Origin: a virus
IMG/VR virus record: IMGVR_UViG_3300025890_002947
Location: 1-27,773 of that record
Reading direction: 5' to 3' (one strand)
Length of the DNA: 27,773 bases
Shown: positions 1 to 27,773 of the stretch, piece after piece
Position numbering within the stretch: position 1 is the stretch's first letter
How the letters are laid out: the number at the start of each line of letters is the position of its first letter
Notes under the pieces: model-generated
What the model saw: the letters and a program-made list of their open reading frames with translations, nothing else
Database searches by the model: none
Told to the model about the DNA's origin: nothing
Made by a program: the position numbers and the translations under genes

Positions 1-1190
1 TCCCCAAATCCGAACACGAAGTCCGCCTGCATGCCAGCAAACAGCAGTTCCGCCTTCTCTTCGATCCACAGCGAGACCATGTCCAACCGGTGAATGGAGG
101 CGAAATTCAAAATAGGCAGCGGCGACTTTGCCGTCGCGAGGTTCATCTCCACAACCACAGGAGGGTCGTTGTTCGCGGGGTCTGTGGAGCGCTTGAAATG
201 CGCGATGGTGCATGCTGCCGAGAGCTCGTACGTTTTTACCATGTGATCAGCAACCGTCTGTTGTCCGTCTCCACCTTCGAGCGATACCAGGATGTACTTT
301 GATTGCGTGTCCTTGGTAGCCGCACTCTTCCAATAGTGTTCATACAATTTGCAGCTGGGCTTGCCGTTGAACATTCCAACCACGATCGACGAGTCCGACA
401 GGACAAGCATTTCGAATTCCGAGACCGATTCCACCACTTCAAAAGGCGGCCCCATGTTCTTTCGCACCCACTTTTCCAACGATAGCGCGTCTCGAGCCCC
501 ATCAAAAGTGCGCGGGACATTGTCGACAAAGAATTTGATGGTTGGAAAGCCCTCGACGCCAAACGCTTCCGCAATGGTTTCGTCCCGGGTTGCATCGACC
601 TTCGCAAACACAACGTCTTCTCCTTTCATTGCAGTGGCGGCTTTCGCAAACTCTGGTTTCAAAGCTTTGCAGTGACCACACCACGGTGCGTAAAACTGCA
701 CAAAAACAAACGGACGATCTGTCAAAGTATGCTCTAGCGTTGCTTTACTCAGTTCCAACACGTCAGATTCGTCCACAGGCTCCTCAGCTTCTTCGTCGGG
801 TTCATCCTCAATCGACTGGGTGGCCCCCTCTTCTTCCTCGCTCACGACAGGCTCTTCGTAGCCTTCGACTTTCACCATGACTTCTTCCGATAGTGTCAGG
901 CCGCTCACTCGGTCACGCAAAAAGGCAACAAGCCCAATCAGTGTTCGGTTGCCTTCAATCGGCACTGGCTTTACTCCAGGCGAAAACAAGTACAGGGTGG
1001 GGAAGCCCTGGACTTGCACCCCGTCGTGGCTGGGGACATCGTTTGCTGTGGCGTCCAGCTTGGCCACGAGGACGGGGGAGTCTCCGTCCGAGGCCAATAT
1101 AGATGCCAGATACTCGAGTGTGGGCAACAATTTTTTGCAATGGCCGCACCACGGTGCATAAAACTCGACCAAAACGTGCTTTCCATCTTT
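1..1190 (-). CDS. Eukaryote-type protein disulfide isomerase fragment (partial, chimeric)
   Basis: Seen: an open minus-strand frame runs off the left edge without a stop. It encodes two thioredoxin domains, each with the [10 protein letters not shown] active site (coded near 1141-1164 and 670-690), separated by a Glu/Asp-rich linker (about 740-850) and followed by a b-type thioredoxin-fold region without a CxxC. Known: two APWCGHC domains with an acidic linker are typical of eukaryotic ER protein disulfide isomerases, which oxidise and isomerise disulfides. The DNA is clearly GC-richer than the phage genes to the right. There is no own start codon: the frame is fused to the phage helicase at the shared peptide KDGKHV (1173-1190). 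Inference: a fragment from a microalga or protist joined by mis-assembly. A true fusion is possible but unlikely. The PDI identity is secure; the physical linkage is not. Confidence 0.85.
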
Positions 1191-1853
1191 TCGTTCAATT
1201 GTTCCAGACAATCCCACTTTGTAACGTGCATAGTTTGTGTCTATAACTCTGGAAAAAGTTGGACTACTTACATGGTGCATCTCGTCTAGTATAACTGTGC
1301 CAAACATCTTGTTTATCTTTGTAATGTTTCTATACAAAGTCTGAGTGTTGCCAATTACTATTGGAGTATCTGTCTCAAACTTGCCACTGCCAATGACACC
1401 TGGAGTAAATCCATAGACTTTCTCTACTTCCTTTGCCCATTGGTTTCGTAGTGGTACAGTATGAGTTACAACTAGAGTTTTCTGTCCAAGTTTTCCAGCT
1501 ATAGCCAACCCCGTGAAGGTTTTACCCCAACTTACCCAAGCATTGATGATAGCATTATCTTGTATATCATTGTATACTTCTGCTTGGCTTTCTCGTAGCT
1601 CAAACTTAAACTCAGGAAACTCAACTGGTTCTAAGTATCGTTTATCTATAATTTCATAGTTCGAAGGTATTAAGTCTTGTCTGCCTATAGGAATAGTGAT
1701 TAGATTTTTTCTAACTATTCCCATATTTTTTATTACAAAAGGTGGCTCTTTTGGGTTGTACGAAGGTATACGATAAGTAAGTTCCTTATCGATTTCTCTT
1801 TGTAAATTTTCATCGCAATCCATGTAAATTCGATTGCTTAAAACGGCTTTCAT
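1173..1853 (-). CDS. UvsW/T5 D10-type superfamily 2 DNA helicase, N-terminal part only
   Basis: About 227 residues of a phage superfamily 2 DNA helicase, expected to remodel branched DNA in recombination and replication. Seen: an [11 protein letters not shown] element (about 84-94) like the LRxxQ start of these helicases, Walker A WGKT (109-112), a DEMHH box (190-194) as the DExH motif, and motif III-like [14 protein letters not shown] (214-227). The ATG at 1853 overlaps the TGA of the PhoH-like gene in ATGA. After KDGKHV the expected second RecA lobe is missing and the frame continues into thioredoxin domains. Family members normally continue with a RecA2 lobe holding the arginine finger, so this copy as assembled cannot be a working helicase. 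The true phage gene probably continues on DNA absent from this window. Confidence 0.8.
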
Positions 1854-2512
1854 ATACCTAAGTCTGTCCTTGCTGTAATATATTTCTTCACAAAGTCACT
1901 TCGCACTATGTCTTTAATTTCAAACTCTATTAGAGTAAATTCTTTACGCATGGCTTTTAGTACTCGAATAAAATCTTTTAGTCCATTCTTTTCTAGATCC
2001 GCCTGTCTAAAGTCTCCACAGAAGACTACTTTGCAGTTTTCTCCAATTCGAGTTATAATAGAATCTAACTCATGAAAAGACATATTTTGACACTCGTCAA
2101 CTATAACTACTGCGTCTCTCAGAGTAACTCCTCGTATGAAAGAGGTAGTCATAAAGTAAAATATTCCCTTTGTTTTCAGTATTTCATAAGCGTCTCCGCG
2201 CTGAAATAACTCTATACAAATGTCTTTGTAAGGCTCTTCGTATACAGAGGCCTTTTCTTTTTCGTTTCCAGGTAAAAATCCAATGTCTCTAGTAGGTACT
2301 GCACTTCTGATTAAGACTATTCTTTCTTTGTCATTCTTTAGAATGTCATCGAATCCTAAGTAGCAGGAGATAAAACTTTTACCTGTACCTGCCACTCCAT
2401 GTAATACTAGATTATTATCGGCTTCAAATGCTAATAGCTGATTCTGTGTTAGAGGCTCTATTTCTTGCAGATTCAAGTTTGCTGCTGCTATTAACCTATT
2501 TTTTCTTGCCAT
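1850..2512 (-). CDS. phoH: PhoH-like P-loop ATPase
   Basis: PhoH-family protein of about 220 residues, an ATPase/RNA-helicase-like family common in marine phages and used as a phage marker gene; its role in infection is unsettled. Seen: Walker [10 protein letters not shown] (38-46), Walker [11 protein letters not shown] (about 135-144), and the [17 protein letters not shown] stretch characteristic of the family. I chose the ATG at 2512, which shares a base with the TAA of the upstream gene (TAATG) and follows GGAGAAAGG; an ATG 15 bases earlier is also in frame. The stop overlaps the helicase ATG, so the three genes are translationally coupled. Confidence 0.88.
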
Positions 2513-3003
2513 TACACCTTTCTCCACGTGTCCTTTTTCTTCTCTTCAGAGAAGTCATAGACTACCCAAGGGTACTTATTAAGAAATAGTACGCCCGCCC
2601 AAGACATTCCAGATTCTGGAGGTCTTATTACTTTTAATGCGTTTTTTACTCCATTGAGTCGTATAATACTTGCTATACCTTTTCTTTCTACCTTTACTAT
2701 TTTTTCATACTTTAGCGATACTGTTTTTGTTTTTTCATAAATAAACGGAGTTCCGGCACTATCTATGAAATAGTTTGTTCGTTGTTTAATGAGCCCTACA
2801 ATGTCCCACACAAGAGTAGGCAGAGGAAACAAAGTAAACTCAGTTTGAAGTCTTCGTACTCCTAAGCTATTTCCAGCCATATTTCTATCATCTAAGAGTG
2901 CTCCTTCCATAAAAAGAAGTCCATCTACTGCCTCCCAATCAGAGGAAGGAAGTAGATAGACAGGAAACTGTATAGAAGACAGATTTTTAATTGTTCGAAC
3001 CAT
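2512..3003 (-). CDS. Conserved phage protein, unknown function
   Basis: A 163-residue protein that I do not recognise by family name. It has a mixed alpha/beta look, no membrane segment and no clear catalytic motif. The N-terminal half is hydrophobic and aromatic (FPVYLLPSSDWEAVDG, LFPLPTLVWDIVGL) and the C-terminus is basic (EEKKKDTWRKV). The start at 3003 overlaps the end of the DNA polymerase gene by 17 bases, and the stop shares a base with the PhoH start. That tight coupling places it in the replication operon, where a role in DNA metabolism is plausible but unproven. Confidence 0.7.
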   Translation of the reverse strand: MVRTIKNLSSIQFPVYLLPSSDWEAVDGLLFMEGALLDDRNMAGNSLGVRRLQTEFTLFPLPTLVWDIVGLIKQRTNYFIDSAGTPFIYEKTKTVSLKYEKIVKVERKGIASIIRLNGVKNALKVIRPPESGMSWAGVLFLNKYPWVVYDFSEEKKKDTWRKV

Positions 3004-5260
3004 ACTGTTTGCTAAACTTACCCATTGAATAGTCTTTACCTATCTCAAAATCACATCCAATTGGAGCACCATAGATACTTACACCTCGATCTAGCTGAAC
3101 AAAATGTTTAAGTATCTCACAATACTCTTCAATATCCGACTCGACAACTTCTGCAAGAATTGAGTCGTGTACCAGCGCAAATATTTTTGCATTGATACCT
3201 GTCTGTTTTATGTGGGCATGGGCATCTACTGCACCAAGCAGGTTGATGTCAGAAGCAGTAGACTGAACCAGAAAGTTGAGACCAGAACGAATCGTATGGC
3301 TTCTGATGGCTTTATCGGTGGAATGGACATTGTGTAGTCTCCGTTTGCGACCAAAAAAGCTATATATAAAGCCGTTCTGTTCGATAAATCGTTCGTTGTA
3401 AGTAATCCACTTTTTCAGACTGTGAAAAGTGTTGAAATAGTCAGTGATGACTTCTTGTGCTTCACCCTTAGTGAATATTGTTCCAGAACTTTTAGTCACT
3501 TCGTCACTAATCTTCTTAGCGCCCGCACCATACATAATGCCAAAGGTAACAGCTTTAGCAGCCTGACGTTCGGTACTGTATAGATCTGCAACTTCTTCTA
3601 CAGCACAAGGTAGCTTGAATACAGTCTTAGCAATTGTACTGTGAAAGTTTCCACCAGAACGAAACACCTCCATGAGTGCTTCATCGTGCGCAAGTTTAGC
3701 TGCAACATAAACCTCGGCAGTAGTCAAGTCCATAGCAACAATCTTGTTACCTTCAGATGCTTTGATACAGCCTTTGACTATAGGATTATCCCTAGGAATT
3801 TGCTGCATATTAAGCTTACCACTAGAACTAAGACGACCGCTAGTTGTGCTATGTAAATTAAATCCAGTCCTGAGGTGAGAGTCTCTATCAAGCTGTGGTA
3901 TGATTTTGTCCAAGTAAGTATTTTTAATTTTGGACTTTTGACGTATGTCCAAGATAAGTCCAGGTACTTCAGATTCTCTTGCAAGTATATTGAGTACTTC
4001 TGCATCCGTCGAGTCTGCTCCTGTTCCAGTCTTTTTTCCAACCGGCTTAAGACCAAGAAAGTCAAACAGAAGAGAACGGAGTTGCACAGTAGAATTAGGA
4101 TTAAAATCTTTACCATTTATAGCCTCGAATTTTTCTATTGCAGGATTCTCATACAAGGTAGAAATTGCTTTGTCTATATCTTGCTGCATGAGTTCTTGTG
4201 CGAATGACAGACGCTCTGCATCAAAAGGCACACCATTATCTTGAATACCTATCAAGAATCGAGTACCTGGAATAAGTAAATTATCATATACTGCTTTAAG
4301 TTTAGAATTTTCTTTGATCTTTTTGAACTTTTCAAAGATAATAAAAGTAACTAGAGCATCCATTGCTGCATACACTTTCATTACGTCAAAGGGAATCCAT
4401 TCCCAGCAGAAATCACTTTTAAGTACTTTATTATCTTTGCGATACTGATCCATCCAATCATACATTGGCTTCTCGTAATCGCCATAGTCTGTGTACTTGA
4501 TAGCAAGTTGCTTAAGTCCGTGTGTGCCCGGATTTTCATCTATCAAATAGTGAAGCAGCATTGTATCTTCGAAGTTTGGAAATTTAACATCGAAGTGATA
4601 CTCAAAGAACGCAATGTCGAACTTGGCATTGTGAAAGACTACAGTTTTCTTAGCAAAGAGCTCTCGCATAAGATCTTCTGTAGTTTCATCAAATACAGAA
4701 GTATCTAGATAGGCGGCAGTGCTGCCATCGTAGCATAGAGAAATACCAAGCATATAACCGTCACGAGGGTATAGACCAGTAGTCTCACTGTCAAGTGCAA
4801 TGTATTCGTTATCGTGTGCAATTGCTTTTCTAAGAAATTCATTAGCAGTCTCCGTGTCTTGTATACCAAAAGCGATAGAGTCATCTATCACCGCGTCCAC
4901 TTTTTCTCCGCTGATGTACTGAATGATGTTTGTTTTGGAATCTTCCCAAGTTTTTCTAGCTTCTGGCTTAAAAGCAAGCATTGATGGATTTATAACAGGC
5001 AGGAATTTATCTTCTACGAGCTTTCCAGAATATTCTGTTACAGAGTTTATTTTTGTAAAGTATTTCAATGCTTCACTACCTACCAGAATTATCCAGTCGT
5101 ACAGCGAAGTATCAATATCAAGATCGCAGTCTCGTTTCAAGACTTTCTTGATTGTAGGGTCTGAGCAGAGTTGAAATTGCTCGAAGTCAAAAGCATTATC
5201 AAATTCTTTTGAATAGTTTGTTCTACTTGGTTTAGTTTCTACTAAGGCAACTTTAGCCAT
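2987..5260 (-). CDS. polA: DNA polymerase I-like (family A) with 3'-5' exonuclease
   Basis: Replicative phage polymerase of 757 residues. Seen: an N-terminal region without 5'-nuclease features; a proofreading exonuclease with Exo I DSET (D157, E159), Exo II FHNAKFD (D215) and Exo III YAAMD (Y297, D301); and a polymerase domain with motif A around D511, motif B RQAAKAVTFGIMYG (R565, K569, F573, Y577) and motif C VHDS (D699). Two points are unusual. Motif A reads MDLTTAEVYVAA instead of DYSQIELR, and motif C has Ser where most family A enzymes have Glu (HDE). F573 matches Phe762 of E. coli Pol I, a residue linked in the literature to fast, virulent-type phage polymerases. The gene overlaps primase by 8 bases upstream and the unknown 163-residue gene downstream. 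Confidence 0.95.
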   Translation of the reverse strand: MAKVALVETKPSRTNYSKEFDNAFDFEQFQLCSDPTIKKVLKRDCDLDIDTSLYDWIILVGSEALKYFTKINSVTEYSGKLVEDKFLPVINPSMLAFKPEARKTWEDSKTNIIQYISGEKVDAVIDDSIAFGIQDTETANEFLRKAIAHDNEYIALDSETTGLYPRDGYMLGISLCYDGSTAAYLDTSVFDETTEDLMRELFAKKTVVFHNAKFDIAFFEYHFDVKFPNFEDTMLLHYLIDENPGTHGLKQLAIKYTDYGDYEKPMYDWMDQYRKDNKVLKSDFCWEWIPFDVMKVYAAMDALVTFIIFEKFKKIKENSKLKAVYDNLLIPGTRFLIGIQDNGVPFDAERLSFAQELMQQDIDKAISTLYENPAIEKFEAINGKDFNPNSTVQLRSLLFDFLGLKPVGKKTGTGADSTDAEVLNILARESEVPGLILDIRQKSKIKNTYLDKIIPQLDRDSHLRTGFNLHSTTSGRLSSSGKLNMQQIPRDNPIVKGCIKASEGNKIVAMDLTTAEVYVAAKLAHDEALMEVFRSGGNFHSTIAKTVFKLPCAVEEVADLYSTERQAAKAVTFGIMYGAGAKKISDEVTKSSGTIFTKGEAQEVITDYFNTFHSLKKWITYNERFIEQNGFIYSFFGRKRRLHNVHSTDKAIRSHTIRSGLNFLVQSTASDINLLGAVDAHAHIKQTGINAKIFALVHDSILAEVVESDIEEYCEILKHFVQLDRGVSIYGAPIGCDFEIGKDYSMGKFSKQYGSNN

Positions 5261-6080
5261 ATAATTTAGTCTCCAGTTTCTTTACCTGAGATTCGCCAAG
5301 TGCTCCAGGGTCAGTATTCCTGAGAAATACGTTTCTGGAAAAGAGATCAACTTTCTCGCACATAGCTTTTATTGTTTCCGCAGCGTTTTGTCCTGCATCA
5401 TCACCATCAAAGAAGATATCTACTTGTGTGGCTCCTTGCATCTTGAGCAAAGATAATTTATCTTCTGAGATGTTCTTTGTGCCAAAACAACACGCTACAT
5501 TCTTTATTCCTTTATCATATAAGTTTATCATATCATAGATGCCTTCGACAAGCATTATTTTCCCGTTTCGTGCAGATACTGCAGGGAAAAGGGGCAGCTT
5601 TGCACCTGGGGGAGATATTTTATACTTAGGATCTCCACCTGTGGTGTGTCTGCCATTGAAGGCTACTATCTTTCCTGATATGTCTCGAATGGGAAATACA
5701 ATTCTTCCCACATGGTCACTGCTTCCATTTTGAAAGGCTTCGAAGTGTTTGTATGTCTCTGGTTTGATTTGTCTCCAATTACCAATGTAAGGAACTGAAT
5801 TGGAGGGAAAAGGTAAGCCTACAGTCTCCGCACGTTTCTCGATAATTTTTCTTCTCAGAAGTTCTCTGCGTATTTGTAGCTGACTTACCTTTTCACCATA
5901 AAGAGTAAATACATTTCCTTTGAATCCACATGAAAAACAGTTATATACTCCAGTAATCTGATCCACTCTCATACTTGGATTTCTATCTGCATGATTTGGA
6001 TTCAGACAACTAACTAAAAAATCTTTGCCTTTTGGTTGAAAGGTTATTTTCTTGTTGTTAAGTAGTTCTTCTACTGTCAT
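5253..6080 (-). CDS. DnaG-like primase (CHC2 zinc finger plus TOPRIM)
   Basis: Makes RNA primers for the polymerase encoded next to it. Seen in 275 residues: an N-terminal zinc finger with C25, H30, C48 and C51 and the characteristic NPSMRVDQITGVYNCFSCG context; and a TOPRIM domain with LVEGIYD (E179) and FFDGDDAGQNA (D225, D227) for metal binding. The protein is short: the C-terminal helicase-binding region of bacterial DnaG is absent, as in many phage primases that act with a separate DnaB-like helicase (here 6431-7783). The ATG at 6080 overlaps the stop of the preceding small gene (ATGA). Confidence 0.92.
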   Translation of the reverse strand: MTVEELLNNKKITFQPKGKDFLVSCLNPNHADRNPSMRVDQITGVYNCFSCGFKGNVFTLYGEKVSQLQIRRELLRRKIIEKRAETVGLPFPSNSVPYIGNWRQIKPETYKHFEAFQNGSSDHVGRIVFPIRDISGKIVAFNGRHTTGGDPKYKISPPGAKLPLFPAVSARNGKIMLVEGIYDMINLYDKGIKNVACCFGTKNISEDKLSLLKMQGATQVDIFFDGDDAGQNAAETIKAMCEKVDLFSRNVFLRNTDPGALGESQVKKLETKLYG

Positions 6081-6367
6081 TTACCAATATCTTCAATGTT
6101 TGTGGTTGAAATAACTTGATAAGCTCCTTTGTTGTATGCAGGAGCTACTGGATAATTCTTGGATATTTCTTTTTTGTAATCGTCATCTATCTTGTCACAG
6201 CTGCCAGCCAGGCTAGTGCGTGATGGATAGTCGGGAGTATCCGGGCGAAAAACCTTACTACTAGGAACATAAGGCTTCCACACAGGCTTGACTCTGCGAG
6301 GCTTTTTTGGAAGTTTTTTACGATTACGAGAGAGGGGTCTGTAAGCGGTATTTGTATAAACTAACAT
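6077..6367 (-). CDS. Small basic proline-rich protein, unknown function
   Basis: A 96-residue protein, not recognised. The first half is rich in Lys, Arg and Pro (SRNRKKLPKKPRRVKPVWKP), suggesting nucleic-acid or protein binding; the second half is more acidic and polar. I chose the ATG at 6367 because it follows CAGGAG and lies just downstream of the promoter at 6393-6421; a longer in-frame ATG upstream would begin inside the promoter and encode an unlikely hydrophobic leader. The stop overlaps the primase ATG, so it is the first gene of the primase-polymerase-PhoH-helicase transcript. Confidence 0.7.
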   Translation of the reverse strand: MLVYTNTAYRPLSRNRKKLPKKPRRVKPVWKPYVPSSKVFRPDTPDYPSRTSLAGSCDKIDDDYKKEISKNYPVAPAYNKGAYQVISTTNIEDIGK

Positions 6368-6392
6368 GACTACTCCTGTTATTGAATAGTAT

Positions 6393-6421
6393 ATTATACT
6401 AAAAAATAACAAAAGTGTCAA
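6393..6421 (-). promoter_or_regulatory. Sigma70-type promoter for the primase-polymerase operon
   Basis: On the minus strand TTGACA (6416-6421) and TATAAT (6393-6398) are separated by 17 bases, and an A/T-rich block lies upstream of the -35. A leader of about 20 bases carries CAGGAG before the ATG at 6367. This is a perfect consensus match and fits the start of the downstream operon. Confidence 0.85.
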
Positions 6422-6430
6422 GAAATATTT

Positions 6431-7783
6431 TTAGATGTCGTCTATATTCTCTTCGCTTTTTACATCCGCATCTTCTTTTTCTTTAGGGGACAGTGCGGTT
6501 TCTGGGCCTATCTGTAGAGTTTCCCAGTTCATTGTGGAGGTAAAGGACTTCATGGAGGCTGATCGCATTTTTACACAGTTAAAAGTAACGCACTGATCTT
6601 CTTGATCCCAAGTCTCAAGAGCATACGCGGCATCTGCTGCATCGAGTATGCCTTTGGCAAATCGGGCTTCTCCGGTTGCATCCGTCTGATAAGGAGAGAA
6701 TACAGGAACTTCATACTCCTGAGCCATCGACTTGAGTGCTTTGCTTACTTCTATCTGCTCTGTCCAATCGTACTGACCTGCACGAGAGGGAGCAGAAGAA
6801 CGCTTTACTTGATTTATGTAATCAACAATGATAATTCCAGGTGCTATCCTTTGAACTTGTTTGTCCAAAGTAGCTCTGATCTTTGGTAAGGTCAAAGACG
6901 CATCATACACAACGTCTAGCTGTTGAGTCGGGAGAAGCTCGTGGCTAGTCTTAAGTGTGTGATGCAACTTATCAAAGTCCCTGTGATCATCATATTCTTT
7001 CAAGCGGTTCTGACCGTCTACATAACGATCAGCCCACCATGAAGCAACCTTTTGCCATTCAACAACATTTAAGCTCTTCATCTTTAGCCTGGAGAATGGT
7101 ATCCCCGTAGCGATTGAACAGCAGCGTTGCAGAATGGATCTGCTATCCATCTCTATAGTGAAATAGATAGCAGACTTTCCGGAGGCAACGACTCGGTTTG
7201 CAATATTAGCACAAGTAATAGACTTACCTGCACCACGACGACCACCGACAAGAATCAAATCTCTAGGAGAGAAATGAATCTCGCCATCGTATTCATCGTT
7301 CAAACCAAGTGCAACGTACCTCTGAAGATCTTCATCAGATTCCCACAAAGGAATACTTTGCATACTCTCTTCAGGGCTTTGAATGTCTACTTTCTCTTCG
7401 ACATCCAAAACAATCTGGTGAAGCTCATTTATAGACTCTTCGGCATCAAGAAATGCTATTGATGAGTCTACATATTTGTCGAGAGACGTGAGAATCTCCT
7501 TTTGAGCGTATTCATTCTTTAGATACTGTAATAGTGTAAAAGCATCAGAATCAACTTCCTGTCCATTCTGAACAGCGTACACCTTTTCTTGTGTACTACT
7601 GTCTCTTACAGCAGCATGAAGATCGTCAAAAGTGGGAAGCGTATGAAACTTCTCAGAGTGCTTAGTCACTGCATCAAAAAGAGTATGATACTCTTTAGGC
7701 AGATAATTTTTACGCACAAGGCTCCAAGTATCAGAGTCCTGACACTTAAGTACCTGCTGTAAAAAAGCACTAGCTAGATTCAA
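6431..7783 (-). CDS. DnaB-like replicative helicase
   Basis: A RecA-fold hexameric 5'-3' DNA helicase of 450 residues that unwinds the fork and pairs with the primase at 5253-6080. Seen: an N-terminal helical domain (about 1-140); Walker A LILVGGRRGAGKS (176-188, K187); AIYFTIEMDSRSI (205-217), the DnaB motif following Walker A; Walker B GIIIVDYINQV (316-326, D321); and an acidic C-terminal tail. The start is the TTG at 7783 preceded by GGGAG eight bases upstream; the nearby ATG and GTG codons lie in other frames and run into stops. A terminator (7803-7832) sits upstream, so expression depends on readthrough or an unseen promoter. Confidence 0.92.
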   Translation of the reverse strand: MNLASAFLQQVLKCQDSDTWSLVRKNYLPKEYHTLFDAVTKHSEKFHTLPTFDDLHAAVRDSSTQEKVYAVQNGQEVDSDAFTLLQYLKNEYAQKEILTSLDKYVDSSIAFLDAEESINELHQIVLDVEEKVDIQSPEESMQSIPLWESDEDLQRYVALGLNDEYDGEIHFSPRDLILVGGRRGAGKSITCANIANRVVASGKSAIYFTIEMDSRSILQRCCSIATGIPFSRLKMKSLNVVEWQKVASWWADRYVDGQNRLKEYDDHRDFDKLHHTLKTSHELLPTQQLDVVYDASLTLPKIRATLDKQVQRIAPGIIIVDYINQVKRSSAPSRAGQYDWTEQIEVSKALKSMAQEYEVPVFSPYQTDATGEARFAKGILDAADAAYALETWDQEDQCVTFNCVKMRSASMKSFTSTMNWETLQIGPETALSPKEKEDADVKSEENIDDI

Positions 7784-7802
7784 TCACATTTCTCCCGAAC
7801 GA

Positions 7803-7832
7803 TAAAAAGCGGAGGGAATACACCCCCCGCTT
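7803..7832 (-). terminator. Rho-independent terminator after the HTH-array gene
   Basis: On the minus strand a 10-pair stem (AAGCGGGGGG with CCCTCCGCTT, one G-U pair) has a six-base loop and is followed by TTTTTAT. It lies 13 bases after the stop of the 7845-8570 gene. Confidence 0.85.
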
Positions 7833-7844
7833 CAAAGAACTAAC

Positions 7845-8570
7845 TTACTGTGCAGCTTTCTCTTTGCGAGCAGCTCCGTCATAATCTGATGCGATCAGAC
7901 CACGACGAGTAAGCATAGTTTTAACACCACGAACAGTTTTGCCAATAGTAGTAGCGATTTCTTCTACAGTAAGAGTAGAAGTGTCATCGATCTCTGCCAA
8001 AGGATCTACTTTCGCGCCACCTTTAGTAGTAGCTTGTACAGGAATAGCATCGATAGAACCGGCACGAAGAAGGCTGAGAGCCTTGCCTCGAACAGAGTTT
8101 ACAGATCGACCCATTGCTTCTGCAATATCTTCTACATAGGAACCATTCTGAACAAGCTCAATGAATCGAACTTCTTCTTCATCGGTGTAAGTCTTTACAG
8201 TTTCACGAACAGGAGCAGGCTTTACATGAGAGGTAAGTTCCATAGAAAGAATCTTGCCCTGAATCTGCTTCGCTGTGAAAGTTTCATTTTCAAAATACTG
8301 AGCAATCTCAGCATAGGTGTAGTTACCACTATTGTCATTAACAAAAGTAGCAAGAGTAGACTCCTGCTCGGCGGTGAAAGCCTTGCTAGAAGATGTAGAA
8401 GCAAGTTCTACTTCATAGCCCATTTTACGCAGTTTGCTAGAAACTGAACGGGCTGAGGTTTCCAAGTTCTCTGCTGCGCCTGCAACAGTTGCTTGGGATA
8501 CAGGGCTCTCATCGCCTACAAAAGTAGTAAGAGCTGCTGTACGTTCGTCATTCCACTTAGGGACTGCCAT
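7845..8570 (-). CDS. Four-unit Myb/SANT-like helix-turn-helix array protein
   Basis: A 241-residue protein with about four successive HTH units, each ending in a recognition-helix-like segment: TSARSVSSKLRKMGYEV (about 37-53), TAKQIQGKILSMEL (about 98-111), RSVNSVRGKALSLLRAG (about 154-170) and KTVRGVKTMLTRRGLI (about 210-225). Each is preceded by a helix of the WNDERTAAL, FTAEQESTL or YTDEEEVRF type, recalling Myb/SANT domains. It resembles single-unit proteins elsewhere in the window (11063, 11503, 19648, 23996, 24965). Likely a sequence-specific or architectural DNA-binding protein; target unknown. GGAG lies 8 bases before the ATG and overlaps the ligase stop codon; a strong terminator follows, suggesting high expression. 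Confidence 0.75.
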   Translation of the reverse strand: MAVPKWNDERTAALTTFVGDESPVSQATVAGAAENLETSARSVSSKLRKMGYEVELASTSSSKAFTAEQESTLATFVNDNSGNYTYAEIAQYFENETFTAKQIQGKILSMELTSHVKPAPVRETVKTYTDEEEVRFIELVQNGSYVEDIAEAMGRSVNSVRGKALSLLRAGSIDAIPVQATTKGGAKVDPLAEIDDTSTLTVEEIATTIGKTVRGVKTMLTRRGLIASDYDGAARKEKAAQ

Positions 8571-8571
8571 A

Positions 8572-9321
8572 CTAATTCTCCAAAAAATTTAATAAGTTGT
8601 CAATTACTGTTAAGCCTCTATCCTTGGCCTGCTTAGTCTTAATGGACTCCTGTCCACTCTCATTGACTAAGATAGTAACATCCTTTGTTAAAGTTGATTT
8701 TACAAGAAAGCCTCGGCTTTTCAATTCCTTTGCAGCTTCGGCTTTGGTTTTATAGCTAGATAACTTACCAGTAATACACACAATTCCTTTGAGTTTTTGC
8801 ATTACAGAATTTTTGAAAGTCCAATCAAAAGGAAGTGTTGTGCAGAAATAATCTAAACATTCTTCCATCCAGCTAATAAGGTTGGCTGTAGCTTTTTCTC
8901 CTAGTCCGGCGTCTCTACAAGAAAAATCAGTTATATCAAATATAGTTTTATGAGTTTTTGATAATTTTTCTGTAGCTGTTCTTCCGATAAGAGGTATGCT
9001 AAAGCCAGGTAAAATGTCGTTCAAGGACAAAGACTTAGAATTCTCTATCTCTACGAATAACTTCTTACCTAATTTTTCAGACGAGAGAGCCTCGATAATT
9101 TCATTCTCAGAAAGAGAATAAATATCACAAATAGTGTGAAGCTCTAGTTTTTTAATGGTGGATACGCCGAGGCCTTTGATCTTGAGAGTTTTGCAAAAAC
9201 TCTCAATCTGCTTCAGGCTGCGCTCACCACAAGACGAGTTAGTACAATAAAGTATATCATTTCTCAACTGTAGCACTACGCCACAAGATGGGCAAGCACT
9301 TGGAAATACTATATTTTGCAC
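8572..9321 (-). CDS. ligB: NAD+-dependent DNA ligase, C-terminal subunit (zinc finger, HhH, BRCT)
   Basis: The DNA-binding half of a bacterial-type LigA. Seen in 249 residues: a four-Cys zinc finger (C10, C13, C26, C31), helix-hairpin-helix repeats (KGLGVSTIKKLEL, PLIGRTATEKL, DAGLGEKATANL; about 50-145), and a BRCT domain at the C-terminus (KGIVCITGKLSSYKTKAEAA onward, about 168-249). It has no adenylation domain; that is encoded by the next gene upstream. Phage T5 likewise has a two-gene NAD+ ligase. The start is GTG at 9321 after AGAGGAAG, with its own promoter at 9351-9379. Together the two products should seal nicks using NAD+. Confidence 0.9.
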   Translation of the reverse strand: MQNIVFPSACPSCGVVLQLRNDILYCTNSSCGERSLKQIESFCKTLKIKGLGVSTIKKLELHTICDIYSLSENEIIEALSSEKLGKKLFVEIENSKSLSLNDILPGFSIPLIGRTATEKLSKTHKTIFDITDFSCRDAGLGEKATANLISWMEECLDYFCTTLPFDWTFKNSVMQKLKGIVCITGKLSSYKTKAEAAKELKSRGFLVKSTLTKDVTILVNESGQESIKTKQAKDRGLTVIDNLLNFLEN

Positions 9322-9350
9322 TAAGTTTCTTCCTCTGAATTTAAGTATAT

Positions 9351-9379
9351 ATTATAGGGGACTTTACATAAAAAGTCAA
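9351..9379 (-). promoter_or_regulatory. Sigma70-type promoter for the ligase B subunit
   Basis: Minus strand: TTGACT (9374-9379) and TATAAT (9351-9356) with a 17-base spacer, followed by a leader of about 23 bases with AGAGGAAG before the GTG start. One mismatch in the -35. Confidence 0.8.
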
Positions 9380-9390
9380 GGTTTATTTTT

Positions 9391-10314
9391 TTAAAGGTCA
9401 ACGCGTCTAACGATTCTTGGGATAATATCACCAGACCTTATTACTTCAACTTGACATCCAAGTTTCAGATCAAGACTTCGTATGTAGTTTATATTGTGTA
9501 GAGTTGCACGAGAAACAGTAGCTCCTTCAATGTCAACAGGCTCTAGAATTGCTACAGGGCTTACGACCCCGCTTTTGCCTACTTGCCACTCTACGTCAAC
9601 CAGAGTAGTTATCTTCCCCTGCTTCTGAGTTTTCAATGCAAAAGCACCTTTTGGGTGATGTGCTGTGTATCCCATACTTTCAAACTTCTCGTAGGAGTTT
9701 ATTCGATACACAGTTCCATCAGTTGGAAACTTAGAGCAATCGTCAAGATAAGCTGTTCTGAAGCCCAGGCTGCGAAGCATAGCCATAGCAGCATCGTAAG
9801 TAGGCAATTTATATGGCTGCATTTCATAGCCAAAGAAATACAAGTCCCGGAAAGAAAAATCCTCCGTAGACTTGAGATTCAATGCACCCGCTGCATAGTT
9901 ACGAGCATTGGGTATACTTGAAGGAGCAACTACTTCTCCAGTAATTTGCAAAGGCCAAGTTACATCGACTCTCGTAGGAACTAAGAACTGCATCTTATCC
10001 GTGATGTCTTGTCCTTTGATTCCGTCTCCTCTGGTGAGTGCGAGTCTTAGAACTCCATTTTCATACAGCAAAGACACGGCTGCACCATCAAGTTTTGGAC
10101 TCAGGCACACTTCGTCTAAACGAAAAGGGGGCTTCATAAGATTGAAGCATTTTTGAAGAGAGTACATTCTGTAGTGGTGAGGTATTCCCTTGTTCATAGG
10201 AAACCCAACTTCTACATAATGATACTTATCTGCTAGTCTATCCCATTCTTCGTCTGAAAGAATAGGCTCGCCCTTAAAATACTTTTGAGCAGCATAGTCT
10301 AAGAAAGTTTGCAT
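9391..10314 (-). CDS. ligA: NAD+-dependent DNA ligase, adenylation/OB subunit
   Basis: The catalytic half of the split ligase, 307 residues. Seen: a short N-terminal region resembling the NMN-binding Ia domain (YAAQKYFKGEPILSDEEWDRL); MYSLQK (50-55), equivalent to the MLSL element; the adenylated lysine in SPKLDG (K74); TRGDGIKGQDIT (about 94-105); the motif containing ITGEVV; and an OB fold with GCQVEVIRSGDIIPRIVRRV at the C-terminus. It lacks the zinc finger, HhH and BRCT, which the 8572-9321 gene supplies. The ATG at 10314 follows AGAGGT; the promoter is at 10343-10371. Each half has its own promoter, so subunit ratios could be set separately. Confidence 0.92.
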   Translation of the reverse strand: MQTFLDYAAQKYFKGEPILSDEEWDRLADKYHYVEVGFPMNKGIPHHYRMYSLQKCFNLMKPPFRLDEVCLSPKLDGAAVSLLYENGVLRLALTRGDGIKGQDITDKMQFLVPTRVDVTWPLQITGEVVAPSSIPNARNYAAGALNLKSTEDFSFRDLYFFGYEMQPYKLPTYDAAMAMLRSLGFRTAYLDDCSKFPTDGTVYRINSYEKFESMGYTAHHPKGAFALKTQKQGKITTLVDVEWQVGKSGVVSPVAILEPVDIEGATVSRATLHNINYIRSLDLKLGCQVEVIRSGDIIPRIVRRVDL

Positions 10315-10342
10315 TTTTTACCTCTGTAAAACTGTAAAGAAT

Positions 10343-10371
10343 AGTATACTAAATTTCAGGTAAAATGTCAA
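10343..10371 (-). promoter_or_regulatory. Sigma70-type promoter for the ligase A subunit
   Basis: Minus strand: TTGACA (10366-10371) and TATACT (10343-10348), 17-base spacer, with a leader carrying AGAGGT ahead of the ATG at 10314. Confidence 0.8.
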
Positions 10372-10374
10372 GGA

Positions 10375-10674
10375 TTATTTGTAAATATCCTGGATTAAAT
10401 CTGCGAAATGTTCTTCTATTACTTCTTTTGATTCTGCAAGAGAAAGTATTTCAGTCAAACCAATAAAGAGCTCTCGAGTATTTGAAAAGTCTATTGCCAT
10501 AGAAATTCCTTCTTTCGAAGGCTTCCATTCTTCTTCAAAGTCTAAATAATATTTTCGCAGTCCTAGGTATTCTACACCTCGAAAGGTGCTTATTGTGAGA
10601 CGTACTTGATGGCCTTTTTCAGAATCATAATGTATAACTCGTTCATAGACCTCAGGGGCTTCGTGTAATTCCAT
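10375..10674 (-). CDS. PC4-like single-stranded DNA-binding protein
   Basis: A 99-residue protein. Seen: the segment QVRLTISTFRGVEYLGLRKYYLD, then EEEWKPSKEGISMAIDF, then a C-terminal helix from about 68 to 99. This follows the pattern of PC4/YdbC proteins, in which a curved beta-sheet with a (V/I)R-W/F-x-G-x-x-x-x-x-I/L-R-x-Y-Y signature and a K-P-x-x-x-G-I turn binds single-stranded DNA as a dimer. A PC4-like protein is known from phage T5. Position between the ligase and other replication genes agrees with an ssDNA-binding role in replication or transcription. No experimental support is available here. Confidence 0.65.
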   Translation of the reverse strand: MELHEAPEVYERVIHYDSEKGHQVRLTISTFRGVEYLGLRKYYLDFEEEWKPSKEGISMAIDFSNTRELFIGLTEILSLAESKEVIEEHFADLIQDIYK

Positions 10675-10676
10675 AA

Positions 10677-10943
10677 CTACCTCTGGTTCTTTAAAACTGA
10701 GGATAGGGGTACTACACTGGTCACATTCTTAGGTTTTAGGAGTCGATAAGAATCTGTGTCCCAGCAAAAGAATAAAACTGTAGAGTCGTTTTCTTTTGTT
10801 CGACTTTTCTTATTTTGAATGTACTCCGTAGTAAAGTCTAACGTACAAACATTGTACTTTAGCTTCTTAGAGTTTTCACTCCTGTAGGTGATGATGGCGT
10901 CGCCATAATTTCTGACTACAGCCTTTAGGTCTTCCTTTTTCAC
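10677..10943 (-). CDS. Small phage protein, unknown function
   Basis: An 88-residue protein I do not recognise. It reads as a small beta-rich domain: DAIITYRSENSKKLKYNVCTLDF, then a charged linker, then STVLFFCWDTDSYRLLKPKNV. There are no membrane segments. It lies two bases upstream of the PC4-like gene in the same direction, so the two are likely co-transcribed and perhaps functionally linked. Confidence 0.6.
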   Translation of the reverse strand: MKKEDLKAVVRNYGDAIITYRSENSKKLKYNVCTLDFTTEYIQNKKSRTKENDSTVLFFCWDTDSYRLLKPKNVTSVVPLSSVLKNQR

Positions 10944-11016
10944 TGTTTCTCCTTAATACCAGGTTAAGCAAACTTTTTTGCAACTGCTGAACTTCAAGGT
11001 GAAACCTATGAATGTA

Positions 11017-11054
11017 AGAAAACACCGAGAAGCCGAAACTCCTCGGTGTTTTTA
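11017..11054 (-). terminator. Rho-independent terminator (possibly bidirectional)
   Basis: A nine-pair stem AACACCGAG (11021-11029) with CTCGGTGTT (11042-11050) around a 12-base loop. It is flanked by T-rich runs on both strands (TTTTT on plus; TTTTCTT on minus). It directly follows the 11063-11425 gene, so its main use is probably on the minus strand. Confidence 0.8.
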
Positions 11055-11062
11055 GCCTACTA

Positions 11063-11425
11063 TTAGTTATTATTTACTGAGTTGATTACTCCGGTAAAAT
11101 ACTGCGCGGCTTTACCAGTTAGTTTACTGATAATATCCTCATCAACCTCTTGACCAGTATCAGTCAGAGCAGCAATCAAAGCATCGCAAGCTGCCTGCTT
11201 AGAAATCCTAGTACCACCTGATGATCCTGAAGAGGATGAGGCTGCAGCAGCAGGAGATTTTTTAACGTATACATTATTTTTAGTTAGAATCATACGAACC
11301 CCGTTGGGGCTTTCTTCCAGATCTTCTGCAATCTCTTTAACGAGTTCCATCGAATTCTCAGGAGTAGGGTTACCATCCTGATAGGCTTCAATGGCGGCCA
11401 ATCTTTTTACTTCGTCCCATGCCAT
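11063..11425 (-). CDS. Small HTH-like protein with Ser/Ala linker
   Basis: A 120-residue two-part protein. Residues 1-54 contain an HTH-like unit (VKRLAAIEAYQDGN, then EIAEDLEESPNGVRMILTKNNVYV) matching the repeat pattern of the 7845-8570 protein. A low-complexity Ala/Ser/Gly linker follows (about 58-70), then a helical C-terminal domain (SKQAACDALIAALTDTG, EDIISKLTGKAAQYFTGVI). The gene has a private promoter (11463-11492) and terminator (11017-11054), so it is a single-gene unit, probably strongly expressed. Likely DNA-binding; no known partner. Confidence 0.65.
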   Translation of the reverse strand: MAWDEVKRLAAIEAYQDGNPTPENSMELVKEIAEDLEESPNGVRMILTKNNVYVKKSPAAAASSSSGSSGGTRISKQAACDALIAALTDTGQEVDEDIISKLTGKAAQYFTGVINSVNNN

Positions 11426-11462
11426 GAAAAATATTCCTTCTTTTCAGTAAGTTTGAAAATAT

Positions 11463-11492
11463 ATTATATGAGGTTTTTAACATTATTGTCAA
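11463..11492 (-). promoter_or_regulatory. Sigma70-type promoter for the 11063-11425 gene
   Basis: Minus strand: TTGACA (11487-11492) and TATAAT (11463-11468) with an 18-base spacer, followed by a leader of about 35 bases carrying AAGGAA before the ATG at 11425. The upstream flank is A/T-rich like the other promoters. Confidence 0.8.
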
Positions 11493-11502
11493 GAATTATT
11501 TT

Positions 11503-12213
11503 TTACAATCTTGATAAATCAACTCCATACTTTTTTAAGTGTTCTAGCTTGCCCAAATCGTAGGCAAGTGAATAAGCAAAAAACCCGCCTGATGTAACAC
11601 CGGGAAAGAAACTATCTGACCAGTCTCCATCTTCCACAATGTAAATACTATAAAGTTTAGAAGCGTATTCATTTTCGTAATCTTTTGTAATTACACCCTT
11701 CAAAGAGTCCTGGTGGTCAATAGAGTATTCTTTCTTTACTACAGCGGTTTTGTGGTACTGAGCAGACCAAACGATCTCACCTTCTTCAAATGTCTCTGAC
11801 ACTGCATTATCTGGTAGATACGCTACTCGTGCCTGCTCTTCCTTTGTCCCTCTATCGGGAACTCCTATCTTTTCTAGCAAAGTTTTTATGAAGCCAGGGC
11901 TTCTAAACAATGAAGAAGCTATTTCAGAAACAGAAATGCCATGCAAGTAGCTTGTGACTGCCTCTGCAATCTCATAGTTTGTCGCAGGCTTTCCTCTGTT
12001 CTGTGCTTTTCGTTTTTGTATAAACTCTTTACGATCTTTATACTCTTGAATTATATTTGCAAGTCTAGTTGTATTGTAACTTATATTGAGCATTTCGCAG
12101 GCGGAACGCTTCGTAATCTTTTCCTGTGAAGGGGACTCCAAGGCCTCGATTACTCGTTGGATGTTTGCGTCCGACAGGTTCTCGTGCTCTTTCTTCTTTA
12201 TTCCTCTTCTCAA
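11503..12213 (-). CDS. HTH DNA-binding protein
   Basis: About 236 residues. Seen: an N-terminal helix-turn-helix (KITKRSACEMLNISYNTTRL), a basic stretch (KDRKEFIQKRKAQNRGKPAT), a second HTH-like unit (EIASSLFRSPGFIKTLLEKIGVP), and a C-terminal aromatic domain of unknown fold. It resembles phage regulators that combine two HTH units. I place the start at the TTG at 12213 because CTGGAG precedes it; an in-frame ATG at 12252 would add 13 residues but lacks a clear ribosome site. Either start overlaps the end of the diphosphohydrolase-like gene by well over 100 bases in another frame. The latter's C-terminal tail may be poorly conserved. Confidence 0.65.
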   Translation of the reverse strand: MRRGIKKKEHENLSDANIQRVIEALESPSQEKITKRSACEMLNISYNTTRLANIIQEYKDRKEFIQKRKAQNRGKPATNYEIAEAVTSYLHGISVSEIASSLFRSPGFIKTLLEKIGVPDRGTKEEQARVAYLPDNAVSETFEEGEIVWSAQYHKTAVVKKEYSIDHQDSLKGVITKDYENEYASKLYSIYIVEDGDWSDSFFPGVTSGGFFAYSLAYDLGKLEHLKKYGVDLSRL

Positions 12214-12484
12214 TTCTATTCTCCAGTATAAATAATAAACAACAGATTGCATGGGCTTCGTGAGAAAGCCCGGTTTCTTCGTCTAATTCTTCTCCAGACA
12301 TGGCAGCAAGAATATGCCTCAGTGCTGCACTTGTGTATCTTTGCTCCAACCCCGCACACCATTTCCAGTTGTCCGGACTATATTTCTTTGCTCCATAGCT
12401 AAGAACTTCCCCTACTTCTAAAATAGCATTTGGAGGAAGCAAATACATCTCTGGTTTTTCTGAGTCGAATTTCTTTCCTTTCAT
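12065..12484 (-). CDS. dATP/dGTP diphosphohydrolase-like protein (DUF5664 type)
   Basis: A 139-residue protein. Seen: KFDSEKPEMYLLPPNAILEVGEVLSYGAKKY, then NWKW, then RYTSAALRHILAAMSGEELDEETGLSHEAHAICCLLFILE. The KFD-x-KP start, the YGA-x-KY-x-x-x-NW element, the RHI and the ExGxxHxxHAxxxLLFL ending are hallmarks of a phage family described as dATP/dGTP diphosphohydrolase N-terminal domain. Metal-binding acidic and His residues are all present. Expected reaction: (d)NTP to (d)NMP and pyrophosphate, adjusting nucleotide pools; the real substrate is unknown. The last 45 residues are polar and overlap the next gene. The name comes from memory of the signature. Confidence 0.65.
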   Translation of the reverse strand: MKGKKFDSEKPEMYLLPPNAILEVGEVLSYGAKKYSPDNWKWCAGLEQRYTSAALRHILAAMSGEELDEETGLSHEAHAICCLLFILENRIEKRNKEERAREPVGRKHPTSNRGLGVPFTGKDYEAFRLRNAQYKLQYN

Positions 12485-12687
12485 TGTGGGTCTCTCAAAT
12501 GTTCTAAGTCTGATACGGTGATTTCCTGATCTTCCATGTATTCTTGAGCAGTCGTAAATTTAAGGTCTCTTATTTCCTCAGTAAGACGCTTATTTTCTTC
12601 TACCAGTCTTTTTATGTTCCCATAGGAAGCGGAAAGTTGCCCTGTCAAAATTCTTATCTCACCCTTTAGCTGTAATTCTTTTGTCAT
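12481..12687 (-). CDS. Small coiled-coil protein
   Basis: Likely 68 residues from the ATG at 12687, with heptad-like helices (LKGEIRILTGQLSASYGNIKR, LVEENKRLTEEIRDLKF) and an acidic tail. A longer frame to 12801 exists but lies wholly inside the coding region of the upstream gene, and its extra residues look like a shadow translation. It overlaps the upstream gene by 29 bases and the downstream start by 4 (ATGA). Function unknown; the coiled coil suggests oligomerisation. Confidence 0.5.
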   Translation of the reverse strand: MTKELQLKGEIRILTGQLSASYGNIKRLVEENKRLTEEIRDLKFTTAQEYMEDQEITVSDLEHLRDPQ

Positions 12688-13261
12688 AATCTGCATAATC
12701 TTCGTTCCACCAGAGTGGCTTTGGCCTGTGTGACCAAGTTGCAAAAGTAGCTTTATCCAAATGATAGTAATCCCTATATGCTTCAATAGGATCTTCTTCA
12801 TTTTTCAGTATATCTGGCATTGCCATTGCAAAAGGCGTGAGACCGAGTCTCTCCATATTAGTAGGGAGAGGTAATTTATTTACTACTTCTGCAATAGATT
12901 TATGCTCTTTGCCATAACGATAACGATACTCGTCATTGAGAGCATTGCCATAACAATGAGTCCATTCAAAGTTATCCAACGAAGACCTTGCCCATATTGT
13001 ACATGGATGATTGTACATCATAGGAAGGTAGGGGGTTAGAGGCCTTTCCTCAGGTTTAAGATGTTTGATTTCTTTCTTCATCTCATTTAGCTTTGCTGAT
13101 TCAGGCTTTGTGAGTGCACGGGGTATAAACCCTAGATGTACGTCTACCCAGATACAGGTGCAAAGTATCTGTGCAACTTCTAGAGGCATTTTTACAATGT
13201 GCTTATCTACATGATACTCCGCACACTTGTCAAGGTTAGTGTCTAATACAAATAAATTCAT
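12659..13261 (-). CDS. Conserved phage protein (MNLFVLD...HxVKM family), unknown function
   Basis: A 200-residue soluble protein of a family I have seen widely in phages as hypothetical. Conserved-looking points are MNLFVLDTNLDKCAEYHVDKHIVKMPLE at the N-terminus, NHPCTIWARSSLDNFEWTHCYGNALNDEYRYRYGK in the middle, LTPFAMAMPDI, then EAYRDYYHLDK and PLWWNED at the end. The many His, Trp and Asp residues suggest a catalytic or nucleic-acid-binding site. A distant link to pyrimidine-dimer glycosylases is sometimes proposed; I cannot verify it from sequence alone. The ATG at 13261 overlaps the stop of the upstream gene. Confidence 0.7.
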   Translation of the reverse strand: MNLFVLDTNLDKCAEYHVDKHIVKMPLEVAQILCTCIWVDVHLGFIPRALTKPESAKLNEMKKEIKHLKPEERPLTPYLPMMYNHPCTIWARSSLDNFEWTHCYGNALNDEYRYRYGKEHKSIAEVVNKLPLPTNMERLGLTPFAMAMPDILKNEEDPIEAYRDYYHLDKATFATWSHRPKPLWWNEDYADYDKRITAKG

Positions 13262-13464
13262 AAACTATGCGGCCAATGGTTGATTGCATCTTTACTGATT
13301 GCATTTAATTTTTTTGTATGAATATGGCCTTTATACTGAGGCCGCTTATTTTCTTCAACCACTTTCGCATAATTTGCTGTAGCTTTTGCAGAATAGACAC
13401 CTGCTGTCCAACCTTTAAGGTTGTTTTTTCTGCTCCGCATTTCAAGGATGTAGAGTTTTTGCAT
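13258..13464 (-). CDS. Small phage protein, unknown function
   Basis: A 68-residue basic protein beginning MQKLYILEMRSRKNN, with a pattern (AGVYSAKATANYAKVVEENK followed by PQYKGHI) that reads like a real small beta-alpha domain. The ATG at 13464 has AGGG seven bases upstream and the stop overlaps the next ATG (ATGA), favouring this frame. A second frame covers the same DNA (13305-13517, see next entry). I prefer this one on protein-likeness and coupling. Confidence 0.55.
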   Translation of the reverse strand: MQKLYILEMRSRKNNLKGWTAGVYSAKATANYAKVVEENKRPQYKGHIHTKKLNAISKDAINHWPHSL

Positions 13465-13517
13465 ATATTAGCCCTATATGAATAATAGTCTTGTCGTTGT
13501 CGGTTGTAATCTTTCAT
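13305..13517 (-). CDS. Possible leaderless overlapping ORF (70 aa)
   Basis: This frame starts at the ATG at 13517, exactly seven bases after the -10 (TAAAAT) of the promoter at 13525-13553, the geometry seen for two other leaderless starts here. It encodes MKDYNRQRQDYYSYRANICK and continues in an Arg/Lys/Gln-rich sequence that is not clearly protein-like after residue 25. It overlaps the 13258-13464 gene in another frame. It may be a short translated leader feeding the downstream gene rather than a functional protein. Reported because the start geometry is precise. Confidence 0.3.
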   Translation of the reverse strand: MKDYNRQRQDYYSYRANICKNSTSLKCGAEKTTLKVGQQVSILQKLQQIMRKWLKKISGLSIKAIFIQKN

Positions 13518-13524
13518 ACTATGT

Positions 13525-13553
13525 ATTTTAATAGATTTCAACAAATATGTCAA
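13525..13553 (-). promoter_or_regulatory. Sigma70-type promoter, leaderless geometry
   Basis: Minus strand: TTGACA (13548-13553) and TAAAAT (13525-13530) with a 17-base spacer; the A of an ATG lies at 13517, eight bases past the -10 end. Probably drives 13258 and the genes after it (to 11503). Confidence 0.75.
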
Positions 13554-13558
13554 GATTA

Positions 13559-13747
13559 TTATTCAAAATAGGTTTCTAACATTTCTAATTTATCGTGGTA
13601 CTCTGCTATATTAGCAAGCTCATCTTCTATGCTCTGCATAATGTTCGGGTGTTCCGCAACACCAACTCTATAGTGTAGATATGTTTCTACATTTATTCGA
13701 TGTTTTTCTATATGAGCTTGAAAGTGCATTTTTGCCGCTTGAATCAT
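13559..13747 (-). CDS. Small conserved phage protein (KHRxNVExYL...GVxEHPxIM type)
   Basis: A 62-residue acidic helical protein: MIQAAKMHFQAHIEKHRINV, then ETYLHYRVGVAEHPNIMQSI, then a C-terminal helix ending KLEMLETYFE. Short proteins with this KHR-NVE-YL-GV-EHP pattern are common in marine phages and have no assigned function. I chose the ATG at 13747 because a partial copy of exactly this start (MIQAAKMH) recurs at 14717-14743, and the upstream extension lies inside the neighbouring gene. AGAAGG lies just before the ATG. Confidence 0.65.
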   Translation of the reverse strand: MIQAAKMHFQAHIEKHRINVETYLHYRVGVAEHPNIMQSIEDELANIAEYHDKLEMLETYFE

Positions 13748-13958
13748 AGCCTTCTTTTTCACTGTCACGAATATCAATACGGCCGGCACAATAATAGGTA
13801 GTGATCTCATCATATTCCCAAACATCGCCCGGGCCTAGACCTTTTGGATAAAATCCTCTGCCTTCTGTAAGAACTTTTGTGACTTTGCGAGTTAGACCAC
13901 GCTCACGATACCAATCCGTTCGTGCGGGTTTATATGCTACTGCTTGAAGGTTTTTCAT
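13668..13958 (-). CDS. Small phage protein, unknown function
   Basis: A 96-residue protein: MKNLQAVAYKPARTDWYRER, a GLTRKVTKVLTEGRGF stretch, GLGPGDVWEYDEITTYYCAG and RIDIRDSEKEGYDSSGKNAL. The aromatic and Gly-rich centre suggests a small beta-fold. The last 20 or so residues overlap the next gene in another frame and are low-complexity. It lies two bases downstream of the 13961-14695 gene and is probably co-transcribed with it. Confidence 0.6.
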   Translation of the reverse strand: MKNLQAVAYKPARTDWYRERGLTRKVTKVLTEGRGFYPKGLGPGDVWEYDEITTYYCAGRIDIRDSEKEGYDSSGKNALSSSYRKTSNKCRNISTL

Positions 13959-13960
13959 TA

Positions 13961-14695
13961 TCAGTTAAACTCCCGTTCCTTTTCCATTCGTCTCAAACAC
14001 TGCTCAATGCCTTCAGTTGGCAACTTGACATAACTGCACCCCACAGTGCCACCTTTCCATGACCATGACCGTTCACCAACTTCGCCATCAAACTGCACAT
14101 CAATATTCACTCGTTCCATTTTTAGAAACGGAAACCACTTGCGATGCCACTTTCGTTTCTCCAGTGTACAGGTTGCTTTGCGTTTTTGTACTTCACCGCT
14201 TTTGAGTGTATAGATGTAGTCATGGACTTCCGTGTGCCCTATTTGCTCTCGAACCTCCCAACTGTTTTGACCTTTTTCTACTTTGTACCACCGCCCTTCT
14301 TTGTTAGCGATCCAATGCCCTTCGAAGATCCAATGTTTGAATGGTAAGTACCAAGTCCATGTTCCACCGCTAGTAACTTGACCTATGCTTGCATCAAAAT
14401 TACCACCTTTGTGTATCCAAAATAGATCCTCGTAAAATTGAAAACCGTATCGAGGCAAATCGCATCCTTCTGCTAGACTGGTACGAAACGGCAATTTGAT
14501 ATGAAAATGCCCCCACCCTAAGTTGAATGCTATAGCATAGTGAGAGTCAAAGTAACCCCCACGGTGTAACACAAGTTCGAAACCAAACCGCGGGGCAAAG
14601 TATCCCCATTTGAAATCAATGCTGTCGTGGTTCTGTCTCCATGCACCTAGCATTCTTAGCCAACGAGGTATTTCATTACCGTACAGTTCTTTCAT
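13961..14695 (-). CDS. Conserved Trp/Gly-rich phage protein, unknown function
   Basis: A 244-residue protein dense in Trp, Gly, Phe and His. Short beta-strand-like repeats of aromatic motifs run from start to end (WGYFAPRFGFELVLHRGGYF, FHIKLPFR, GGTWTWYLPFKHWIFEGHW), then a charged region and GERSWSWKGGTVGCSYVKLP near the C-terminus. No signal peptide or long hydrophobic helix. I have seen this type only as hypothetical phage protein. A beta-rich fold is likely. It sits between the lysis module and small unknown genes; no function is assigned. Confidence 0.65.
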   Translation of the reverse strand: MKELYGNEIPRWLRMLGAWRQNHDSIDFKWGYFAPRFGFELVLHRGGYFDSHYAIAFNLGWGHFHIKLPFRTSLAEGCDLPRYGFQFYEDLFWIHKGGNFDASIGQVTSGGTWTWYLPFKHWIFEGHWIANKEGRWYKVEKGQNSWEVREQIGHTEVHDYIYTLKSGEVQKRKATCTLEKRKWHRKWFPFLKMERVNIDVQFDGEVGERSWSWKGGTVGCSYVKLPTEGIEQCLRRMEKEREFN

Positions 14696-14716
14696 TTTAG
14701 CCTCTCTTCTAGTTCT

Positions 14717-14743
14717 TTAATGCATTTTTGCCGCTTGAATCAT
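14717..14743 (-). pseudogene. Truncated repeat of the 13559-13747 gene start (MIQAAKMH, stop)
   Basis: The 24 bases at 14721-14744 are identical to 13725-13748, the start of the 13559-13747 gene, and similarity continues on the upstream side to 14766. Here the frame reads eight codons, MIQAAKMH, and then TAA. It is either the stump of a former duplicate deleted by recombination or a copied translation-start cassette. Confidence 0.6.
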
Positions 14744-14760
14744 ATCCTCTCTTTTTGGTT

Positions 14761-14964
14761 TCACTGGTTATGACTCCTATCTGTCTGTTGCTTTATTACC
14801 TCTTTTAAAGTGCCAGAATCTTTTTCTTCTGTTTCTTTTTCTGCAGCATCTTTCTGCCAAGCACTGATTTGTGCTCTTAATTGTAAATTTTCTTGATATA
14901 ACTGACTGACTCTAGATGCTAATACTAACATATACTCTTCTTTAACTTGATCTTCTGTTATCAT
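14761..14964 (-). CDS. Small coiled-coil protein next to lysozyme
   Basis: A 67-residue soluble protein: a helix with heptad spacing (ASRVSQLYQENLQLRAQISA, about 17-36), then a Lys/Glu-rich segment and a polar tail. The ATG overlaps the lysozyme stop (ATGA), so translation is coupled. A lysis accessory role is possible, but there is no membrane anchor or lipobox to support a spanin. Confidence 0.55.
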   Translation of the reverse strand: MITEDQVKEEYMLVLASRVSQLYQENLQLRAQISAWQKDAAEKETEEKDSGTLKEVIKQQTDRSHNQ

Positions 14965-15416
14965 TCGACCTCCTCTAGTCGTGACATTAGTCTTTCGGCT
15001 CGATTAGTTACTTGATTGTACCAACGAGAATCTCTTCCTTCTTTTGCCGCTTCTTTCCAGTTCTGTCCATGAATTGCTTGATTAAACTTTACAAACTTAC
15101 CAAGACGAGGTCTTCCAAGATTGAACATCATGTTGATAAGAATCTCTTGCACTTCTCCAGGCAGGTGATGAAATATTCCAGCACCATACAGATGATAGCA
15201 CTCACGGATCATTGTTTCAAAATCCTCATCAAAAGCTGTGTCTATTCTTATTTGAGATATAGGAGTTCCTACTGGCTCTCCATATTCCGGGTCTGTTTTT
15301 GTGATTAGATGCCCTACACCAAAGGTAGGGTATCCAAGATGATCGACATAAATGGAGTGTTCTACTCCTTCATCTATGTAAAGTTGTTCTCTTACTCTTT
15401 TTATATCGAAATTCAT
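14961..15416 (-). CDS. Endolysin, T4-type lysozyme (GH24)
   Basis: Muramidase of 151 residues that cleaves peptidoglycan at the end of infection. Seen: the T4 lysozyme catalytic triad in YIDEGVEHSIYVDHLGYPTFGVGHL: E16 (T4 Glu11), D25 (T4 Asp20) and T31 (T4 Thr26), then the GHL motif; the C-terminal lobe contains WKEAAKEGRDSRWYNQVTNRA, very close to T4 SRWYNQTPNRA. There is no signal peptide, so it needs the holin encoded by the next gene upstream. ATGA overlaps link it to both neighbours. Confidence 0.93.
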   Translation of the reverse strand: MNFDIKRVREQLYIDEGVEHSIYVDHLGYPTFGVGHLITKTDPEYGEPVGTPISQIRIDTAFDEDFETMIRECYHLYGAGIFHHLPGEVQEILINMMFNLGRPRLGKFVKFNQAIHGQNWKEAAKEGRDSRWYNQVTNRAERLMSRLEEVE

Positions 15417-15775
15417 TTTTTACCCATAAACCCTACTGCTGCACGAACACCAAAAGAAGCTGCTACAATCACTGAGAGTGTATACTGATACCAGGCTGGC
15501 ATCTCTTCTAATGCTTGGAATCCTGCATGAACGTAATCTACTGTTTGAGGAAAGAAGCATAGTATCATTGGGATACTAAATAATAGTGTTAGCCATTCAT
15601 CTTTCCAAGAAGAGCCAGAGTTAGAAGCCATAATAGACTCCCAGTCTGCCTTGCTTTGTGCTGCTGTTACCATGACTTGAGCTTCGGCTTCAGACTTTGC
15701 TTTCATCTTCGCATTCTTGCCTTCTAGCCAAGTCTGTCCTAACCCCGCTACAGAGCTAAATATACTTCCTATCAT
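15413..15775 (-). CDS. Holin-like membrane protein
   Basis: A 120-residue protein with an amphipathic, Ala/Lys-rich N-terminal half (MIGSIFSSVAGLGQTW, then KAKSEAEAQVMVTAAQSKAD) and two hydrophobic segments (EWLTLLFSIPMILCFFPQTV, about 68-87; YQYTLSVIVAASFGVRAAVG, about 96-115), ending in Lys-Lys. The WKDEWLTLLFSIP segment is typical of proteins annotated as phage holins, though the family is defined loosely. Adjacency to the lysozyme with an ATGA overlap supports the role. Confidence 0.75.
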   Translation of the reverse strand: MIGSIFSSVAGLGQTWLEGKNAKMKAKSEAEAQVMVTAAQSKADWESIMASNSGSSWKDEWLTLLFSIPMILCFFPQTVDYVHAGFQALEEMPAWYQYTLSVIVAASFGVRAAVGFMGKK

Positions 15776-15778
15776 ATT

Positions 15779-15922
15779 CTAATTTCCAAAGTCTAACGAC
15801 TCTGTGTCTGAGAAGGCTTCGTGGCCCTCAAAGTACATTTGTATCATTACATGAAGGGCGATATCACACACTATAAGTATGAGACAAAACACTGCAAATA
15901 GTGGGATACCGCCGTACATCAT
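15779..15922 (-). CDS. Small membrane protein upstream of the holin
   Basis: A 47-residue ORF starting MMYGGIPLFAVFCLILIVCD, one hydrophobic helix (about 4-20) and then a hydrophilic acidic C-terminus ending DTESLDFGN. The ATG at 15922 overlaps the stop of the next small gene (ATGA), and its own stop lies 3 bases before the holin ATG. Placement and topology suit an antiholin or another lysis regulator; this is inference. Confidence 0.6.
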   Translation of the reverse strand: MMYGGIPLFAVFCLILIVCDIALHVMIQMYFEGHEAFSDTESLDFGN

Positions 15923-16005
15923 TTTTTCCTAGATATATAGAGTGTTATGGCAAAGCCTAAATAACACATAGATAAAATAAAGAAAGAACCTACAAGTTCT
16001 TCCAT
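15919..16005 (-). CDS. Tiny single-helix membrane protein (28 aa)
   Basis: The 28-residue product begins MEELVGSFFILSMCYLGFAI and ends YISRKK: one transmembrane helix with a basic C-terminus, presumably cytoplasmic by the positive-inside rule. The ATG at 16005 lies inside the last codons of the copper-monooxygenase gene (overlap 16 bases) and the stop overlaps the next ATG. Such coupling on both sides suggests a real gene. Function unknown; lysis timing or a partner of the exported proteins are possibilities. Confidence 0.5.
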   Translation of the reverse strand: MEELVGSFFILSMCYLGFAITLYISRKK

Positions 16006-17246
16006 GTAAATGCCCCAAAGAACATTTCATCTTCTGACATCTGTCCCCAAGGCACACTTCTGCTTGGATCAGGATTCATTAGATTCTCTGCTGAATTATC
16101 AAAAACTCCTTCTACATGAAGTACTGTACCCGCAGGTATATACTTCGGCTCTCTCCATGTATATGATAACTGCCAAGCATACTCATAGCGTGGAATATCA
16201 ATTAGCTCTTCCCAAGTGCCATCTTCGTAGTATGCTGTTGCTTTCATACTCTTGCCACGAAAGTGCATATGAGGCAAGAAAGTATGCAGCATTATATCAT
16301 CTTGTAAAACAATTTCAGCTTCCTGCACAAAATTAGGATCATATGGAGGAATGTTTGTCCATGTATCTGGGAAGATACAAGCACAGTCACCTGCCATTCT
16401 TTCCTCTGGTACTACTCCTTCATTATGAAAGTATAGTCCAATTCGTGCTTTGTCTGTTCTTGCAGTACCATCAGGAGTGTAGTGCAGTTGTAGATTTACA
16501 ACTGAACCTGCACGTAACAATCCACCAGTATTTTCATCGTAGAAGTCAGGAGTACCGCCTGGAACATATGCACTGATTTGTGCATAGTCCATGTTTCCCT
16601 GTCCTTCACCTGATACACCAAGTAGATTCATGTTACGTTCACCCGGCAAAGAAACAGTATTCAACATATGATGCATTACAGTTGGCTCGGAGGGTAAAAA
16701 TTCTGAACCCCGTAGCCATTTGTCTTCTGTTAATCCCAAAGCTACACTTGTGTAGCGATAAGGAATTGCATTCGGGCCAAGAGTTCCTACTGCTGGAATT
16801 TCTTGAGCAGGCACTTCAATAATCATATCAGGCTCGCCATGTACCCACTCTGAAGTAGAGTAAACTGTCTCTAACAGAGGGTCACGGATCTCCCCGCGAG
16901 ATATTTCAAAAGGTACTTGTGAGCCTGCGTTAATCCATTCAACAATAGTCTCCATTTCTGTATGACTTAATGTTCTGTGATTAATGATACGATCAGCGTA
17001 TTTGCGATCAATCTGGCCGGGCGGCATCTGTAGTGTTGTAACTGCTTCTTTAATTGCAGGTGCAAATGCTTGTAACATTCTGTAGTCAGTCATTGCCCAT
17101 GGTGCAATACCTCCTTCGCGGTGACAGCTTTGACACTGCTCTACAAATATTGGTGCTACATTTTCTGCGTAGTCTATAGCAACATCATCATGTGCATATG
17201 CAGCAGATGTAAATAGACTACTGGCTAGCAATACTAATTTTTTCAT
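15990..17246 (-). CDS. Exported c-type cytochrome/PHM-like copper monooxygenase (copy 2)
   Basis: A 418-residue secreted protein. Seen: signal peptide MKKLVLLASSLFTSAAYAHD; one haem c motif CQSCH (C38, C41, H42) in a small cytochrome domain (about 20-110); then a copper type II, ascorbate-dependent monooxygenase-like domain. Its candidate copper ligands are all visible: HH in TVMHHMLN, H in LQLHYTPDG, HMH in FLPHMHFRGK and M in SEDEMFFGAF. The stretch IDIPRYEYAWQLSYTWREPK and DNSAENLMNPDPSRSVPWG match bacterial proteins of this fusion type. Known: PHM enzymes hydroxylate using two copper sites; the substrate of bacterial fusions is unknown. Start ATG 17246 follows GGAGGAAAG; it overlaps copy 1 by 29 bases. 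Confidence 0.85.
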   Translation of the reverse strand: MKKLVLLASSLFTSAAYAHDDVAIDYAENVAPIFVEQCQSCHREGGIAPWAMTDYRMLQAFAPAIKEAVTTLQMPPGQIDRKYADRIINHRTLSHTEMETIVEWINAGSQVPFEISRGEIRDPLLETVYSTSEWVHGEPDMIIEVPAQEIPAVGTLGPNAIPYRYTSVALGLTEDKWLRGSEFLPSEPTVMHHMLNTVSLPGERNMNLLGVSGEGQGNMDYAQISAYVPGGTPDFYDENTGGLLRAGSVVNLQLHYTPDGTARTDKARIGLYFHNEGVVPEERMAGDCACIFPDTWTNIPPYDPNFVQEAEIVLQDDIMLHTFLPHMHFRGKSMKATAYYEDGTWEELIDIPRYEYAWQLSYTWREPKYIPAGTVLHVEGVFDNSAENLMNPDPSRSVPWGQMSEDEMFFGAFTWKNL

Positions 17247-18528
17247 TTCTTTCCTCCAATATTGCGTCATATCCTTCATCATCTAAATGAGTAATAGCTA
17301 TCCACGCGTGAGACATCTCGTCACCCGTTCTACTGCCATCCACTACCCACATATCAGGATCAGGATTGTTAAGATTATCGACAGTATTGTCATACCACTG
17401 CTTGATTACTAATACAGCACCTGTTGGAACAAGAGGTGCTACATCTTCTGCGTATATATGACTGTGATGCCATGTTGCTGACCAATTTGAAATCTGACTT
17501 ATAGATTCTGTACGTCCTGTCTCAGGATAATAAATCTCTAAACTAGCTGCGTTCATACGCAAATGACCGTGTGGTTGAAAACTATCAATACGGACAGGAT
17601 GGTCAAAGCTATGAAAGCCTTGAGTCATTGCATAACCATGAGGAGGAATAATTAAATGTCCATTCTCATAGCCTTCTCGTAAAGGGTACAAACGAAGATC
17701 TTGATTATAGGTATTCTCTTCGTATCCTTCATCATGAAACCAAAGACCGATCTCTACTACGTTGTCTTCAATCATCTGGCCTTCGGCTGTTGCTCCAACT
17801 CCACCCGGAAACATATGAATGTCCCATCGTACTAAGGAATTTGCAGGCATTGTACGGCATACACCTTTCGGCATTACTTCGCCCCACTTACCCATTGCAT
17901 ACTCGGTTAGCTGTCCATGTGGTACTAACTCACCTTCTTCATCGTACATATATACGTCAGAGTTAGCATGGTGCACTACTGCTGCTGCATCTCCCCGAGG
18001 CTTTACTTGGACAGCTTTGATACATCTACTTTCTGTCAAACCTGGGTCTACGAATTCCTTACTCCATAAGTCATTTCCTTTTGCAGGAATATCATATGCT
18101 TGGGAAGGAACAATTAAATCTGGTTGTCCAAACATAGCTGCAAAACGCCAATCATCTGGATTTGGCATTTCAGGCATTTGAGGAGTAATGTCGGCTTCTC
18201 CATAGGGAGACCCCGCATTGACCCATGCTACAATTGAATCTATATCTTCCTGTTTAAGTCGCCAATCACCTTCGAGGTCTTGTATGCCAATATGCTGATC
18301 ATAAGCATATGGTGGCATTTCTCGACTGGCTACTTTATAGGAAATGAGAGGTGCCCAGGGTCGAAGCTGCTCATAGCTTTCAAAACTCATCGGGCCTATA
18401 CCACCAATACGGTGGCAAGTTACACAGTTATTATTGATAATGTTAGCAATTCCATTTGTGTAAGTGGCTTCATCTGCAGAAGCCTGTGTGGACAAGGCTA
18501 TTGCTGCTGCTATCGCTAGTTTTTTCAT
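17218..18528 (-). CDS. Exported c-type cytochrome/PHM-like copper monooxygenase (copy 1)
   Basis: A 436-residue paralogue of the next gene, with the same order. Seen: signal peptide MKKLAIAAAIALSTQASA; haem c motif CVTCH (C35, C38, H39); the GIGPMSFESYEQLRPWAP segment; then the copper domain with HH in VVHHANSD, H in WDIHMFPGG, HGH in FQPHGHLRMN and M in GDEMSHAW. WYDNTVDNLNNPDPDMWV matches the DNS-x-NxxNPDP block of copy 2. The two differ greatly outside these motifs, so the duplication is old or they arrived as a pair. The product should be periplasmic and needs the host Sec system, haem lyase and copper. ATG 18528 follows AGAGAAG; a terminator-like hairpin lies just upstream. Confidence 0.85.
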   Translation of the reverse strand: MKKLAIAAAIALSTQASADEATYTNGIANIINNNCVTCHRIGGIGPMSFESYEQLRPWAPLISYKVASREMPPYAYDQHIGIQDLEGDWRLKQEDIDSIVAWVNAGSPYGEADITPQMPEMPNPDDWRFAAMFGQPDLIVPSQAYDIPAKGNDLWSKEFVDPGLTESRCIKAVQVKPRGDAAAVVHHANSDVYMYDEEGELVPHGQLTEYAMGKWGEVMPKGVCRTMPANSLVRWDIHMFPGGVGATAEGQMIEDNVVEIGLWFHDEGYEENTYNQDLRLYPLREGYENGHLIIPPHGYAMTQGFHSFDHPVRIDSFQPHGHLRMNAASLEIYYPETGRTESISQISNWSATWHHSHIYAEDVAPLVPTGAVLVIKQWYDNTVDNLNNPDPDMWVVDGSRTGDEMSHAWIAITHLDDEGYDAILEERNEKISIASQ

Positions 18529-18541
18529 ATGCTTCTCTTTT

Positions 18542-18571
18542 AAAAATGGGGCCAAAGTTTCCCATGGCCCC
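18542..18571 (-). terminator. Rho-independent terminator or attenuator before the cytochrome pair
   Basis: Minus strand: GGGGCCA (18571-18565) pairs with TGGCCCC (18554-18548), and ATTTTT follows. It ends 14 bases before the ATG at 18528, so the cytochrome/copper genes need readthrough; it may act as an attenuator. Confidence 0.7.
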
Positions 18572-18579
18572 GCTGTTGC

Positions 18580-18696
18580 TTATATTGAGAGAGCTAATAT
18601 CGAAGCAGGAATTCCTAGTGATAACACTACAATTCCAAGCGAAATAATGCTTGCTTCGAAGATGTCTCTCTTTCGAGTTCTATCTAAACTTTTCAA
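18580..18696 (-). CDS. Small membrane protein (38 aa)
   Basis: Starts with TTG at 18696 preceded by AGGAG seven bases upstream; the product begins MKSLDRTRKRDIFEASIISL and ends in one hydrophobic helix (about 15-38). The basic N-terminus should stay in the cytoplasm. It lies 10 bases after Hsp20 and immediately before a terminator-like hairpin. Unrecognised; supported by ribosome site, position and membrane topology only. Confidence 0.5.
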   Translation of the reverse strand: MKSLDRTRKRDIFEASIISLGIVVLSLGIPASILALSI

Positions 18697-18705
18697 TGAC
18701 TTCTC

Positions 18706-19116
18706 CTAGTCAATACTAATGGTTACGGGGCGTTCCTCTTCAGGTAATTCTTGCTGCAAGGAAATACAAAGCAATCCGCGGTCCATGTAGGCTTTTTCTA
18801 ATGTAATATAATCCCCTACTTTGAACTGGCGGCTAAAACATTTACCACTTAATCCTTTGTAAAGGTATTCCTCATCTGAACTTTCTGTCTGCTTTGTAGT
18901 GCCTTTCACGCTGAGTACGTTTTTATGTAGCGAGATCTCAACATCCTCTTTAAGCCATCCAGGTATTGCAAGCTCAACACGATACCCGGTTTCGCCTACC
19001 TTTACGATGTTATAACGAGGATAACCTCCATCTATTGTACTCGCAGAGAAGTCATTTTCTAAGCGGTCAAACCCAACAAAAAATTTATTAAAGTCTGCCA
19101 TAGACAATCTAGTCAT
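18706..19116 (-). CDS. hsp20: Small heat-shock protein (Hsp20/alpha-crystallin)
   Basis: ATP-independent holdase of 136 residues. Seen: N-terminal MADFNKFFVGFDRL (IbpA-like start), an alpha-crystallin domain (about 33-125) with YNIVKVGETGYRVELAIPGW, EDVEISLHKNVLSVKG and a beta-rich middle, and a C-terminal ISI element that fits the I-x-I anchor of the family. Hsp20 genes are frequent in marine phages and may protect phage proteins during assembly. The ATG at 19116 follows AAGGAG. It lies in one transcript with the small genes upstream (promoter 19538-19566). Confidence 0.92.
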   Translation of the reverse strand: MTRLSMADFNKFFVGFDRLENDFSASTIDGGYPRYNIVKVGETGYRVELAIPGWLKEDVEISLHKNVLSVKGTTKQTESSDEEYLYKGLSGKCFSRQFKVGDYITLEKAYMDRGLLCISLQQELPEEERPVTISID

Positions 19117-19167
19117 TTTTTACTCCTTGCGCCCTTTCGGTACGCTCTTGAAACCCTTGCGGCGTTT

Positions 19168-19365
19168 CTACTTACTTTCTAGTTTTGCAGCGTTATTTTT
19201 GATGCACTCCTTGCTGCAATGAAGCACATTCTGATGATCGAGATACAACTTAAATACTCGACCACATTCAACACATTTTCGAGTTGGAATTTCTTTTTTC
19301 ATACGAATCATATTGTTTGAAACTGTGCTATTTCTTTGAACTCTCATTTGTAAAGCTCTACTCAT
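19168..19365 (-). CDS. Small zinc-finger-like protein
   Basis: A 65-residue protein with a basic N-terminus and a putative four-Cys zinc site: CVECGRVFKLYLDHQNVLHC and then SKEC (C31, C34, C50, C54 from the MSRAL start). The ATG at 19365 overlaps the stop of the upstream gene in ATGAGTAG, a reason to prefer it; downstream ATGs (MRVQ, MKKE) are also possible. A longer frame reaching 19539 would run into the promoter. Function unknown; likely nucleic-acid or protein binding. Confidence 0.6.
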   Translation of the reverse strand: MSRALQMRVQRNSTVSNNMIRMKKEIPTRKCVECGRVFKLYLDHQNVLHCSKECIKNNAAKLESK

Positions 19366-19495
19366 CAATTTCGATGTACCCCTCTTCGGCAAGGTACTCA
19401 AGTGTAGCTTCAATACCAGATTTTCTGCCGTAGTACCAAGAGGTAGCTCCGCATCCAAAAACGCAGAATAAAAATAAAACCATAAGATCGTCCAT
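19358..19495 (-). CDS. Small membrane protein (45 aa)
   Basis: Product begins MDDLMVLFLFCVFGCGATSW, a single hydrophobic helix, followed by YYGRKSGIEATLEYLAEEGY and an acidic end. The ATG at 19495 has AGGAG seven bases upstream and is the first gene after promoter 19538-19566. The short C-terminal helix (IEATLEYLAEEGYIEI) is like that of other phage membrane peptides. Function unknown. Confidence 0.6.
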   Translation of the reverse strand: MDDLMVLFLFCVFGCGATSWYYGRKSGIEATLEYLAEEGYIEIDE

Positions 19496-19537
19496 TCACA
19501 ACTCCTAAAATTTAGCTGTAACATTAGTTTAGAGTAC

Positions 19538-19566
19538 ATTGTACAGGATTTCTACTAAAATGTCAA
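19538..19566 (-). promoter_or_regulatory. Sigma70-type promoter, leftward arm of the divergent pair
   Basis: Minus strand: TTGACA (19561-19566) and TACAAT (19538-19543), 17-base spacer. Drives the small membrane, zinc-finger and Hsp20 genes and, by readthrough, the cytochrome/copper and lysis genes. Confidence 0.8.
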
Positions 19567-19611
19567 GATTTGTTTTTAGATGGTTAAATAAAAGTTTTGC
19601 AAAAATAATTC

Positions 19612-19640
19612 TTGACATTTTAGTTATATTCTCATATAAT
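19612..19640 (+). promoter_or_regulatory. Sigma70-type promoter, rightward arm, leaderless geometry
   Basis: TTGACA (19612-19617) and TATAAT (19635-19640) with a 17-base spacer; the ATG of the next gene is at 19648, seven bases after the -10, so transcription should start at or beside the start codon. Sole recognised promoter for the plus-strand block to 23437. Confidence 0.85.
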
Positions 19641-19647
19641 GTACAGT

Positions 19648-19818
19648 ATGAGAAAAACATGGACAGATAAAGAAAGACAAATTTTGAAGGACTATTACGG
19701 AAAGATTTCGCTTGTAGACTTACAGGCGAAGCTGCCCAATAGAAATCCTAATCAAATTTATAAACAAGTATCCTATCTGAGAAAAAGAGGGTGGACTTTT
19801 GGCACACTACTTATTTGA
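19648..19818 (+). CDS. Small Myb/SANT-like HTH protein, leaderless
   Basis: A 56-residue protein beginning MRKTWTDKERQILKDYYGKI. It forms one HTH unit: helix 1 TDKERQILKDYYGK, helix 2 SLVDLQAKLPN, recognition helix NPNQIYKQVSYLRKRGW. The pattern (W-T-x-x-E at the start, then a helix ending in K-R-G-W) matches the units of the 7845-8570 array protein. There is no ribosome-binding site; the mRNA is predicted to start at the ATG. As first gene of the plus-strand operon, beside divergent promoters, it is a candidate regulator of both arms. Confidence 0.7.
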   Translation: MRKTWTDKERQILKDYYGKISLVDLQAKLPNRNPNQIYKQVSYLRKRGWTFGTLLI

Positions 19819-20368
19819 AAAACCTTTTCCGGCAAGAAAACTATTATCAGAACACTACATACGAATACTACAAAAGTTTTACAAAGATAAAATAGAAACT
19901 GATATCGGTGAAGGGTACAATACACATTACAGTGACAAAAACTTTGAGTATGAAATTGCACAAAAATTCATTGAAGTAGTAAAAGAAACTTTCGTATTCG
20001 ATGAAAATATAATTTGTGAAAAGAATGGATACTTAGGCACTCAAGCATTTGGTAAATTTTATCCAATAAAGTCTTGGGTGTATTGTCAAAACTATAAGTA
20101 CTCTACTTCTGCATGGCATAGTCATATAAATACTTCGACTATAAATGCAGTTTTGTATCACAATATGCCCAAAGCTGGAGGAGAGTTGTGCTTTGATATT
20201 TTCGGAGATAAATTCGAAATAACTCCGAAAGAAGGACACATCTATATTTTTCCTTATTGGGCCTACCATGCTCCAATGCCTCAAGATGATGACTCATGGA
20301 GAGTATGTGTAAACTTAGAACTTATGACTGAACAACGACCTTTAACAAAGTCAGGTATATTATGGTAA
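19799..20368 (+). CDS. Putative 2OG-Fe(II) oxygenase-like protein
   Basis: A 189-residue protein with a double-stranded beta-helix signature: SAWHSHINTSTINAVLYHNM, GGELCFDIFGDKFEITPKEG, HIYIFPYWAYHAPMPQ and SWRVCVNLEL. Iron ligands would be H107, H157 and a residue near 109, and R168 would bind 2-oxoglutarate. The usual HxD is HSH here (H107, H109), so either an HxH variant or a changed activity. Known: phage oxygenases of this kind hydroxylate proteins, nucleosides or small molecules; the substrate is not predictable. Start is TTG at 19799 after AGAGGG, overlapping the HTH gene by 20 bases. Confidence 0.6.
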   Translation: MAHYLFEKPFPARKLLSEHYIRILQKFYKDKIETDIGEGYNTHYSDKNFEYEIAQKFIEVVKETFVFDENIICEKNGYLGTQAFGKFYPIKSWVYCQNYKYSTSAWHSHINTSTINAVLYHNMPKAGGELCFDIFGDKFEITPKEGHIYIFPYWAYHAPMPQDDDSWRVCVNLELMTEQRPLTKSGILW

Positions 20369-21294
20369 ATGTAGGAATATTAATAGATGGGGGTGCAGGA
20401 AGAATAATTGCATCCATACCGGCAATACGAAAATATATTAGAAACAATCCTGAACACAAAGTAAAAGTATTTTGCAATGGGTGGAGCGATCTTCTATGGG
20501 GCATACCTGAAATAGAAAGTAATCTGTTCTCCACAGAAACTGCGAATATATTTGAAACTCAGATAAAAGATTGCGAAATATTCATACATCCAGAACCCTA
20601 TTCTTTGTCTAGCTACTTTAATCAGCATACTTCGTTAGTTACAGCTTTTGATGAGATAATAAACAACACAAAAGATCATGAAGATTTAGAAGCTCCACAA
20701 CTTATACTTAGTAAAACTGAAAAAGTAGGGGCACAAAATGTGATAGAAAAGGTAAAAGAAGTTCAAGGAAAGGAAAAGACTATCATATTTCAACCCTTTG
20801 GTAGAAGCATATCAAGAGGTCCTGGAGGAGAAGTGTATGATCCTACTTCTCGTTCAATTAATCCAGGTGACTTTATTTTACTTGCAAAAGAATTAAGAAG
20901 GCATTATAATGTATTATTCTTTGGAGAAAGACAATTTTACATAGAAGATGATACATATAAATTTGATGGAACCTTACGAGAGTTCGCAGCAATTATATCT
21001 GCATCAGACTATTTTATAGGATGTGATTCAGTAGGACAGCATATGGCAAGAGCACTTAATAAGTTTGGCACTGTTATACTTGGCTCTACTTTTGCGGATA
21101 ATGTTTCATACCCTGGCTGGTTTCATATATTTCAAAAGCATAACCCAGTAAGATATTCTCCAATAAGACTGAGTGGAATAGACTCTCACTTAGCAGATAG
21201 ACGAAATGAAGTTTGTATGGAATTTACAAACGAACAGATAGATAGCCTTTTTGAGGGGATACAAAATGATATTCAGTACTTCTTATCAAGATGA
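20362..21294 (+). CDS. Glycosyltransferase, GT9/heptosyltransferase-like
   Basis: A 310-residue GT-B fold protein. Seen: the N-terminal GILIDGGAGRIIASIPAIRK (like the G-x-GD-x-x-x-x-x-P element of heptosyltransferases) and C-terminal nucleotide-sugar domain with IIFQPFGRS, FILLAKELRRHYNVLFFGE and YFIGCDSVGQHMARALNKFG, the last matching the GxDSGxxHxA element of GT9. Enzymes of this family transfer heptose or similar sugars. In a phage it may modify phage components or host surface glycans. It follows the oxygenase with a 7-base overlap, suggesting a joint modification pathway; substrate unknown. Confidence 0.7.
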   Translation: MVNVGILIDGGAGRIIASIPAIRKYIRNNPEHKVKVFCNGWSDLLWGIPEIESNLFSTETANIFETQIKDCEIFIHPEPYSLSSYFNQHTSLVTAFDEIINNTKDHEDLEAPQLILSKTEKVGAQNVIEKVKEVQGKEKTIIFQPFGRSISRGPGGEVYDPTSRSINPGDFILLAKELRRHYNVLFFGERQFYIEDDTYKFDGTLREFAAIISASDYFIGCDSVGQHMARALNKFGTVILGSTFADNVSYPGWFHIFQKHNPVRYSPIRLSGIDSHLADRRNEVCMEFTNEQIDSLFEGIQNDIQYFLSR

Positions 21295-21427
21295 AAAAGA
21301 ATTTTATGAAAAATATGGTAAGCTGCCTGATTATATGTATGATGTAATAGCAGCTTCAGGATGGACAGAAGAACAAGTTTTAGAACTAATAGGAGTGAAA
21401 GATGGGCGTAAAGCTGAAGAAGAGTGA
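21266..21427 (+). CDS. Small acidic protein (53 aa), unknown function
   Basis: Begins MIFSTSYQDEKEFYEKYGKL and ends KDGRKAEEE; the centre YDVIAASGWTEEQVLELIGV reads as two short helices. The ATG at 21266 has GAGGGG seven bases upstream and overlaps the glycosyltransferase end by 29 bases; its stop overlaps the next gene by 26. Small proteins with the ASGWTEEQVLELIG-like end also look like a short HTH or UBA-type fold. Not recognised. Confidence 0.6.
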   Translation: MIFSTSYQDEKEFYEKYGKLPDYMYDVIAASGWTEEQVLELIGVKDGRKAEEE

Positions 21428-21695
21428 GAAGGTGACAGATCGTGTGACTAAAGTAGTTTCTACAAAGCATACTTACATAAAGGCCGCTTCCTTGCAAACC
21501 TTGCAGGATATTCTGCTGGCTGCAAATACCCCGCCCAAGTTGAAGTCCAAGATAATGGACGAGCTGGAAAGGAGATGCAAACTTGCCAAGAGTAACAGTA
21601 AGAAACAACAACGTAGAAGCGGCACTGAGAGTGTTCAAACGTACAGTAACAAACGCGGGAATACTATTCGAGTATCGACAGCGGCAGGAGTATGA
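21402..21695 (+). CDS. Small basic phage protein, unknown function
   Basis: A 97-residue basic protein. The first 60 residues are plausible as a domain (MGVKLKKSEKVTDRVTKVVS, HTYIKAASLQTLQDILLAAN, PPKLKSKIMDELERRCK); the remainder is low-complexity Ser/Arg/Thr and overlaps bS21 by 113 bases in another frame. The K-x-x-HxY-x-K...L...TPPKLKxKIxxELxRR pattern is familiar from small marine-phage proteins without known function. The ATG follows AGGAG. Immediate coupling to bS21 hints at a role near translation; this is inference. Confidence 0.6.
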   Translation: MGVKLKKSEKVTDRVTKVVSTKHTYIKAASLQTLQDILLAANTPPKLKSKIMDELERRCKLAKSNSKKQQRRSGTESVQTYSNKRGNTIRVSTAAGV

Positions 21696-21786
21696 TAAAC
21701 CTTCCGCCAAACGACACAAAGCTAGACAATCCGCAAAGTTAAGAGAAAAAAAGAGGCAGAATGAAATTAAAACAAACAAATTTTGA
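21583..21786 (+). CDS. rpsU: Ribosomal protein bS21
   Basis: A 67-residue phage copy of small-subunit protein bS21. Seen: MPRVTVRNNNVEAALRVFKR, TVTNAGILFEYRQRQEYDKP, SAKRHKARQSAKLREKKRQN. This aligns along its length with bacterial S21 (VRxNxxxxxALRxFKR, then xAGIxxExRxRxxYxKPSxxRxR and a Lys/Arg-rich tail). Known: bS21 sits near the mRNA exit and the anti-Shine-Dalgarno site and helps initiation; phage copies occur in pelagiphages and other aquatic phages and may bias ribosomes to phage mRNAs. Start is TTG at 21583 with AAGGAG eight bases upstream. It is nested in the end of the preceding gene, an unusual arrangement. Confidence 0.9.
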   Translation: MPRVTVRNNNVEAALRVFKRTVTNAGILFEYRQRQEYDKPSAKRHKARQSAKLREKKRQNEIKTNKF

Positions 21787-22150
21787 AGCTGTTCGCGAGT
21801 TTATGGTTGCTTGCGATCAAAAGGTAAAGAGCACACCCGCATTTCCAGATCAGGATACAATGGATCTTCGACTGAGTCTCATTGAAGAAGAATTCGGTGA
21901 GCTGTTGTGGGCATTAGATAATCGAGACATGATAGAGGTTGCAGACGCACTTGCAGATATTCTGTATGTAGTCTATGGAATGGGACACTCATTTGGTATT
22001 GACCTGGATGTCTGTTTCGAAGAAGTACAGCGAAGCAATATGTCCAAACTCGTAGATGGCAAAGCCGTTAAAAATCAGTTTGGTAAAGTAATGAAAGGTA
22101 GTAACTTTTCTGAGCCTGATTTCAGCAAATGGATACCCGCCGATGTCTAA
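21761..22150 (+). CDS. MazG-like nucleotide pyrophosphohydrolase
   Basis: A 129-residue all-alpha NTP-PPase family protein. Seen: SLIEEEFGELLWALDNRDMI and EVADALADILYVVYGMG, giving the E-x2-E...E-x2-D metal-binding pattern of MazG/PRA-PH proteins. It hydrolyses NTPs or dNTPs to monophosphates and pyrophosphate; MazG-like proteins occur in many marine phages, possibly adjusting nucleotide or alarmone pools. The ATG at 21761 overlaps bS21 by 26 bases, with GAGG upstream. A second nucleotide-hydrolase-like protein lies at 12065-12484. Confidence 0.8.
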   Translation: MKLKQTNFEAVREFMVACDQKVKSTPAFPDQDTMDLRLSLIEEEFGELLWALDNRDMIEVADALADILYVVYGMGHSFGIDLDVCFEEVQRSNMSKLVDGKAVKNQFGKVMKGSNFSEPDFSKWIPADV

Positions 22151-22343
22151 GAAGATTGCAACAGTACAAAGCACACACTATGTTGATAGAGATGAGCTTA
22201 CCTACGTAAGTAAGCAAACGTATGCAGTTGATTTATACATTGATGGTAGATTTTACAAACGTAAACTACTTCCAGGTAAGAGTGAACACTATGCAATCTC
22301 AATGGCTGAGAACTGGGAAAATGGAGTCTTGAAAGATGCCTAA
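22143..22343 (+). CDS. Small phage protein, unknown function
   Basis: A 66-residue basic protein: MSKKIATVQSTHYVDRDELT, VSKQTYAVDLYIDGRFYKRK and a C-terminal KSEHYAISMAENWENGVL helix. The YAVDLYIDGRFYKRKLLP segment reads as a beta-hairpin. Overlaps both neighbours by 8 bases. Not recognised. Confidence 0.6.
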   Translation: MSKKIATVQSTHYVDRDELTYVSKQTYAVDLYIDGRFYKRKLLPGKSEHYAISMAENWENGVLKDA

Positions 22344-22524
22344 GTTTGTATCAATGAAGAAGTCTGGAAAGTTTGAACAACGATGGTTTCATCCAGAGTT
22401 AGAGAGGAAATACTATGAAAACAAGAGCGCACAAGATACTTTTCGAGAAGGGGTCCCCTTATGGGCATCGTATCGAACAGACAAAGAAGGAAAAGTCCGA
22501 CTCGAAGAAACTTACAACGAATGA
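22336..22524 (+). CDS. Small basic protein (62 aa), unknown function
   Basis: Product MPKFVSMKKSGKFEQRWFHP followed by ELERKYYENKSAQDTFREGV and a charged end. GGAG lies nine bases before the ATG at 22336, and the gene overlaps its neighbours by 8 and 110 bases. The long overlap with the next gene means that one of the two may not be translated; ribosome sites support both. Unrecognised. Confidence 0.5.
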   Translation: MPKFVSMKKSGKFEQRWFHPELERKYYENKSAQDTFREGVPLWASYRTDKEGKVRLEETYNE

Positions 22525-22624
22525 TATTCTGGAGGAAGAGTATTACTACGACCACGAACCAGAAGAGGACTACTACGAACCAACTGAGTACGACGAGTGG
22601 CAGAGTTATGACCCAGATTGCTAG
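22415..22624 (+). CDS. Small protein with acidic Tyr-rich tail (69 aa)
   Basis: Basic N-terminus (MKTRAHKILFEKGSPYGHRI, then EQTKKEKSDSKKL) and a strongly acidic, Tyr-rich C-terminus (ILEEEYYYDHEPEEDYYEPT and on). The ATG at 22415 has GAGG eight bases upstream. The opposite charges of the two halves suggest disorder or DNA mimicry by the tail; neither is established. The frame overlaps 22336-22524. Confidence 0.55.
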   Translation: MKTRAHKILFEKGSPYGHRIEQTKKEKSDSKKLTTNDILEEEYYYDHEPEEDYYEPTEYDEWQSYDPDC

Positions 22625-22641
22625 AAAAGAGATGAGAGAGA

Positions 22642-23163
22642 ATGGACAACTCGTTTAATCGAGAGTATTATCAGGCAAAGAATCATCAGTACCTGCTGAT
22701 ACACAAGTCAGGTTCAAGCAGTGTTCGAGAGGCTTTTGATTTTGAATATGAAGCAACTTCACTTCCTGTACCTGGCAAAATAGTTTGGACTGTGATTCGA
22801 GATCCGGTAGAAAGATTCTACTCAGGATTGCAATACGACTCGATGCGAGTAGGAGTTTTAGGTTCTCCAAACTGGGAACGCATTTTTACAGAAGTTTCAC
22901 TGGAGCAGCGAGGAGGCGGTAAGATACCTCACACAATTCCACAAAGTTTGTACGTTCTGAATCAGCCTGTCAATGTTTTTGTACATTTGAAAGATCTTGA
23001 TGCTTTTCTTCGTATACACGGAGCTTCAAGTATTCACAAGAATGTGTCTGCAGGAACCCCGCCGCGATTGCACGAAGAAACAGTAAAAGCACTACACGCG
23101 TTTGACAATTATTACTTTAGCAAGATTAAGTTCTGGCGATGGGAATATGGAGCAATATTTTAA
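22642..23163 (+). CDS. Sulfotransferase-like protein
   Basis: A 173-residue P-loop-like protein. Seen: YLLIHKSGSSSVREAF (about 17-32), which corresponds to the 5'-phosphosulfate (PAPS) loop of sulfotransferases, and WTVIRDPVERFYSGL (about 49-63), the 3'-phosphate-binding element (R53, D54, P55). The rest fits a compact sulfotransferase fold, short compared with typical family members (about 250 residues or more). PAPS would come from the host. It may modify a phage or host glycan, perhaps acting with the glycosyltransferase and oxygenase upstream; this is inference. Confidence 0.7.
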   Translation: MDNSFNREYYQAKNHQYLLIHKSGSSSVREAFDFEYEATSLPVPGKIVWTVIRDPVERFYSGLQYDSMRVGVLGSPNWERIFTEVSLEQRGGGKIPHTIPQSLYVLNQPVNVFVHLKDLDAFLRIHGASSIHKNVSAGTPPRLHEETVKALHAFDNYYFSKIKFWRWEYGAIF

Positions 23164-23336
23164 TGAAATTTACAGTACGCCACACAAGTGATGACTTATG
23201 GGTAGAAAAAGAAGTCCAGCTGGATACTTTGATGGAGTTCATGAACTTTGTCAAGAAGTCTGGATATTCAGTCATAGTACATGACTACAGTGATAAACCC
23301 GCAATTTTGGAAATATACGATGATTGGAGAGAATAA
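23163..23336 (+). CDS. Small phage protein (57 aa), unknown function
   Basis: Starts at an ATG sharing one base with the sulfotransferase stop (TAATG). Product MKFTVRHTSDDLWVEKEVQL, then a helix (DTLMEFMNFVKKSG), then a strand (YSVIVHDYSDKPAILEIYDD). This beta-alpha-beta pattern is common in small phage proteins of unknown role. Coupled to its neighbours on the plus-strand operon. Confidence 0.6.
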   Translation: MKFTVRHTSDDLWVEKEVQLDTLMEFMNFVKKSGYSVIVHDYSDKPAILEIYDDWRE

Positions 23337-23338
23337 CC

Positions 23339-23437
23339 ATGCCTTTAGAAGTAAAACTGTTTTTAATTATGATGACTCTATTTGGAATTATGTGCGCTAT
23401 GGCACTTTGGCTTGTGTACTTGGAATCTCGTTCATAG
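23339..23437 (+). CDS. Tiny membrane protein (32 aa)
   Basis: Product begins MPLEVKLFLIMMTLFGIMCA and ends LWLVYLESRS: one hydrophobic helix spanning about residues 6-28. GGAG lies eleven bases before the ATG, and the gene begins two bases after the previous stop. It is the last gene of the plus-strand operon before the structured RNA at 23448. Function unknown. Confidence 0.5.
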   Translation: MPLEVKLFLIMMTLFGIMCAMALWLVYLESRS

Positions 23438-23447
23438 ACCCACCAAT

Positions 23448-23540
23448 AAGGATACTCCTTCGATAAGCCGTACTATCCTAGGCTATAGTAGCCTCCTCTG
23501 ACATAACCTTTGCAAGGGTTAGTTAGGGAGTGTCCTTTTT
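23448..23540 (+). terminator. Branched RNA structure with U-tract, end of the plus-strand operon
   Basis: AAGGATACTCC (23448-23458) pairs over a long distance with GGAGTGTCCTT (23527-23537), 11 pairs including one G-U, immediately followed by a T-run (23536-23540). Inside lie two hairpins: AGGCT-AGCCT (23480-23494) and TAACCTT-TGCA-AGGGTTA (23504-23521). AAGGA-TAC-TCCTT at the left arm can also fold on itself, competing with the long stem. It may be a terminator of unusual size or a structured 3' element. Confidence 0.6.
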
Positions 23541-23600
23541 AATGGGCCTATTCTGTAACCCCGCCGTAACCACACTTTCGATACATGAGAAAAATAGTTC

Positions 23601-23629
23601 TTTTCATCTGCCAAAAAGTGTGGTATAAT
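23601..23629 (+). promoter_or_regulatory. Possible promoter without downstream ORF
   Basis: TTTTCA (23601-23606), 17 bases, TATAAT (23624-23629). The -10 is perfect, the -35 weak (4 of 6). No ORF with a ribosome site follows on the plus strand before the minus-strand gene at 23996, which suggests a noncoding transcript. Confidence 0.5.
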
Positions 23630-23635
23630 TTATAC

Positions 23636-23840
23636 TAAATTGATATACAATGAAGTCAATATTTAACCTGAATGTGAGCGATGGTGTTTCGAAGATATTT
23701 GTGCGTTAATCACTCTCGAAGCGTTAGCGAGAGAGAGTGAGTACCCACTATATTATCGAGAGTGATATCAAGCTCACACTAATAAGAAATAACCACGCAT
23801 AATCTAAAATAAAGTCCGACTAATCAATAATGGTCGGATA
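23636..23840 (+). ncRNA. Candidate structured noncoding RNA with alternative pairings
   Basis: Gene-free stretch after the promoter at 23601. Outer pairing TGTGAGC (23673-23679) with GCTCACA (23772-23778). Inside, TCACTCTCG (23710-23718) can pair either with CGAGAGTGA at 23757-23765 (nine perfect pairs) or with a GAGAGTGA at 23733-23740 close by. A further small hairpin TCCGAC/GTCGGA lies at 23815-23838. Two exclusive partners for one strand look like a switch or attenuator. The 3' end is not defined; no U-tract terminator is seen on this strand. Confidence 0.4.
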
Positions 23841-23942
23841 ATCAAATACGGTCTAACGACCCCGCAAACACTTCAAACAAGTGAGTACAACTCTCAAAAA
23901 AATTCCCACAATTATGCCCAACCGCAAAAAACCAACAGGCAC

Positions 23943-23989
23943 AAAAAAGCCCCGTTTCTTTACGTTAATTTTCGTAAATTCGAGGCTTT
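23943..23989 (-). terminator. Rho-independent terminator after the 23996 gene
   Basis: Minus strand: a nine-pair stem AAAGCCTCG with CGGGGCTTT (one G-U pair), extended by an inner six-pair TTTACG/CGTAAA helix, then TTTTTTGT. It lies immediately after the stop of the 23996-24304 gene. Confidence 0.85.
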
Positions 23990-23995
23990 AGTGTC

Positions 23996-24304
23996 TTAAA
24001 TTATGGAATCTAGAAGGTATTTTAATGCAGCTTTAGGAGACTTTTCCAACCCCGCTATAAACCTACTTTCTATTTCGAGTTTTTCAGCTATTTGAATTAC
24101 TAGCTCTTCTTTCGTTACGGGGTCTTCACCAGTTTTTGTTTTGTATGACTGGCGTTGGTATACACCTTCTCTTGCGAGCTTTCCAATTATTGACTTGGTG
24201 CTTTTTTCAAATTCTCGTGCGAGTAGAATTACTGTGTCACGATCGGGGTTACGTTTGTAGCGGTCTATCAGAGTTTCTGTTTGTTCTTTTGTATAATTCG
24301 ACAC
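23996..24304 (-). CDS. HTH protein, paralogue of 24965-25342
   Basis: A 102-residue protein: MSNYTKEQTETLIDRYKRNP, LLAREFEKSTKSIIGKLAREG VYQRQ, then a C-terminal helical part with VTKEELVIQIAEKLE and ALKYLLDSII. The HTH (EKSTKSIIGKLAREGVY) and the following KTKTGE-x-PV-x-K element match the 24965-25342 protein nearly residue by residue, so the two arose by duplication. Likely DNA-binding. Starts with GTG after GAGGAGGAC; shares the promoter at 24654 with the 24327 gene, and a strong terminator follows. Confidence 0.7.
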   Translation of the reverse strand: MSNYTKEQTETLIDRYKRNPDRDTVILLAREFEKSTKSIIGKLAREGVYQRQSYKTKTGEDPVTKEELVIQIAEKLEIESRFIAGLEKSPKAALKYLLDSII

Positions 24305-24326
24305 TCCCGTGTCCTCCTCTTAAATA

Positions 24327-24632
24327 TTAATCACTCTCTTCTAACTTTTGCTTGTCATAATAGTATACTATATCCCCGTCGTCATTGATTGTGGGTTCAA
24401 CAAGTGAAGTGAACTCACACCAGATACGAGGAACATTTTGGTAGTTATTTCGTTTCACAAACTTACTGAAAAGTTTATCAAACATCTGAGTCTTTCCATA
24501 GATATCATTTTCTACTTCAGCCCACTGCTGCCAAATAGCATTTTGTTTTTGTGCCAACTCATTGATTTCTTCAACAAGCCTCCAAGCTTTATTATCTACA
24601 ATGGCTGTATCTAATTTTACTACATTACTCAT
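24327..24632 (-). CDS. Small phage protein, unknown function
   Basis: A 101-residue acidic protein that I do not recognise. N-terminal helices rich in Trp and Gln (NKAWRLVEEINELAQKQNAI, WQQWAEVENDIYGKTQMFDK), then LFSKFVKRNNYQNVPRIWCE and a beta-like acidic end (INDDGDIVYYYDKQKLEESD). The ATG at 24632 follows AAGGAG and is the first gene after the promoter at 24654-24682. It shares a transcript with the HTH gene at 23996. Confidence 0.6.
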   Translation of the reverse strand: MSNVVKLDTAIVDNKAWRLVEEINELAQKQNAIWQQWAEVENDIYGKTQMFDKLFSKFVKRNNYQNVPRIWCEFTSLVEPTINDDGDIVYYYDKQKLEESD

Positions 24633-24653
24633 AAAAGTCTCCTTAGTATTATA

Positions 24654-24682
24654 ATTATACTACTACGAGAAAAAAATGTCAA
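24654..24682 (-). promoter_or_regulatory. Sigma70-type promoter for the 24327-23996 pair
   Basis: Minus strand: TTGACA (24677-24682) and TATAAT (24654-24659), 17-base spacer, with AAGGAG in a short leader before the ATG at 24632. Confidence 0.85.
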
Positions 24683-24706
24683 GAATTTTTTATGGTTTTG
24701 TTGGTA

Positions 24707-24740
24707 TAAAAAAACCCGTCGAAGGTCTCTTCGACGGGTT
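24707..24740 (-). terminator. Strong rho-independent terminator
   Basis: Minus strand: a perfect 12-pair stem AACCCGTCGAAG with CTTCGACGGGTT, a four-base loop AGAC, then a run of T. It ends the transcript coming from 24965-25342 and the gene-free region in between. Confidence 0.92.
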
Positions 24741-24962
24741 GCGGTGACAATGCCAGCCCTTCCCTACCTAGCTACTGTCTGTTTGGCCTTCTATACACAA
24801 GACCTACCCAGGTTACACATTTGTTTATTTTGTTGTTACGAAAAGTTGAGGTAATGCCGAACCACTAACGACCGTAAACCCTTCTTCCGAATGCACTCAA
24901 TTCGACGCTTATTGCATTACAAGCGGTACGGGCTGTCAGGGTACCCCGTACTACCCTGGTCG
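24741..24962 (-). ncRNA. Candidate structured RNA or long 3' UTR with possible pseudoknot
   Basis: This 222-base stretch between the stop of 24965-25342 and the strong terminator has no ORF with a ribosome site on either strand. On the minus strand AGGGTA (24957-24952) can pair with TACCCT (24943-24938), and GTACGGG (24951-24945) with CCCGTAC (24932-24926). The order A-B-A'-B' is that of an H-type pseudoknot; loop 1 would be zero bases unless one pair opens, so the stems may instead be alternatives. Next comes CGCTT/AAGCG (near 24925-24906). I recognise no known RNA family, and no tRNA cloverleaf fits. Confidence 0.4.
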
Positions 24963-24964
24963 GC

Positions 24965-25342
24965 TTATGCAGAGTCAGCCTCCCATGATTCAGCCTCTTG
25001 AAGAGCAGCTAAGCGCGTCAAGGGCTTATCAACTATGCCTTCTATGAAAATTGATAGCTCTACTAAGTCTGACTTGCTTGCCTTTGTAAGGCTGGGTAAG
25101 TCAATCCCCGTTACGGCTTCAATCTTTTCAACAATATCTTGCTTTCGTACAACTGGCTCGCCAGTCTTGGTTACTCGCTCTTGAGCTTGGTAGACACCTT
25201 CTCGAACGAGCTTTGCAATTATAGATCGTGAACTCTTGTTGAAAAGCTCAGCGTACTGATCGACAACAACTCGATTAGGGCAAGCAATGTATGCTTGAAT
25301 GAGAGCATCGGTCATCTCTTGAGTGTAATTTACGTTTTCCAT
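24965..25342 (-). CDS. HTH protein, paralogue of 23996-24304
   Basis: A 125-residue protein: NYTQEMTDALIQAYIACPNR, YAELFNKSSRSIIAKLVREG, VYQAQERVTKTGEPVVRKQDI, then a helical C-terminus ending in an acidic ALQEAESWEADSA. The HTH FNKSSRSIIAKLVREGVY is a close match to FEKSTKSIIGKLAREGVY in the paralogue. The ATG follows AGGGAGAAG; promoter at 25367-25395. A gene-free 3' region and strong terminator follow, so it forms its own transcription unit. Probable transcription or genome-organisation factor. Confidence 0.7.
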   Translation of the reverse strand: MENVNYTQEMTDALIQAYIACPNRVVVDQYAELFNKSSRSIIAKLVREGVYQAQERVTKTGEPVVRKQDIVEKIEAVTGIDLPSLTKASKSDLVELSIFIEGIVDKPLTRLAALQEAESWEADSA

Positions 25343-25366
25343 ATCTTCTCCCTAAAGTATGTATAT

Positions 25367-25395
25367 ATTATGAAGGGTTTCATCAAAGATGTCAA
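25367..25395 (-). promoter_or_regulatory. Sigma70-type promoter for the 24965-25342 gene
   Basis: Minus strand: TTGACA (25390-25395) and CATAAT (25367-25372), 17-base spacer, then a leader carrying AGGGAGAAG before the ATG at 25342. Confidence 0.8.
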
Positions 25396-25415
25396 CAATT
25401 ATTTTTGTGCTGGTA

Positions 25416-25571
25416 CTAATCTTCACCAGGCGTTGTATTGCACCACCACTCAATATCAGCGGGGTCGCAGCCCATGGTGGCCAAGTATCTTACTACATCA
25501 TCCTTCGTTATGCCTTCGAGCATCATGCCACCAGCAACTGTTAGAATCTCAAATCTTTCTTCACTTAGCAT
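25416..25571 (-). CDS. Small phage protein (51 aa), unknown function
   Basis: Likely starts at the ATG at 25571, which overlaps the end of the metallopeptidase gene and follows AAGGAG; the longer frame to 25613 lies inside that gene. Product MLSEERFEILTVAGGMMLEG, then ITKDDVVRYLATMGCDPADI and a short WWCNTTPGED end. It looks like a small helical domain. Not recognised. Confidence 0.55.
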   Translation of the reverse strand: MLSEERFEILTVAGGMMLEGITKDDVVRYLATMGCDPADIEWWCNTTPGED

Positions 25572-25960
25572 ATTTCTAGCTCCTTCTCGTATTGTTCGGC
25601 TTCGTGCTCCCAAGGCTGTTCTTCATAGTCAGCGTATCTCCAGGCATCACTACCAAGCCACTTAAAGCTATTTGTAAGTTCACCTCGAAGAAACTGCTTG
25701 ACATGAACCATCTCGTGTGCTACAGTCTTAGTAAGCGCATCAAAGTCGTTCTGGTGAAACAGAAACATAGATACTACACGCTTGCTATCTTTTTCACAGT
25801 AGCCGTGATAGGTCTTGCTGCAGTTAAGAAATTGGAAACGTACTTTGCCGCGTATGTCAGTAATATCGAGATCTAACGCTACGAACTCAGCCACATCCAA
25901 TATGTATTGCACCTCTTCAGGTGTCCATTGCTTTTTAACTTTATCTATTATAAATTTCAT
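25565..25960 (-). CDS. HExxH zinc metallopeptidase-like protein
   Basis: A 131-residue protein. Seen: TKTVAHEMVHVKQFLRGEL, an HExxH zinc site (HEMVH) with a helix context as in SprT/gluzincin-like peptidases; and a downstream EQPWEHEAEQYEKEL helix, whose E-x-x-x-E may supply the third ligand. The N-terminal half is beta-rich (VRFQFLNCSKTYHGYC). Phages carry such small proteins widely; the substrate is unknown. I use the ATG at 25960: it lies seven bases after the -10, so it would be leaderless; a longer frame to 25996 would start inside the promoter. Confidence 0.7.
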   Translation of the reverse strand: MKFIIDKVKKQWTPEEVQYILDVAEFVALDLDITDIRGKVRFQFLNCSKTYHGYCEKDSKRVVSMFLFHQNDFDALTKTVAHEMVHVKQFLRGELTNSFKWLGSDAWRYADYEEQPWEHEAEQYEKELEIC

Positions 25961-25967
25961 ATTACAT

Positions 25968-25996
25968 ATTATAAGAGCTTTTACACTGGTTGTCAA
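25968..25996 (-). promoter_or_regulatory. Sigma70-type promoter, leaderless geometry
   Basis: Minus strand: TTGACA (25991-25996) and TATAAT (25968-25973), 17-base spacer. The ATG at 25960 begins seven bases after the -10, so the transcript should begin at or next to the start codon. No Shine-Dalgarno is possible. Confidence 0.85.
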
Positions 25997-26165
25997 CTAT
26001 TTTTTCCAGGTTAGTCGTAAACTAACGCAACTCAATTCCGGGGGGCCCTACGCGGGGTCGGGCGTGTCAAGTTTAATTTGCTGCAATTATCCAAATTTAT
26101 CCATCGTCTGACCCCGCCGAGACTATGTTATCTCGCGCTAAATCGGGCAAACGTGCATAAAGTAC

Positions 26166-26194
26166 TTGACAAATTTTCGAAAAGGCACTATAAT
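26166..26194 (+). promoter_or_regulatory. Tandem consensus promoter 1, GC-rich discriminator
   Basis: TTGACA (26166-26171), 17 bases, TATAAT (26189-26194), followed by CGGCGCGG. A perfect match on the plus strand. The GC-rich discriminator is typical of stringently controlled stable-RNA promoters. No ORF follows before the minus-strand PPK2 gene. Confidence 0.75.
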
Positions 26195-26286
26195 CGGCGC
26201 GGCTTATATTGGAACAATCGGTCTGCCACTTTGGCGCAAAGACCAGGCTTAATTAAAAAAATTTTGTGCGACCCCGTAAAAAAGAC

Positions 26287-26315
26287 TTGACAAAATTCGC
26301 TTGCGCACTTATAAT
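26287..26315 (+). promoter_or_regulatory. Tandem consensus promoter 2, GC-rich discriminator
   Basis: TTGACA (26287-26292), 17 bases, TATAAT (26310-26315), followed by GGCGCC. It shares with promoter 1 the TTGACAAA start, a TTCG, GCAC just before the -10 and a GGCGC discriminator, so the two are probably duplicates 121 bases apart. Confidence 0.75.
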
Positions 26316-26381
26316 GGCGCCTGGCCCACCTTCGGTCTCGCACTTCGGTTTCGCACTGGCGCCCCCGCGCCAAAAATCCCA

Positions 26382-26404
26382 AATGAGAATCGTTCTCATT
26401 TGCC
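26382..26404. promoter_or_regulatory. Fur-box-like palindrome 1
   Basis: Perfect 10-base arms CAAATGAGAA and TTCTCATTTG around TCG. The core TGAGAAT-C-GTTCTCA fits the 7-1-7 layout of Fur operators (TGATAAT-N-ATTATCA) with G/C variants common in gammaproteobacteria. An alternative is an RNA hairpin, since the arms would fold in a transcript from promoter 2 or as the end of PPK2 (GGGATTTTT follows on the minus strand). Confidence 0.5.
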
Positions 26405-26416
26405 CGGCCTGGCCCA

Positions 26417-26439
26417 AATGAGAATCGTTCTCATTTGCC
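26417..26439. promoter_or_regulatory. Fur-box-like palindrome 2
   Basis: Identical to palindrome 1, 35 bases further on. The pair of perfect copies separated by GC-rich DNA suggests a deliberate double operator or twin hairpins rather than chance. Confidence 0.5.
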
Positions 26440-26460
26440 CAAGGTGCCATGTCACATATC

Positions 26461-27078
26461 TTATTGTCCATTTTTGATTTCCTGAACCAATCGTTCCAGT
26501 AAAGTGATGCGCCCAACCCGCTTATCATTGTAATCAATTACAATCCAATCTGTGCCGATGCATTCCTCTTTTGCGAGTGTCATGCGATCAAAAGAGTCGA
26601 GCGCGAGCTTATCGTTAGCGGAAAATTTCCAGTAAACGAGAGGCGATTTTTTGCGCTTGTTCAATCTGTATTGCTGCTCGTCTTTTGAGATTGAAAGGTA
26701 AAATTTAATAACGCGCGTTCCAGATTGTTGTTCCCAATCGCAAACATTCGCTAGAAAATTTTGTGCTTGCGTTTCGCTACACCATGCATTCACGCGCTGT
26801 ACCAGTGCGCGGCTATACCATGAGCGATCAAAAAATCGAACCTGCCCTCGCTCTGGTAACCGTTTATTCCAATAGCCAAACCAATTTTTCATAGCTCGCT
26901 TGCTAGGCTTTTTTGAATGTTCAATTGAGAATAGATTCGGTGGCAGATATTTTGTGATCATTTTAATTGTGCCGCTTTTTCCTGCCGAGTCCCTGCCCTC
27001 GAAGACAATAGCGAGCGAGTCGTTATTATTCTCAACCAAACGGTTCAATTCTGCTAGTAATTTTTTCTTGCTAGGCAT
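26461..27078 (-). CDS. ppk2: Polyphosphate kinase 2 family protein
   Basis: A 205-residue P-loop kinase. Seen: Walker A FEGRDSAGKSG (26-36, K34), the RFFDRSWYSRALV stretch (81-93, D84, R85) equivalent to the PPK2 FDRSWYNR motif, LSISKDEQQYRLNKR (128-142), PLVYWKFSANDK (146-157) like the WK-x-S-x-x-D element, and DWIVIDYNDKRVGRITLLE at the end. Known: PPK2 enzymes phosphorylate nucleoside mono- or diphosphates using polyphosphate or the reverse. It is shorter than many members, lacking an N-terminal extension. ATG 27078 follows GAGG; an upstream terminator (27102-27130) separates it from 27147. Substrate and direction cannot be told from sequence. Confidence 0.88.
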   Translation of the reverse strand: MPSKKKLLAELNRLVENNNDSLAIVFEGRDSAGKSGTIKMITKYLPPNLFSIEHSKKPSKRAMKNWFGYWNKRLPERGQVRFFDRSWYSRALVQRVNAWCSETQAQNFLANVCDWEQQSGTRVIKFYLSISKDEQQYRLNKRKKSPLVYWKFSANDKLALDSFDRMTLAKEECIGTDWIVIDYNDKRVGRITLLERLVQEIKNGQ

Positions 27079-27101
27079 TTTTGTAATCCTCAGTTTATGG
27101 T

Positions 27102-27130
27102 AAAAAAATTTGGCCGCCTAAACGGCCAAA
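27102..27130 (-). terminator. Rho-independent terminator
   Basis: Minus strand: TTTGGCCG pairs with CGGCCAAA around TTTAGG, then a run of seven T. It terminates the 27147-27756 transcript just upstream of PPK2. Confidence 0.88.
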
Positions 27131-27146
27131 GGGGTCATGTCACTTT

Positions 27147-27380
27147 TTATTCTAGCAGAAAAATCAAAACGGTCGTATAGTAAATTAGGATAACAATGGA
27201 AACCGAAATCGCGAATCCCGCTAGTGCGCCTAGTGTGACAAGTGACGCTTTTTTCAGAAAGTTGATCATAGTGCGCGCATCACTACTGGTGGCGGTATCG
27301 AATAGTTTATTCGCGCAGACCAAGCAAAGATGTTGTTTGAAAACTACTCCGCTGCATCCTTCGGTTTCACATTGTTCCAT
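27147..27380 (-). CDS. Small zinc-ribbon membrane protein
   Basis: 77 residues from the ATG at 27380, preceded by GGAG (the ATG at 27392 is also in frame but has no site). Seen: a putative Cys4 zinc site in CETEGCSGVVFKQHLCLVC, a short linker, and two hydrophobic stretches (LVTLGALAGFAISVSIVILI, YYTTVLIFLLE) that form one long or two short membrane helices. The zinc-ribbon-plus-membrane layout is like some phage and bacterial small membrane proteins; no function is assigned. Confidence 0.6.
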   Translation of the reverse strand: MEQCETEGCSGVVFKQHLCLVCANKLFDTATSSDARTMINFLKKASLVTLGALAGFAISVSIVILIYYTTVLIFLLE

Positions 27381-27405
27381 TGCTCTCTCCATATAATCAG
27401 TTGGG

Positions 27406-27756
27406 CTATCCCTTATCTGGTGAAGCGGGGATGGGCATCCAGTGAGTAGCTGTATCCTCTGACAGACCTATAGCAAGAGGCTCAGAGCAGCCGCGCCTAT
27501 ATCGTGATACCTCTAAACTCCAGTGTGGGTGAAACAACAAAACACTGACCCCTTTTTCAGGCAATCTCTCACTAACTGGTATCCAAGGCCGCTCCAGCTC
27601 CGCTATGTGGTCTGCTGCTTTCCTCAAAATTTCCTCTAGCTCTGCATCCCCATCACGATAAAACGCGGCTTCATCTGGAATGTTGTGCAGGAACTTTAAG
27701 CCACGATTGATAGAATCCAATACAGATTCTTCTAATGGTTTCTGTGTCTCACTCAT
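27406..27756 (-). CDS. DUF551-domain phage protein
   Basis: A 116-residue protein. The C-terminal half carries the DUF551 pattern WIPVSERLPEKGVSVLLFHP...TATHWMPIPASP, found in many phage and prophage proteins, usually after an N-terminal helical part (here DSINRGLKFLHNIPDEAAFY, AELEEILRKAADHIAELERP). Function of DUF551 is unknown. The ATG at 27756 follows GGAGG. It is the first gene of a two-gene unit with 27147. Confidence 0.85.
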   Translation of the reverse strand: MSETQKPLEESVLDSINRGLKFLHNIPDEAAFYRDGDAELEEILRKAADHIAELERPWIPVSERLPEKGVSVLLFHPHWSLEVSRYRRGCSEPLAIGLSEDTATHWMPIPASPDKG

Positions 27757-27773
27757 TTTGCTGCCTCCAGTGC

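Follow-up and report, generated by a model that had tools for sequence, protein, structure and literature searches.

The open frame at the left end of the window

The left end of the DNA analysed here (IMG/VR virus record IMGVR_UViG_3300025890_002947, positions 1 to 27,773; this whole stretch of 27,773 nucleotides is hereafter the "window") raises an unusual question: does a phage encode a helicase fused to a eukaryotic protein disulfide isomerase (PDI), or have two unrelated DNAs been joined in a single contig? The minus-strand ORF 3–1853 contains 617 codons and no stop before the end of the contig cuts it off, and inside it the translation passes, with no break of the frame, from the RecA1 lobe of a phage helicase to a eukaryotic-type PDI. 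This one-frame join, to which the preliminary description had drawn attention, is confirmed by both translation and Pfam, and the position given there for the junction is likewise accurate. The answer supported by the data presented below is that the window is almost certainly a chimeric contig, in which a tailed phage (1173–27773) and the PDI gene of a eukaryote (1–1172) would have been joined either in silico or in the library. The relevant features, with the evidence for each in brackets, are the following:

1..1172, minus strand: foreign segment, an internal fragment of a eukaryotic-type PDI (Pfam, solved relatives, GC3, viral and GTDB searches)
1172..1173, no strand: very probable chimeric junction (end of the sibling matches; scans with the junction 24-mer and the native 30-mer)
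1173..1190, minus strand: AAAGATGGAAAGCACGTT, the final stretch of phage identity ahead of the join, coding for KDGKHV; possible microhomology (alignment with L001–L007 and L012)
1173..1853, minus strand: 5′ part of a T5 D10/UvsW-like helicase, 227 codons, RecA1 lobe (phrog_16, Pfam ResIII, DNA identity with siblings)
1850..7783, minus strand: phage replication genes framing the helicase, namely PhoH-like, DNA polymerase, primase and DnaB-like helicase (PHROGs, collinear siblings)

The helicase and PDI portions of the frame

The helicase portion matches phrog_16 ("DNA helicase", E 1.2e-33) and, over residues 84–221 of the ORF, Pfam ResIII (E 7e-17); its translation contains a Walker A (SWGKT) and a DExH (DEMHH) motif, and the nearest helicases from named phages, 47% identical, belong to T5-like phages of Salmonella and Escherichia. 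On sequence grounds, bases 1173–1853 are genuine phage DNA and represent the first RecA lobe of the family of branch-migration helicases that includes T5 D10 and T4 UvsW (T5 D10: PMC5180179). The second RecA lobe, expected in a helicase of this type, is not found by Pfam in the window ORF; whereas the full-length helicases of the sibling phages have 427 amino acids and include this lobe, as is the rule in the family, in the window its place is taken by foreign sequence, a difference that would reflect an artefact rather than a variant of the enzyme.

The remaining 390 codons constitute the foreign part and encode two thioredoxin domains (APWCGHCK) and an acidic linker, after which a b-like region begins. 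Pfam Thioredoxin is recognized in two stretches of the ORF (E about 1.7e-48 to 4.8e-48), both domains bear a CGHC active site, as seen in the translation and in the Pfam matches, and the best solved relatives are eukaryotic PDIs (E about 1e-48). The same succession of two CGHC thioredoxin domains, acidic linker and b-like region characterizes the PDIs of the eukaryotic endoplasmic reticulum (PDI, ERp57/PDIA3, PDIA4); unlike these, the window holds only an internal fragment, incomplete on both sides, one end being cut by the join and the other by the end of the contig, with the N-terminus, the C-terminus and any ER-retention signal lying outside the sequence.

The two portions also differ in composition. 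The helicase part has a GC3 of 0.295 and seven further phage genes in the window lie between 0.28 and 0.38, vs 0.628 for the PDI part, and the GC content climbs leftward from about 0.36 to 0.53, as had been noted from the start. The per-codon fit to phage usage shows near-zero excess through codon 220 and then falls to −0.24 and to −0.44, the drop of the codon log-likelihood being located at 1193–1074. The PDI piece is unadjusted to the codon usage of the phage.

Relatives of the phage half

Using the phage half as a query, 80 loci were fetched from IMG/VR. The closest are L002 (the same contig as L082, IMGVR_UViG_3300025816_001372), which is 99.94% identical to window 1170–7919 (4 mismatches in 6,750 bases), and L001 (the same contig as L083, 3300004097_000713), which is 99.96% identical to window 1170–5993 (2 mismatches in 4,824); to the left of the junction both diverge completely from the window. 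Base 1173 is the last position at which L001, L002, L003 and the window agree before the break, the extension of the match to 1170 consisting of two chance matches that follow a mismatch at 1172. The matches of L003, L004, L005, L006, L007, L085 and L086 (93–97% identity) also end at 1170 or 1173, and most of the more distant relatives (68–75%) that reach the helicase gene end at 1167–1174.

In the real phage the native frame reads on as ...KDGKHVVFRDYF... and extends to a protein of 427 residues in L001, L003, L004, L005 and L012, while L002, L006 and L007 display the same native continuation until their contigs end. Altogether, a complete helicase frame of 427 codons that continues past the junction point is present in 76 of the 80 loci, the other 4 running off the contig, and the motif WCGHC occurs in none of the 80. 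Downstream of the helicase, L001 and L087 (the same contig as L004) share a 139-aa gene and the gene after it; beyond these two, L087 has SbcD- and SbcC-like genes, so named from their translations.

A separate observation made on these loci concerns L084 (the same contig as L003), in which a 683-base insert (6147–6829) separates the primase gene from that of the DNA polymerase and codes for an HNH-endonuclease-like protein (DHIIPMQG...HVRENLQII). The window lacks this insert, whose insertion site would be near window 5252–5260; the insert is likely a mobile gene of the homing-endonuclease type.

The junction and the origin of the PDI fragment

The junction-crossing 24-mer GATGGAAAGCACGTTTTGGTCGAG has no other exact occurrence in 2.9 million IMG/VR contigs. 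Its native counterpart, the 30-mer AAAGATGGAAAGCACGTTGTGTTTCGTGAC, is present in five IMG/VR contigs and therefore serves as a positive control for the pattern scan. For the PDI side, a 26-mer occurs nowhere else in IMG/VR in exact form, the PDI protein finds no match in protein searches of IMG/VR and of the GTDB species genomes (collections that leave out eukaryotic genomes) nor in 12 sibling records, and a donor was found in phage records at neither the DNA nor the protein level. The donor of bases 1–1172 is likely a eukaryotic PDI gene, probably that of an alga or another protist.

As to the mechanism, the two DNAs would have been joined where their sequences briefly resemble each other, around AAAGATGGAAAGCACGTT; the frame would stay open across the join because both genes presumably read the shared bases in one and the same phase. 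A random same-strand join is in frame about one time in three, and to this extent an in-frame junction counts against a misjoin. An in-frame join is readily given, on the other hand, by homology-guided joining along KxGKxV-like codons. The extent of the similarity had been put at 18 bases (1173–1190) able to serve both genes. The phage-side bound at 1173 holds, but the length of 18 is a fair guess rather than a measurement, because only the donor gene, which is absent from the collections searched, would tell how far the similarity extends into the phage side. Likewise, the suggestion that a KDGKHV-like segment may stand at this point in either family is compatible with known PDIs, in that these have K-x-V at the junction point (ERp57) where the phage has DGKHV; this compatibility does not extend to the sharing of the full 18 bases.

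Alternative explanations

The alternative that makes the locus attractive is a real and very recent illegitimate recombination, by which a single phage lineage would have captured a eukaryotic PDI fragment, giving rise to a RecA1–PDI fusion protein. That the frame remains open across the junction without a stop, and that both halves resemble intact coding sequence, is what such an event would leave behind. Nevertheless, phages 99.94–99.96% identical on the phage side keep the native gene, so that only an extremely recent insertion would fit (0.05% divergence); PDI is found in 0 of the 80 relatives, no second contig in IMG/VR shares the junction, no phage DNA lies beyond the PDI piece, which ends at the contig end, and its codon usage is unameliorated. 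Furthermore, the product would be deprived of the second RecA lobe, so that a helicase of recombination and replication would be truncated, and the source of the DNA would have to be a eukaryote, an organism not among the hosts of the phage. None of the papers listed by literature searches on PDI together with UvsW-type helicases is on such a fusion. We judge the fusion to be an artefact because near-identical phage contigs have an ordinary, complete helicase at exactly that place, and the "exciting alternative" of the preliminary description is not supported and, in our estimation, very improbable. A fusion of the helicase with a native thioredoxin-type gene of the phage lineage borders on the negligible. 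Thioredoxins are indeed encoded by phages; in the present case the second domain gives a match to phrog_22 (E 2e-8), and matches to the PDI protein come from 36 phage records, with a query coverage of 22–26% and 30–36% identity among the matches listed. These matches are only thioredoxin-sized, for which reason this candidate was rejected: no phage record covers 80% of the PDI protein, the match to eukaryotic PDIs is far stronger (E about 1e-48), the fragment has not one but two CGHC domains with an acidic linker and a b-like region, and the siblings have no PDI, be it among the 12 records searched or, as WCGHC, in the 80 loci.

The joining of two genomes through a short shared stretch, which was also the reading preferred at the outset, is instead strongly supported by the native continuation in siblings of 99.94–99.96% identity, to which is added that the foreign half differs in composition and is without relatives in viral collections. 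The join itself might have occurred before sequencing, by ligation, PCR or multiple-displacement amplification, with template switching at a microhomology. The short in-frame similarity suits template switching as well as it does a k-mer join; on the other hand, a join made by the assembler fits the same evidence equally, and chimeras made in the library are normally of low coverage and seldom win in assembly, so that we consider this physical origin possible but unlikely.

Chimeric contigs are a known class of artefact in metagenome assemblies, reportedly among the subjects of a viromics benchmark (PMC5610896). Like these, the window would join two compositions sharply near a contig end while siblings keep the native continuation; unlike the usual case, the join falls in frame and therefore looked like a gene fusion. 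The practical significance is that of a warning only: the leftmost 1.17 kb of a record listed as viral are foreign and probably eukaryotic, and any protein collection derived from this record would contain a false helicase–PDI fusion and suggest a false gene transfer from eukaryote to phage. Trimming of the record at 1173 is advised.

The remainder of the window

From 1173 rightward the window is ordinary phage: contig G007 is collinear with it over 1173–12158 (95%), and so, in a looser way, is the 78.7-kb record G012 as far as base 27080. No other misjoin came to light, the right half having been compared in effect with one distant relative only.

A few genes in this part deserve mention in their own right. 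As judged from the translations, the NAD-dependent DNA ligase is apparently split into two adjacent genes (8572–9321 and 9391–10314, both minus strand), an arrangement found in T5-like phages. A small heat-shock protein of the HSP20/alpha-crystallin type is encoded at 18706–19116 (minus strand; Pfam E 1.2e-14).

Two neighbouring minus-strand genes, 15990–17282 and 17218–18555, encode proteins of like architecture, 430 and 445 amino acids long, with a signal-like N-terminus, near which each has one CxxCH haem-binding motif (CQSCH and CVTCH, respectively), and with HH and HxH histidine motifs further along, both of which may recall the copper type II ascorbate-dependent monooxygenases. Neither protein matches a Pfam or PHROG family; the 430-aa protein has only a sub-threshold match to cytochrome c6 (NCBIfam), and a search of 50,697 phage records gave nothing for the 445-aa protein. 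The region is conserved in G012 with 71–75% DNA identity, and the two proteins may constitute a phage-borne pair of redox enzymes.

Finally, a protein of the polyphosphate kinase 2 family (PPK2; Pfam E 2.2e-47) is encoded at 26461–27078 (minus strand), with 86% DNA identity in G012. Relatives of this protein occur in 14 phage records, all below 60% identity (33–42% among the matches listed), and several of these records are those of uncultured phages with genomes of over 600 kb.

Follow-up and report, generated by a model that had tools for sequence, protein, structure and literature searches.

Two adjacent genes, P2 and P1, each encoding a predicted fusion of a cytochrome c with a PHM/DBH-type copper monooxygenase (DBH, dopamine beta-hydroxylase), are common to unrelated tailed phages. 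Here they form an overlapping pair, with P2 preceding P1, on the minus strand at 15990–18528 of a 27,773-base stretch of DNA, the IMG/VR virus record IMGVR_UViG_3300025890_002947 (the window; table 1). More than 100 IMG/VR stretches, from T4-like, T5-like and other tailed phages, encode an enzyme of this type. The pair probably represents a mobile, phage-carried auxiliary haem–copper hydroxylase module that is at work in the periplasm of the host; judged from the sequences, infection with a phage carrying it would probably change oxidation chemistry outside the host inner membrane.

Table 1. Features of the P2–P1 locus (window positions).
Feature	Position	Strand	Description or basis
P1	15990..17246	-	418 aa; exported cytochrome c + PHM/DBH-type copper monooxygenase (predicted)
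P2	17218..18528	-	436 aa; P1 paralogue, exported cytochrome c + copper monooxygenase (predicted)
P2/P1 overlap, 29 nt	17218..17246	-	read from gene coordinates
Hsp20	18706..19116	-	upstream flank of insertion slot
Holin-like membrane protein, phrog_2524	15413..15775	-	downstream flank; holin role inferred
Phage lysozyme	14961..15416	-	downstream of pair
P1 CxxCH haem motif C38/C41/H42	17121..17135	-	alignments; position by arithmetic
P1 CuH ligands H192-H193	16668..16673	-	viral alignment, DBH profile alignment
P1 third CuH ligand H255	16482..16484	-	viral alignment, DBH profile alignment
P1 CuM ligands H326-x-H328	16263..16271	-	viral alignment, DBH profile alignment
P1 CuM methionine M408	16023..16025	-	viral alignment, structure match
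P2 CxxCH haem motif C35/C38/H39	18412..18426	-	alignments; position by arithmetic
P2 CuH ligands H186-H187	17968..17973	-	viral + cellular alignments
P2 third CuH ligand H238	17815..17817	-	viral + cellular alignments
P2 CuM ligands H320-x-H322	17563..17571	-	viral + cellular alignments
P2 CuM methionine M405	17314..17316	-	viral + cellular alignments

As read from their sequences, P1 and P2 each consist of a signal peptide, a CxxCH cytochrome c and a two-copper PHM/DBH domain, and the tandem fusions that the first-pass annotation had described as intact, i.e. with CxxCH, HH, H, HxH and M, are so in both proteins. The N-termini, read by eye, resemble signal peptides, such that both proteins are presumably exported from the cytoplasm. 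With CxxCH, an axial methionine retained in viral and cellular alignments (M74 in P1, M71 in P2) and the export signal, the N-terminal domain has the predicted features of a class I cytochrome c. Single sequences score below the Pfam cut-offs both for cytochrome c models (E 0.0012–0.013) and, in the case of P1, for Cu2_monoox_C (PF03712; E 0.0017), which is why ordinary annotation would miss these proteins.

The assignment of the copper domain to the PHM/DBH type is far beyond chance, as judged by profile, by structural model and by an omega of ~0.1. When 124 viral and cellular rows were combined into a profile (A4), its top PDB match was human DBH (4zel; E 2.7e-4), with five histidine columns (HH and the third histidine of CuH, HxH of CuM) coinciding with those of 4zel; SMC3, which appeared as a PDB relative among early profile matches, was a chance match. 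Modelled with AlphaFold, mature P1 (pLDDT 86.8, pTM 0.83; a model built on a 13-row alignment reached pLDDT 57 and was set aside) has the two-domain fold, and PHM and DBH rank first in Foldseek (2.7e-12). In VIA comparisons its Z scores were 19.9 for DBH and mostly 16–19 for PHM, against ~9 or less for unrelated rows. By arithmetic on the match ranges, M408 of P1 corresponds to M314 of PHM, provided that the last eleven residues align without a gap. Sequence similarity, fold of the P1 model and the copper ligands (three histidines at CuH, two histidines and a methionine at CuM) thus all agree with membership of this family; only P1 was modelled, and P2 is assigned to the family through its homology to P1 (27–31% identity) and the same arrangement of ligands.

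Among 55 viral P1 rows and 83 viral P2 rows, there is no variation at the CxxCH cysteines and histidine, at the axial methionine or at any of the six copper ligands, except for gaps in two P2 rows, in one at the haem motif and in the other at M405. The same ligands are kept in cellular P2 and in cellular P1 (at least 44% identity). Both genes are under strong purifying selection, with median dN/dS values of 0.107 (P1) and 0.084 (P2) and no pair above 0.22, after saturated pairs, more than half of all pairs, had been left out.

That the locus might be an assembly chimera or a bacterial insert has next to no probability. Using the holin-like neighbour as bait for contigs of the window's T5-like clade and its sister clade, we found P1 upstream of this gene in all 14 site-spanning contigs of the window clade; in the sister clade, seven contigs that span the site have no P2–P1 pair, and in those that extend to Hsp20, lysozyme follows Hsp20 directly. 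One end of the window (1 to ~1178) is truly chimeric, but at the pair independent clade contigs share the gene order, GC is close to that of the phage and the sister clade offers a clean empty site. P1 in 14 clade contigs together with this empty site demonstrates insertion at a single slot and rules out a chimera or other assembly artefact at P2–P1. The pair is therefore phage-borne, as the first-pass annotation had supposed in placing it beside Hsp20 and the lysis genes; the window clade keeps this gene order in other contigs, and the viral-contig scans, in which the P2–P1 order recurs, recovered the pair from further related phages.

Within the window, P1 has a GGAGG at 17253–17257, inside P2 and just 5' of its ATG, and the 29-nt overlap recurs in at least 31 viral loci, which suggests that P1 and P2 are made in similar amounts and perhaps form a complex. 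A near-consensus sigma70-like promoter (11 of 12 matches, 19566–19538) lies upstream of Hsp20 and is directed into the operon; promoter-like sites in the region are barely more frequent than expected by chance (23 observed, 17.2 expected). This site would fit an earlier transcription of the P2–P1 operon in the T5-like genome, and late expression, which the first-pass annotation had proposed, is plausible for T4-like carriers, given the capsid neighbourhood of the pair there. The backbone of the window is probably T5-like: its PolA is 43% identical to that of T5-like phages infecting Aeromonas, Vibrio and Proteus, and its NAD-dependent ligase is split. DnaB and primase are encoded as well, whereas none of the window's genes could be recognized as one for a capsid or tail protein.

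In scans of viral contigs, P1 matched 115 stretches and P2 matched 203; with the best 80 of each kept, both genes were present in 99 of 153 viral loci, and P2 precedes P1 in the pair loci that were read gene by gene. T4-like carriers have the pair within the head-gene cluster, with genes for head protease, scaffold and major capsid protein directly 5' of P2 and those for tail tube, UvsY and UvsW after P1. A group of myoviruses with contigs of up to 340 kb combines it with tail-sheath genes and a CsgG–FecR–curlin cassette; on the 340-kb contig (L012:2264-11979), CsgG, FecR and curlin-repeat genes stand before P2–P1 and a CHASE2/cyclase gene after it. Lineages such as that with ribonucleotide reductase and PolA, in which mostly P2 alone is found beside lysozyme (according to a rough sort by marker clusters, with some loci sharing a contig), show that the pair is not obligatory. 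Genes with cellular homologues thus lie among phage hallmark genes, as is characteristic of phage auxiliary metabolic genes. None of 50,697 INPHARED phage records encodes P1 or P2 (a relaxed search of phage records gave a single chance match inside a DNA polymerase), a plasmid search found neither gene, and the viral structure library holds no PHM/DBH-like model.

In related phages, the pair has further redox and copper proteins as neighbours. A small exported cytochrome c is encoded beside it in 22 loci, mostly between P2 and P1, both in the window's own T5-like clade (L045, L047, L073) and in T4-like phages. Some loci have P1 divided between two genes, one for an AhpC–cytochrome c protein and the other for a copper-domain protein that has a signal peptide of its own. 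The copper-binding chaperone CopC (Pfam 2e-15) adjoins the pair in four loci and a SOUL haem-binding protein (Pfam 4.7e-44) in two. None of the three is found beside the window's own pair; in the relatives, they lend independent support to a haem- and copper-dependent role in the periplasm.

Both the distribution of homologues and the trees, on which the host assignment is based, point to marine gammaproteobacteria of the Pseudohongiellaceae type as the cellular source. In the family to which Pseudohongiella sp. O18 belongs, 88 of 119 genomes have P2 matches at E <= 1e-60, as compared with 6 of 294 genomes drawn from the order, P1 occurs in 96 of the 119, and a single genome of the family can have up to 14 strong P2-type matches. 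Bacterial P2 (mostly 62–80% identity) is present in one to several tandem copies. Cellular P1 (~45–54% identity) is a longer protein that begins with an AhpC/TSA-like domain, and it was not observed next to P2. The P2 arrays are instead adjoined by a third cellular type, P1-prime (~35% identity; e.g. L184:7425-9131), which retains the haem ligands and mostly the CuH ligands and has lost the CuM HxH, the first histidine being replaced by R or K and the second by N or S; P1-prime is possibly a non-catalytic partner of P2. The bacterial neighbourhoods gave no clue to a pathway, with P1 lying outside any obvious operon. A conserved exported protein of 312–318 aa (L184:6248-7201, minus strand), without a Pfam or PDB relative, is encoded beside Pseudohongiellaceae P2 arrays, and a bin labelled Klebsiella pneumoniae (L203), probably mislabelled, contains P1-prime and P2 of the Pseudohongiellaceae type.

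In trees from quick searches, with SH-aLRT as the sole support measure, the window P2 and 14 other viral rows nest within a cellular P2 clade (100% SH-aLRT). The labels virus and cell require at least four changes on the P2 tree, i.e. more than one transfer, and T5-like relatives with the same flanks and a P2 of a different clade indicate that the gene was swapped at one slot. Viral P1, by contrast, forms a single clade separate from cellular P1, and window-type viral P1 has lost the AhpC-like domain; the only cellular row in this clade, a 7-kb contig from a metagenome bin (L157), is probably viral itself.

How might such a module operate? In PHM and DBH, two electrons come from ascorbate, the CuH site passes electrons, and the CuM site binds O2, with hydroxylation of a C–H bond as the outcome. 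In P1 and P2, the fused haem domain may replace ascorbate as the reductant, in which case electrons would most naturally be drawn from the respiratory chain. Electrons would run from the host respiratory chain via a host cytochrome c, or in relatives the small phage cytochrome c, to the CuH site, and the CuM site would bind O2 and hydroxylate a small molecule or an envelope component; the opposite flow, from a substrate to a terminal oxidase, could also occur. P2 and P1 probably cooperate, either as a complex or on consecutive substrates. The module would supplement host paralogues and probably sustain a carbon- or energy-yielding oxidation in the infected cell; for the phage, the simplest benefit would be that an oxidation which the host itself carries out, with many paralogues, keeps going.

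An auxiliary function of this kind has to be weighed against the idea that the pair serves modification of the envelope rather than metabolism, with hydroxylation of a surface or periplasmic component of the host blocking superinfection or easing lysis. Lysozyme and spanin genes close by in several lineages, the CsgG–FecR–curlin cassette of the one myovirus group and the distinctness of the viral P1 clade from cellular P1 would fit this idea. Yet the pair changes position between lineages, so a link to lysis is not general, it adjoins a capsid gene in T4-like carriers, and the many host paralogues of P1 and P2 are in line with core metabolism; we therefore regard envelope modification as the purpose of the pair as rather unlikely. 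We also see only a small chance for a related arrangement in which the virus assembles a periplasmic redox chain of its own from P2, the small cytochrome c and P1, in some cases with CopC or SOUL, and in which viral P1 would perform a chemistry unlike that of the host, e.g. envelope modification.

Still less probable is that the pair handles redox stress or copper, i.e. that it uses up O2 or binds copper and peroxide and thereby shields the infected periplasm, with hydroxylation being incidental. CopC and SOUL neighbours in some relatives and the AhpC/TSA-like domain of cellular P1 are compatible with such a role, but this domain has no obvious peroxidatic cysteine in the cellular P1 sequences that we read and is lost in window-type P1, and simple copper binding would not need all six PHM/DBH ligands, every one of which is kept.

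Compared with known systems, the auxiliary hydroxylase module proposed here shares with PHM and DBH the two-domain beta fold and the arrangement of HH plus H (CuH) and HxH plus M (CuM), with Z scores of 17–20 for the P1 model; unlike these enzymes, to which they are ~16% identical, the phage proteins have a cytochrome c fused to the N-terminus. The Pseudohongiellaceae proteins have the same ligands (P2 up to 80%, P1 ~45–54% identical) and differ from the phage pair in the extra AhpC/TSA-like domain of P1 and in P2 arrays that adjoin P1-prime. Together with the trees, these identities bear out the relationship to bacterial fusions that the first-pass annotation had drawn, and the concentration of cellular homologues in one bacterial family gives good support to the auxiliary metabolic function it suggested. 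Since no phage PHM/DBH gene was found in the open-access literature, its remark that no phage example had been described also stands.

Phage genes for copper enzymes are already known in pmoC and amoC, to which soluble copper hydroxylases with an electron-transfer domain of their own can now be added. The nearest precedent are the pmoC-phages (PMC7674155), which likewise carry a host-derived component of a copper monooxygenase; according to that paper, HSP20 adjoins pmoC in six such phages, and pmoC is co-expressed with late structural genes. PmoC, however, is a membrane subunit of pMMO, whereas P1 and P2 are predicted to be complete soluble enzymes of the PHM/DBH type with their own haem domain, and in contrast to phage pmoC, P2–P1 is spread over several types of phages. 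The finding draws attention to a family of hosts from which few phages have been studied and, through the viruses, opens a way to test what a widespread and uncharacterized family of bacterial haem–copper proteins does.

Some other features of the window are worth recording. At the chimeric window end (1–1178, minus strand; ~1.18 kb, far from the pair), a thioredoxin-domain protein disulfide isomerase (GC ~0.53) is fused in frame to a phage helicase, an assembly chimera in which the foreign DNA is probably eukaryotic. A putative 2OG-Fe(II) oxygenase is encoded at 19799–20368 on the plus strand, i.e. opposite to the pair, and the phage also carries a gene for polyphosphate kinase 2 (PPK2; 26461–27078, minus strand; Pfam 2e-47).
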